A stretch of 64,000 nt of DNA from Bryopsis sp. KO-2023 (Eukaryota > Chlorophyta > Ulvophyceae > Bryopsidales > Bryopsidaceae). The position numbers and the translations under genes were made by a program. The notes below the pieces were generated by a model. It was not told where the DNA came from. It ran no database searches and worked only from the letters and a program-made list of their open reading frames with translations. Of the stretch, positions 1 to 64,000 are shown piece by piece (position 1 is the stretch's first letter; each line of letters opens with the position of its first letter). Location: contig BSYQ01000007.1 of NCBI GenBank assembly GCA_030272585.1, forward strand, positions 4,096,001 to 4,160,000. The letters are read 5' to 3'.

Positions 1-182
1 AGTGTATTGAAATATAAAAAAAAAATTAAAAAAAATTACTCAAGAGTTTTAAAGTGGAACGATTGTAAATTCAAAGTATTGAAGTGAATTCAGTCTGAAA
101 TTCATAGACGAAAGAAAGAGTTGAAAGGAAAAAAAAATGAAAAAAAATGGTTGAAAACCCTTAATTTTCTGTTATTGCTTAG

Positions 183-266
183 GCAAGGGGTGCCATTCAA
201 ATACTTACTATGGGGATCGATCAGTGGAGGCCCATGCTGGCCGGACATGTGGATGCAATCATCCAG
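183..266 (+). CDS. possible internal exon of a gene entering from the left edge
   Basis: An 84-nt stretch is open in all 28 codons. It is preceded by a T-rich tract ending in TTAG and followed by CAG/GTAACT, so it has both sites of an internal phase-0 exon. The translation has an ankyrin-like rhythm (ILTMGID, then PMLAGHVDAIIQ), which would fit the ankyrin genes further right, but one repeat is too short to assign. The minus strand also carries a donor-like GTAAGTAT here, but its frames meet stops. Upstream sequence is outside the window and no downstream partner exon was found. Confidence 0.3.
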
Positions 267-329
267 GTAACTTTTTGTTATTAAACACAGGTACTATTTT
301 TTAGTTTTTTTTAAAAGTGGTATGGAAAT

Positions 330-905
330 AAACTGTAAGTGTTTGTACAGGAGAAAAAAAGTTGGATATTTTTTCAAAGGAAATGAAAACTGGAATTCTT
401 GTTAGAGGAGAAAAAAAACTGGATTTTTTTTTAAAGGAAAAATAAACTGTAAGTGTTTGTAAAGGGGAAAAAAAGTTGGATATTTTTTTAAAGGAAATGA
501 AAAACTGGAATTGTTTTGGAGGATTAAAAAAACTAGAATTGTTTGGAAAAGAAAAATAAACTGTAAGTGTTTGTAAAGGAGAAAAAAAGTTGGATATTTT
601 TTTTAAGGAAATAAAAAACTGGAATTGTTTTGGAGGATTAAAAAAACTAGAATTGTTTGGAAAAGAAAAATAAACTGTAAGTGTTTTAAAAGGAAAGAAA
701 AACTGGAATTGTTTTGGAGGATAAAAAAAACTAGAATTGTTTGTAAAAGAAAAATAAACTGAAAGTGTTTTAAAAGGAAAAAAAAACTGGAATTGTTTTT
801 AAAGGAAAAAAAACTGGAATTCTTTTCAAAGGAAAGAAAAACTGGATATTTTTTTAAAGGAAAAAAGAAACTGAAAATGTTTTTAAAGGAGAAAAAAACT
901 GGATA
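330..905. repeat. A-rich minisatellite with a 114-bp higher-order unit
   Basis: The block is built from short A-rich motifs (AAAGGA, AAAACTGGAATTGTTT, AAACTGTAAGTGTTT). The AAACTGTAAGTG motif begins near 330, 444, 558 and 672, giving a period of 114 bp. A degenerate copy near 757 breaks the period, and shorter units follow to about 905. The block ends about 15 bases from the low-coordinate end of the FLYWCH exon on the minus strand, so it lies in that gene's intron or replaces its 3' part. Confidence 0.8.
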
Positions 906-920
906 TTTTTTAATGCGTAC

Positions 921-1669
921 CCTCGATCTTTACGTCCCTTAAGGACCTCGGCAATGGAGGCATAGCGCTCCTCCGGGCACGGTAAAGGCGTTTCGACGCT
1001 TCGGGGAAATTTGGAAGGTGTTCCGCAACTCCGTGTGCGACAGCCTCCACACGCCCGTCCCGAAAAATTTTGTTAACTACATCACGAAACAAGAACACTC
1101 AGTTTTTTCCCCTTCTTCCCTTTGGTTGTTTTTTTCCCCTCGGTTCTTTGGATTTTTTTTAATTATCCTTAACAAAGCCTTTCCCTAAAAAAAAACCTGT
1201 CCTATTCAGAATGCCCAATCCAGTTAGTTGCTTGCCATCAGAGTGCCACCGACAGAAACTGTAGGTCTTTTACTAATGTAGGTGGGGGTTCCCAGTTGCA
1301 TTTAAAAAACAAACCACCTGTCCCCATCTATTTCTAAGAAAACTCTTATTTCATTACAACCACAGAAAAAACCTTACTCGAGGTAGTTTCTTCAACGGCT
1401 CTCTTCTTCATGGTGTCATGAATATCAAGGACTGTCGACCCATCCACATCATTGGGGTGGTTGTGCTCTTCACCCCTTTCCGAAATCCTGACCGTCAATG
1501 GATCCCTCGACACCAATATGCAAGTGGCTCGACAGTTTTCGTTTGTGCAAGCAAAATACTCCTGCCCTTGTCGGCCTCTGCGTTTCCTTCGAAAAGAAAA
1601 CCCTTCTTCCATGTTCAATAACAGTGCCCCCCCTTTCTTCCCTGCGACAAGCTTCCACCCGTCTCCCAT
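921..1669 (-). CDS. FLYWCH zinc-finger protein, N-terminal part of a Mutator-like transposase (partial)
   Basis: Two minus-strand exons, 1669-1378 and 1097-921, join in phase (TCG-A/TG) across an intron with donor GTAAGG and a GAG acceptor. The first exon starts with ATG and encodes a FLYWCH-type finger: an aromatic/basic lead, YFACTNENC, and a terminal HNH, giving the C-C-H-H zinc ligands of that family. The second exon has the motif PPLPRSLRDVKIEG, which resembles the stretch between FLYWCH and the MULE transposase domain in related proteins. A donor-like GTACGC follows at 920. The catalytic DDE domain is not in the window; the minisatellite to the left occupies its place. It is either the intact 5' end of a gene with a long repeat-filled intron or a truncated transposase. 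Family recognition is from motif memory. Confidence 0.6.
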
Positions 1670-1766
1670 GTTTCGCGCTGAGTTTTCAAAGACTCCTGAA
1701 CGGGAGCGTGTCGGTGTGGTTAAACCGTCAGCAAGTCGAGAAAAGGTGTAATGCGAGATCCACGAC

Positions 1767-1974
1767 GTCGTTGGTCGCCGAGTATCTCCTCGACCTCGTA
1801 CGAAGCTCAGTTCATACTCTAAGGAATGCTTTCAAGACTGGAGGTTCGTTCGACGGGCTCTTGAAAGAAAGTCGTTGGTCGCCGAGTATCTCCTCGAGCT
1901 CGTACGAAGCTCAGTTCATAATCTAAGGAATCCTTTCAAGACTGGAGGTTCGTTCGACGGGCTCTTGAAAGAAA
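1767..1974. repeat. 104-bp tandem duplication
   Basis: Two adjacent 104-bp copies (1767-1870 and 1871-1974) differ at about three positions. Both begin GTCGTTGGTCGCCGAGTATC and end TTGAAAGAAA. The block lies upstream (5') of the minus-strand FLYWCH gene. I see no gene in it. Confidence 0.9.
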
Positions 1975-2479
1975 CAGTTCGACAATACAGGAACTTCTGA
2001 TAGGATACTGAAAAGGAATCAAGCTCGACGGCAGTCTAGAGAAACGGAGGAAGTGAACTGTCAACAGACGAGTAATTTGGTGGCAACAAGCTGGTGCACG
2101 AGACCATATATCTCTAAAACACTTTAAACTCCTCTGTAGACAGCTTCGAGGATGGAAGAGCGTAAGCTCCTGATCTTTTGTTCGTACCGGAAGTTTCAGG
2201 GGTTCTGTAGTTTTTGTGGTGGGGACGACGACGTCGTTGGTGCCTGGCAGGGTAACGATGCACTCGATTCTTGTGTCAAGGCGGAGAGGAAGGGTTGTTT
2301 GCGAGATCTGTAGTATTCTGAGCAGCGGTCGAGACGTCGAAAGACTTCAGAGCCAAGCCGCAAGCAAGCGCTACGACGTCGCCAGGAACTGTAGCGCCAG
2401 AAACTCCTTGCCGAGGCGGCCGTGAAAAACGCATGTAATTATGGAGGGCACGCTGATGTGGCTGCCCCGATGTCCGACG

Positions 2480-2552
2480 AGTAGCGGTGGTGGCAGTAGC
2501 GGACATGGGAGTAGCGATTATGGGAGTAGCGATTATGGCAGTAGCGGACATG
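2480..2552. repeat. short tandem repeat of a 15-bp GTAGCG unit
   Basis: Degenerate 12-15 bp units of the form GGNAGTAGCGGACAT or GGGAGTAGCGATTAT are repeated about five times. The stretch directly precedes the GATC-rich block. Open frames through it on either strand are simple-sequence artefacts. Confidence 0.7.
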
Positions 2553-2572
2553 AGGGGTAATCCCTGTCGGTA

Positions 2573-2790
2573 CCTGATCGGCAGTTTTTGATCGGCCGAT
2601 CACGATCAGGCCGATCAAAAACTGCCGATCAGGTTGGGCGACCGATCAGATCGGTGATCGGCCGATCGTGATCGATGATCGGCTCTGCCAGACCTGATCG
2701 GCGACCGATCAGATCGGTGATCGGCCGATCACGATCATGATCGGTCTCCCGGTTGATCGGAGACCGATCTGATCGTGATCGGATCCATAG
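2573..2790. repeat. GATC-rich palindromic block with a perfect 24-bp inverted repeat
   Basis: GATC occurs every few bases. A perfect 24-bp inverted repeat (2574-2597 and 2609-2632, loop 11 nt) could form a hairpin. A 30-bp direct repeat beginning GCGACCGATCAGATCGG is at 2638-2667 and 2701-2730. The mixture of direct and inverted GATCGG units looks like an element arm or an amplified palindrome. No flanking target duplication was found by eye. Confidence 0.85.
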
Positions 2791-4347
2791 TATGACAGCC
2801 AACCGCCTCAACACAAACTTCGAATTAAACAGAAACCGTTACAAAACAACAGCAAACTCAGTTCCCCTAATATACCCCAGCCTGGGTATTCGAAACGCCA
2901 TCATGCAGCACCCCTCACGAACACAAAACCGCGACTCATTCGCCTGTCACCCCAGACGCCAGAAAAACACCCCCTCGCAAACACTAACGGCCACACGCCC
3001 CCAGGCGCCAGAAACGGAGACGCCGCCCGACCTGCCAAAACTCGCGCTTTTGCCGATGACTAAAAAGTGTGTCCACCAAACGATGCAGAAACCAGAATCT
3101 ACTCAACTGTCCCAGCTAAACACTAAACAATCAAACAGATTCAACTGAAAGATGCCCCCTCCAAACCACACACTGGGATAACGAATGTGCAAAAAAGTTG
3201 GTTCTCCCAGTTTGAAAGCGTCCAAATTTGCCTCCCACAAGAGTTGCTATTTTATGTGGCTGCAACGTTGGGTCGATACTGGCCAACTCAAGTCGATAGT
3301 CAAGTAATACATATGCAATATATATGCCATTGATAGATTGATTGATATGGAATTCTGGTTCGTTGTGTTCAACCGAACCATAGTGAAGTTTTACCGCTTG
3401 CTGTTTGGAGCGGAATGCACAAAAAATAAAACTGGGCGATCGAACCCACAGCACTCCCTTCATCGCACGAAAAAGCTGGACCCTTTCTATTTCGCTGCTG
3501 AGCGACGATCGCGCCAGAAACTCAAAAGTGGCGTGGCTGCTGTCCACCTCTTCCCGCTGGGTGGTCTATGTCGAACTCAAAGAAACGTGGGAAAGAGCTG
3601 CCCGACAGCGCCACCATCTGCAATCCTCCGCAGCACTCTTGACGAGACTGAAACGACTTGATGCCGCCAACCAAAAAAAAACGAAAGCCGAGAATGGTTG
3701 CACCCCCAGCCAAATCGAAAATCCTTAGCCATGATATAGCAGCGCATGCAGCCCTTTCAACCAACACGAATATCACGTACCATTTTTGACGAGAAACCCT
3801 CGACAATACGCTAAAATCATACACACGCCTGCGCGCATCGTCTAACAACAGGTGGGGTGCTGCGTGTCAACTCACCACTGCTTAGCGGATAATATTTTTT
3901 TTGGTGGGTGGGGGGGGGGAATTTGTGCGGAAAACAGGCCGCCAATTGATGCGATATGTAGTTTTGGGGGCTTCTTGATCGTGGAATCGCAAAACTTGTT
4001 GGCGGGGGTTTTAGAATCCTGTTTCAGGATTGGTTCTTTTCACCGCTGTGTTGATCGGTGAGATCGCCGCATTATTTGAGGCGCTCCTCGTTTCAGCGGA
4101 TCGACATGGATCCGGTTTGCAGTTCGAAATGTACGACATCAGGGTATTTCACACATTAAACCAACCTTTTTTTTTTTTTAATGTTGAACTGTGGATTGCA
4201 ATCCAAAAAAAAAAGACCTCGTTGGCTCTTTTTTTCTGTTTTTTGAAACCTTTTTTCCATCGTTGCACTGTTGAACAATTTAATATCGTGTTGTGAACCC
4301 GTGTTTTTTGTTTGGCTGTGGCGTTTTTGCAGCACTGGCATCCTCTC
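2791..4347. other. non-coding stretch upstream of the first ankyrin gene
   Basis: No supported gene. 2800-3150 is A/C-rich and carries an open frame of biased composition that looks non-coding. The sequence from about 3900 onward is T-rich. A plausible splice acceptor (GTTTTTGCAG, ending at 4332) sits just before the ATG at 4348, so the ankyrin gene may have a 5'-untranslated exon in this stretch. Confidence 0.5.
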
Positions 4348-4670
4348 ATGGTTGATGTGAAAGCTCTTGGGGTCGCTCTTCGAAAGGCTGCACGGGGTGG
4401 AGAACTCGAAAAAGTGAAGGAATTGATCGAGGAGGGGGCAGATGTGAAATCTGCAGACAAGCGGTACGAGTGGACTGCACTTCATCATGCGGCAAATGGG
4501 GATACGAGGGGTCATTTCAACATCGCAAAAGAATTGATTACGGTGAGCTCATTTGTTTTAAAACGCCGCTTTTTGTACGATGAATGGGAGGGTTGATTTG
4601 GGGAAGGAGGGACATAGGCTTGGCTGGATGATGACCGTTGGGTGCATAGTTTTCTTTCTTGTGAAAAGGG

Positions 4671-4701
<31 letters not shown>

Positions 4702-5285
4702 TGGCGACTGAGTCTTTTATAATTAATTACGCCCCAAGGTTTATATTACAAAACATTTCTTTCTTTCTTTCTTTCTTTTTTTTTTTTTTTTGAGGGGGGG
4801 AGGGAGGGAAAAAAAAAGGTGTGTCAGGAATTGTTTCTGGGTCAGTCCCCCTCACCTCCCCCTTTTTGAAAAAAAAAACCAGATAAATCCGAGACGTCTC
4901 TTCTAGTATAAAATGATTCACCTGTGGTTTAAAAAATATAACTGAAAAAATATTTCTGAAGGCGGGGGCGGAAGTCAATGCGCAAAATGTGGACGGACAA
5001 ACACCTCTACATCTTGCCGCTCGTCGGGGGTATGGTTTGATGGTGGATTTATTGCTGGAGTCCAAAGCTGAATTGGACATCAAGGATCAGGATGGAAGAA
5101 CTGCACTTGCTGTTGCATCCGAGAATCATCCTGATATCGCAAGGAAAATGATGGGGTCTGCCGGTGCAGTCCCAGGAGGGGGGAAAATATTTGGTAGAAG
5201 AAACCCTGATCCTAACGCCGAGGGAATTGGAGAGGAGAAGAGGCGGCAGGAGGAAGCTGAAAAAGTGACAAAAAAAAAATTGTAG
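4348..5285 (+). CDS. small ankyrin-repeat protein
   Basis: Two exons, 4348-4542 and 4962-5285, join in phase 0 (donor GTGAGC, acceptor TTTCTGAAG) to give 172 residues. Residues 1 to about 130 are ankyrin repeats. Visible consensus pieces are WTALHHAANGD and GQTPLHLAARRG followed by DLLLESKAELDIKD and GRTALAVA. The tail is hydrophilic and ends in a Glu/Lys-rich segment (EEKRRQEEAEK, KKKL). Ankyrin repeats bind other proteins; no catalytic domain is visible, so a cytosolic adaptor role is an inference. The single intron holds a 29-base G run and a long T run. The start is the first in-frame ATG after an apparent acceptor at 4332. The N-terminal lead resembles the first exon of the next ankyrin gene, which suggests tandem duplication. 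Confidence 0.8.
4673..4701 (+). repeat. 29-base poly-G run in an intron
   Basis: An uninterrupted run of 29 G lies in the intron of the small ankyrin gene, about 130 bases after the donor. It could form a G-quadruplex in DNA and in the pre-mRNA. Its exact length in an assembly is unreliable. Confidence 0.9.
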
Positions 5286-5556
5286 TCATTTTCATTTTGT
5301 ATAAAACGTGTCCGTGATTTTTATGAATAAGTTAGCATTCATTACAAAAATAATATATATGAGTCACATCAGTTTAGTTATTTCAGTGGTACATTGATAT
5401 ATATATGTGTGTGTGTGCAAAAATATCAGTTCCTCAACATTTTTTTAGTTAATTTTTCTGGAGAGGATTGAGGTTGGCGTCTTGGCATGAACATATGGTG
5501 TTGGATGTTTTATTCTTGAAAAGTATGGAAAAAAAAGGGCACTGATTACGCTCCAG
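5286..5556. other. gap between the two ankyrin genes, holding the missing 5' end of the second
   Basis: AT-rich, with TATATATATGTGTGTGTG near 5400. The first recognised exon of the next gene starts after CTCCAG at 5556 and has no in-frame ATG before an upstream stop. The true first exon must therefore lie here or further left, but I could not identify it. Confidence 0.4.
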
Positions 5557-8500
5557 GTCGAAGAAGAATTACGGGAGGCAGCTGCAGACGGGGATTTGGA
5601 AGGTGTCAAGGAAGTGCTGGAATTATACCCCGAAATAGACATCAATGCGGCCGATCTGGTTGGTCAAAACGCTCTGTACAAGGCAGTCTTCAACGGACGC
5701 ACAGAAACTGTCAAGTTTCTGGTGGCAAAAGGGGCTGATCCAGATCACGTCGATACGAAGCTCGGTCAAGGTGCTCTTCATGTTGCTGCGAAAAAGGGAT
5801 TCAACAGAATAGTCCAGGAGCTCCTGCTTCCAGATTTGCCAACGAATGTCGATGCCAAGGATTATAAGGGCAGGACGCCGCTTTTGATTGCATGTGGCAG
5901 CGGGAATGCTGACGTCGTTCAAGTAAGCTGAATTGTGAGGCTGGTTGTGCAAGCTGTTGATAAATTGTATCATCTTCCTGGGCCATTTGTATTCGTATTT
6001 TTCCAGTGAAAAAGCTGGTTCATGTAAGGGCATCCCCAAAAAACCATTTCGACAACTCACGATTTAAGCTTTCATCACATAATCATTGTATTGCAGAATA
6101 GCATCCAATCAAAATATCAAAAACGCTTCTTGAAACTCAATATATATATATATGTATTTTTTTTTGCACTACCAGATCCCGCAGATCAAGTTTTTTTAAG
6201 GATTTTTTATCAATCGTTAACGTTCAATAATAGGTCTTGCTGGAGTTCGATGCGGACATGGCACTGGTGGACGACGATGGTCAATCCCCCTTATACATCG
6301 CCTCCGAAGAAGGGCATGCAGACGTGGTTCGATCGCTGCTGAAAGCTTCCGGAAGAGGGCACCGGAACATCGACATCGATGCTCCCACTCGTGGGGGCGA
6401 AACAGCCTTGCATGCCGCAGCCAGCAGAGGCAATGTGGCCATCTCAAGAATGTTGATCAATAACGGTGGCGACATGGAGGTCAGGGACCTTTCAGGCAGC
6501 ACCCCGCTGTTTCTGGCAGCCGTCGGTGGACAGACTAGAATGACGAAGGTCTTGCTGGAAGAGTTTGAAGCTGATGTGGACGCCAGTAATTTGGTCGGAG
6601 AAACGGCCCTCTACGTTGCCTCGTTGAAGGGCCATGTTGCAATCGTTAAAGAGCTACTCAAGAATGTAAGAGGGGGGGAAGGGAGGGGGGGACCGATGCT
6701 GGAAAAACCATGAACAGCATTGAATCTAAGCTGAAAAACTTGATGGTTATTTGAAAGTCAGGAGTGGAAAAGGGTTGTGGGGGGATACCAGTTTCAAAAC
6801 TAAAACAAATGGTGAGCCTTTTCTGGAGTGGATTTTTGATTTTTTTTTTGCTTTTCCTCCTCTGAAGAATGCTGACCCTGAGGCATCGCTTACGAACGGA
6901 GCGACCCCATTGATGGCAGCCGCCCAAGAGGGACAGACAGCGGTGATGTCCCAATTGATCGCCCACGATGCCAACATCCATGCCGCCAATCAGGTCGGAG
7001 AAACAGCTCTGCTGATTGCTTCGTTGGAGGGCTACGGGAATGCCGTTGCTCTGCTGGTGCACAACGGTGCCGACATTCTTGCAGCAGAAAACAGGGGACG
7101 GACAGCATTGCACTTGGCAGCCAGGGATGGGCATGTCGGGGTCATCAAAGTATTGCTTGCAGCGTGAGTGGCAAATAATTCCACACACGATTCGTTGTTG
7201 TGTGGGTTTGTCTTTTTTCTCGACAGGGTTGCTCATCATCCTCTAGCTGCAGTCCATGATGGAAACAGCTGTATGGTTTGCAGATCCTCAAAAGAGGCCC
7301 AAACTGAGTCTGGCTGGAAAGTTTCGCCCGCACACCTTGCTGCTGACACCAGGGGGGAGACTGCCTTGCACTTTGCCGCCCGATTTGGGCACGTTTCCGC
7401 CATGGAGCAACTTCTGGCTTACGATGAAAATTTGCGTGGGAAAACATCTCCAGGTTCTGCCTCAGGCGCAATATACGGAATGTTGATCGACCTCCCTAAC
7501 AAATTTGGATGGACCGCATTGCATGCCGGCGTGGATGGTCAACACTATGGAAGCGTAGCGTTGCTCCTCAGTCACGGTGCCAGCATCAATGCACCGGACA
7601 AGTTTGGAAACACCCCATTGCATTTGGCGGCACGGCGCCGGGATCAAAGGCTGGTCATGAAGCTGCTCACGGTGCCAGACATCGATGTGGCGGCTGTGAA
7701 CGGCCAGGGAAAGACGGCTTTGCATTTTGCTGCGGGTTGCGTGCGGCCTGACGTCCTGGCAAAGCTTTTGGATAATGGTGCCGATGCGCTGGCTCAAGAT
7801 AAGAACGCCAGGAGGCCGAGAGATGTATTGGGGGATGTGGATGTGTGCAATCCACCGTATACTTACGTCCAGGAGGGAGGCCTGTGCGGCGGTGGGGCGA
7901 AAAATAACACCAAGATTTTTTATGGAGACATGTGCCCTGTGCCTCCGGGGCTTGGCACAGAGTTACACGAGGCGGATCTTCTTTTACGGGTATGACGCTC
8001 TCCCGAACATAAAGGAATTTAAAAGAAATCAAAAGGGAGGGTTGTTGAGTAACGGGTTCATGTATCTGATGTTTCAGGTAGCAATGAACAAGACGCGCGC
8101 GAGTCGCGAGCAACCCCCTCAAGCCCCTTCAACAACCAAACGGGAAGCAATATCATCGCTAGCAACCCTCACCCCCCAGGACGGCGAAACTAGCAGGGAA
8201 ATCACGATTCCGGTCATCGCCGCGGTGATTCCTGCCATTTTTCTCTTGCTCTTCATTCTGGCGATCGCATACATGGTCTACACTCGCAAAAGCCAAAGAA
8301 TGAGCAGTGACGATGACAGTCATAGAGAACGGGTCCGCAGCCGCCGCACCATGAGGTACCGTCGCCATATGAACAACGGAAGCTTAACTGGGAAATCGGT
8401 GACCCTGCCGATCAACTTCCGGAGCTGCTCCTCCAGAACGCTGTCCACCCAGGCGATATTCGATGATATGTTGAAATCGGCAGATTGGAAGAAAAAGAAC

Positions 8501-8785
8501 GAAAGAATGGATGAAGCATCGTCTGAATCGTCGTCTTCGTCAGAAGAGAGCACGTCTTGTGGCTGGTCCGAATCCTCGGACTCCATCGACATGCAACATG
8601 ATGTTGATGGAATGCATGCACATCCTGAGGAGGGGGGGATGGTGCCCGAACAAAGCGACTACAGTGTCGTGAGGATGCCCAGCGGAAGCTCGTCGGACGG
8701 GGAAGTTCTCTCCGAAGGACGCAGAAACCCCGTCGGCTTAAGGTCCGTGTTGGTTTCAGATTCTGCTTTTTTGGGGGGTGGATAG
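5557..8785 (+). CDS. large ankyrin-repeat protein with one transmembrane segment (5' end not found)
   Basis: Five exons join in phase: 5557-5922, 6234-6665, 6868-7163, 7227-7989 and 8078-8785 (854 residues, N-terminus missing). Residues 1 to about 575 hold many ankyrin repeats, for example GRTPLLIACGSGNADVV, GETALHAAASRGN, GRTALHLAARDGHVG and GNTPLHLAARR. A Cys-containing linker follows (VCNPPYTY, GLCGGG, DMCPVPPG). A single hydrophobic segment at about 662-688 (IPVIAAVIPAIFLLLFI) is followed by TRKSQR, so the C-terminal side is probably cytosolic by the positive-inside rule. The last 165 residues are basic, then Ser/Glu/Asp-rich. If so, the repeats would lie on the non-cytosolic side or the protein is inserted the other way; the missing N-terminus decides this. 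The gene stands in line with a TKL-type kinase gene downstream. The stop used is TAG at 8783, but a splice within the last exon (GTCCGT near 8743) cannot be excluded. Confidence 0.8.
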
Positions 8786-11700
8786 GGTAACATGGGTTTT
8801 TATTTTCAATTCCCCGATGTATCGATAAATTGATTAATTTTTATGTTATTTATTTTCCTCGGTTGAGCGCACACCGACGAAACGATGAAAAAGGAGTGTA
8901 CTTGGGTCCTTTTTTTTGGGGGGGGTGGGAGTGGGGTCCATGAAAAGCTGCAAAAATGTCATCAAAAAGGGGTGGGGGGAAGAAGAAGGGAAGGGGGGGG
9001 GGGGGGGGGGTTGGAAGAGTAGTGGGGAAGATATGGTCATTTGTACTGACGAGCTGGTAAAATTATTTGGAATTGTAAGAATTGATGAAGCTGTGAAACA
9101 CACACGAGAGTGGATGAGTTCTTTTCTGAAAAACCAAAACATTTTCGCTGCTCTCTGATCCCTCCTAGAAGAAAACAAATCAAAATTATTGAGTGGTATA
9201 AACTCGATGAGGTAATTCAACACCAGCTGGTTTGATGTGAAGTACCCTCTGGAATTGAGATGAGTATAGATCAATGAGAAGCAATTTGCATGCTTGAATT
9301 TCCTGATTTCCGACCTCAGGGATTAGGAGAGTTTAGATTATAGATTAAAGCACAAGTTGTTTTGGGGGGGTTCTGTAGTTGAGGAAAGTTGGTTGATGCG
9401 CTGTCTGACCTGTAGGCTGTTTCCTGACTCGGGTAGGAGCACCGATTTTCCCTCGTCCTTCAACCTTTCCTCGCTCGCGCCTCCAGCAAATGTCAACACA
9501 GCAAACGCACATTTTATTCCAAGTTATAGATGCAGTCCTCGAGAAATGGAGCGCCGGAGTTGGTCATGACTCTTGACAAATATCTTTTTTGTTGATGTTT
9601 TTCCTTCTTTTTTTTTAGGGGAGGGGGCAAATACTGTACAGATTTTTTTTTTTTTTTCTTTTGGCTTGTTTTCTTTTTTTTTTTTAGTTTAGAAAAAGTT
9701 CAGCAAAAAAACGAACAAAAAATTGCAGATTGAGAATACAGAAGACGGTAGGGGGGACAGAAGGGAGGGAGGTACGATTTGGAAATGGAAAAAAAAAGGT
9801 TTTCAAAACAAAAAGAAAAGATTACTGGTATGCAAAGTGGTGTATTCGTATTCGTAGTTTTCCTTTCTTTTTTTTTAAGAAAAAAAAAAAGTATCGATTT
9901 TTTTTCTTTTAAATACAAACAGCAAAAAAAAGAAAAAGAGAAAAATAGCAGTTCAACTCTGGAAGAGATTTGTTGGGAAGGCCAAGTATGATCCATTTCG
10001 TTATTACTTAGTAATGGGGGAAAAAAAAATTGGAAGCAAAATCTTCTGGGGGGGTGAGGGAGGAACAAGAGGGCAGGATATTTGAACAAAAAAAAAGAGA
10101 TCTAAAAAGAAGGAAAAAAAAGGGGTAGAAGGGAAAAAAAATTGAGCATGAAATCTGTCCGAGTTGCTCTCTTTTACCCTTAACTCAAGAAAAAAAAGAT
10201 TAGTCAGCATTGCCACGATTTCAGGCTTGATGCCTACCATGATATATATATATTATGTATTTTTTTTTTCTTTTCTTTGGGGGCAGATATTTCCATATTG
10301 CAAACAAGAAAAAAAAAAAAAAAAGTCGCAACGACAAGGAGGGTGAGAAAAAAACTCTGAATAACTTTGTTCGAAAGTAAGGAAAGAAAAGGGTTTGAAA
10401 AAAAAAAACAACCCGAAAAAACCAAAAAGAAAAGAAAAGAAAAAAAAAGATGGTGCCCTCAAAAAAATCAGGGGAAAAGTTTATAGGGATTGCTGAGAAT
10501 AAGAGGGCGGGCGAATGTCCAAGAAAAGTTTTGGAACGAACAGGGGGCGTTGGAAAGGTCGGCTTGAGAATTCTGGCTGAATTCAAGCTGCAGATGTTTT
10601 GTTTTATGTGTGTGTGTGTTTTTTTTTCAAATTACAGGGACCAGCAGTCGCATGAATAAAAAGGGAGGGATAGAGGGGGAAAAAAACAAGAATGAAACCG
10701 GGCAAGTTTGCATATCGATGGGAAAAGAACGAAATAGGTGCAGATAGGTACAAATTAGATTTTCAGTTGTTTTTTTTGCTTGTCGTCAAGGTTTTCTTTC
10801 TCCTTTTTTTTTCCGTCCTCTGAATTCTTCCTTCTTTGGACCAACGTCTTGCGAAAGGGTTCGATTAGTCATAGAGGGAAAAAAAGAACCAAAAAAAAAA
10901 AATCGGTTCCTTTTTTGGGGTTAGAGTCTGGTCAATGGATTTCTACCAAAGGTTTGGATTCCTGGTGTGATGTTTTGGACGATTAGTCGTGGTTTCGCAC
11001 CAGATCGCAAAATCTCTATTTTCAAACGATTTGGGGGGGGGGAGGGGGGGCTTGGGTGGGAGGGGAAAAAAGGGGGGGGGAGGCATTTGATGTTTTTGGT
11101 CCTTTTTCCTGTTCTCTGCTTTTTTTTTTCTCCCTGCTTTTAAAAAATAGGGACAAAAAAAAACCAGAAAAAAACAAGGCGAACCTGAAAAAAAAGGCAT
11201 AACTGCTAGTTTGTTAGTCAACCAGAAAGAGAAAGAATTGGAAAAAGAACCCAGAAAGTGCCAATCTTGCTGTGTCGGGGTAACAACCCAACGTTGGGTT
11301 GGTTTCCCCCCCCCCTTCTTTCTTTTGATGTTTTTGTGTTGGCAGTCATAGGTATTCGGGGGGACAGGGGGGTTTGGCGGTGTATGGAGAAGGAATCGAA
11401 AGGGGTGTGGATAACGTTCAGTATTTGCAGTTGAGATGTAGGCCCAGGTTTTTCAGGGAAAACTGGAAGGCCTGTTCAATGATTGGTTTATCTAGCAATC
11501 CGACAGGGTTGTGTGAACCCCCCTTGTGTGTTTTCTGGTAGAAAAACAAAGAGGGGTGTGGTGGAGGTGGGTGGTTTGTGAGGTGGATCATGGTGGAGAA
11601 GAAAAAAAACAACCAGAAAAGATAGATTGTAAAGGAGAGGTTACGGATTGGGAACAAAGAATAATAACTCTGTTTTGTGCGTCGCTCCGCGCCAGATCGT

Positions 11701-12578
11701 TTTAATAAATTAACCGTCCGAACATATAGTTGGAGAAGCCCCTAAAACGTAAGTTTAAGACAGACGGATCGCTGGGTGGGAGGGAACCCATTTCTGAAAC
11801 GTGCTGTCGACCCTACAATTGCGCGATTGGTTTGGCGGCGGCTTTTCGATTGGTAGATCTCGAAACGCCAGCCAGGGGTGATGGCACACGCAAAAGGTCT
11901 TCCGTATCCGAATGAAAAGATCGCTCCCTCAGCCAAGTCACCTCTGATCGCTGAGTTGTGCTCTGCATGTCCGAGGCCTGCAAAGCGCCAAAAACCCTCC
12001 CGCCGCTCACCGCGATTTCCACCGTCCCTGCTGCAAGAATCACTTGTATGGGGTGTGTATTTGTCGTGTGAAAGCGGAGCGGAGTCCGTGGTCCTTGGCG
12101 AAAAAGGTAACGCTCTCGTATTACTGACAGTAGGTTTTCCACGAGAGTCTGCGCGCGCGTTCCCACCCTTCCACTCCACTTCGTCCTCACACACCTCTCG
12201 GTCACACAACCAACCGATTCCTGTCCGCTCCCGGTTCAGCAGCCGCTTATGAACACGGCAAACGGCTTCTAATCTGAACAGAGTGATCGTGTTTCGGAAA
12301 CTGGAGGCCCTGCGTCAATTCGCGTCCCCCCATCGGAGGAGCTCTCATCCTCCCACGCGGTTTACTGTTCTGATTGAAGGCTTGCGACGCGTGTTGCATG
12401 CCGCCTGTTGGCCAGGTTGCTGGTGTGGACTGATTCATGCTAATGGAGATTCCACGGAATTCCAGATTCAGACGGTTTGGCAATCGATGAATGAAGACAG
12501 GTCGGGCCTGTTTCAGCAGCAGTGTTGACGACCCCATTGGCTTGTGTTCGTCAGATCCTTTCAAAACGTAACAACGTG
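8786..12578. other. purine-rich intergenic DNA and upstream region of the kinase gene
   Basis: 8.8-11.6 kb is dominated by runs of A and G on the plus strand, with G runs near 8920, 9000 and 11030. Open frames there are low-complexity. A short complex stretch at 9394-9572 could be a terminal exon (after CTCCAG near 9485), but I could not tie it to a gene. 11.7-12.55 kb has normal complexity and may hold the promoter and 5'-untranslated exons of the kinase. An acceptor-like TTCGTCAG ends at 12554, in frame with the kinase reading frame. Confidence 0.4.
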
Positions 12579-15163
12579 ATGGCGGGCGCTACCCAACCCC
12601 CCTGCTGCGAAGTCCAGCGCTCAGGCGACTCAGGGAGTTGCCTGACGGTGCACAAGACGATTCTGAACTTTCTGAGGAACTGCGGCAGGACTCGTCGGGG
12701 GTGCGAGGTGGATGTTGGGCACAAAGACGGCGTTGGAGGGCTCTGTAGGGAGAGCGAGTCGACGGATCACCCGTCGACGCAGAGTGGCGGGAGTTTGTTC
12801 AAGGACGACGGGGTGTGGAGTTTGGCAAGCTCCAGCACGGGTCTCGGAACGATGGTGGAGGAGGATCTCGCGGTCGACGCGATAGTTATGGGGAAGACGC
12901 TGGGGCGAGGGCACTTCGGCAGCGTTCACCAGGCGTTTCTTAACGGCAAGTTATGGGCCATAAAAATCATAAAACACGAGGAGGACGCGGACGAACTCGG
13001 CCCTGCTGCGGAAATGCTGTTACAAGGGATTGCACATCCCAACCTGGTGCAGATCTATGGGGTGAAGGAAAGGCTGGCGTCAGAGCCGGTTGAAAACGAT
13101 CACGGGGAGGCCAGGATTTCATTTCAATCGTCGACGGACAGGGATTCCGTGGATTCATGGTGCAGGAGCTCGGGTTCGTCGGATTTCCTGGCGTATTTGA
13201 CAAAGACGAGCGAATGCAGAGAAACGTGGGTTTTCATGGAGTACTGCGATATGGGGTCGCTTTGGGATGCCGTGCATCGGGGCGATTTCAGCAGCTGTAC
13301 GAAAATGCAGACCCCGTGTTGGCTGAGGATCGTGTCGGTTGCGTTGGAAGTGGCCAGAGCATTGGCCCATCTGCATGCGTCAGGAATCATACATGGGGAT
13401 CTTAAACCACAGAATGTGCTTTTAAAGACCTGCGAAGACTCCGCCAAGGGATTTGTTGCAAAAGTCGGCGATTTCGGGTTGAGCCGACAGAATATGGAAA
13501 AGTGAGTTTTGGGGTGCATTCGATCAGGAAAAAAATGGCTTCATGGATGTGGTGTTTTGGTATTGGAGTACCACAGGGAATTTCTGACAACAAGATAACC
13601 TGAGAAAATGGACACGCACACGTGCATTCTCCCAACATCACATTTTGGATCGGCTCTATGTTTTTTTTCTTATTTTTATTTTTTTCCCACCGAACAGTAC
13701 TGAGGATGGAAAGAAATGTCTGGGGACTTGTGTTCATTTTCTTTTCTGTTGTGTTGCATGATTTTTACTTTTTTTTGTTTTTTTTTCCCTCCAATCAGAA
13801 CCCATCTTTCTATCGTTTGCCATGGCACGGTGGATCACATGCCACCGGAAGTCCTCAAGGACAGCCACATGTCTGCTGCTTGCGATGTGTTTTCCTTCGG
13901 AATGCTGCTTTGGGAAATCATCGCGGGTCAAAAGCCCTTTAAGGGGCTTCAGCAGGCGGCAATCGTCGTTGCGATCGTGGAAGGCCATCGCCCTGCTCTG
14001 CCAGCATCCGTTCCCAAACCCCTGGGGGATCTTATCCAGGTGGTGATTTTATAATATATACATATTTCTTTATATTTGTTAATGTATATATCTGCATATG
14101 GGATTGAACGTGTGAAGTTGAAGTTGATCTTATGTCAATTGATACGTGGTTGTGAAGAAATCTGTCCCCCCCCCCTCCTCCCCAAAAAAAACCCCAAAAA
14201 AACCCCAACAAAAACATTGAGATTTACTGATTAGTAAAAGGAAAATAAAAAAATAGCCCTCAACACTTTTTTTTTGTAAAAAGACTGAATAAATTATCAA
14301 AAACAATAAACATTAAAAAAAAACAACTACAAAAACGACAAAATGACATTGAGCGAGTGAAAGTTTTCAGGTATTTAAATATTTATATATATTTTTTTTG
14401 GCACAGGATTGCTGGCAGCAGGACCCCCAGGCCCGGCCTTCTTTTTCGATTATCGTGCGGAGATTGGAGGATTTGGCGTTTTTAGCTACGAAGTGGGAAA
14501 GAAATGCCACTGTACCTACTATGTTGCCGAGAAAGGGGGTGAGGGTGCCCCCGACAGACTGCGCTCATTCTGAGCGCTACATGCAGACAAGATCAGATTT
14601 TTTCACAGGTGAATATAGGACCATGGGGAGGGGGGGGGAAACGCAAAAGAAAACTAAGCGAATTTTTTGAATGGTACGATTCCTCCCTCCTGTTCCAATA
14701 GAAAACTACGAAGTGCATAACGAGTCTACCCCCTCTGTTTGTTTAATTGATCAGCAACATATCATAGTTTTTCTTTTTGTTATAAAACTGTTTTCTTCTT
14801 TTTTTTTTTTTTTTGGGGGGGGGAGGGAAGAAGGAATCGTTGTGCAATCGTCTGAGGGAGGTTTTGAGTCTGGCTGTGTGATTTGAGCGTGACTATTTTT
14901 TTTTCCTCCCCTTCAGTTGGCGCCGAAAAAAGAAGTAGAATTCAAACTATCCTCCATTCTCCTGTGTGACCCCCCCCCCCCCTTTTCGAATCCATCACCA
15001 ACATTCCAGAAACCACCGCTACTCGGAGCAATTTGTTTTCTGTTGGTGGCTCTCCCCATTTAACAGTTTGGATGTTTGCTTAGATGACAGACTGAGTTCG
15101 AGCTGGAGTGAGGAGCTTCCCTACGTGAATTCGAGAAAGACCTTCGATTGCAACCTGGAATAA
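12579..15163 (+). CDS. TKL-like protein kinase
   Basis: Five exons, 12579-13501, 13799-14039, 14407-14608, 14917-14965 and 15067-15163, join in phase to give 503 residues. Residues 1 to about 100 are a non-conserved Ser/Gly-rich lead. The kinase domain follows: glycine loop GRGHFGSVH, lysine in WAIKIIK, catalytic loop HGDLKPQNVLL, DFGLSR, activation-segment end GTVDHMPPE, DVFSFGMLLWEIIAG, and DCWQQDPQARPSF in the C-lobe. The catalytic Asp, Lys and DFG Asp are present, so it should be an active Ser/Thr or dual-specificity kinase. The HGD form and the WxxDPxxRPSF motif fit the TKL group. A Ser-rich insert of about 50 residues lies between strand beta4 (LVQIYGVKE) and the hinge (VFMEYCDMGSL). 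The C-terminal tail exons are short and weaker. The ATG at 12579 is the first in frame; an upstream in-frame acceptor leaves open that the gene begins further left. Confidence 0.85.
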
Positions 15164-18100
15164 TCTGGGGAGCAGCCTGGAATCTGAGAGATACGGTCTC
15201 TCCCCTTGGGTTCCTCCCCTCTCCTCCATCTTAAGTGCATTTATGGGCCTATTTTGTAATATGCAAACGTATGTATGCACGCAGATGTAAATGTATACAT
15301 ATGAAGCAAGTACAATATGAAAAGAAAAGAGAAGGAAAGAAAAAAAAAAAAGATATTTGAAAAGGCCAGAAAAAAAGTTGTTGGGTGTATGAAGAAAAAA
15401 AAAAGAACAAGACCAAAAAAAAAAGAACAAGAGTTGAATTGGGCAGCATTTGCAAGTTGATTTGGCCTCCCTAAAATAGGAAATGTGAGGGGACAGGGGG
15501 GAAGGTGCAAAAAGAAGGAAAAGAAAAGAAAAAAAACAAAAACAGAGAGGTTTTTTCTTTTGAAAAAAAAAGGAGGAGGATGAAAAATGGATTCATGTGG
15601 GTGTTTTATTGTTCAGAAAAGAAAAAGGAAAAAACGATGACGATTCGGTCGATAGACTTCTTTTAGAAAAGAAAAAAAAAAAGGGCATATTTTATGTGGA
15701 AAAAGGGATGGGGGGGAGAGGGGGGGGGGAAATATCATCAACATTGAAAGATAAAAAAGGGAAGATATAGCTTGTTCTGGGAAAGCAAGATTCAACGAGG
15801 ATGGCTTTCGAGCCAGGGGTTGGTGGGTTCAATCGGGGGTTGGGTTTCACATTAACATTGAGTTGAGGGGATATGCATGTATACATGTCGAGGAGAATTT
15901 TCTGACTATATTTGTCAGTGGGGGGACGAGATCATTTTGAAAGGAAGCAAGAAAGGTCAAAAATGAACATGATTGTTTTTTCTTTGTTGGGTTGATTAAA
16001 AAGACAAAAAAGATTGATATACGCATATATATGCATACATATATATGTGTGTGGATTTTTTTAGCTTCTTTTTTTCTTTATTAGCCCCAGGCATGCACAA
16101 ATCATGAACGGCCTTGTATGTTGGATGGATTTCGTGGGGTTTTTTTTATTCATTTTCCCCTCGTGGAAAATATTTTGATCGGCCGTCTTTTTTTTTGAGC
16201 TATGTTGTTCTGTTTTTCTTGTTTCTTTCAAGTCGTCTTTTTTTCTTCTTCCAATATGGTTTTTTTCTTTCTTTTTTTCTTTTCTTGTTTTTTTCCCCTT
16301 CAAATATTGGAGCATGATGATGCTAAGTAGAATATGGGAATCGATATTTTTTTTTTTGGATTAAATGTGGTCTTCCCCTCGAGATTTCTTTTAGGGCTAT
16401 TTTTGCCACGTGCGTTTGGGTTTTCGAAAGAAAAAAAGCAGGAAATCAAGTTAATAGGGATTATTTCCGGTAAATATTGGTTATTTGAAAAAGAGAAAAA
16501 AAAATTGGAGGGAGGGAGGGGGGCAATGGGAAAACAAAAATGTTCGAAAATAGAGGGGTCTATCCTAAAGCAAAAAATCCTTGTTGTTATCTTTTAATTT
16601 TTTTTATCTTTTTTGATTCGTTTTGAAAAAAGCCAAAAAGCAAAAAATTAGAGGTTTCGATAATATTCTAAATTGCAGGGATTTTTTTTCCGGGCAAAAA
16701 GGTAAAAGATGGACTGGCGATAGGCGTCTCATTTTTGTTTTCTACAGGGAGGGGGTTGGGGGTGGAGGGGAGTTTGTAAAAAGAAAGAAAAAAACAAAAG
16801 AAAGAAAGAAAGAAAAAGAATATGGAAATCGAAAGTGATTGGAACACCAGGGGACGAAGGGGGGGGAGGGGGGTCTTTTACAATCCCCCTTCACTGTGTG
16901 TTGTTGGGAATAATGGAAAAGTTACAGAAGAAAAACGGTAGATTTGACGCTCGTTTTTCTTGGCATCTCGTCTGTTGAGTGAAGGAATGAGACAAGGGGG
17001 AGGTTTATTTGAAAACACAAAAAAAAGAACAAAAAGACTTGTCACAGGTTGGAATGGAGGAGAGTAGAAAAAGGAAAAAAAAAATCAAACCAATAGGGAC
17101 GAAAAAAAATCACTGTTCGGCGAGGTGCAAACATGTTTTTTTTTTCTTGAATGTTTTTTTTTTTTCGTTTTTTTTTTTTTTTTTGGTGTTTATGGATTGA
17201 AAATAATTATAATATGTCCCATGTGAGAAGATGTCGCTCGAAAATTTCTTTTAAGCAGAAATGTTTTTGGAAAAAGAAAAAATAGAGGAAGGTTTCCTCA
17301 TTTTTTTTGCTTCTCATTTTTTTTTTCTGTTAAAAAGGATGCGACATCTTTGCCATCGATAATTCAGACAAGGAAATTGGAAACTTTTTCCGCAAAAAAA
17401 AAAGAGCATGGACGACGACATCCCCCTCTCACCAAGAAAAAGCGCAGCTCTCGAAGGAAAAAAAAAAGTATACATATATATCTATGTAGAATGTATTTAC
17501 ACTTCAAAAAAATACTTTTGAATTTTGATTTGTGCACTTTTGTTGAGCGAAAAATACGGGAGGGGGGGGGGGGGGGGCAGGGGCAAAAAACGGTGACTAA
17601 GGATGAGTTTGACGTGGATTTTTTCGAGTGTGTTAATAACTGGCCTTGATTAAAATTGGAGGAGTATGTTGCATGAGAATCTGGGCGGCCAGGTTTTTTA
17701 TTTTTGTTATGAATGGAACATCGTCTATTTCATATTTCTGTTGTCTGTGTAGTTTCTTGTATTCTTCAGGCAGGGAGGGAGGGAGGGAGGGGAAAAAAAA
17801 ACTAACAGGAAAACCGAGAAAACAAATCGATAAGAGAAATTTTTTTGCTCCGTGCTCGATTTTGATGTGCGAAGGGGAGGCAAATATATATAAATATAAA
17901 AAGCCTGACGCTTTTCCGGCCGGGATGATGTGGGGGTTTGCTGAGGAAAACTGGCAAAAAAAGCATTTATTTCTTCTTTCGGCAAGGGAGGGTTGGAGGG
18001 GGGGCGGGGGAGGTCGCCTTCTGAATTTGGACAGCCAAATTTGAATTTGAATTTGGTCGACTTCTCTTCAGTTGAGACGGTGAATCGCAAGGAGGGCAAC

Positions 18101-20871
18101 AAAAAAAACTGCGGTGGTGTTGAAATTTGTGTTTGGCTTTGTTCATTTTTCACCATCGTGGTTAACCAAAGCCCCTCCTGTAGAAGAAGAATTGAAATTT
18201 TGGTAAAAAGAATATATAGATTCACATACGCATATATGGGATTGTTAGTGGAATTTCTATGGTGTGTTTTATGCCAGAACTGCGCATTCGAGATTGAAAA
18301 AATTCTAGAGGAAAATTTATTAAAAAAAAAAAAAACTGCGTTTAGAGGAGGAAAGCTAAAAGAAAAAAAAAATAATCGTGAAGGTCCGATGTTTTTCTCG
18401 AATTTTTCGATTACAAGGAACATGGAGTTCATGATCCGTGTCAATTTTTGGCGAAGAATTTTCAGCATAGGGGAGGCTCAGCATGGCTCAGCTGTTTATA
18501 TATTAATATATATATATATATATACATACTCACAAAAAAAGGTGTGAAAAATATGTCTAGAAGTAGGAATATATCTGGTGGCTGTGGTTAGGGTTGCTTA
18601 TCCCTCTGAGCCGATCAGTTGATAGTTTTGCACTTGTGTATTTAAGGTATTAAGTTAAGACATTGCTTTCAAAAGAAATATCACTTGGGCAAAGTCCTTG
18701 TCAAAAAAAACACCTTTTTGACTTCTATTTTCTAGACTTATTGATAGGACCGTACTGAGAATTGACAATATGCTGTCGGGGGTAATCAAAAGAAAGAAAG
18801 AAAGAAAGAGGGGAAGAAAGGAGCGAAGATGATGGCATAGGATTATGTATTTAAAAACAAAAAATTAAAGGAACAAACACACACATATGAGGAAACCATA
18901 GACGAAATGACGCATTTCATCTATCGAGAGAAAAAGGAAAAAGGAGAGGGGGGAAAAAAAATCAGAAAGGGGGGGGGGAGGGGCTTCGAAAGGATAGGAA
19001 AATCCCCCAGAAAAGAAACCGAAAACAATTGGGATTGGATAGCTGTGTTGGGAGGAAGATGGGTGTCTTTCTTGCATATTTTCACATGCGGGCAATTAAT
19101 TGGTGAAGAGTTACATGCAGTGTTTATGAGTTATCATTAACAAGGAAGTTGTTCCAACTTGATTCCATTAGTTATCTCTACATGAGTAATTGTTTCTCAT
19201 TATACTTATATTTTCTCCGCAGCACTGATTTCGATGGCCGGCATGTTACTTTTAGCATGCTTGGGAGAAAAAAAAAATAGACCTGGGCATTAGTGCGGGG
19301 GCGGGGGCGGGGGAATGGGAATGTTTTTCTTTTGTTATGTATTTCTTCCTATAGAAAGCTTGTCATCTAATGAGAGTGGCCCCCCAAAAAAAGAGGAGGG
19401 GATGGGAGTTATATTAATATTTGCATCTTTATATATATAACTATGCTCAACTATTTCGTTTCGACGAGGGAAAAAATTAGGGTTGAATTCCTTTAAAAAG
19501 AAAGAAGCTTGGGATTTTTTTTTTACCTCCCTGTTTTGGGTATAGCGTTATTTTTGAATCACTGGATATATATTTATATATATAAAAAAAAAGCTTGGGG
19601 ATTCCACTAAATGTTGTGAGGTGGATGCTGACTGAAAGGGAAAGAGGGGGATATATATTTAAAAAAAAAATAATGAGGGCTCTTCTTGGTGCTCCCCAAT
19701 TTCCTTGAAGGAGGTTTGCTTTTTTTTTTCCTCTGTTTTTTTCTGTTTATGGGGTTTGCTTTTTTTTCTCTCTCTTTTCCTTTCGACAATCATTGTGAGG
19801 CCACCATCCTGAGCAGTTTTTTTCCTTCATATTTGCTTGGGCTGGGATGTGGCTGTTTTTTTGTCTGGGGTTATTTTCAAAAGTGAACTTTTTTTTGCCT
19901 TTCCACTGGGGGAGAGTGCAGTTCAAGAGAACTGGCAACCCATGAAGGAAAAAAAAAGACGGAAAAATTGGACAAGAAAAAGAAATTGGGGAGGGTTTTT
20001 TTTGGCGGGGAGAGAATGATTTTGGGATTTTGACGGGAAGAAAGTAATGGGATGGAAAAAACTGTTTGGGGTGGCTGCTGGGATTGCATTTCAGCCAATT
20101 TCAGTGGGAGTTCTTTTTTTTTGTTTCATGGTTTTCTGCTTCGGAGCCATCGATGGGCTCTTGAGGGAAAAAAAAAGGGTTGAAAGATGAAAACAGATGC
20201 TGAGGTTGGAACATATCGGGCCGGATATGCATTTTTGAAAAACATGACTTCTTCCTTAGAGAAGAAGTCACAGTTGATATGGCGGCTCTACGGCACATTT
20301 TCTGTGGGTTTTTTTTGGAGACACGGTCAGTCATAGGGGAGTATTTATGGGGGGGGTAGACCCACGGATTGACAATATTATATATATATGATATTGACCT
20401 TTTCCAAAGAAATGGGTCACGCACGAGAATGTTGGCAATGGGGATTTGGAGGGGGGGGCATTGTGAATATGTGCTGTAATTCAAAATATGGTTTCTTTCT
20501 TCTTGGCATTTTTCTCCTGGATGCAAGTGTGCTGTTGCTCTGTGGGCAGATTGGGGGGATGCCACCAGGTACCTTCTTTTTGTCCCACAGGAAATTTAAA
20601 AATGAGGAGCACATGTCTTTGATATTTAGAGAAAGAAGGGATTTCTCAAGGAAATACACAGCAACTAACTGGGGTCTTGGGAAGTCGGGCAATCCTTTCT
20701 TCAAAAAATTACCGTAAAATTTAGGTCATTCTACCCATTCTACTACTGGCAAGGTCGCGCTCTCAACACCGTGTTTTATTCGAAACTTACATTAAAACAG
20801 AGCTGACCTGCCAGCAGGGATACACTGCAACAACTCATGACTCAGGGCGACCATCCACCATCGTAAATCCG
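15164..20871. other. long low-complexity intergenic region
   Basis: 5.7 kb with no supported gene. The plus strand is strongly purine-biased (A/G runs) from 15.3 to 19.0 kb, interleaved with T-rich blocks at 16.1-16.3 and 17.1-17.2 kb and TATATA stretches near 16030, 18500, 19430 and 19570. Long open frames here (for example minus 17725-18468) encode runs of Phe, Lys, Ser and Pro from simple sequence and look spurious. No tRNA or rRNA was recognised. Confidence 0.6.
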
Positions 20872-23800
20872 ATGATGTTGGCATCGTTCACGAAACGATC
20901 CTGGGGCGGGGTGCTTAGGCGGAGCCATGCATTCTCATTGTGGAACGCAAAAGTAAGGTGGTGGGGGAAACAGGACGGCTTCTTGGTGGCATTTATGAAA
21001 ACACCACGATGAATTCGAAAGAAAACCCAACACACAGGCACACAAATGTCATGCAGCATTTGGCCGACTGCATGTGCAGACATCCACACAGACATACACT
21101 GTCAGAACTCTCCACTGCGTGGAATTTTGTTTGAGAAATGCTAAAATGGGTCCATTGTCGGGTGTTTTTTTGGAAGGCAAATCGTCGACATTGTGCCACT
21201 TGGGGTGGTGGGGTGACCAGCTCGGTCGCCTCTGAAATTGAATCCATAGTGGAGGGTCAGACGTCGACCAGCCCTTCGGTTCTGCAGCAGCATGGCAAGG
21301 ATGAGTCGCATTTAGCATCGGTGCCCCCAGGATTGGTGGCCTTCCCCAAATCAACCCAACAGGTTTCCAGAATTTTGAAAGTATGCCATGATTCGAGGAC
21401 CCCTGTGATCCCCTTCGGGGCGGGGACATCGCTGGAAGGTCACGTTGCTGCCGTCAAAGGGGGGGTCTGTATCGATATGTCAAAGATGAACCAAATTCTT
21501 GAGGTGTGTGTGTGTGTGTTTGTGAATTCACGCTGTCGATTTGGCATCCTGTTGGGGGAGGAGGCGGTGAAACAGTGCCACGTTGCCTTGGAAATGAGGA
21601 TAATCTGTATCAATTCAAAAACAAAAAAAGATCGGGGCCCTGGTCAATATGGGGCACTCCATTTCGTTATTCCACGATTTCACCAAAGGTTTTTTTTTGT
21701 CAAAACTTCCTTTCTAAAAACTTGTGGAAATGTTTTTTTTGGATTTCCAATGATAAGGGGCAGAGGGTTGGGGCGCTCAGATGAGCAGCCCTTGCAACTT
21801 TTTGTGTGTTTTGACAATGGAATTTCTGCTGAAGATCAACGATGGGGACATGGACTGTCGAGTGGAGGCGGGGGTAACGAGGAAACAATTGAACTCGAGC
21901 TTGAAATCCACTGGACTTTTTTTTCCAGTGGACCCTGGAGCTGATGCCACAGTTGGTGGCATGACTGCCACCAGGGCGTCTGGGACGAACGCAGTCAGAT
22001 ATGGGACGATGAAAGAAAACGTCATTGGGCTGACTATGGTCACAGCAGAGGGCCAGGTGATGAAAACAGGTGCTGAGCACAGTTTTTTCTTGGATTTTTT
22101 TTTTTTTTTTAGCGGACTTTGTTTTTGACCTCCGTGCAATGGCATAGTGGATGGGTGGCATGGGGCTTTTCATGGTGATATTTGATCCTTTCTTTTGTTT
22201 AAAAGAAAAAAAGACAAAAACAAGGGAAAAAAACAACACGAGAGTTGAATTGCTGTGGACAGGCGATCATCTTAGTTTTCATCTTAGTTTTAGAGCAACT
22301 TTTTCTTAGGTTTTTTTTTTTTGGGGGGGGGGGCATCTTTCCATGGTAGTTGAATCATTCCACATCAGTGCCATGCACACCTGATTATAGCCCCCCCCCT
22401 TCATGGGGAATGCAATGAAACGCAAGGGAATGTGAACCAATCGATTATTTGTGTTGGCAACCCAGGTGGCCGAGCGAAGAAAAGCAGTGCTGGGTATGAC
22501 CTCACACATTTGATGGTCGGCAGTGAAGGCACCCTGGGTGTGATCACAGAAGTCGCTCTCAAACTGCACAGCTTTCCAGAAAGCATGGCATCAGCAGTTT
22601 GCGAATTCAAAGACTTGAAGGTGACAATCATTCTGTCACAATTTTTTTTTCTTTTTTTTTTTCACTCTTTTTAATCGGCATCAGTGGTCTTAATCAGCAG
22701 CATCACTCTTTTCAATCGGCATCACTCTTTTTTGTTTTTTTAGAAGGTGAAGCCTTTGATTCTTTAATTATGAACAGGGTGCTGTGGAAGCTGTGACCAG
22801 CATTTTGCAATGTGCCATTCCTGTCGCTCGAATGGAGCTTCTGGACGAAGTCCTAATCGATGCCGTCAACAAGTACTCCAAAACCGATCTTGCATTGACC
22901 CCCACCCTGTTTTTTGAATTCCATGGCACGGAAAACGGGGTGCAAGAGCAGGTGAGTGGATTGCTTTTGGGGTAGCCCCACTTCCTTCCAGAGAATTCAC
23001 AACTAAGGTTGCCATATCATGATATAATATTATGACGTACATGGATCCAATCTTTTTCCGTGTTGAAATGCCGAGACGTACAAAACCAAACGATGGAAAT
23101 ATCATCAAGTGATGGATTCGCTGAGGGTTCCTTCTTGCTGAACATCCCGCTTTCTCAGTCTGAGCTCGTCGGGGAAATCGTGAAAGACAATGGAGGTGCA
23201 AACTTCAACTGGGCCAAATCCACGGAAGATCGAAACAAACTCTGGGCTGCGCGACATTCCGCTTATTGGGCAGCCGTCCATTACAGGCCTGGATGTGTTG
23301 CACTCACCACTGATGTCTGTGTGCCAATTTCACGGCTGCCGGAGTGTATTTTGGAGTCCCAGGAAGACGTCAGGTGCGGACAGCCATTCGAAAAATATAA
23401 CCCGATCCTCCATGTACAGCATGCCACCACTATTGTAAGGCAATAGGTGTTGTTCTGTTCGGATGGGTTCGGCAAGAAAACCTGGGATGCAAAAAAGCTT
23501 TCACTCCTTAGTCATCATGAGATATGTTGGGAATTTGCAATTTATTTTTCTGATGTGGTTTCCTGTGCGAAAGAACTCATGGGATCGTGTCACCGATTGT
23601 GGGCCACGTCGGTGATGGAAATTTTCACATGCTGTTGCTGGTCGACCCCAAGCATCCAGATGAAATGGCTAGAGGAAAAACCGTGATTCGAAACATGGTC
23701 GAGAGGGCCTTAGAAATGGGAGGAACCTGCACAGGTACCTGCAACTCGAATCTCAATTCAGCTCGCACACTGTCTGACTGACTTTCGAAGAGTCTGTGAT

Positions 23801-24046
23801 CTAACAGGACGTTGGAATTGAGCTGCGTGTTGCGGTTACTCTTGCTGGGTTGTGTGTGAGGGAAGGGTGTATTGTTTTTTTTTGCCAGGTGAACATGGGG
23901 TGGGATATGGAAAACTTGGGTACTTGGAAGCGGAGCATGGCCGGCGTCCGCTTGAATGGATGCATTCGATCAAGAAGGCTCTGGACCCGCTCAACATTCT
24001 CAATCCAGGAAAACTGGGGAGCGATCCGATCACATTTTGCACATGA
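20872..24046 (+). CDS. mitochondrial FAD-linked D-lactate dehydrogenase
   Basis: Eight exons join in phase: 20872-20952, 21177-21503, 21835-22069, 22466-22620, 22778-22951, 23159-23373, 23574-23734 and 23889-24046 (501 residues). Exon 1 encodes a mitochondrial-type presequence ([13 protein letters not shown], then RRS). The FAD-binding PCMH fold shows [14 protein letters not shown] at about 103-116, [13 protein letters not shown] near 167-179, and [19 protein letters not shown]. The C-terminal FAD-oxidase domain shows [17 protein letters not shown], the metal/substrate stretch [20 protein letters not shown], and [11 protein letters not shown] at the end. It oxidises D-lactate (and possibly other D-2-hydroxyacids) to the 2-oxoacid, passing electrons through FAD towards cytochrome c or quinone. 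Length and motif order match the LDHD/DLD family throughout, with no missing block. Two adjacent in-frame ATGs (20872, 20875) are possible starts. Confidence 0.93.
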
Positions 24047-24755
24047 TCGTGCATCATGAGGCTGTATCGATTTGGAAAAGAATACTTTGCCAAGGGAAGG
24101 GAAAAGGGAAGTCGTTCAATCGTTCGTTGTAGTGGATTCAGAGAGGGGGGGTGGGGGGCTTGACTTGATCAAGGGTTCATAACCACGCTGGCTGTATTTT
24201 TGGTGCTTGAAAGTTTTTCCTTGACTCCCCCCACTTTCTCAAATGAATGACATCAAAGCCTTGGTTGAGATGGACCCACAGCACACCCGAACCGCAAGAA
24301 AACTGAAAAAAACGGGAATTGACACTGACTGATTATGTGAGAAGCACACGACCAAGAAAAGTCCCAGGATGAAACTTGGTTTGGGGAGGCAGTTCAGAAT
24401 CGTTTTCTGAACTCACCCCAAATGTGTTAATGTTCACAACACGTGTACATCCTTTGCACAATATTCCAACAATTACCATAAAATCAAAAAAAATTAAAAG
24501 CAGCTCCCTTCCCTCAATCTCATCGCGGGCTGGCTGGCGAGACTGACAGCATGAATAATTCTGGTGCGCATCTTGGGAACTTCGAAAGGTCGTCGCAACG
24601 GCCGATGTGACCGATGACCGCTGGATGGATGAATAGGAAATAGCAACCCAAACAAACTCACACCAACAGTTGTTCGAAACCTGACCAACGTGCCCAGCGT
24701 TTCCCGTCCCCTGACCTTGCTGTTGTTGTCTATCGATCGATTCAGAAGAAAAAAA
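24047..24755. other. intergenic region between D-lactate dehydrogenase and LTD genes
   Basis: No gene was recognised. The sequence is of normal complexity and probably holds the 3'-untranslated region of the dehydrogenase and the promoter of the next gene. Open frames on the minus strand show no domain pattern. Confidence 0.4.
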
Positions 24756-25981
24756 ATGTCTTCTGCGATTCGTGCAGCCCTCCTTTTGGCACTTGCTGCA
24801 CTGAGTGCGATCCAATGCGTGAACGGTGCGCACCACCCCTCCCCGCTCGCCGCGATTTTTATTTCGGCTTTAAAGCTGAATGATCGTTCGTGGAAGCGAT
24901 GGCTGTGCGCGCGCAAGCAGGCGGCGGCTGACGCAATCGCGATCGCGATCGTTGGAATTTTTGGCAGCCTCTCACATACGTTTTTTTGATTTTTTCTGCA
25001 GCACGCGAGTTGCTACAGGATGCCGGAGGCGAGGCGCCAGGCCCGATCGGTGGTCTTGTGACTGACTTGGGTAATGCCAGAATCGTGGCCGGCTGCTGAA
25101 AGACGCAGCAAACGCTTTCCTGAAATCTATTCGTTTGATCATTTGGACGGAGTGGGCGCCATTTCCCTTGTCCACCCCTTGAAGAATTCAAGATCTGGAA
25201 TTCTTGGTGCGGTTGATAAACCAGGGTGTTGAAAGCGATCTGCTGTTTTTGCTGCAGGCTGCGTTGTTATCAACGAGGTGGTGCACAAACCGGAAGATGC
25301 GGGCGAGGTAAAGGGTGTTGATTTCGTGGAGTTGTATAATACCTGCGATGCTGAGGAGGATTTGACCGGTTGGTCGATCACGGACGAGAAGGAGAATTCT
25401 TTCGTCATGGGGCAAAACGGATGCGACCACAAGATCGGGGCGGGAGAGAGGCTTGTCCTGTTCAGGAAAAACGATTGCTCCTTCGAATTCGGATATGGTG
25501 GAGTCGATACGGTGGGTCATAAGGTTTTGTATGTGGAGAGAAAATCCTTCCACAGAAACCACCACCCTCCTTCAAAAATCACAGTGTTTCGCAGTGTAGT
25601 ATTTTTGTTTTTTGGGAAGGAAATCCTTCCACAAAAACGACCCTTGGAAACACTTTCTCCAGTTTAATGTGCCCCTTTTTCTGCATGCAATTTTTGTTGA
25701 TTGATCTCCCATTGATTTGACAGCCAATCCAGCTGAGCATCGGTTGTGAAAGAATTGTGTGGTAAAGGATCCAAACACACTGGTTAATTAATGATTTTGT
25801 TTTCCATGGGTTTTGTTGATATGTCCAGGCGACTCTCAGGGATGCTACCTCCAGCGTCGTCGATAAAGTTTCCTGGGGAAAGGAAAATGCCAACAAAGGT
25901 TTGTCTTGGTCCCGTATCCCAGACGGAGGTCCCGATTTCCAGGATGGCAAACCCACAGCAGGGGGTCCAAACAGCGCTTAA
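24756..25981 (+). CDS. secreted lamin-tail-domain (LTD) protein
   Basis: Four exons, 24756-24825, 25002-25070, 25258-25511 and 25829-25981, join in phase to 181 residues. The protein opens with a clear signal peptide (basic start, then ALLLALAALSA, cleavage probably near CVNA). Residues about 47-165 form a lamin-tail beta-sandwich: VVINEVVHKP, DFVELYNT, LTGWSITDE, IGAGERLVLFR, then VVDKVSWG, SWSRIPDGGPDF and a TAGGPNSA end. These pieces match the LTD consensus of an INEV start, a VELYN turn, GW, and the terminal PTPGxPN-like motif. Several Cys residues in the domain suit an oxidising compartment. No nuclease or other catalytic domain is attached, so it is probably a surface or matrix component; that role is inferred. 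Confidence 0.85.
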
Positions 25982-27219
25982 GAAGAACCCCACGTTTTTT
26001 TTCCTGAAATGTTTAATGGGTTGTGTCTGGGGGATTTGCTTAGACAGGAGTGGGGGCTGCTTTTCTTCTAGAGGCGGATAATTAGACTGGGGTTAGGTTT
26101 TGTTCCAGCTTTTATTCCAAGAGGCAAAAACTTTCAGTTCAGATGAGCGAGTGTTCTTTTTAAATTTCGAGTTGGTTTTGGAGTCAGGGGGATGTTAATT
26201 GTTGTGAAATAATAAAGAGTGTATGTGGTTTTTCTTTTTTTGTGGTTGGGGGTGGTGTTCAAATAAAAATGCAGGAAATGTTAGGTAGTTGCTTGATGAT
26301 TTTCTTGAAAGGAATTTGCCATCTGCCTGTGGTTGGGGTCAGCAAGGGATGGGGTTTAATTTGAGAGTTTTATGAAAAGAAAAAGGAAAAGGAAAAAAAC
26401 CTGCTCCTTTTTATCAAAAAAGGGAATGGGTTGAAGAACAAAAGCTTTCTTTTTTCTTTTTGAAAGAGAGACATCATGGAGGCCACCATGAAGAGAACCA
26501 AAAAAAAACATTGCAGGTGTTTTTTCAGTGAAAAAAATGCTTCTCCTGGCAGCCACTTGTCTTTGAAAGTTGTAATGAATCTTAAGGACTTTGCTTATGA
26601 TGGAAATGGTTGCCCTTGTGTTGTGGCTGGAAATCTACATATCTATTCAACCCATTAATAATTCCAGTTGTTGACAGTACAATGCAACAGGGACAACATA
26701 GCGTGAATGCAGTTACAGAGAAGCCCTTAATAATTCCAGACTCCCTTATATATATGAGCACACCAAATATATGCGAACACCAGAGGTACAGATTGAACTA
26801 CCTCGCTTCCATCTCGGTTCACAACACAGTTATGTTGTAATGCTGGTGAAAATCTCTAGTGAGATCTCAACATCTTTGTGGAATGGTGTCCCACATTATA
26901 TTGCAGTCAATCTAAATCTTTTGAACAAATCATGATGGGCTTTGCTGAAGGCCAGAGACTTTTGTTTCATCATAACTCAATTGTTTCAAGAACAATTGTG
27001 CAAATCAGCCAAGAGTGGTTGATGTTTGTAATATGATGTTTGTTTGTTTGTTTGGTTCAACCACCTGCCAATCAACAGGGTAGGTTTCAACTCTCCCATC
27101 TTGCCCAGATTGGAGCTGAGTGGAATTCACCATTTTGTTCAAATCCACATATTTGCAAGCAACCCCATCACCCCAGCATCACAATTTCACTTTCCTGAAT
27201 CCGAAACACAGCACACACG
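25982..27219. other. intergenic region before the Rieske gene
   Basis: No gene was recognised. A possible polyadenylation context (AATAATAAAGAG) lies near 26212. A short motif, CCTTAATAATTCCAG or close to it, occurs twice (about 26655 and 26727). The remainder is AT-rich and probably holds the promoter of the Rieske gene. Confidence 0.4.
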
Positions 27220-28500
27220 ATGCAGGCGTTGTCCGCAGCGAACGTTTTGACCGGAGCGAAGCTTCCTTTCGCAAGGAGAAACTCCAGAGGGGCGGGTCGC
27301 AGGTCGACCGTCCAAGTCCGAGCGTCCGAGTGGCAAAAGGTCTGCACGCGAAAAGAGCTGGACGAAGGCGAAGGGCGCTTCCGGGCGAAAGTGGGCGACG
27401 AAAAGGTTTTCATCCAAGAAAACGATGGGGAGCTGCATTGCCTTTCGAATGTCTGCACGCACTTGAAGTTGCCCCTCGTCGGAAGGACCGCTCTGCTCCA
27501 GGGAGAGGTGGGGGGCTTGCAGCATTGGATCCTTTGAAAAAAAAAATGCCTTGTTACACCCAAGCAATAACTGATTTAAAAAAAAAACAGGACAGAGGTA
27601 CAAACATGTCTGGAACCATCATGCATTATCCAAATTCACATCGAGAATCGGAGCTAAAATATTTGATATTTTTTCTTTTTTTTGGGGGGGGTTGATCAGC
27701 CTTGGATGAAGGGGGAACTCTCCAAACATTTGTTTGGCATTGCCACTCCTGCTGGTTTTCTTCTTTCGGATAATTTTGGTGGCAGTGACTACCTTTTTTT
27801 CTTTTCTGGGATAAGCCATATCTGTTGAAAAATGGACATTCAAGTCTGGCCACGAAATGGGATCCATCTCAACTTTTTTTGTTTAATAAATGGAAAAGAG
27901 ATGCCCCTATACCTCCATGTATATTGCAAGGCTCTGGTTGTGAAATAACGATTGCGGAAGTCACAAAAAAAATGCAAAATTTGTGAAACTGCAACTTATG
28001 CTTGTATTCATTGTTTCAATTTTTTTTGTCAAATCGAGATTTTCCTGACCACACCACCCTTGATTTCCATTTCATTGTCTGTCGTTAAAAAGAATTCCTT
28101 ATTCGTTTATTCGTTTTAATAGCTGTACATGTGTTGCCACGAACTCAGCAACAAACAACACAAGATTCTTCATCACACTTTTCACCTCGGGGTGAAAAAT
28201 CCTATATGTTATTTTTCGTTACGTTTCTTTTTAGTTGATGTGCAGCTGCTTCAGCTGAAGACAATTCTATTATTCCCCTGATTTGGCCGTTGCTTGTATT
28301 GTTTTTGTTGTTCGGAGGTGGTGGATGGTTGCATCTCCTGCCCGGCGCACAAGACTCTCTTTGATTTAAAAACCGGAGAAGTGAAGGGGGAATGGGCACC
28401 CAGCTTTCCTGATATTCCTTTCGTTGGAAAGGGTGATCCAAAACCTCTGCCAGTTTTTGAAGTGAAAGAAGAGGACGGAGACATTTTTGTGATGGTTTAA
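27220..28500 (+). CDS. plastid-targeted soluble Rieske [2Fe-2S] ferredoxin-like protein
   Basis: Two exons, 27220-27507 and 28318-28500, join in phase 0 to give 156 residues. The first 36 residues are rich in Ala, Arg and Ser and lack acidic residues (MQALSAANVLTGAKLPFARR, ending VRAS), as expected for a plastid transit peptide. The mature part is a stand-alone Rieske domain. The first cluster-ligand box is CTHLK at the end of exon 1 and the second is CPAHKTLFDLKTGE in exon 2, giving the two Cys and two His ligands. No oxygenase catalytic domain follows, so it should act as an electron carrier rather than an oxygenase. Its partner is unknown. The 810-base intron splits the domain between the two cluster boxes. 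Confidence 0.85.
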
Positions 28501-30915
28501 TGTTTTTATTCGTCATCTTTTTTGTTTTAGTTGGAGGGGTGGGGTTTGGGAGTACTCATGCAGCTATTATCATCGAACTGTCTATGGTTTAGTTTGAAGT
28601 TTTGAAGGGCTTGGGGGATGCTCCTGTTCTTTGCTTGATTGTGGTGGTGCCGAAAGAGGATCCACACACCCCACCCCAATTTTGGAGAGTTTTGAAAAAG
28701 GGGATGTGCAGGGTTCAGATTTGTTGAGGGACAGATGCTGGGTTGAAATCCGCGTCTCTCTGTCCTCTTGTTTTGTGATGTAAAAAGTTTTCCAGTTTTG
28801 ATTCACCCTTGTTTTCCAAACTGGCTGCAGTAGATAGGCACAAGTTTGGGTGGCTTTCCAATTTTTATGTGGCCTTTTTGGTTGAAATGCAGAGGAACAT
28901 CTGACAGTGCAACCTACGCTCACAAAGAAAAATTCGCACGGAGCGAAAAAATCGCGCTTTGCACCTCAGGATGCAGCCATGATATCCCCCACGAGATGTA
29001 CACGGCCTGGTGAAAGTTCAAAAGTCAGCTATCTGTGTGCCCGCCGCTCGGATCGTCTGGTGCGTGGTCGAGCCACTCTCACTTGATTTCCAGACTACCG
29101 CCGCGGCGACTTCACCGAGGCCCCGCCGTCTCCGCGTTCTTTTGCCAGGAGAATCTCCGGAACAACCTGTCATCGGGTGCGAATTGCAAGTACGTCAAGG
29201 GTTTAGGGTTGATCCAATTGACATTGGGACCATCGGTGACAGATGCTCAATTGAACTACAGGATTTGACTATGCCCGCGGCAAAAGAAATTGCGAAACCC
29301 AAGTTGAGACGACAAAAAGACAGAAATTGATGACTGTGTTTTGCATCAACTTTAGCATCAAGGATCAAGGCTCCACAAGATGAGCTGCAAGAATAACAGA
29401 AGGGATGCAACATCGTTTTCAACCACAGTCTCCTTCGGCGACGCCTGTTGAACGCTTTCAGGGAGAGACGAAACTCTCCCAACCCCGCGCGTCATATATC
29501 TCGTTCGACGTCTGAAGGTATCGTCGGGCGACAACGTTCTTCTCGACCCCTCGCATGATCGACCGAGGCCTTGTTCGCACCCCTGCAGGCGCGCTGGCTT
29601 GTTTTGATCAAGTGAACTCCTAGTGATCAGGGACATTTTCTGTATCGAGAACTTTCGATCTGCTGTGAAAACTTTTCTGTGTGAAACAAATTGCAGAGGT
29701 TCTGGCTGTTGAAGTAGCCACCGACGTTGGCAGGCGACCTTTCGCGTGGATTCCTTCGCCTGTGGTGGTTTTGTTGATCATTAGAGGAAGCTGGACAGAA
29801 GCCCCTAGCAGCTGGCCCCTTCTCTTCAAGTTTATTTCTGTTCGTCGTCTTTGGAAGAAAAGGGTGTCAGCTGTGGATTCATTGGCTCAGGGGATGCATT
29901 TTTGTCCATCTCCTTGAGGGCACAGCTCATTCTGCAGTAAAGACCTGCCCCCAATGCTTACTCCAATACAGTGCAAAAAACAGTACAACATATTCCGAGG
30001 CAATTCTCATTGCGTGCATTCTTTTCACTCAAATCTTTTTTTTTCCCTCAGGCACTTTCAGCACCAACATCGGGCCACCTCAAAAAACACCAAAAGGAAT
30101 TCCAACAAAGAGCAACACGTTTGAAAAAATCAAACAAACAACTAATGAAATCTGGATGGCCTCCCTCCCTAGAAAACAAATGAAAACAAAAACCAGAATC
30201 TTGCTCTTTTTCAGGACATCCCTGCACTCTCTAAAGCGCTTTCGGCAGCCGACTTAATTCTTTCGACCAACCCCTTGTATCCAAGCTGCCCCCCATCGAA
30301 AGAACCCCTATGCTCAAAGGAAATGGTCAATGGGCTAGCAGCTTTTGGTTATTGAAAACGTCGCCCCTGCACCCAACCAACAAATGATCCAATTGTTTCA
30401 GCGAAATCAATCTAGATCTGGATTGGGGATGCATCCATGTAAATTTCCAGTGTCCAAGACTAGTTGATCCGTTCAGAGCCCTGGAAAAAACCATCATTTC
30501 TTTCCTTTTTTTTGCAGTTTTCGAACCTTTTCCATCTTGAATATGTTCATCTCCTGTCAATCCATCACTCAGGAAATTGAGAATGCCACCTCCACCACGG
30601 AAATATCCTCGCATGCCCAGTCCTGATCCAATTCTTCCAGCGGAACCTTCACAACAGGATCTATACATAATGCTTTGAAACAATAAACAATAATTGACGG
30701 CAACAAAAAACCCTGTGCTGCTAAAAAACTAGGAAAATAATGAGTAGTTCAAAAAGTGCAGGTAAACCATAATGAGCAGCGAGATGCCATGCAGGAAGTC
30801 GGAAAAAAAAAACCCACCCCACCACCAGAATTCGATCCATCATCCACCGGATATCGCTGTTCATTCGACATGAAAACACACATTTTTGCCCATTGCATTG
30901 GTCGAAAAGCATGGA
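28501..30915. other. intergenic region between the Rieske and methyltransferase genes
   Basis: 2.4 kb with no supported gene. The sequence is mostly of normal complexity. 29000-29600 is richer in GC and contains short open frames on both strands without recognisable domains. The stretch left of 30916 is the 3' flank of the minus-strand methyltransferase. Confidence 0.4.
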
Positions 30916-31897
30916 TCAGAGTTGAGATAGCACCTCTCGGACGGAACCTTGTTGTCTTAGAATTTCGAAGAATTCATGCATGCCTTCCCTATGCTCATGG
31001 GACATCACGATCTTCGTGTTTGGCCCCGACAGCGATTCCAGAGTCGATGCCAGCTTGTGGAAATCGTGGCGATTGTAAACCACATCGGAGGCCAAAACGA
31101 AGTCGAACGGTGCTTCCAATCCGGACAAATCTTGCCCCCAAGTTAATGGCAGCGCTCTAACCTGGGATTCTTGGCTGTTCCCCTGATGATAAAATCAGAA
31201 AAAAATGAGTAGAAGAATCTGCAAAAAAGTGAATGCAAGAAAACTATAAATCAACAAGCAAAACAGTGGTATATATCTCTATATGTGTGACTCACTTCAA
31301 TATTTCTTTGCAGGAGATCCATCATTCGAGGCAAATCAGTCAAGATTACATTTGCCCCGAGCAATGCTGCAGCTAATCCCACGACCCCTGTTCCAGAACC
31401 CAACTCCACGACTCTTTTCCCTTTCAACTCGTACGGATTTTCTGCACAGCACATTGTGGCCAAAAGGATTTACATCAAGAATCAGTATCAATCAACGAAT
31501 CATGGTATGGATCTCAATGCATTTTTCGTCTTTGATGTGCCAAAATGGTAACAGGAGCAGCCATCGATTGGCTTTTCATTCCAGGTATTTATCTCATTTG
31601 GTCCATCCACTGGGGATTCACAATTTCGCATGATTTGGGGAGAGTTTGTTTCTGCTCAAAAAAACTAAACAGCTATGTTTGCAGCTTTAATGAGATTCTG
31701 ACACACCAATGTCCAGAATTGAACGGATTTTGCTCGAGGTCGTGCAGAATTTGGTGCATTGGGGAAGGCTCACTGTGCAAGTAATGAGCCAGAACGATCG
31801 CTGCGTCCCAAACCACCACGCCGGCCTCGTTTTCCGTTTCCATCTGTTGTGCAATTTCCAGTCTGCCCCCCGTTAGATCAAACGATCTCACCGACAT
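30916..31897 (-). CDS. METTL21-type protein lysine methyltransferase
   Basis: Three minus-strand exons, 31897-31774, 31441-31296 and 31182-30916, join in phase (donors GTGAGC and GTGAGT) to 178 residues. The N-terminus has VVVWDAAIVLAHYL, the WDA motif of the family. The SAM-binding core shows RVVELGSGTGVVGLAAALLGA (motif I) and VILTDLP (motif II). PFDFVLASDVVYNR corresponds to the D-x-x-x-x-DVVY substrate-side motif. The family methylates lysines of chaperones, elongation factors and similar proteins; the target here is unknown. The protein is slightly shorter than typical members (about 200-220), the shortage being at the N-terminus and around the last strands, but all core motifs are present. 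Confidence 0.85.
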
Positions 31898-32526
31898 CTT
31901 GAACCAACCATCAACTCAAGGATTCAAGATTCAGTGGTGGCAGAAAAAAAAAAAATAGATGGATTGCACTTTCAAAATCAGAGACGTTTTTCCAACATGC
32001 GTGCAAGTACGAATGCCAGCAGCTGGGAGGGTTGGAGCCCACGACGACAGGAGGGTCGATCTCGGGAAGGAAGTTTTTAGTGTGTGGTGGATTAATTCGT
32101 TCCATGAATAACAAGGAAGCCCTGGTCTCCCAGAAGCTATTCCTGTATATGGTTTTTGTCTTAGATTCTATTTCATACCTGCCCTTGCTGAAAGAGAAAA
32201 ACATCCTAAAACCCATCTCGAAAACAGTTAAGACATGCATATATATATTTTGGACTCATCGACATGAAGTGGGCGAACACTCGCTCATTAGAATTGTAGC
32301 CGACTCTTTTCACATAATATCACCAAAATTGAAAATCCAATCTCCCCCCCCTGTACATTATGCTCTAACCCCTCCATATCCTCTCAAATCATATCATATC
32401 ATATCTCCCCACCCCATATGCACCCAACACTAGACCAACGGCCTGACAGCAGCCAGAAAAACAAAGAAAAACTCCCCCTCAAGTGTGGAACAATCGAAGC
32501 ATCCCAACTGACATTGCTTCGATTGG

Positions 32527-34565
32527 TCATTTGAATCTCTCTGCACGCTGTTTTAATTTTTCGGCCTCCGATAATCCTGCCAGCGGAGACATCCCGAATC
32601 GAACAGCTCTCTGTTTCTTTTTGGCAGCTTCTTCCTCTGGGATGGGCAGCCCGAATCGCTTGGCCCTGGCTTTCAGTTTCAGAACTTCGTCCTCCGCGAC
32701 GGGAATGCCAAATCGACGAGCCCTGGTTTTCCGTTTTTCTTCCTCCAAATCGGCATCGAACTGGAAAACAGAGAATAAAATGAGAAATAAGAGCTCAAAT
32801 GGTCAAAAATTCGGGCAAAAAAACTAAAAGCGGCACACCTGATCTGGTTTTCCTACTCGTCCCCATTTAAAAATTAGTTTTCAATTTGGGAATCCAAAAT
32901 CCCACAAACGGCCAATTGTATCGAGCTTCAGCAAAATTGAAAACATAACTCCCGATTTGGAGCACCCCAACGACACCAGACTGTCATTTGATCAGTGCCT
33001 TCCACCCTCCCCACACACAATAAAAAAAATAAATAAAAAAAGAAAAAAAACCTATTGGAGCTTGTGTTACAAAGAGGGTGCAACCAGCAAATCAGCAAAC
33101 CCACCAGTCCGAATCTCTTTGCCCGCTCTTTCTTTTTCTCGGCATCTCCGGCATCGTCTGCCTGGGTGGGGGCCATGTCTTTGGTTAGCTCTTTCGTGAT
33201 GGAGAACTCCGTCTGGAAAACGATGGGTTCGTGTTTGGCGGTGCCTTGGGCCTCTGCTACAGCCCCATCTTCCCCAACCTCTTTCCCACCCGATGTCGAC
33301 ACCACTGCCTGGCAATAAAACAAAAGATAAGAATAAAAAATCATACAACTGAAATGAGAATAATGAAATGAGAATAAAGAATGCATTACGACCCCCCCCC
33401 AAAAAAACGAGTAAAGGGGCATCGATGCGGGTCGATGCTCTTCGAGATGGGACATTTTTCTGAACCTCACTTCTGTCAGTAAGTCGTTTACTGGTTTCTT
33501 GAATGTCATTTCCTCTCTTTTCTTCCCAGTATCTTTGTTGTTCGAAATTTTCGGAGCCCTTCCCCCTCCCCCCCCCTTTCGATTTTCTCCCCTCTCAAAA
33601 GCACTTTCAATAATTAAGCCACACATCATATTGAAAAGATAGGTATCCCCCCCACTCTCCGTAGTTTACTGTCATAAATCAACCTTACCTCGCCATCCTG
33701 AACTCCCTCTCCCTTGCTTTCCAACACCGGCTCGATCACACCCTCCCCTTTCATGACCTCGGCCAAAAGATCCTCGTCCACACCATCGTCCGTTACACTG
33801 TTGGGCTCCGATTCCTTCCCGAGTTCTGGCATTGTCGAGGCATCCATCGCACTCTCCAGCCTTTCCAACAGCACCGGCTTGGTCCCAGCGCTGTCCAAAC
33901 CTCGAGATGTCAGTTCATCTCTCAATTCCTGTTGAATGTGAATAAAAAAGATACTGTGTGGTTAGTAAAAGGCAGGGGGAAATTGATAAACAATGCTAGT
34001 GAAGAGGAAAGGGTCGGGTGTGTGTGTGTGGGGGGGTACCTATCATTCCGATATGAATTTTGATTTTTGTTTCACCATAAAAAACATTCAAATTGAAGAA
34101 TGATTGAGTTTTACACAAAATTTTTTGTCCAAGCTAGTTTTTTGCTTTTGACCTCAATATTTGATGCCATCTAGATTCAAGTTTCAGAAATTTATCCAAG
34201 GCCTGCCAACACTTTTTCCTTTGTTTCTTCTTCTCCCCCCCCTCCCTAACCTTTGAGGGGGTTTCACAATATTTTATTCAGTTATCAAATTAATACATGT
34301 AATTAAATTATACTATTATATTTATTTATCTATTTTTCACAAGGACAACCTCCTTAGAACAAGGCGATGAATCCAAAAGATGGAACAGAACCCCAATACT
34401 CCTTCCCAACAGAAAATCTATTAAATATCTGGTGTCCAATCGAAGCAAGGGTCTCAGGAGCTGCGAATCGAATCCAACCTGCCAAGAGTTAAAGAGAAAA
34501 AAACACCCCCAAGCGACCCACCCTACCTGGACTTTCAGCTTTCGCAGTTCAGACTTCGTCAGCAT
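32527..34565 (-). CDS. SAP-domain protein of the SARNP/THO1 type
   Basis: Four minus-strand exons, 34565-34527, 33928-33689, 33308-33105 and 32760-32527, all phase 0, give 238 residues. Residues 3 to about 43 form a SAP domain split by the first intron (LRKLKVQ / ELRDELTSRGLDSAGTKPVL). An acidic linker follows. The C-terminal half carries four copies of an R-A-x-R-F-G motif (RAKRFGL, RARRFGI, RAKRFGL, RAVRFGM) and a last RAERFK. SAP plus repeated R-x-x-RFG motifs is the layout of SARNP/CIP29 and yeast Tho1, which bind RNA and the UAP56-type helicase in mRNA export. It is therefore probably a nuclear mRNP assembly factor. The ATG lies 13 codons before the first donor. Confidence 0.87.
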
Positions 34566-34781
34566 CGCGAAAAATACCTGCAACAAGAGAAAAAAAGAAA
34601 CGAGCGAACGAAAAGACTCACCTCTTCTCCGCGTCCAACCCACCGATCCCCAGAACCGGTGCTCACCGAAAACAAGGTACGACATGATTTAACCAGAATC
34701 GTGCCGTACATATGACATCATTTTGGCTTCCAGAGGGTGTGTTTCGGAACAGAAATAGTTGTCTATTGCGTGGAAAACCAT
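34566..34781. promoter_or_regulatory. putative divergent promoter region
   Basis: Only 216 bases separate the ATG of the minus-strand SAP gene from the proposed ATG of the plus-strand bS21-like gene. The two genes probably share a bidirectional promoter here. No TATA box or other element stands out. This is inferred from gene arrangement alone. Confidence 0.4.
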
Positions 34782-35298
34782 ATGACGTCTTTCGTGGTGA
34801 GGTTCGTTTTTCCCTGAGGAGCTCCGAAAGCGCAACGGAATGTTTAAGTTATTTATCGAAGCGGAAGAGGGTGGAAATGCTGGTAGTGGTTTCTCGATGG
34901 CGTGAGGCTGATGGCGAGCTCCCTATTTTCTTTTATCATCTTTCGGCCAGGTGTTTCGTCAGTTCGGGTCTTTCGCATCGCAAGCGCTGCGACCGCTGTC
35001 GCGCGTCGTGGAACCCTCCAGAAATGAGTTTTTCCGACAAATGAGTGCCAAGAGAGATGGAACGAAGGTCCGCGGGGGTCTCGGCGTTGACGTCGGCGAA
35101 AACAACCAGGTGGAGAGGGCGATGAGGATTTTGAAGAGGAAGGCGATGAACGAAAAGTACGACGAGAAGTGGAGGCAGACGTATCACGTGAAGAAGGGGG
35201 AACAAAGACGTCAAGAGCTCAAGAAAGCGAAATTCAAAATCTTCAAAGCGGAGTTTCGTGAGCGAATGAAATGGATTCTGCAAAGACGAGCCAGGTAA
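34782..35298 (+). CDS. bS21-like mitochondrial ribosomal protein
   Basis: A main exon at 34951-35298 encodes a presequence-like lead (FRQFGSFASQALRPLSR), then a basic helical domain (NNQVERAMRILKRKAMNEK, KWRQTYHVKKGEQRR) that fits bacterial ribosomal protein S21. No in-frame ATG precedes the presequence. A short first exon 34782-34796 (ATG ACG TCT TTC GTG, donor GTGAGG) joins it in phase 0, giving 120 residues; this join is tentative. If it is wrong, translation could begin at the ATG at 35041 and the protein would lack the leader. A basic tail of about 30 residues extends beyond the usual bS21 end. The predicted location is the small subunit of the mitochondrial ribosome. Confidence 0.65.
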
Positions 35299-36838
35299 CG
35301 CCGCCATTGACAATCTTCTCGGATTGCATGTTTGTTTGAGTCCACCTGACATGGTGCCACCTTTTTGTATTATTTCCTTATTTTGGGATCTCTATATTTT
35401 TTTCAAATTGTTGGAGGGGGAGGGGGGGGGGGCTTCAGGCAAACTAGCAATCTATTTTGTGGAGAAGTCTGACCTTCCTCAATGTTTTTGAAGCAGCAAA
35501 CCTCACACTCTATTCTATGCTGAATCCTTCGAATTTTTCCTCTTGTTGTGAAACTTTCAACACAAGCAGAAACACACCCGATGACCGTTTCGCATGCCTG
35601 ATTTCGAAAAAAAATTCTCGTGTTTTCACAGGGGATTTTAGAGACTGCTGGGCCCTGGACCACAATCACATCATTCCCATTTTACCATCGGTGTGTTTGA
35701 TGGATTGGAAATTCACCATAATTCTTGCTGGACTTGCTGGTTTCTCCTGGAATGCAGAGACCTAGGCATTCCAGTAGTGCGCATTCCAAGTAAAGAGCGA
35801 AATCTCTCTGTGTTGTTATGTTTCACAGGATTTGGGAGTTTAGTTCGGTTTAGATTCTTGCCTCGTGTGAGTGGTTCTATACATGTATATAATCGAAAAA
35901 GGATTCGATCAGTCTGACGTGGGGTCTGACTGTCAAATTGAGGCTCTTCAATCGTTTTAGAAACCTCGAGCATGTGGCTTGCGCATATTGAGGTGGTGTT
36001 AGATGTTTTTTTCCCTAAATAAGTAAATAAACAAAGATAGAGATAGAGATAACAATAGATGGAGCCAGATAAGCAACCAAAAGAGTGAAACTGAAACGCC
36101 AGGTCCATCTCATTTGCTCAGCCTCAATGACATGCACTTGAAAATGAAACAAAAATGAAACGCGCACAAAAACACCACTCGAGATCGCCGTATCCTCTCT
36201 CGGATTCTACGATTTTATTCAGTCAGAGGTTCCAGATCTCGACCGGTTTGGAGCCGTTCAACGGTCTGACGGAACACGTCGCGATGACTAATAATTTTTG
36301 GGGGGGACTTGTCTTGCATTACCAATCCCAAAGAGTCACCCCGTCGTGTGTTTTTCTCACACAAATGCACCGCTTCTTGATCACGGGGCCGAACTGCGAT
36401 GAGGAGGTGAGCGCACGGCTGTCTTGAGCGTCGAGAGTGCAAAAACACATAGAACAGAAAGATATCAGTGGCGATCGCGAGGGTTGGAAAAAGACGCGTC
36501 TGTTTTGGTTCAGTCAGATAATCAGTGTTTGCGTCGAGAACGTGGTGGTGGGGAAATAGTTGCTGGTTGGAGTGGTGGAGGTTGAGCGATACACTGTAAG
36601 AGTAGAGGCACGTCCGAGGCGGATGCGCGACCCCCTGTTCTTGGGAAAACCCAAAGTTTGTCTTCAGCTTTCAGTTGATCGCTTCTGCACAAGATCCTGT
36701 GGAAAAATTGGATGAAATGTATCTTCATTTGTTTAGTCAGGGCAAAAAAAAAAAACACCCATAAGAATTTGAATTGTGTTTGGAGAGGAAAGTCTCATTT
36801 CGCTGAATTTCTGTTGTTGTTTTGGCAGGCCTCGGAAG
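35299..36838. other. intergenic region before the six-span membrane protein
   Basis: No supported gene. An acceptor-like TTTTGGCAG ends just before the ATG at 36839, so a 5'-untranslated exon of the next gene probably lies here. Small open frames such as plus 36155-36427 have no recognisable features. Confidence 0.4.
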
Positions 36839-37922
36839 ATGGCAGCGGCTGCAGAAAGGATGAAAATTTTTATAGGAACGTTGAACATTTGGCTGATATC
36901 GGTGGTGCTGGGAATTATTGTCTATGAAGGGAGACCTGGGCCCATGACTCCTCTGCCTTTAAAATGGTACTGGCTGGCCCCTCCCCTGCTCAAAATCTGA
37001 AAACCAGGTCATCGTCAGTGCGTTCAGTCAAGTTATCTTCCCGGTCTGCAGAATTCTGATCATGCATTCCGATGAAGAAATTGACCTATGAATTTTTTAG
37101 ATTGGGCTCTGCAAAAAACTGTTTTTCTTTCAGCTGAGGTAGGAGGAGCAAAAATTTTGAAGTGCAATTCAGTATGATTGACCTGGCACCACCAGTTCTC
37201 AGAAAAAGCTGTATTTTTTCAAATTCTGGCCAATACCATTCATTGATGCGGCTCAGAATGGGCTCCATGCTCCAGTGAGGTGCGACTAAAATCTAATCCA
37301 CAAGCATGAGTCAACATTGAGTGCCCCTCACCCCCCCCCTCTTTGTTCCTTTAGGTATGACAATTTGGTTCGGCGCATCGGACCATTGCTTCCGCTGCTG
37401 GTGGTTGGCGTGAGGCTCATCGCATTGATGTGCCCAATCCAGAGATGGAGCCAGAGCACCTCCAAACCATCAGCGACAGAAATCGGGCTGGTGTATATCG
37501 GAATCACGATTCTGAGGGTTTTGATATACCTTCTGCACTTGGGGGTGGAAGGCTCCAGCCTCATGACTAAAATGCCATCCTGGATACAAGGCGATGGGCA
37601 ACTCATGTCAGACCATATCGTCCTGGGTGCCTCCATGATTTGCATCCTCCAAATCGAAGCTGTGTTTTTCTGGAGGGAGTATGAAACGAGGCGAAGGGCA
37701 GGGTATAGGCGGCTTCCAGGGGAATCTCAACCGCAACCATGGAGGTTGATTGTGGTGGCCTTTGCATTCGTGTTGGCTTGTGTGCTGTTTGGTTTGACTT
37801 GCGCAGATATGTACTACACAGCTCGACATTTCCATCCAAGGTTTCAGTCAAGTCTGGCTTTGTCGATAGGCTTCTTCGTTTTCCAAGTGCCGAGTGCAAT
37901 TTGGGTCTATCATCGATTATGA
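36839..37922 (+). CDS. six-span integral membrane protein of unknown function
   Basis: Two exons, 36839-36966 and 37355-37922, join in phase 2 (AAA-TG / G-TAT) to 231 residues. Hydrophobic segments are at about 10-29, 51-69, 83-105, 130-148, 172-193 and 210-228. A His/Asp-containing motif (LMSDHIVLGASMICILQIE) precedes and covers the fourth segment. The loop after it is basic (REYETRRRAGYRR). No signal peptide, transporter signature or catalytic motif is recognised. The SDH-x-x-LxAS and LQxE pattern recalls an uncharacterised plant/algal membrane family, but that is from memory and unverified. Confidence 0.75.
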
Positions 37923-39585
37923 TTTTTTTTTTTGGGGGGGGGGGGGAGGGGGAACGAGGTCGCAGAATTATTTTTTTGCCTCTCTAGTTTTTCACAGTGT
38001 AAACAGAAGTGGTGGCTTGTGTGTCGAATACCTGCTCGCGGAAGGCACCGCACCCCCATTTGTATTTCGTGGCGAAGCACGGTCCGTCTCATCGAGACAT
38101 AGGAACCGCAAGTTTATGGTTAGCGCGCGTGTGTGTTGCGCAGTTCCACTCCACCACACAAATAACAAACTAGCGAGTGCGCTGGTTCGAAAGGGTGACG
38201 AAACGAACCCGGGCCACCTGATGTGCAGCGTGGAAAAACTGGCTTTCCAAAACCACCGCCCCAGCACAAAAATAACACGGAAATAAGCACGCGGCAATAT
38301 CATTCCCTGCCGCGGTCTCTCTCCTTACAGCGAAGCCGCAGTAACGGTCCAACACTAAATATGTGTGAGCTGAAATCTGGAACTGCGCGGCGGGCCTCGC
38401 TGCTTGTGTTTGCTGCGTCGAAGCAAAGCTGCTCAGCAACACACCGCAAACCTATCACAGCCACGATATTGGTGAATGATGGGAATATTCTCCCCAGTCC
38501 AAAGCCTGTGTTATTCCGAAAGCGCCCTGTCCGATAGGGGGCTGGTCGTGGGCCCAGCACGCGGACGGAGCGACCAAAGCGCAGATACTCTGTTGTATTC
38601 ATCCGCATTTTCGGAGCAGCGGCTTTCGGATTGGCAAGGTTGAACCGCAAGAGGGGGAGGCTGACCTAATCTGAACCCTCTCACTGTGCCCCCATCATTT
38701 GCGGCCACCACAAGCTTGCCGGGATGACATCAGGATTAGGACAGCCACCCCGCCACAAGTTGATCGCAATCTTTCACACGTCCATTGGGCCACGAGCTCC
38801 GGGCTGACAAACCTGGTGGTCATACCATTTCGGCGGCAACTGCCACCGCCGCGAGAGGAGGACGTCGAATGCGTGAAGAAGTGCTGGGGGAAGGAACCCA
38901 TTGGAAACGTAATAAGCGAAACTCGTTCTGCGGCCCATCAGTGGCCGACACGCCACCACGAATGCCGTCTGTCCGTGCGCATGAAATCGTACTGACAATA
39001 TGTGGCCACGCCCCTCATCATCACTCTCCGACAGGAAAGCACGCCTCTTGCTGCGAGAAAGCTTGGGGCTGGCGGCGGCCCAGAACAACACAACACAGAA
39101 ACAGCACCAATAATGCGCGCCATCACGAACGAAAACACATTCGCGGTTCTACGCCTCTGGCTTGGTGTCTTGCCAGCTCACGCGGTTTTTTTGGGGGGGA
39201 AAGGCCTCGTAAACGAGCCGCGCCGTGGTGTCCGGCTGTACCTTGTTAGGAAGGTACAACAAAATGTGTGTTTGCCCATGTTACTGGCCCATCGGCATGT
39301 CAGTCCTGGCGGCGAGCGCCACCTTTTCAAACGTTTCTGGTGGTCCATGGCTGCGAGCGCCGTTAAAAGGCCACATCCAGCACGAATTCATCAAAGGAGG
39401 TCGGCAGCACGGTGGACAGATACCCGGCAATTGGGCATTTTGAGCGTCATTCAGTGGAGGTGGTTTTTTTGAGGGGCGAAGCGTCGAAGCCGGGTGGTTG
39501 TGATAGAAAAAGGAGTGGTGTCGTGTCCGCGACGAACGAAGGAGAACTATCGGTGGCGAGCTTTTTCCCACACGACGAGGCGATC
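37923..39585. other. upstream region of the RRM gene
   Basis: A G run lies at 37935-37950. From about 38000 the sequence is of normal complexity and moderately GC-rich, unlike the homopolymer-rich spacers elsewhere. Open frames on both strands (plus 38785-39249, minus 38774-39091) overlap each other and show no domain. This is likely promoter and 5'-untranslated sequence of the RRM gene. The frame upstream of the chosen ATG is open back to 39412, so a longer N-terminus cannot be excluded. Confidence 0.4.
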
Positions 39586-40680
39586 ATGAGCAAAACGCAC
39601 AGCAACGTTTTCATCCGCAACCTGCCTTTCACAATGGATCCGCTGGGTTTGAAGGATCTGTTTACGTCTTTCGGCACGATACACTCGGTGCGCATCCTCG
39701 AGCCGCAGCAGAACGGGCAGCAGCGCCTGGGGTTCGTGAAGTTCGGCTGCTTGGGGGAGGCGACGCTTGGCATCAAGGCTATGAACGGGTGCAAGATTGA
39801 TCAGCACGTGCTGGAGGTGAAGCTTGCGGACTCTGACGTCGGTCAGAAGAACAGCAAGCTTATTCTTGGTGCGGGTATCCCAGCCAAGCCCGACCTCTGC
39901 AAGGTCGGCAGGAAGGAGAACAACAACCTGTTCGTGAGAGGATTCCCGACCTACTGGGGGGAAGCGGACTTGGCGGAGCTCTTTTTTGGTGCAGGAATCG
40001 TCGTCGAAGCAAGAGTATTGGGGATTCAGGAGACGGGCACTGGAGGCGTGGGTTTCGTGCGTTTTTCGTGCGTCGAGGAAGCTCGTCAAGCGATTGAGGC
40101 CTACAACGGCCAGTACGTCAGCGCTTTCGGGCCGTTGGAGGTGGAGTTCGCGGAAGACCGTGAGCACGAAATGCAGCAGCTGCTGACCAAAAAGTTCGTG
40201 CAGGCGAGGACCCCGTCGCCAGCCTCTTCATATGGGCTTTCCAGCACCAACTCGCTGACCTGCTCCGCGAACATTCTGGGCGATATGGATAGTGGCTGCG
40301 AAAGCAACAACGCCCTCCTCATGGCGGACGTGTTGCGCGAGTTCTCCCCAAGTCCCGAGCTGACGGTGCAGAAGCAGCTCCAAGATCTTATCGGCAAGCT
40401 GTCCGATTCCTTGGAGCTCCGCAAGAACGCCGCGAGCATCTACGTTGCGAAACTTCCGCCAGACGCTGACAGACTCTTCTTGTACGAGAAGTTCGCTCCG
40501 TTCGGTGGGGTCTCGAGTGTGAGGATCCTGTTCGATGAGAACCGCAAGTGCACCGGAGTGGGATTCGTGAACTACCTGGACCCGACGTGCGCCAAACGTG
40601 CGGTCACCGCGCTGAACGGAGCTCGTGTCGCTGGTCGCAACCTGCAAGTCAGACTTCAGGAAACCAGACGTCACCTGTGA
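39586..40680 (+). CDS. intronless three-RRM RNA-binding protein
   Basis: A single exon of 364 residues. RRM1 is at about 7-80 (NVFIRNLPF as RNP2, LGFVKFG as RNP1). RRM2 is at about 111-185 (NLFVRGFP, GVGFVRFS). A Ser-rich linker of about 90 residues (including PSPASSYGLSSTNS) separates RRM3 at about 284-360 (SIYVAKLPP, GVGFVNYL). Two close N-terminal RRMs plus a distant third is the layout of ELAV and CELF/Bruno proteins, which regulate splicing, stability or translation of mRNAs. The assignment to either group is not firm. Codon use is strongly G/C-ending (CTG, AAC, AAG, CGC), unlike most neighbouring genes, and there is no intron. Both suggest high expression or origin by retroposition. Confidence 0.87.
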   Translation: MSKTHSNVFIRNLPFTMDPLGLKDLFTSFGTIHSVRILEPQQNGQQRLGFVKFGCLGEATLGIKAMNGCKIDQHVLEVKLADSDVGQKNSKLILGAGIPAKPDLCKVGRKENNNLFVRGFPTYWGEADLAELFFGAGIVVEARVLGIQETGTGGVGFVRFSCVEEARQAIEAYNGQYVSAFGPLEVEFAEDREHEMQQLLTKKFVQARTPSPASSYGLSSTNSLTCSANILGDMDSGCESNNALLMADVLREFSPSPELTVQKQLQDLIGKLSDSLELRKNAASIYVAKLPPDADRLFLYEKFAPFGGVSSVRILFDENRKCTGVGFVNYLDPTCAKRAVTALNGARVAGRNLQVRLQETRRHL

Positions 40681-43198
40681 TTTTAAGTTTTTTGTATTGT
40701 AATGGTAACCTGTGCAGCTTTTTTTCCGAAAAAAAAGAAATGGAGGGGTAAAATGGGACGGGTCTAAAAGAGAAGAAATGCACATGGGGAGCAGATTATG
40801 TGTTTTTTTGGGGGGTGTCAGGGAGGAAAAAAAAAAGATGATGGACTGTTGGGTGAAAAAAAAGAAAAAAGTGGGTTTACTACACGGGGCTCATCTCGCG
40901 ATCTGGGCAGGATTTTATACAGACGGTTTCTCTGTTCTTTTTTCTAGAAAAAAAAAAGTGTGAGATCCAGGAGTGAGAGGAAAAAAGACGGAAAAAAAGG
41001 AGTGTCCCTGAAAAAGGAGGAGGAGGAAGTAGGAAAAAAAGAGAAATATTGACAGGGTTTGATGTGGGGGGTTTTTTGGGAGGGGGTGTTTTAGGGGCGA
41101 AAGTATTTTCTGGTCAACATGTGATGGTTGTTTTGAGGTGGATTTGAAAAAAAGGGGTTTGGGGGGAAAAAGGGAGGGGAGGGGGAAAGCTTAAAAGGGG
41201 ATATGGGAAAAGAGAGAGGGGGGAAAAGGGATGGGGAGGAAATTGCCAGCAGTATATTTTTTTTTGTTTTGTCCTTTTTTTAAAAACTCTCTCCGATTAT
41301 AGCGTTTTTATGAAAAAGACCGCAATGGAAAAAAAAGGGAAAAAAAAGTGATCGTTTTGTTTGGTTTTTCATTTTTTTTTTTTTTTGGTTCTTTTTATGT
41401 ATCCTTTTTTCCGGTGCGTAATGATGTGATGGATGGGATGAGCCTTGGATGATTTTAGGTTTTACTTTGTGACGGGATTTTTCAATGATGGGGTTTCGGT
41501 ATGCATGCAATTTGTCTTTGTTTGGTGGTGGGGGAGTGTGCGAATCTTATGGCTAAAAAAAAGAAAAAAAAAAAGATGTCGAAACCTTTTTTTTTTTTGA
41601 GTTCATGAGAAGGGCGGTTTTACTTGCTATGCGCAGTGCGGAGGTCCGTTTTTTGCCGCCGCATGCGAACAGTGTATTATTTTGGTAGATGGTAGTCATG
41701 TGTTTAATTCTTTTGGAGGGAGAAAAAGCTATGCTGAATATGAAAACGACAGAGGAAAAAAAAAAAGGAAGGAAGATAGAGAGAGAAAAAAAAAAAGAAG
41801 AGAAAATTAAGAAGAAGAAAAAAAAACATGAAGAGGTAGCCAACGTTGCAAAAAAAAAAAAAGGAAAAAAATGCTCTACATCATTGATTAGCTTGATCTT
41901 TTTTTTTTTTTTTTTCTTCTCTTTACATTTTTTTTTTTTTGGTTGTTTTCCCTTTAATTTTTGTCAGTTTGTGTCATAGGATTGTGGTGGTAGTGTGTTT
42001 TTTCTCACCAGTCTATAGTTAAAAGACTTGAAAATTTCCTCCTTTAACCGTGTGTCAAAAGCTGCGGGAATAAAACAGGAAATTAAACCGTTTTATGCAA
42101 AAAAAAAGAAGCAATATCCAAAAGCAAAAAAAAAAGAAGAAGAAAATGGGAGAAAAGTACGATATATAAGTATGACCGACAGGAAAAAAGAAAAAGAAAA
42201 GAAAAAAAAACAGTAACAGAAAGATAGAGATGACCAACTACTTTTATGACAAAAAAACAAAGAAGGAAAAGTGTTTTTAGCCTGAATGCTGGATGGGAAA
42301 TTTCATAGCATGCGGGTGGATGTTTTTGAGTGAACTTTTATTTGGGGAAATGCTCGCTTTAATTTCATATCATCGTTCAGGGTGTAACAGCCCCCTCTCC
42401 AATCGGAAATTCGGTCGGAGTTTGTCCAAGCTGGGAACTGCGGGTTGCTTTGGCAGATTTTTCGTTCGATGCAGTTTTCTGAAAACGAGGGGTGGCTGTC
42501 GGGTAATAGGTGGCAAAAGAGTAAAGATATGATGGTGATCTATGAATGATTTAGTTGGCGGCAATTTGGGGGGGAGAAAAGGGGGGGGAGGGGAAAAGGG
42601 GTGAGAAAAGGAAAAAGAAAAAGGGGGTGAGGATCAACACATACATACTACGAAGAGGGAAAAAAATAGCAATTTATTTTTTTTTCCTCGTCTGTTTTGA
42701 ATTGATCGGGTGATTTTTCATGCGGCGTGATTGGGAGGAAAAGAAAGGTGTATTGATGTGCTACAATCATTTTAAACGACCCCTGTGGCATAGAGTTTTT
42801 GTGTGTGCGTGTGTGATTTTCCTGCTGAATGGCACTGTAAGTTTCCTGTTAAATGGCACAGCTTGTTTTTCTTTTAAACCTTGGCAGATGATACACCAAG
42901 TCTGACAGGTGTCCACAATCACTATCCAGGAAAATGACTTATAGTATCCTATGTACAGAAAGGAAAAGGAAAAAAAATATCCAAGCCTTATTGATTGTGT
43001 CCATTAACCCTCTGAAGAAAAATCAAACCAGTCCATCATTCCCTACTCTCCACATATTACATGGTTGCAAACAATTTTTTATTACAGACAATACCCCTCC
43101 AGCAGAGCTGAAAAACCGTCGAAAAAGTTTGCCTGACCGAGATTCCTCGAAGCTCCGACTCCACTCCTCCACATTGGTCTGCCACCATGCACCACATC
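40681..43198. other. low-complexity intergenic region
   Basis: No supported gene. 40.7-42.7 kb is purine-rich on the plus strand, with short T-rich blocks near 41360, 41590, 41900 and 42670. A small imperfect duplication of a TTTCCTG(C/T)T(G/A)AATGGCAC motif occurs at about 42819 and 42841. The stretch ends at the target duplication of the MITE. Confidence 0.5.
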
Positions 43199-43207
43199 GA
43201 GCTCTAG
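43199..43207 (+). repeat. left 9-bp target site duplication of the MITE
   Basis: GAGCTCTAG, identical and in the same orientation as 43552-43560. It directly abuts the GGC end of the left terminal inverted repeat. Confidence 0.85.
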
Positions 43208-43551
43208 GGCTGAATATTCAAAAATCACTATTTTGTCTTCTTTCATCACTATTTTAGTCAGGATAGCGTCACAGTCCGACAGTCGGCGCGCGCCGGTCTA
43301 CCTCGCGGTCGCTCGACGCGCGCCGGTCGCGCCGGTCTACCCCGCGCTTGTTTAGCCCACTCGCTTGGCGCGCGCCGGTCGCGCTAACCCTAAACCCTAA
43401 ACCCTAAACCCAACCCTCCTTTTTTTGTTCGTCGGACATACAGCATCGGAGTGACGGGAGTCGGACTGTGACGCTGTCCTGACCGACCAGGGCGACAGCT
43501 CGGAAAATAGTGATGAAAGAAGACAAAATAGTGATTTTTGAATATTTTGCC
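43208..43551. mobile_element. 344-bp Mutator-like MITE with telomeric repeats in its core
   Basis: The element is bounded by 48-bp terminal inverted repeats (43208-43255 and 43504-43551; 46 of 48 positions match) that start with GGC. It is flanked on both sides by an identical 9-bp direct repeat, GAGCTCTAG (43199-43207 and 43552-43560). A 9-bp target duplication and long terminal repeats starting with GG are typical of Mutator-like elements. A second inner inverted repeat of 24 bp (43257-43280 and 43460-43483, one mismatch) follows, with 20 extra bases in the right arm. The core is GC-rich, with GCGCGCCGGTC three times, then a CCCTAAA tract. There is no open frame, so it is non-autonomous. 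Confidence 0.85.
43386..43411 (+). repeat. interstitial telomeric repeat, CCCTAAA type
   Basis: Three perfect tandem CCCTAAA units preceded by AA and followed by CCC, inside the MITE. The same unit written on the other strand is TTTAGGG, the telomere repeat of plants and many algae and protists. Confidence 0.9.
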
Positions 43552-43560
43552 GAGCTCTAG
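43552..43560 (+). repeat. right 9-bp target site duplication of the MITE
   Basis: GAGCTCTAG, matching 43199-43207. It directly abuts the GCC end of the right terminal inverted repeat. Confidence 0.85.
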
Positions 43561-44357
43561 ACTCGTGACGTCGACAAACGGCTTCATCCTCCAGCCCAAA
43601 GCAGACGCCCTTCAACTTGTCCAGCGATGAACCATCTTTTCACCCTCACCTGATTTAAGCCCTTGGTCGAAGGTGAGCACCTCTTCACAGCACCTCTTCG
43701 CTCGGCTCCTTCGAAGCCGTGGTGAATTTTTTTTTTTTTGATTTCAAGAAAAGATGCACGAAAACTCGTGTGGAAGCAGCAGGTGGAAAATTTCACCACC
43801 ACATCAGAAGCAAGATGAACGAAGCAAGACACGACGGAGGATCAAACCCCACCTCCCAAGTCCGGCAATTTTCGAAATTGTCGTAAGGCGGACAGCCCTG
43901 ACAAGGTGGAACTGGGAAACGATTCTTCAGTTTACCCGGACGCTCCGATGTCGATAAGGGAAATCGACGAGGGACGCCCTTGTACATGGTGTCGAAAATC
44001 TAGACATCGTGGCAAAAAAAAACGCGGATCCTCCACATCTAAAACTTCAATTCGATCAAAAAACACTGAACCACCAAATCTAAATCAAGAATCCTGAGAA
44101 TCCACCAAAAAGATTTCCTCCTCTCACACCAAAAAGATGTATCAATGACTAATAGCTCTTCGGTTCCACACCCAATCACACACTAATAGTCCTTTGTCGT
44201 GTTTTTGCGCAGCCACGTGGGCCTGCTGTTTTGGACATCGTCGGGTTTGGTGTTTAAAACCGCGTTCTTCCAAGGTAACCTCTCGTTCCCTTTTATTTTT
44301 ATTTTTCCACGTTCAGAACTCCGGTCGACTCTTCCACACCAAGTTTGGTCCGTCTTC
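43561..44357. other. upstream region of the DEAD-box gene
   Basis: No separate gene was recognised. The frame of the helicase is open upstream of the chosen ATG to about 44199, where an acceptor-like TTTTTGCGCAG ends. A 5'-untranslated exon is therefore possible. A T run lies at 43729-43739. Confidence 0.4.
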
Positions 44358-46427
44358 ATGCTGGCTGGCTCGCGACGAGCCTTTCTGCGCGTCGTGATGG
44401 GGTCTGGTCGAGGAGGTGGTGGACGCAATCCCAATCACGCCGCAAGAGGAAACAAGAGGCGTCGCAGTCCTCCGTCGCATCTCCAGAGGAGCGACGAGAA
44501 GATGCCGAGATACCCCGTCGATGGCGTACGCTCGAATGGTGGACTCACCGCTGCAAGTCGAGCGGCCGCGGATGCCCTCTCCGGGATCCGGTCCGATAAC
44601 ACGCAGCTGGCGAGGAACATTTCGCAGCAGACGCGTCGATTCAGCGAAGCCGCCATGGAAACGGACGAGGTAGACGCGAACGGTGGTGGATCGTCTTCGA
44701 AGAGAGGACCCAATCCTAATTCTCGAACTTCGTCCACCACGTTATCGCAAATCACGGACGAGAGTTTCCAGAACTTGGAAATCCATCCAGCCACGAAACA
44801 AGCGATGGCCCAAGCGTTCGGTTATGACAAAATGACTAAGGTGCAGGCGGCCACCATTCCGGTGGGTTTGAGTGGGTCCGATCTTTTGGCCAAGGCTAAA
44901 ACTGGGACAGGCAAAACTATAGCTTTTTTGATCCCGGCCATAGACCGGGTGGCCAGAGAGGGTAGGAGGAGTCCCAAACACATTTCGGTGCTGGTTATCA
45001 GTCCTACCCGAGAGTTGGCTCAACAGATTGCTGAGGAAGGAACAGCTTTGCTGAAATACCATAATGAGTTGGCTTTGGATTGCGTTGTGGGTGGAACAAA
45101 TGTGCGTGGCGACCTCCACCGATTTCAAAAGAGAATGCCGGACATTTTGGTGGGTACCCCTGGAAGGCTGTATGATCATCTGGACAATTATGGGCTGGGG
45201 AGGAACCTGGAAGGGATGAAAGTGTTGATTTTGGACGAGTGCGATCGTCTGCTGGATATGGGTTTCCGTCGGGACATCGAGAAGATCTGTCAGAGGCTGC
45301 CCAGCAACCGACAGACGGTGTTGTTTTCTGCGACTTTGCCCAGCGATGTCGAATCCATGTGCCGAATCGCCTTGAAAAAATCGCATGAGTTTGTGGATTG
45401 TGTGGGTAAAGAGGAGAACACCCATCAACACGTAGAGCAGAGTTATGTGATTTCCAAAATGGAGCAGCAAGTTCCCGATCTTCTGGAAGTCCTGAAAACC
45501 GGCATGAGTGAAAAACCTTTCAAAATTATCGTTTTCTTCACCACGGCCAGGTTGACTCAGTTTTACTCGGAGCTGTTCAATCTTCTAGGGGTGAAAGTGT
45601 TGGAAATCCACTCCAGGAAGACTCAGGGCCACAGGAATAAAGTGTCGGACCAGTTTCGAAATGGCAGTAACTTGATCATGTTCACCAGTGATGTTTCGGC
45701 CAGAGGCATGGACTACCCGGATGTTTCCTTGGTGATTCAAGTGGGGATGCCAGCGAATCGGGAGCAGTACATTCATAGGCTTGGCCGTACCGCCAGAGCC
45801 GGAAAAGGGGGTGAGGGGGTGCTGATGCTCAGCTCCTTCGAAGAGTGTGTCCTTAGGGACCTGAAAGATTTGCCGCTCAAGGAGGGACGACATGCAACCA
45901 ATCAAGAGAGTTTGGTGCGCATATCTGAAGCTTTGAACAAATTGCCAAACGCGACGATTGGAGCGGCTTACCAAGCCTGGCTGGGGTTCTACAACAGCAA
46001 CCTGAGAAAGCTGGGCTGGGAGAAGGAAGATCTGGTGAATGCGGCCAACGAGTTTGCCGTCAGGGTGTGCGAACAAGATGAGCCTCCTTCGCTGAGGGCG
46101 CAAACGGTGTCGAAAATGGGATTGAAGGGTGTTGCTGGGTTGAGTATTGAGAGAGGAAGTTCTGGTGGTGGAGGTGGAGGTGGAAGAGGTGGTGGTGGTG
46201 GCAGAGGTGGGGGAGGAAGAGGAAGGGGAAGGGGCAGAGGAGGTGGTGGTGGTGGCGGTTATGGTGGTGGTGGTGGCGGTTATGGTGGTGGTGGTGGAGG
46301 ATCTGGGGGTGGTTGGGGCGGCGGTGGGGGAGGTTATGGGGATGGTGGTGGTGGTGGTGGTGGAGGAAGGTCGAACGGTAGAGGGGGTGGAGGTAGAGGG
46401 GGTGGAGGTGGTAGAAGGCCATGGTGA
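44358..46427 (+). CDS. DEAD-box RNA helicase, Mss116/plant RH31-like, with glycine-rich tail
   Basis: A single exon of 689 residues. Core motifs in order: Q-motif region MTKVQAATIP, motif I AKTGTGKT (about 181-188), PTRELAQQ, TPGRLYDHL, motif II DECD (about 293-296, instead of DEAD), SATLP, IIVFF, SARGMDYPDV and HRLGRTARAG. After the core, AAYQAWLGFYNSNLRKLGW and LVNAANEFA match the C-terminal extension of Mss116 and plant organellar DEAD-box helicases. The last 90 residues are almost pure Gly with Arg, Tyr and Trp (RGG-like). ATP-dependent RNA unwinding, perhaps for organellar intron splicing, is the likely role. The start chosen gives a basic N-terminus (MLAGSRRAFLRVVM) that could be a targeting peptide; a second ATG is at 44397. 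Confidence 0.9.
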   Translation: MLAGSRRAFLRVVMGSGRGGGGRNPNHAARGNKRRRSPPSHLQRSDEKMPRYPVDGVRSNGGLTAASRAAADALSGIRSDNTQLARNISQQTRRFSEAAMETDEVDANGGGSSSKRGPNPNSRTSSTTLSQITDESFQNLEIHPATKQAMAQAFGYDKMTKVQAATIPVGLSGSDLLAKAKTGTGKTIAFLIPAIDRVAREGRRSPKHISVLVISPTRELAQQIAEEGTALLKYHNELALDCVVGGTNVRGDLHRFQKRMPDILVGTPGRLYDHLDNYGLGRNLEGMKVLILDECDRLLDMGFRRDIEKICQRLPSNRQTVLFSATLPSDVESMCRIALKKSHEFVDCVGKEENTHQHVEQSYVISKMEQQVPDLLEVLKTGMSEKPFKIIVFFTTARLTQFYSELFNLLGVKVLEIHSRKTQGHRNKVSDQFRNGSNLIMFTSDVSARGMDYPDVSLVIQVGMPANREQYIHRLGRTARAGKGGEGVLMLSSFEECVLRDLKDLPLKEGRHATNQESLVRISEALNKLPNATIGAAYQAWLGFYNSNLRKLGWEKEDLVNAANEFAVRVCEQDEPPSLRAQTVSKMGLKGVAGLSIERGSSGGGGGGGRGGGGGRGGGGRGRGRGRGGGGGGGYGGGGGGYGGGGGGSGGGWGGGGGGYGDGGGGGGGGRSNGRGGGGRGGGGGRRPW

Positions 46428-47022
46428 GAAACTGGGTGCTTCTTGCCATCCCACGGTGGATGTCTGGCGTGGAGGCCTATTTTTTTTTAGCGATGGATGC
46501 TGGCCACGAAACGAATGTAGTACTAGGCAAATGTGCATATCGATATTTGAATCGACGGAATGTCGTCGAATTATTTTATGGAGGGAGGGTGTGAGGCAGC
46601 TGGGTGCTGTCGAATTTGGATAAGTTTGGGTGTAGAAGACAGATCGAGGGCTGGGGCTGGGGATTTTTTTGTTTGTGAGTGTGTGTGTGTGGTGTTTCCA
46701 GATCTTTATTTTTTTTCCCCTTCCCAGAACACATTATATTGTAAAAGCAAAAAGCGATCGTTGAGGATTTGTCACTGCATGCTTTGATTCTGGAAGACAT
46801 GGTGTCCGTCTCGGGGTTCGTTCTTTCCCAAAATTTGTTCCAGAGCGAAACCCAAAAAGTAGGGGTGAAACACAGTCCATAGTGCTACATATACAGACTC
46901 TACCTCTGGCCAAACACAGCCCTCCACCTCTGGAGGGGCCTAATCGGTGATGCGACTCCACGATACGTCTTCATGTACATGTCCATTCCTCCACCCCCCC
47001 CTTCCTGGGTTACGAACCTGCA
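46428..47022. other. spacer between DEAD-box gene and first nitrilase gene
   Basis: No gene was recognised. It probably holds the helicase 3'-untranslated region and the nitrilase promoter. A GTGTGTGTGTGTG tract lies near 46680. Confidence 0.4.
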
Positions 47023-49091
47023 ATGGTCATGTTGCGCGCGATTCAACGAATCGGAGCGAGTCTGGGATCCCTCCCCGTCAAAAGCGTCAGACAAAACTTG
47101 AGCTGTGCTAAAGCGATGTCGAGCGAAGCTCCTCCACCCAAAACGGTAGGGCGCCGGCAAAGTAGATGCACAAGTGCTTGATACAGGTCATCACACCATA
47201 TAAGAGGCAGCGATTGACATCCTTCTTTTTTTGCATCGAAATGCCCAGGTGAAATTGGCCCTGTGCCAGCTTCAGGTTGGGGAGAACAAAAGCTCAAACA
47301 TCGAAAGGGCAAGTTCTGCTATAGAGGTGAGCTCTGATATGTGTTGCTTCAGTATCAAGCATTTTCATGGCCCCAGGAGTTTTCCCACGGAGATAAATCC
47401 ACAACCAAACGTGTCAAAATCGCCTTCCGAAACCCACCACCCTTGCCATGCACACACATTGCTGCTTTTCTCTTGACACATTGTCATTGTCTTGACACAG
47501 CAACCAGGTTTTTTGGTATATTTTGAGCCCATTTTTCCACCACCCCAGCCCTGACTAAGAGGTGGTGGTGTGTGTGTGTGTGTTTCTTACCCATTGCTCC
47601 CAAAAAAGAGTGCTTCAAAGAGTGGGTCTGACATAGTGGTTCTCCCCGAAATGTGGAATTGCCCCTACTCGAACGACTCGTTTCCGACCTACGCGGAAAC
47701 CATGCCAGAATCTCATGGAGATTTTTCTGGCCTCAAAGAATCGCCCTCCGTTCAAATGATGAGGGATGTGGCCAAGAAATGTGGAGTCTCTCTGGTCGGG
47801 GGTTCGATCCCCGAAAGGAGCGATGGGAAATTATACAACACTTGTTGTGTTTTCGACAAAGAAGGGGCTCTGGTCGCTAAACACAGGTGGGTGAATGTCT
47901 GGTATCATGGCACAAGTTGATCTTTGCTTGATTTCAGCGAAAAAATCAAGCAGAAAAAAAAAAAGAAAAGAAAGAAAGAAAAAATCCTTGAAAGAATTAT
48001 TGCCTTATTTTTGATTGAAATGTGCCGTTTGTTTGCTCGAAAGACCACCTCGCAATATTATGGCAAAAAAAAAAAAATGCCCTCAATTTTTATCCATATC
48101 ATTTTATATATTTCTATGTCTGATCCTGTTGTTTTTTCCCTTTTGGATTTTTTTTGTTTTTTTTATTTCTGTTGTAAGGAAGGTTCATCTTTTCGACATC
48201 GACATCCCTGGTAAAATCACTTTCCGAGAATCGGACACTCTGTCGCCTGGCGGTGGATTGACCTCGGTGGAGCTGGCTGACATGAAAATCGGTCTGGGGA
48301 TTTGCTACGATATCAGATTCCCTGAAATGGCAATGCTCTATGCACGGGAGGGAGCACAAATGCTCATCTACCCAGGTGAGCTTTTTTGTTTGACTTCCTC
48401 AGGGTGAAGCCCTGTCAAACAGAAATACCTTTGTATTGTGAGGAGTTGATCAGCAGGTTTGACCAGTGATGCTCGGGAAATGAGGAATCTATTTTTTATC
48501 TAATATTTATTCGCAGATTGGCTGTTTGAGAATGTAAACCTGGGCATCCAATGGGAGATGATTGTGTGTGTGTGTGTGGTTTGTGTTTAAGGTGCGTTTA
48601 ATACGACGACTGGGCCTGCTCACTGGGAATTGCTGGGAAAATCGAGGGCCGTCGATAACCAGCTTTTTGTCGGCCTGTGTTCGCCTGCCAGAAACAAGGA
48701 TTCTTCATATCAGGTATATTTTTTCGCCGCCACAGTATTTTTGCAAGTAAATAATCGGAAAAGAAAAATCGTAGAAAATCGATATGTGTTTGGTAAGCTT
48801 CTTTTTTAAACTTTTGGGTTGCGTTGGATGATTCTGGATGGACGTTTGATTTTTGCTCTTTTTCGTGTTACTCTTTTTTTGTTCTGTTGCTGATGTGGTT
48901 GGCAATTTAATGTGCAGGCATGGGGGCACTCCACTGTTTTTGGACCTTTCGGGGAAACGGTGGTAACTACCGACGAGAAAGAAACCACGATTTTTGCCAC
49001 TATGAATTTGGACGAGGTGGAAACCCGCCGAACAAACATGCCTTTCGACAAGCAAAGAAGAGGGGACCTCTATGAAATCCGAAAGCTGTGA
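47023..49091 (+). CDS. nitrilase-family omega-amidase with mitochondrial leader (NIT2-like), paralogue 1
   Basis: Six exons, 47023-47145, 47249-47326, 47609-47886, 48179-48375, 48592-48713 and 48918-49091, join in phase to 323 residues. Residues 1-30 are a basic, Ser/Ala-rich leader ([20 protein letters not shown]), suggesting mitochondrial import. The carbon-nitrogen hydrolase triad is complete: Glu in VVLPEMWN (about E81), Lys in [10 protein letters not shown] (about K161) and Cys in [12 protein letters not shown] (about C202). Omega-amidases deaminate 2-oxoglutaramate and 2-oxosuccinamate, linking glutamine transamination to the TCA cycle. The N-C-P-Y-S-N-D stretch after the Glu is typical of NIT2. 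Exon 4 and its upstream intron are nearly identical to the same part of paralogue 2 at 54.8 kb, while other exons are diverged. The exon 3 start (47609) was set by alignment with paralogue 2. Confidence 0.9.
48123..48377 (+). repeat. gene-conversion tract, copy 1 (in nitrilase paralogue 1)
   Basis: This 255-base stretch (end of intron 3, exon 4, and the GT of the next donor) matches 54740-54995 with about three differences. One of them changes Met to Val in ELAD(M/V)KIG. Similarity drops abruptly at both ends, immediately after the donor GT on the right. Confidence 0.85.
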
Positions 49092-49643
49092 GTTTGGGGT
49101 GCGTTCGGCATTTGGTCCAGGTGGGGGGGGAGTTAATGTAGGAAAAAAATGTTTTTTTTTCTTTTTTCGAGTGATATTGCGGGGTGGAGTGGGAGCTTTG
49201 ATCGATAATGGGATGTTATCAATCGTCTTTTTTTTTGGTATTTTATATTGCAAAGGTGCATTCCCGAAAAGGAACATGAAGCTAAAAGAAAGTTTCTGGA
49301 TTCCGATTGATTGGAACGTTTTTCTTTTCCATTCACACTTCGAGCAAATTCATAAACTCAAAAGATTCCCCAAGAAGTAGCATTTTGAAACAAAAAAAAT
49401 CACTGAGAAAAAAGTCGACGAGCATGAAAGGGGCTAAGAAAAACCGCGCCACAGTTTTTCTGCAACTCGATTGCCAATTCTCACGCCGTAAAAAAATGAA
49501 GCCAATCAGAAAACCATAACCTGCATCATCCTAACTAATAAGACCCAAATCAAACCACCTGGGAAAAAAAATATAAATGTTTTCTCTGGCATAGACATAT
49601 ATGTATATATAGAAACAATCGAGGGGGGTGGATCTCCAAAGAA
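49092..49643. other. convergent spacer between nitrilase 1 and the MFS gene
   Basis: The two genes point towards each other here, so this is shared 3' flank. A T run occurs at 49152-49159. No gene was recognised. Confidence 0.4.
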
Positions 49644-51897
49644 TCATTCCGAGGCGATGTTCTCTGTCATTTTGAAACGCTTCTGATATCGAACGGACAA
49701 CGCCCAGCATTGGGATGCAAACCAGTAAGATATTAACGCCATCACCACCACAGCATGCCGTTCCGACAACCCCAACCTGTCAGACGCCACCCCGATGAAC
49801 ACAGCACTCCCCACTCCACACAAACTACAAAACACGTCCTCCAGAGCCGCCACCCTCCCCCTCATGTCAGACTCCACCTCGATCTGCAGCAACGTGGATG
49901 AGTAAGTGTAGAGAATTTCCCCGCCGGCGGCTCTCATTACGATGGTGAAGAGGAGCATTAGTAGTCCGCTGTTTAGGCACATTAGAGTGTAACTGAGGCC
50001 CATTAACAGGAAGGAGATCCCTATCCAGTCAAGCAGAGCTTTCGGGGATGCAGACGTGAAGCTGTTCGACACCAGGGGCCCCACTATGGAACCTAAACAT
50101 GAAACTCCATAGAATAGCCCAATCGTGCTGGACGTCCCGCCAAAGACTTGCAGATTGGGGTGCTCCGCCAACCTGCATGACACACATTCACTGAAACCTA
50201 GATATCCTTTTTTCCTTCAACCCCCTTGGAAGCCGAAGGTTTTGAAGAGAGAAAAATTCGAATCAATAAAGGATGAAAATGGAGAAGTTGTGCCATGTTT
50301 CGCTCACTGGACGTAGAGGATGTCTGCAACCCCCCAAATAAGGCTGCCACAGCCCTTGATCATCGCCAGAAAAGCCACATGTCGATTCTCCCGTTTCACT
50401 ATATATCTCAAACCATCCCCAAACGTTGCTCCGCACTCCAGAAACACCCGGATCATGAATGAAAGGAAAGAGGGGAATCGATGCTGGGCCGGTTTGACAA
50501 ACAGGTTTTCGGTCCCCCAGTTTTTTTCAAAGATGAGCACTTCATGATGGAGCCCGTCAATCGGCCCTCCGAAACTGTTCATGGCAGCAAAAGATGGCAC
50601 AGCTTTCTTTTCTGGCAGAGCTGGAATCGGTGTTGTGGGTTTGAAAGGCAAACCTATCAGGTTTACTGATAACAAAGCTCCAACTACACAGAGAAAAACA
50701 AACAGACCCATCAAAAACGCAATCCAGGTCCCTTCATCGTCCTGCACATGGTAACAAAACCTCCATCTCATCGATCGAGGTTTCGGTTTTTTAACCTCAC
50801 CAATATAAGTTGCAGAATCCAATTGAAAACAGAAGGTCGTTCCCAGCAATGCTGTGGCAAAACCTCCAATGCAGGCCCCCAGTGCACCGATCGCTGCCCA
50901 CATGATTGAATCCAAAGTAGCTTGCAATTGCATGTCTTGGATGGGAACGATCATGGGGGCCAAAGCATTTCTTGCTGGTGTCAAAAACGCCGCGATGGTG
51001 AATTGCAACAGAACGATTCCATAGAAACACCTGGGGGGAAATGCTGGATTTATGAAACGTACACACACATATATCGAAGAGGGGTCAGAGCTAGATAAGG
51101 AAATTGGGATGGAACGGTGGTTTACTTCTGAGTCAGACTAGTACACATTTCCGTGAACGGGCTGGACTCAGCCTTTTGGCGTTGTGTAAACTACTTTTTT
51201 ATTTATCAAAAGAATATTGAAGGATTGTAATCTGTGGAGAAACTTTCTGACGCTGATGGTGGTGGTGCAACTTAACACTGAACAGGATTTAATCTCTGTG
51301 AAAGAAAGAAAAAGGAAAAAAAAACCGCTACCAACATCAACAGCAATAATTCACACCAGATATTTCTGGTCATTTCTGTGAATGGAAGGATGGCCACCAC
51401 CACAGCATCCAGAGCCAACGAGGCAACCAGAATTTTCCCCCGATCGTGCATGTCAGCCATGACACCGGTTATGGGGAACAAAACAATCGATGGGATTCTC
51501 CGGAGGGCATATATGGTGGACACGATGGTACCTCCCCCATTAGCCATTCGTTTTCCAACTTCTATGGTAGCCACAAGGGTCAGCCATTCTCCGATATTGT
51601 TGATGCCCTGATATTTGCCAAAACAAGGTTCAATTTCAAAAAAGAGTGCCAACCCTGGCCAGTCAAATGCATTTTTTTATTCTTTCGTCCCTTCATCGAG
51701 TTTGTTCAGCCCACAGAAATGGTGTCGAAGGTCGACTTGGCTTTCTGAATTCGGGAAGCGTCATAATGGGTGGCATTTGGATTGAAAGCGATCGCATTTT
51801 GTTGGCCCACCTCGCTCATACATAACAGTCTGTATAGCCTGTTGCGCTTCAACAAATTAACGTAGTCCACGAGCTTGATCCGGCTCGACCCCACCAT
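49644..51897 (-). CDS. major facilitator superfamily transporter
   Basis: Four minus-strand exons, 51897-51811, 51607-51342, 51030-50308 and 50172-49644, give 534 residues. The N-terminus has NRLYRLLCMSE followed by NNIGEWLTLVATI, the usual first-helix entry of MFS_3-type drug/siderophore exporters. The loop between helices 2 and 3 shows RRIPSIVLFPITGVMADMHDRGKIL, matching the G-x-x-x-D-R-x-G-R signature. Helix 4-5 has FLTPARNALAPMIV. The second half has a comparable loop, DMRGRVAALED, and several further hydrophobic segments. A hydrophilic loop of about 110 residues separates the halves. Substrate is unknown. The exon 2/3 junction (donor GTTGAT) was chosen for phase and is the weakest; the last junction (CA/G, donor GTGAGC) is clean. 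It lies on the opposite strand between two nitrilase paralogues. Confidence 0.82.
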
Positions 51898-53968
51898 TTT
51901 GCTCTGTCTTCGTGAGAATGGGGGGGAGGTGGGCCATTAGTAATCACAACGCAGGTGCCGACCAAATCTCTGCGGCATTCCTCGTGGCAACACGACTGCC
52001 CTCTCGCTAGCTTTTCAACGTTTTGTGATGATGGTGGAGAATGGTTTGCTTGGCCGGTCAGGAGGGACGTTTTCAGCGATGGTGTTTCAAGTCGTCAAGA
52101 CGTCAAGACGTCAAGTCGTCAGGACGAGGTTTTGTTTTGTTCGACCGTTTGTTTTCTGGGTCCGGTGTGCTCACGCACAACTCGGGTGGGGTTGGGCGGG
52201 TTTGAGTTCAGGTTTTTCGGCCATTGTGGAGGGTCGTTTCCTCCGCCCGCCCTAACCGTCCCTCATGCGAATTTCAATCAGCCCCCAAGCATGGCTATGA
52301 GCAGTTTGGTTGATGTGGAATTACATGGTCTCATGATCCGCTCAATGAGGTTTACAGAAATGGTTCCCTGTCACTAGCCACCTATCTGAACTGAATTTAT
52401 GTACAAATCGGAATCATAGTGCACAGAAAACATTTTAAAAAATGAATAAAAGTCCACATATACATTTATGTTACTTGTTTTCTGGTGGAACAGGTTGATC
52501 ATCAAAAAAATAGAAAAAAATATTGTTTTGCTGGAAATCAATCAATCACTCATCAACAAAGAAAACAAACATCAATTTTCTGGTGCAACAACCTCCACTC
52601 AAAGCTTGAATTTCTTCAGCGCTCATTTCATGCGGATTTTTTCCGGGGAGAACGACATTCCGCTGTTGTCTGACATCGTTGCTAATTTGGGGAAGGGGGA
52701 AGGGGATCGCCTTCGGACCTTTATCAATGGAGAAAAATACAATCAGAATACAATAAAAAAAGGTGTTTTGGTGGTGCGAAGGAAAAACTATTCACAATGA
52801 AAACAACTGTGTTTTGGTGGTGAAGAGCTTGGTCAACATTCAATTTTCAAAGTGCTGGGCTGGTTTCCAAAAGACTGCAAAGAGGGCGTTAATGAGTTGC
52901 ATGATTGGTGCAGAGGGTGCCGTTGGCGTCAGAATCAGTTAAGAGTTTTAAATTTTGTCATTCACACATCCCAAGCATTCGTTTCCAAAACAAACAAGAA
53001 TTGGCTCGATTTCGATGCGTTTATATGGAAGACCAACAAATGGAGCGAATTTTTGTTGATTTGTTGAAAGGAAAGGTTATGTTGAATCGAATAGTCGTGA
53101 GTCTGACTCACTGAGTCATTGATGAGTGAATACTACTGCACAAGTTATATTGTGGATACTATTTTGTTCACAGTTAGGTCGATTCAAACAAAGGCATTAA
53201 TTTCTAATGGTGTTTGCATCCTTGTTTCTTCAACGAATACTGCTTCCTTCGCATGCGATAAACCTGCTTCCTTCATCGATTGAGCAATCCTTTCCACAGT
53301 CGATACATACCGCCATATGGTGCAAGACTTGGTAGGCCCATGATAATGCTGGTTGCATTGTCGGTGACAATAAACTTCTCCATTTCCTTTAAATATGTTC
53401 CAATAGATCGGAACCCCAAACCAGAGACATATACATAGATGGGGTCCATGGATATGTGGCATCACCCCACGCTATCCAATTCAACCAATGTGCATTGCCA
53501 AGAAAATCCAATTGGATTGCAAGAGCCATCATTCGATTAACACCTCAATCCTAATAAGGCTTTTGCCCCGAGCAAGATTAGTAATTCCACCTCTATCCAT
53601 CACATTATTTCCAGCTGTCAGACCTTGTCAGACCTCTGCTCTTCACTTGTCTCAACAATATCAATGCTAACCTCGTTTGGTTTTTGACCCTGGCTACCCT
53701 GGCTGTTCTTGTTCAAAAACCCACTTCATTTTTGTGGCATGTTCTGCGCATAATTTAGTTATATCCTCTTTGATGGCATCCCAAATCGTCCAGAACCTTA
53801 AAAAACGCAAGTCTCTCAATTATCCATCCAGTCAACATCGACTCATTCACAACACCTGTCTCGTTGTTAAGTCAAGTCCACGATCAGTTTGGCATGTTGC
53901 AAGAAAACCACAGCGCTGAATTCTTACCTCAAACCCGACAAGAATCCAGACCGCCAATTCCCACAAAT
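51898..53968. other. intergenic region with degenerate coding-like remnants
   Basis: No intact gene. Near 52086-52122 a short GTCAAGAC/GTCAAGTC tandem repeat occurs. 53.18-53.56 kb on the minus strand looks like decayed coding sequence (see separate entry). The remainder is AT-rich and unremarkable. Confidence 0.4.
53184..53560 (-). pseudogene. possible decayed coding fragment, perhaps of a transposon
   Basis: On the minus strand three overlapping frames each carry a short protein-like segment: one with HWLNWIAWGDATYPW, one with KFIVTDNATSIIMGLP, and one with SHAKEAVFVEETRMQTPLEI. They do not share a frame. The VTDNA string resembles the part of hAT-type transposases before the catalytic Asp, but this is weak. 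A GTATGT donor at about 53310 means an intron could explain one frame change. No start codon, domain or terminal repeat was found. Confidence 0.22.
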
Positions 53969-55954
53969 ATGTGGAGGCGCAAGGTACCCTTGAGTTCGCT
54001 TTCATCCATTTCAATCCGCACCGTGTCGATCGTCTTAGGTGCGCCGCCATCAAGTCAATGGTTTGCTCGTGTTTTGTTTTTGGCAGGAGTTGGTGCTGGC
54101 GCTCTGTCAAATGAAAGTCAGCCCTAACAAGCAGCAAAACATAGCGACAGCAGAAAAGGCCGTTAAGGTGAGAGGATTCGCATGCATGCATCCCATGAAA
54201 GCTGATCTCTGATGAGATTGCATGCATGCATGCATCAGTGCAATGATTTCAACGCCAAGAAAAAAAAGCTGGATAGATGTCGACATGGACAATTTTTGAT
54301 GTGCATTGGTCTGACTGACGGACAGAAAAAAAAAACATTTGCTGGATGAAGGGAGCATCCCTATGATTTCAATTTTCAGGTGGCAGCTAAGAACAGAGCA
54401 GATGTTGTGGTTCTACCGGAGAGGTGGAATTGGTGGCCTGCGAAAAACTCAAATTCCGATCTGGCGAGTTTTGCAGAACCCATTCCCAGCCCAAGTGAAG
54501 AATGCTCTTTTCCCACCCAATCACCATCCATACAGGCAATGAGTAGCATTTCCCAAAAGCATGGGGTTGCACTAATTGGGGGCTCCATCCTGGAGAAGGA
54601 TAGGGAAAAGATTTACAACACATGCTGTGTCTTTTCTCCGAATGGACGCCTTATGGGAAAACACAGGTTGGGCAGAAAAGCAGCTTTCATTTGTCAGCAT
54701 CTGGTGAAAAGAATCTTCTTCTGCATATTTCTGTAGCTCATCCTGTTTTTTTTTTCCCTTTTGGATTTTTTTTGTTTTTTTTATTTCTGTTGTAAGGAAG
54801 GTTCATCTTTTCGACATCGACATCCCTGGTAAAATCACTTTCCGAGAATCGGACACTCTGTCGCCTGGCGGTGGATTGACCTCGGTGGAGCTGGCTGACG
54901 TGAAAATCGGTCTGGGGATTTGCTACGATATCAGATTCCCTGAAATGGCAATGCTCTATGCACGGGAGGGAGCACAAATGCTCATCTACCCAGGTAACCA
55001 TCTTGCTTTCCCAAACCAAGTCTTCACGGCGTAAGGGTGAATTTTTCATTTCCGAACGAATTTCTGGAACAGAGACGATTTTTTTTCTGCACCAATCAAG
55101 GGGGTGGTGACTTTCACTTTCACTTGAACCATGTACAGCTGTTGGAAGAGAGTGTTTGTGTATATTCCCCATTTTGTAGGAGGATTTCCGATGAGCACAG
55201 GTGCATTGCATTGGGAACTCTTGCTCAGAGCCCGTGCTTTAGATAATCAAGTTTTTGTGGCGGGCTGCTCAAGATCTGTCAATCCAGAGCTCGATCGACA
55301 GGTTAGGAGAAGAAAGTGCGAAAACAGCACATCCTATTTTCGATTTGGAAATTTTGGAAGGATGTTTGCAATGGCCCAATGCTTTCTGCATGATCCAAGG
55401 CATTTTGCTTCTTATTTGTGGGGGGAATATCCATTCTCCGTGCTCTTTTCAGTTTATCATGTCTGTATTTATTTGTGTGGTTCTGGACATCTGCGAGCTT
55501 TCGGGCCGATTCACGCAGCAAAGCAACACTGTTATTTTTAGACATGCATCCCTCAAGCATTGTGGGACCACGTATCCTTTCTCAAACGTTTCTTTTTCCC
55601 CAAGCATTTCATGACTTTTTATCTTCAAACGAAGCCCAGCAACAGAAAAGAAAATTCCAGCACATCTTTTTTTCCCTCCAAATACCTACGGTTTTCTATT
55701 CTTGCATTTAATTTTCATTTCCCAAGCTTTCTTGCTATTGTTGCTTTTCGCTGGGAATAAAAAGTTTCATCTTTATGCAGGCCTGGGGCCACTCCGCCAT
55801 TGTTGGACCTTCGGGTGAAATTCTAGCACAGTGCCTGGATGAAGAGGCAACAATTTTGACCAAAATCAGCACCGAAAAACTTGAAGCCATGCGTGCCTCA
55901 AGTCCCATCCAAGAGCAAAGGCGATCAGATTTGTACGAATTGAAGGGAAAATAG
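53969..55954 (+). CDS. nitrilase-family omega-amidase-like protein, paralogue 2
   Basis: Exons 54087-54167, 54380-54666, 54797-54993, 55180-55301 and 55781-55954 join in phase. A tiny first exon 53969-53983 (ATG TGG AGG CGC AAG, donor GTACCC) is proposed only because it fits the phase; with it the protein has 291 residues. The triad is intact: Glu in [10 protein letters not shown], Lys in [10 protein letters not shown] and Cys in [12 protein letters not shown]. It lacks the leader seen in paralogue 1, so it may be cytosolic. The region after the catalytic Glu differs strongly ([10 protein letters not shown] instead of NCPYSND), which may mean altered substrate choice. Intron positions match paralogue 1. 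Two donors are GTTGGG and GTTAGG, weaker than usual here. Exon 4 is almost identical to paralogue 1, unlike the other exons. Confidence 0.83.
54740..54995 (+). repeat. gene-conversion tract, copy 2 (in nitrilase paralogue 2)
   Basis: Counterpart of 48123-48377, covering the T-rich 3' part of intron 3, exon 4 and the first two donor bases. Outside this stretch the two introns share no visible similarity. Confidence 0.85.
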
Positions 55955-56721
55955 AGAAATATCAACACACCTGGGGGCATGGCGTTTGCCTCCACAGTCT
56001 GGTCAGCCACGATAGATGGATGTGCGCGATGAAAATTCAATGCAAAATTTTCATCACCTCCAGGCTTCCAGAACGACCAGAATAGTTGAGAGTAGATTTT
56101 GCACTGTGTGATTTCCTGCTGGCGATGTCACGTTCTCTTCCAAATCTCAATATCCCACATTGCAATGCGGACTCGGTTGATGATTCAACCATAAACCAGT
56201 ATTCATTTTATCCATGAGAGCTTCTCTCACAAGCCACAATCAAGTTTCCTTCCTGCCGTTTCAGTGCGGCCCGCACATTGATGGTGGGCGTTACGTTAGG
56301 GTCCTGCTGCTCACCGCCATGCAGGAATCCTGTGTGCCCTGAACCGAATTCTGATTTTCCGTCGGCGCTGATTTCCCTTTCTCAATGACTTGCGAGCATC
56401 GCCCACATGGTGGGTGCGATGGATGAAAACTGTACCCGTTCGAAAGCGCTCTGTGTTTTCGGAGTTCGTTCTCAAGCTTTCTGACGGCGTCCTCCATTCC
56501 ATGCAGATTCGGTGTCAGCAGCCAGCAACTCCTTTCCCTTTCCATGAGAATGGAAACCAGCAGTGTGAAGTCCGAAAATAGCGTGTCTTCTTCCCACTCG
56601 CGTTCTCGTCGCGCTCACGTTTGGCTGCGACTATGTCAGTCAAGCTGCGAAGCCGTCCAGCGGCGAGTTTGGTCGAAACGAACGGAAATAGTTCTCCAAA
56701 ACAGATACTGGGGGCTCGACA
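55955..56721. other. spacer before the secreted Cys-rich gene
   Basis: No gene was recognised. Open frames on both strands lack conserved features. It probably contains the 3' flank of nitrilase paralogue 2 and the promoter of the next gene. Confidence 0.4.
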
Positions 56722-57904
56722 ATGGGAAGTTTTACCTTACTGTACGTCACGGCGTGCCTGGCTCTGCTTCTGCACTCTTCGACGGCTGTCTGCCTCAAGA
56801 AGAAACCAAAGAAGGATTTTGGTAGAAAAAACAACACACACAACCTGATTTTCCTTGCAAGTAGTTTTCGTGCAAGATCTGCAGTTCCATACAACAGCGC
56901 AACAAACCTGTCTGATTTCTTGATTTCACTGCAGATAAACTGCTTGACGCATGCGAAACGAAAGGCAGGGCGGCGGGGAACATCGCGTTCCGGGCGGCGT
57001 GTTTGGAGTTGACGTCCAAGTGCCCAGTGCCGAAGCTGATTGCTAAGGTTGCCGCAGAACGTCTCAATCCCGAAGGTGGGTCGCTGCAGTATTGTATTCG
57101 ATTTGGGTAGCCCTTCCTCGTTAGTTGTGCTTTCTTTCTCCAGACGTTCCCCCGGGCCGTTCCAAAACGATAAAGTTGCGTGACTGTTCAGCGCCACAAA
57201 GCCTTCATTATTTGAAATCGAAGAATTCACAGAGACAGATTTTAGACATCGTGGTTGTCTTGAAACGGTTGGAGGGTTCACTGGAAAATTGAACATTGAT
57301 TTTGGCTATTTGTGTTTCTTTATTGAGTGTTTTTTTTTTGTTCCTCAAGGCTCCCTTACCACTTGGGTTCAACTTGTAACCCCTCAGGTTTTTTTTCCTT
57401 TAGTTCTCATCAATACAAATCAACAAAACGATGCTCCTGTGATTATTCTTTGCAGACCTCTTCGATGGGGTGGTGGAAAGGACATGCAGGAAGCTATTCG
57501 TTCTGGAATGCAAGAATAGGGCCACAGCAAAAGCCCTGGATACGGAGCCCGATTGCGCTCTGCTGTTGAGAAAAGGGCCGAGAGTCCCAGTGGAAAAATG
57601 CGAAGATGCAGATGATGCCCTATCCATTTTCAACAAAAGCTTGACCAGTATTTGTTCCGAAGAAGAAAAAGCAACCCGCGGTGCAGGATTCAGAAATACG
57701 GAGGATGGGGAGGAGGAGGAGGACCCCTGCAAATGCTCCAAAGATGGTTTGAGCGATTGCGTCGATACAGGGAGCAAGGGTTGCAAAAGGCATCTCAAAA
57801 AGTTTGGCGATTTGGATAGATTCTGTTATGTCGAGGGTGGAGCTGCATGCGCAGAAGGCACTGCGTCCGAATCGTTTCCTGGGGCGTTTTGGAGGCTCTG
57901 TTGA
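56722..57904 (+). CDS. secreted cysteine-rich protein of unknown function
   Basis: Three exons, 56722-56821, 56935-57075 and 57456-57904, join in phase 1 (donors GTAGAA and GTGGGT) to 229 residues. The N-terminus is a signal peptide (LLYVTACLALLLHSS). The mature chain is hydrophilic, with about 15 Cys spread through it, and no transmembrane segment. Visible pieces are LLDACETKG, ACLELTSKCPVP, ERTCRKLFVLECKN, an acidic stretch EDGEEEED, then CKCSKDGLSDCVDTGSKGC. The Cys spacing suggests a disulphide-stabilised extracellular domain, possibly two related halves. I do not recognise the family. The next signal-peptide gene lies 1.5 kb downstream on the same strand. Confidence 0.78.
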
Positions 57905-58848
57905 AAAATATCGAAGTTAGGTTATTTCTTTTAAACTCTCAAGTTATCATTCCAGCATGCGGGTGGGTTTGTGATATTTGTGATGAGAATTTTGGACATG
58001 TTTACGGTAAATTTTGATATTCAGGATAGGGTGCCATATGTGGCATGGTGGCGGTTGCTGGCTGAGGTTAAATTGAATTTGGTCAGTTTAAATTGTCTTT
58101 TCTCTTCATTTTTTTTTTTTTTTGAAGGGGGGAGGGGGGTACAAGTACAAATGACCAGGCAACAGGTGATCTGTCAAATGTTTTAAAGGTGATTTTCTTG
58201 GGTTGTAAGAAAAGGCTCTGACTGACATGTCTCCGTGATTTCCCCCCATCCCAGTCCACCACCACTGGACTGCTGCTGCCACATGTACAAAGGGGATGTG
58301 CTTTTCAGAAATGGTCGGTTTCCCCCTGGCATAGAAGTGCCCTGCCCTTCAATCTTGTGAATGATCATTGGCAAAGAATGGGTGTGCAGTGGCTGGCCAG
58401 TTGGAGGGGATGAAATCACACGGGTTGTGGATCCAAACAAAAAATTTCATTAAAGAAAATATGGAAAGACAGAAATTGGATGGCTAAAGAAAAGAAAAAC
58501 CACACATCGCGGGGTGCGTGGCCTGGTCGCTTGGAGAAGAGGTGCTCGGTTGCTGGTGCAAGCACTAACGAGAAATAAAAAAAGGAAAGAGTGTGGGTTC
58601 GATTCCCTGCTATTTCATTCGGCGTGCCAACGGGCTGAAACAACGCCATTGATTCAGGCATGTTTTGAAAAGGTGGTGTTTTGTGGGTTGAACGCGGGAG
58701 AGAGAGGGGGGGGGATTGCTCCGGCATGCGTTACGGTTTCGGAAGAAGGAAACGAAACGAAAGACTGCCCTTTTTTGAGAGGTCAGACGAACGCAGTTCG
58801 ATTCCAGCGGCTGCCTGTGGTTCTACGGCATCCGTCAGCCTCAAAGAT
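57905..58848. other. spacer containing a tRNA-like promoter pair
   Basis: No protein gene is supported. Around 58518-58606 an A-box-like stretch (TGGCCTGGTCGCTTGGA) is followed about 70 bases later by a B-box-like GGGTTCGATTCCC. The flanks do not pair as acceptor or full T stems, so it is not a tRNA gene; a tRNA-derived SINE fragment is possible. A T run lies at 58109-58123. Confidence 0.35.
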
Positions 58849-59007
58849 ATGACAAGGCGGAATTTTCCACAAGATCAACCCATCAATCAATCATCGTTGG
58901 GCAGTATGAAGGTGGGGCGGCTTTGGAATCCGCTCAACTACCTCGGAAGACGGCACTGGTTGAACGCACAGATCCAAAAGCCTGCCTTCAAAGAAGTCGT
59001 CCAGTGA
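58849..59007 (+). CDS. possible small protein or first exon
   Basis: An open frame of 52 residues begins MTRRNFPQDQP and ends GRRHWLNAQIQKPAFKEVVQ. It is basic, not low-complexity, and has a natural stop. A donor-like GTGAGG overlaps the stop region, so it might instead be a first exon. No homologue comes to mind. It sits 356 bases upstream of the type I membrane protein gene. Confidence 0.3.
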   Translation: MTRRNFPQDQPINQSSLGSMKVGRLWNPLNYLGRRHWLNAQIQKPAFKEVVQ

Positions 59008-59362
59008 GGTATATCTCCGTTTTATCCCCTCTCGTCGCCTTCCACTCGCTCAAAACTCACGTATGCAAACGCATCTTCCTTGTTGCTCAAGCAATACATA
59101 CTTGATCCGTGCATTCATTTCAACTGTGCGCTTGTCTGAGTGGCGCTTGAGGCGGCGGACGTATCGGTTTTGCGACTGAGATACTCTCGTCCGTTGATCA
59201 ACAGCCCGGATGCCTCCAGGCTTTCGGTCGAAAAAATCTGTGTCAGAACTTGTGCCGAAGCACAGAAGCAATCTTTTTTTTTTGCTTTCTTGGGTATGCT
59301 TTTTTTTGGCGTAAAGAACGCAGGGTCGACGCTTGGAATGCGTTGGTGCAGGTCCGGACAAG

Positions 59363-61603
59363 ATGAGGATCTCGATCGCGGTTGGGTTGCTGTCATTGGC
59401 ATTGTTTGCCCAAGGTGCGTGGGGGGTCATCGCGTTTTTTTTTTTCATGTGGAGTTGATCGTGTTTTTCGATGTGCAGCAGGTAGCGGACCATGTCGATC
59501 GAAAATAGGGTGCCCTTGGTTTTAAAAATAGAAGGGTGGTAATTTTCTGAGTTTACATAAACCAACATTCCACAATTGTTTGAAGTGTGATGTTTAGTTT
59601 TGGTGTTTTATTTTCGGGGTATACGCAGTTCATGCTGAGGATTGGAACGACCTGGAGGATGCCGAAATCACGCTGGAGAAGGATGACTGCAAATACCATA
59701 AAATCGACGGAAAAAGATCGGACATCAGGGTCGAGGTCGACATCTCGGACAACGATTCCTGCAATGCTACCAGTCTTTCGTAAGAATTTCCATCCTTTTT
59801 TCCGTTTCATGTCATTTCGCCCTTTTTTTCAACTTTTTCTTTTAAAATTGGGTTCGGCCATCAAAAGATCTAAAATGTCATCACCCATGCTGTCGGTGCT
59901 ATATTTTTTTTGTTCAGTTTTTTTTTTTTTGCTGGGAGGAAAACACACTGTTGATGGTGATTGAAGCTTTTTTTACATGTGTGTGTGTGTAACTGTTCTG
60001 TTTTCTTTTTTTTTTTACTCCAGGGTTTCTTCCTCTTTCGTTTTTGAAGGAGAATGTTTCGTAAAGAATACAACAGAAGGCGTACATGAATGTCTGGAGC
60101 CGGGACCTTTCGGATTGTTCGAGCGGAGTATCTGCACCAACGTACAGCTCAACAATAATACCCTCGTGTTTATTACACTCTCAGCTAATCACTGCTAATC
60201 ATTAATCATTATTTAAATTAGCCGAAGGGACATTCCATTAAAAAAATGGGCGGTGTGGACTCCGCTTGTTCCGGAGGATATGCAGGATTTGTTTAAATCC
60301 ATCCTTGGTGCTTTTCAGTTTTGAAATTTTCGGGATGAGTGTTATCTTACCATTCGTTTGCACTGTCGGTTATGATGCAGCTCGATAAGATTGACATGCA
60401 GCCTTTCACACCCGATGAGGCCGATGGCGACACCCAAACCGTCAATGGTGGGGACTTATCATAATCAACCTCCCAAGCTAGTTTTTTCTTGCTTTATTTT
60501 TTTTTTTTTTCCGAATGAGTCGAATAAGAAGAAAAACTTCGTCCCCCTTACATGATTTGTATCGCCTCCAATGGCCGAATCTAGAAATAGATCGTTGCAT
60601 CCCTTCTTTCTTTCTGTTTCGTGCATCCCCAGCAACGATTTGATGGTGGGGTCGATTGATACATTGCCATGCACAGCGGTTAGGTATTTGTGGGATATCT
60701 TGTTTGTTTTTGTTTGTTTTTTTCTGATCGATCGCTTCCTGCTGGTAAATCCGTGGTGTAGGAGCAATCTGTTTCGGCAGCAGCTCCTACTTCCTGGTTT
60801 TCAAGTCGACCTGCGAGACTCCGATGAAACTGAAGCTGGAGGTGTGATCGGCCAAATCACTCAATCAACCATCTCCAAGCAGTTGTTTTCTGGGTTTTTT
60901 TTGTTTTGTTTTGTTTTGTTTTTTCGAAAAAACTTGAAGAAATTTGAAGTTGGAGGAGCAATTTCACAAACCTTGATTTTTGTTTTTGGATCGGTGGCAG
61001 GTCGACAACAAGAGCTTGTCCAACAAGAACGAGAAGAAATGCGACAAGCAGGAAAACTACAGAGCTGCTGTGGAGGCACTCGTCAGGCGATTCCTGTGGT
61101 TGTTCATCTTGGTCGGTGTTATTGTGATTGTGCTCATCATTATCGGTGTCGTCCTCTGCGTGTGCTGCTGTGCTTGCTGCTGTCGTGCGTGCAAGGTAAT
61201 GAAACTGGAATGGAAAGCCACATCAAATCCGTCGAAAAAAATAAAGGGGAAAAAAAAGGGGGGAGGATGTACTTTTTCGGAGAATATTGAAAACTAGAAA
61301 AAATCAATGTTTCTTCTTTGAAAGAGTTATCCTATCAAGAAGTAAGAAAGAAATCGAGGCATCTCGTTGGAAAGAGTTTTTCCTATTGCCTTTTTCATAA
61401 TTTTTGTCAGTCAATGTGTCTTTTCGATATCATCAAAAGTGGCAATAAAACTGAGCGAAAAAAGCATGACCTGAACGGCTCTTTTTTTCTTTGTTGTCTT
61501 GTTTTCAAAACAACACCAGAAAAAACAACCCACCGTCATCGTTCAACAGCAAACACCTCCTGCCACGGAGCCGCTCATCCCAGATGATGGTCCTAAGGTC
61601 TAG
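59363..61603 (+). CDS. type I membrane glycoprotein-like protein with Cys-rich juxtamembrane segment
   Basis: Eight exons join in phase: 59363-59414, 59629-59779, 60024-60165, 60222-60290, 60381-60447, 60762-60841, 61001-61195 and 61520-61603 (279 residues). Residues 1-20 form a signal peptide (VGLLSLALFAQVHA). The ectodomain of about 197 residues is acidic, has about 10 Cys, and has N-glycosylation sequons NAT, NTT and NNT. A hydrophobic helix at about 218-240 (FLWLFILVGVIVIVLIII) runs into VCCCACCCRACK, a Cys cluster at the inner face that could be palmitoylated. The 30-residue tail has QPTVIVQQQTPPATEPLIP. The exon 3 donor (CTC/GTGTTT) and exon 4 donor (GTTTAA) are the least certain. No known receptor domain is recognised. 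AATAAA follows the stop by about 50 bases. Confidence 0.75.
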
Positions 61604-63091
61604 GATCATTCCGAGAAATTTCGTTCGGTGCTGATGCTGTTTATTCCACCGAATAAACGAGAGCATATCCTTTTTTTTTGTCGCATTGTCTTACCCTTTT
61701 TTGTTGTTGTATTGTCTTACCCTTTTTTTTGTCGTATATTCTTAACCTTTTTTTTTGGGGGGGGGTCGTATCTTCGTAGTTTTTTTTTATGTCCTTAGTA
61801 TTTGACCTCAGTTCGAGAAATTTGACCTTTGTTCGAGAAATCATCGACCCCTCTTTTGTGTTTCATGCTGTTGGTGCATTCCACAGACTTTTCGACGATA
61901 AGTGATAAAAATTATTCATTTATCACTGTAGCTGAAAAGCTTCCGAGGAAAAAAAGGAAAAAAACACACACACATCCAACAAATGGATTACATAATGGAT
62001 GGTTAGTATGCTTTGTCAGCGGGTTTTTGCTTTTCACGTACATATACATATATTTATGCGCTGGGTGGAAATGTTTGAAAACTGTGGCTGGTTGTCGAGG
62101 TGTATGGATTTATGGTTCTCGTCAAGAAAGGGGGGGGGGGGGAGATTGTAGTGTCCGCTCGATTATTGATTCTTCATTATTGATTGTTGAGCTAATATGA
62201 ATGTAAGAGGATGCCTTTTTCTGACTATGAACCTCGTGATGTGTTGGCCCAACCACCAACATTCACAACAAAACCAATATATTTGTTTATCTGAATTGTG
62301 CAATACAAATGCCAAGAATCAACCGAAAAGCCTTAAAAAAGAGGAAAAGAGAGACCCCTGCTCCTATTTTGTTTGGATGGGGTGGGCTGGCATGAATTCG
62401 TTCATCCAATTATCAACTTTGGATTTCATGTCGTGGATTGAGGAGACCAAACCAAAGCAAAAATTACAAGGCTTGGTGTTTATATAGCATTTACTTAGTG
62501 TGGTTGGTTTTGATTTTTGTGGAAACTCGATTGATTTCTTGGATGTGGCCTAGGCCTTACAAACTGTTGATGGTGTTCCTTGGTTGAGACTCAGTCGGGG
62601 ACAGTTCGACCCGACTTCTTACGAAAGTCTAGGAAACCATGTTGTGAACCAATCGCTTTTACACGAAGAGTTATCCAAAGTATCACGGTCTTTCCTTATA
62701 TGTTCCCCTAGTTTCTGTCAGGTATGCGAAACGCCATATGCGATCCACTAATTCGATCGCGTACAATCAACACAAACTTTGGGTGAATGTGGCCTTTTTG
62801 TGGCCCCAAATCATCTTGTAATAAAACGTTTTGGCTCTTTTGTGGCCCCCAAATTTGCCATTATGATTTTTTGGGGGCCAAAATGAGCCAAAAAAAAATA
62901 CACTGATTCGCTATCCCCCAAAAAAATATGATTTTACAAAAAAAAAATAAAACTAATTACCATCGCAGAGTGACATCAGCTGACTGTGCCACCACTCCAA
63001 ATTTAGCTGTCCAACGCGCGCGCCGAAACCGAATAACGGACGTTGGGTGGCGAGCAGCGGAGACAGAAACGCGGACGACAGAGAGCTGAAG
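61604..63091. other. intergenic region with an imperfect hairpin
   Basis: No supported gene. Near 61660-61790 a T-rich motif of the form TTGTCGTATTCTTACCCTTTTTT is repeated three to four times in degenerate form. The rest is of mixed complexity, with an inverted repeat at 62829-62894 (separate entry). Confidence 0.45.
62829..62894. repeat. imperfect inverted repeat
   Basis: The left arm GGCTCTTTTGTGGCCCCC (within 62833-62850) pairs imperfectly with the right arm GGGGGCCAAAATGAGCC (62873-62889), flanked by TTTT and AAAA. A related GTGGCCTTTTTGTGGCCCC lies just to the left at about 62787. This could be a small MITE remnant; no target duplication is evident. Confidence 0.5.
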
Positions 63092-63994
63092 ATGGCCGCC
63101 GTGTCAAGTCGAGGAGGGACGTTCTTGGGCATAGGTAGCATGAGCAGACCGGACGTTCTCGCAGACATCCCTTGAAGTGCCCTTGATTGGAATCCCAAAA
63201 ACCACCGCTAACCGTCAGAAACCGTCGTCCTGTCAATGTTACGAAAACAAAATCAAAAGCACCGGAACAAGAGTGCTGCATGTTTCTCTGTCAGGCAACT
63301 TCTGTCTGCCCAAGTTTTGGATTCCATTATTTTTCCCAACCTCCAGTGTTTGGAGATATTTCCAATTAAAAAAGGAAATGCAAAAATGGGTAGAAAAAGC
63401 AACTATTGGAGGATATAACAAAATAGCCTACTTTCCCCTTCTTTAAAAAAGCTAAAATATATTTTCAATCTATGAATGGTGGTGGGTTTTTTTTGTTGTT
63501 TTTTTCTGTAGATCAATCTACTTTTTCCCTCGAATGTCCAACCATCGATCGGCTACTATATATATATATATATTTTCTGCTTTTCTTCCTTTTTTTTCTG
63601 GGTGTTTTTTTTGGAAGCACCTATCCAACATGGGAGAAAAAACAAATTGCATGTTGTTGTTGTTTTTTTTTCTGCTTTTTTCCTTATTTTTTTCCCTCTT
63701 TTCTTTGAAAAGACCCATCCAACTTGGGGGAAGGACTCAGCGACAGCATATCTTGCGTGTCGACCAACGAAAGCGAGAGTGACGATGCCAGCCTGGAGGA
63801 GTACGATTCTTGCGACGAAGGAATGCCAGCTTACCCTCCTTCCACGGCCAGCACCTCTTGCACTTATGTAGATGCCTTGGATTGGCACGAAATCGTTGAG
63901 TTCCGACCCTCCGGCCAAAGCGATGCAATTGAAGGAGTCCAAAGGGGGACACATCGATACGGTCTTGAATTGCCCACTTTCGATGCAACCCTCG
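63092..63994 (+). CDS. 5' part of a gene running off the right edge; Ser/Asp/Glu-rich N-terminal region
   Basis: Exon 1 (63092-63134) encodes MAAVSSRGGTFLGI and a first base, with donor GTAGCA. Exon 2 (63713-63994) starts after CTTTGAAAAG and joins in phase 1, giving a codon for Asp, then PSNLGEGLSDSISCVSTNE and an acidic Ser-rich stretch (DDASLEEYDSCDEG). It ends with ALDWHEIVEFRPSG and a clean donor GTGAGC six bases from the window end. No domain is visible in the 108 residues present. The Ser-rich acidic style recalls the lead of the kinase at 12.6 kb, but there is no real alignment. Exon 1 is supported by phase and a good start context only. Confidence 0.55.
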
Positions 63995-64000
63995 GTGAGC

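Follow-up and report, generated by a model that had tools for sequence, protein, structure and literature searches.

Elements of the Mutator superfamily (MULEs) are marked by long terminal inverted repeats (TIRs) and by 9-bp target site duplications (TSDs) of varied sequence, and Pack-MULEs hold foreign DNA between such TIRs. Break repair or chromosome fusion is the usual explanation for short interstitial telomere tracts, and the Drosophila element DINE-1 reportedly contains a variable internal repeat. In Porphyromonas gingivalis a minisatellite is reported to lie inside a MITE (PMC4596501). The nearest parallel to the locus described here, which belongs to a different family, is provided by the TBEs of Oxytricha, four families of DNA transposons that differ in their TIRs but all bear the telomeric repeat of the host; these are Tc1/mariner elements with coding regions, with the repeat in the TIR and with ANT as TSD (PMC4724952). 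A search of the open-access literature returned no paper that brings together Mutator-like elements, MITEs, terminal inverted repeats and telomeric repeats, and on Bryopsis transposable elements and telomeres nothing related was found as judged by title. Here we describe a 344-bp element that we regard with good confidence as a non-autonomous Mutator-type MITE, one of a set of at least four TIR families with a single telomere-bearing cassette, in which the telomeric tract is a passenger.

The window, by which we mean the whole 64-kb stretch of DNA that was analysed (G000:C7:4096001-4160000), belongs to a eukaryotic, plastid-bearing assembly of 91.09 Mb in 28 contigs, of which C28 (91,672 bp) is taken by us to be the plastid, two of its open reading frames having been judged by eye as petA and psaC, and C27 (356,152 bp) is probably mitochondrial. 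The element occupies window positions 43208-43551 between two identical 9-bp TSDs, GAGCTCTAG, at 43199-43207 and 43552-43560 (neither with a strand), and the interval 43199-43560 delimited in an earlier note on this DNA includes both TSD copies exactly. The left TIR (43208-43255, plus strand, 48 nt) begins with GGCTGAATATTC and the right TIR (43504-43551, minus strand, 48 nt) ends in GAATATTTTGCC, the two arms being 96% complementary. One base inward of the left TIR starts an inner inverted repeat, whose 24-nt arms at 43257-43280 (plus strand) and 43460-43483 (minus strand) are likewise 96% complementary. The interior holds a GC-rich core with a 24-nt direct repeat that contains the unit GCGCGCCGGTC and is present in three copies, and these repeats run into the telomeric tract, (AACCCTA)3.7 at 43386-43411 on the plus strand, which together form the cassette. 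According to Tandem Repeats Finder the tract measures 26 bp with 100% matches and is the sole AACCCTA array listed in the window. The TIRs, the TSD, the inner repeat, the three GCGCGCCGGTC units and the CCCTAAA tract had all been pointed out in the earlier note, which was right in every particular checked. Folded as single-stranded DNA the element reaches z = -14.6 against 100 shuffles, and its structure is therefore not due to chance; no Rfam match up to E = 1 was obtained for window positions 43100-43660, and no tRNA was found in the window. As expected of a MITE, the element is shorter than 600 bp, non-coding and bounded by TIRs, and it exists in several copies of uniform length (six, 330-351 bp). 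A DEAD-box helicase frame (Pfam PF00270; window 44190-46427) opens about 640 bp downstream, and a telobox role of the tract in the region upstream of that frame is conceivable.

In a BLAST search of the genome with the element, 40 of 90 candidates were scored and the counts derived from it are lower bounds. At least six full-length copies, the one in the window included and with BLAST identities of 95-100%, make up family A together with partial ones. The copies and their duplications were observed directly: perfect 9-bp TSDs flank five of the six, all of them distinct (GAGCTCTAG, CAGACACTG, TTGGTCAGG, GATGTCAGA and GGTCTGACC), and the sixth, L043, has no TSD. Five further full-length copies dispose of the objection, anticipated in the earlier note, that the genome might hold no other copy. 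The A terminus is found at 17 genome places with up to three mismatches (10 left-type, 7 right-type; reversed control 0), which are accounted for by the six full-length copies, both ends of the composite element L077 and three lone left ends at C2:1960933, C4:5363238 and C1:2586652. Since the copy in the window and L039 differ at only one of 344 positions, family A has probably moved recently. The 178-bp left flank of the element is unique in the genome and no paralogous empty site was recovered. Several A insertion sites and their flanks (L039-L043) contain GTCTGAC/TGTCAGA-like motifs that recur inside cores too; the element may prefer such targets, or it may have inserted into a repeat that is itself dispersed.

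Most of the remaining BLAST matches span the interior of the element only, and when their flanks were read they turned out to be mostly other transposons. Family B elements are 260-286 bp long with the termini GGTTTATGCC...GGTACACC. Of the 15 B copies in which both ends could be recognised, 10 carry perfect 8-bp TSDs and 5 imperfect ones; the count derives from 16 loci, one of which, L047, is without a recognised left end. Family C has the termini GGCTGGCAATTAATTTTGCC...TTAAGTTTTTGCC, and its core-bearing copies measure 317-656 bp. Among its copies with both ends recognised, 10 of 12 show a perfect 9-bp TSD and 2 an imperfect one, a figure composed of 9 of 11 copies plus L113 and drawn from 19 loci in the main run, seven of them without a recognised end pair. 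Family D (287 bp) begins with GGACGGGACTATATCC, and its end occurs at 10 genome places, namely three pairs, each with a perfect 9-bp TSD (3/3), and four unpaired ends. A, B and C could not be convincingly aligned with one another in their outer TIRs. The interiors do align, with 90% identity over 209 columns between A and B, 88% over 113 columns between A and C, and 80% over 134 columns between A and D. On the element in the window, the segment common to A and the B elements with their 8-bp TSDs spans 43258-43465 (plus strand; identity 81-92%), and the core common to A, B and C, the telomeric tract included, spans 43330-43442 (plus strand).

The 9-bp TSDs of no fixed sequence that characterise Mutator (range 8-11 bp) are thus found in A (5/6), C (10/12) and D (3/3 pairs), and the TIRs of A are long (48 nt, 96%). 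On these anatomical grounds A, C and D count as MITEs of the MULE type; family B, given its 8-bp TSDs, may not be Mutator. MULE transposase domains gave 13 matches in the genome, 12 of them over the Pfam cut-off, and none was shown to lie with A ends. None of the 17 A ends at up to three mismatches could be linked to a transposase. Beside the unpaired end at C1:2586652, no right A end was found in the next 9.3 kb, the best candidate having 10 mismatches, and no frame of at least 150 aa there was recognised by eye as a transposase. At six MULE-domain loci, which form three groups of near-copies, none of the ends examined (both ends of one group and one end of each of the other two) resembles an A end. 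An autonomous partner of A was sought without success by the TIR search, in the 9.3 kb beside the unpaired end and at the six MULE loci. Since no transposase with matching ends was found, membership in Mutator rests on TSD and TIR anatomy, and of the earlier designation as a Mutator-like MITE the mobile TIR element with distinct 9-bp TSDs in five of six copies stands firmly, with the superfamily being assigned from anatomy. Two of the MULE-domain loci, L103 and L104 (G000:C7:5590800-5596800 and C10:4669700-4675700), are near-identical, with a 729-aa open frame at the domain match and internal tandem repeats, and a third such match lies at C5:1869208.

The composite L077 (G000:C8:5248800-5258760), a 9.8-kb stretch with A ends and without matching TSDs, was considered as an autonomous A element and rejected. 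It contains a nested LTR retrotransposon, judged by eye from its frames to be of the Ty3 type, and a nested C element as well as C-like arrays; the 300-nt LTRs of the retrotransposon are 100% identical, which suggests that it inserted recently. The C element nested in this A-ended composite (L067/L077) has a counterpart in L073, a C element within a B-type end with the flanks GTTTATGGC and GTTTATGCC. Such nesting offers a route by which the core might pass between TIR pairs.

That all these families share one cassette with one left junction was likewise observed directly. The 20-nt core tag TTTAGCCCACTCGCTTGGCG occurs at 49 genome places at up to two mismatches (reversed control 0), and an exact match to it is absent from viral contigs. 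All 49 places were read and assigned to A (8), B (17), C (17, with L063 and L074 entered here), the composite element on C8 (1) and undetermined or decayed surroundings (6). In 46 of these places the tag is directly followed by tract-like sequence. The three others are an interrupted case (C4:5363103), a decayed one (C3:4891152) and C5:4070255, where the core is duplicated and the tag belongs to its first half, with the tract coming after the second. By the stricter count of a perfect run of at least 14 bp, 40 of 49 places remain. The left junction CGCGCTAACCCTAAACCC is found at 71 places with up to one mismatch (reversed control 0), which by position comprise 43 linked to the tag, 10 tag-less ones beside a C end, one within L045 (an interrupted A element) and 17 new ones. 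Four of these 17 were read and proved to be three D elements and L123, a D-type core in other surroundings, while the remaining 13 are known by position alone and two of them adjoin a D end. Family D is without the core tag, yet its left junction into the tract is the same as that of A, B and C. The right junction CCCTAAACCCAACCCCCC is present at 48 exact places (control 0).

The tract was compared with the chromosome-end repeat of the host. Long CCCTAAA arrays stand at several contig ends; C1, for instance, opens with 3.9 kb of such sequence, and C2 closes with about 2.6 kb. This comparison, proposed in the earlier note, showed the heptamer of the element to be identical to that of the chromosome ends. 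Three CCCTAAA units in a row, taken as a 21-mer, match the genome at 8739 overlapping places (reversed control 1), and since the 100 places listed all fall at the start of C1, the bulk of them is presumably true telomere. Contig ends are not all telomeres: among the eight end stretches read, the array is absent from the starts of C2 and C12, and C7 begins with a 55-bp tract at its extreme end followed by a longer array about 5.4 kb in, its other end being partly masked. Within the element families, the tract consists mostly of two to four perfect heptamer units at one junction in four TIR families. In the A copies the length of the tract varies from fewer than two units to more than four. Several older, diverged copies carry imperfect units such as CCCTACA, and since these copies have the tract, it was probably already there before the present families spread.

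The same variation is also what would be expected if the tract had never been telomeric and a telobox-like motif, AAACCCTA, in the ancestral core had been expanded by slippage. This possibility, which we hold to be real although doubtful, would fit the differing tract lengths, the imperfect units in diverged copies and the outcome of a blastn comparison of the tract-masked element with eight contig-end stretches, not all with telomere arrays, in which no hit was obtained and an origin of the core from a chromosome end was not borne out. It accounts less readily for a unit that equals the chromosome-end heptamer and for the perfect units, mostly two to four, at one junction in four families. 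The telomerase RNA template was also considered as source of the tract and dropped, as four or more units exceed the length of the template, which is shorter than that, and as no Rfam match was found. 

A sample of 204 kb was searched for short tracts, consisting of the window, the core-bearing loci and other stretches fetched, minus contig ends, redundant loci, L046, L075 and L077. It contains 51 perfect tracts of at least 14 bp, of which 40 lie beside the tag and 11 elsewhere, but as the sample was mostly picked for holding the core, these figures give no genome-wide share of core-borne tracts. Ten of the 11 tag-less tracts retain the right flank of the core, the left side being changed in L073 and L117. 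The eleventh, in L069, belongs to a diverged copy whose right flank is a different one. Within the window, whose inclusion did not depend on the core, this element's tract is the only perfect one of at least 14 bp. In L069, at about 1569-1592 on the minus strand and near a C element, the diverged core holds both CCCTAAAA and CCCTAAA units.

The match to the true telomere repeat also invites the idea, raised in the earlier note, that chromosome ends are the target of the element or that it seeds new telomeres. The positions of the cassette speak against this. All 49 core-tag places are at least 113 kb from the nearest contig end, at a median distance of 1.31 Mb as compared to 1.50 Mb for random places (95% range 1.06-2.03), and 3 of them fall within 200 kb of an end as compared to 3.5 expected. 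No bias toward contig ends is thus observed, the distances referring to contig ends, which are not all chromosome ends, and insertions massed at chromosome ends are not seen. None of the TSDs seen is telomere sequence. Targeting or seeding is contradicted for this assembly, and we regard it as scarcely credible. What survives of the proposal that telomere-like seeds are being spread is the existence of dozens of dispersed short tracts; nothing was found in support of seed activity. 

A functional role of the cassette, in which putative TRB-type binding would aid movement, escape from silencing or placement and would hence explain its retention in four families, has to be weighed as well. The same block is found in four TIR families, and in 46 of the 49 copies with the tag the core is still followed directly by tract-like sequence. 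Moreover, A, B and L123, the copy with a D-type core, agree at every position of a 40-nt stretch (43370-43409, plus strand) that comprises the GC-rich end and most of the tract; this exceeds the identity of the surrounding sequence, so that selection or gene conversion may have acted on the cassette. In Arabidopsis, TRB proteins are reported to be associated with telo-boxes (PMC10167121). However, plain common descent can account for the retention as well, and one C element lacks the cassette altogether. B-type and C-type ends are also found where the core tag is missing. Seven such C loci were read: in six of them a portion of the core persists together with the tract, and the seventh, L115 (G000:C4:3736079-3736144), is a C element of 66 bp, remarkably small for a TIR transposon, that consists of its TIRs only and has a perfect 9-bp TSD. 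L115 suggests that, for C at least, the core is dispensable for movement. Seven tag-less B-type ends were also read, and a matching right end was recognised in none. On balance a functional cassette seems unlikely, and that the block is exchangeable and was acquired by several families through recognition by a putative telomere-repeat-binding protein, be it for silencing escape, for coupling transposition to telomere chromatin factors or for rewiring nearby genes as portable teloboxes, is quite improbable in our view.

Tag-less B-type and C-type ends would also be expected of cargo added afterwards, if each TIR family had captured the core independently from one host locus in the manner of Pack-MULEs. 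Against this, all four families have one and the same left junction, part of the core with the tract persists in six of the seven tag-less C loci, and no copy at a host locus was recognised among the 40 of 90 candidates scored, at the 43 of 49 tag places with assigned surroundings or at the left-junction places read, so that we consider independent capture improbable. The capture of telomeric DNA by this element itself, as had been suggested, is not supported either, since the same core and tract lie in three further TIR families.

In the reading that we favour, a passenger tract in a cassette common to at least four families, telomeric DNA would have entered an ancestral element once, either as filler DNA or by telomerase acting at a break. 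The cassette may then have passed among TIR families by nested insertion followed by deletion, or by template switching during gap repair, its copies being presumably mobilised in trans by a Mutator-like transposase encoded elsewhere, and the tract length could have drifted through replication slippage in a microsatellite-like manner. A set of short interstitial telomere tracts is here spread by transposons, and short tracts in this genome should therefore not be taken for fusion scars until the TIRs around them have been checked. With one core in four families and nested C elements visible, the locus moreover offers a traceable case of end-swapping around a common interior.

Compared with known systems, the element resembles MULEs and MULE-derived MITEs in its long TIRs, varied 9-bp TSDs and short interior without recognised coding, and in the presence of MULE domains in the genome; it differs in that no autonomous partner with the same TIRs was found, in that four TIR families share one core, and in that one of these families has 8-bp TSDs. 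It shares with Pack-MULEs the foreign DNA held inside TIRs, whereas its cargo was not recognised as a fragment of any gene, and the scan of 40 of 90 candidates yielded no donor locus. Unlike in the minisatellite MITE of P. gingivalis and DINE-1, the repeat unit in the alga equals the telomere heptamer of the host, and the core is common to TIR families. The TBEs of Oxytricha are distinguished from the window element, where neither a telomeric repeat within the TIR nor an ANT duplication is found: its tract lies in the interior (43386-43411, outside both TIRs) and on one side only, and the TSDs of the algal families are 8-9 bp long. In both cases, however, families with distinct TIRs all carry the telomeric repeat of their host.
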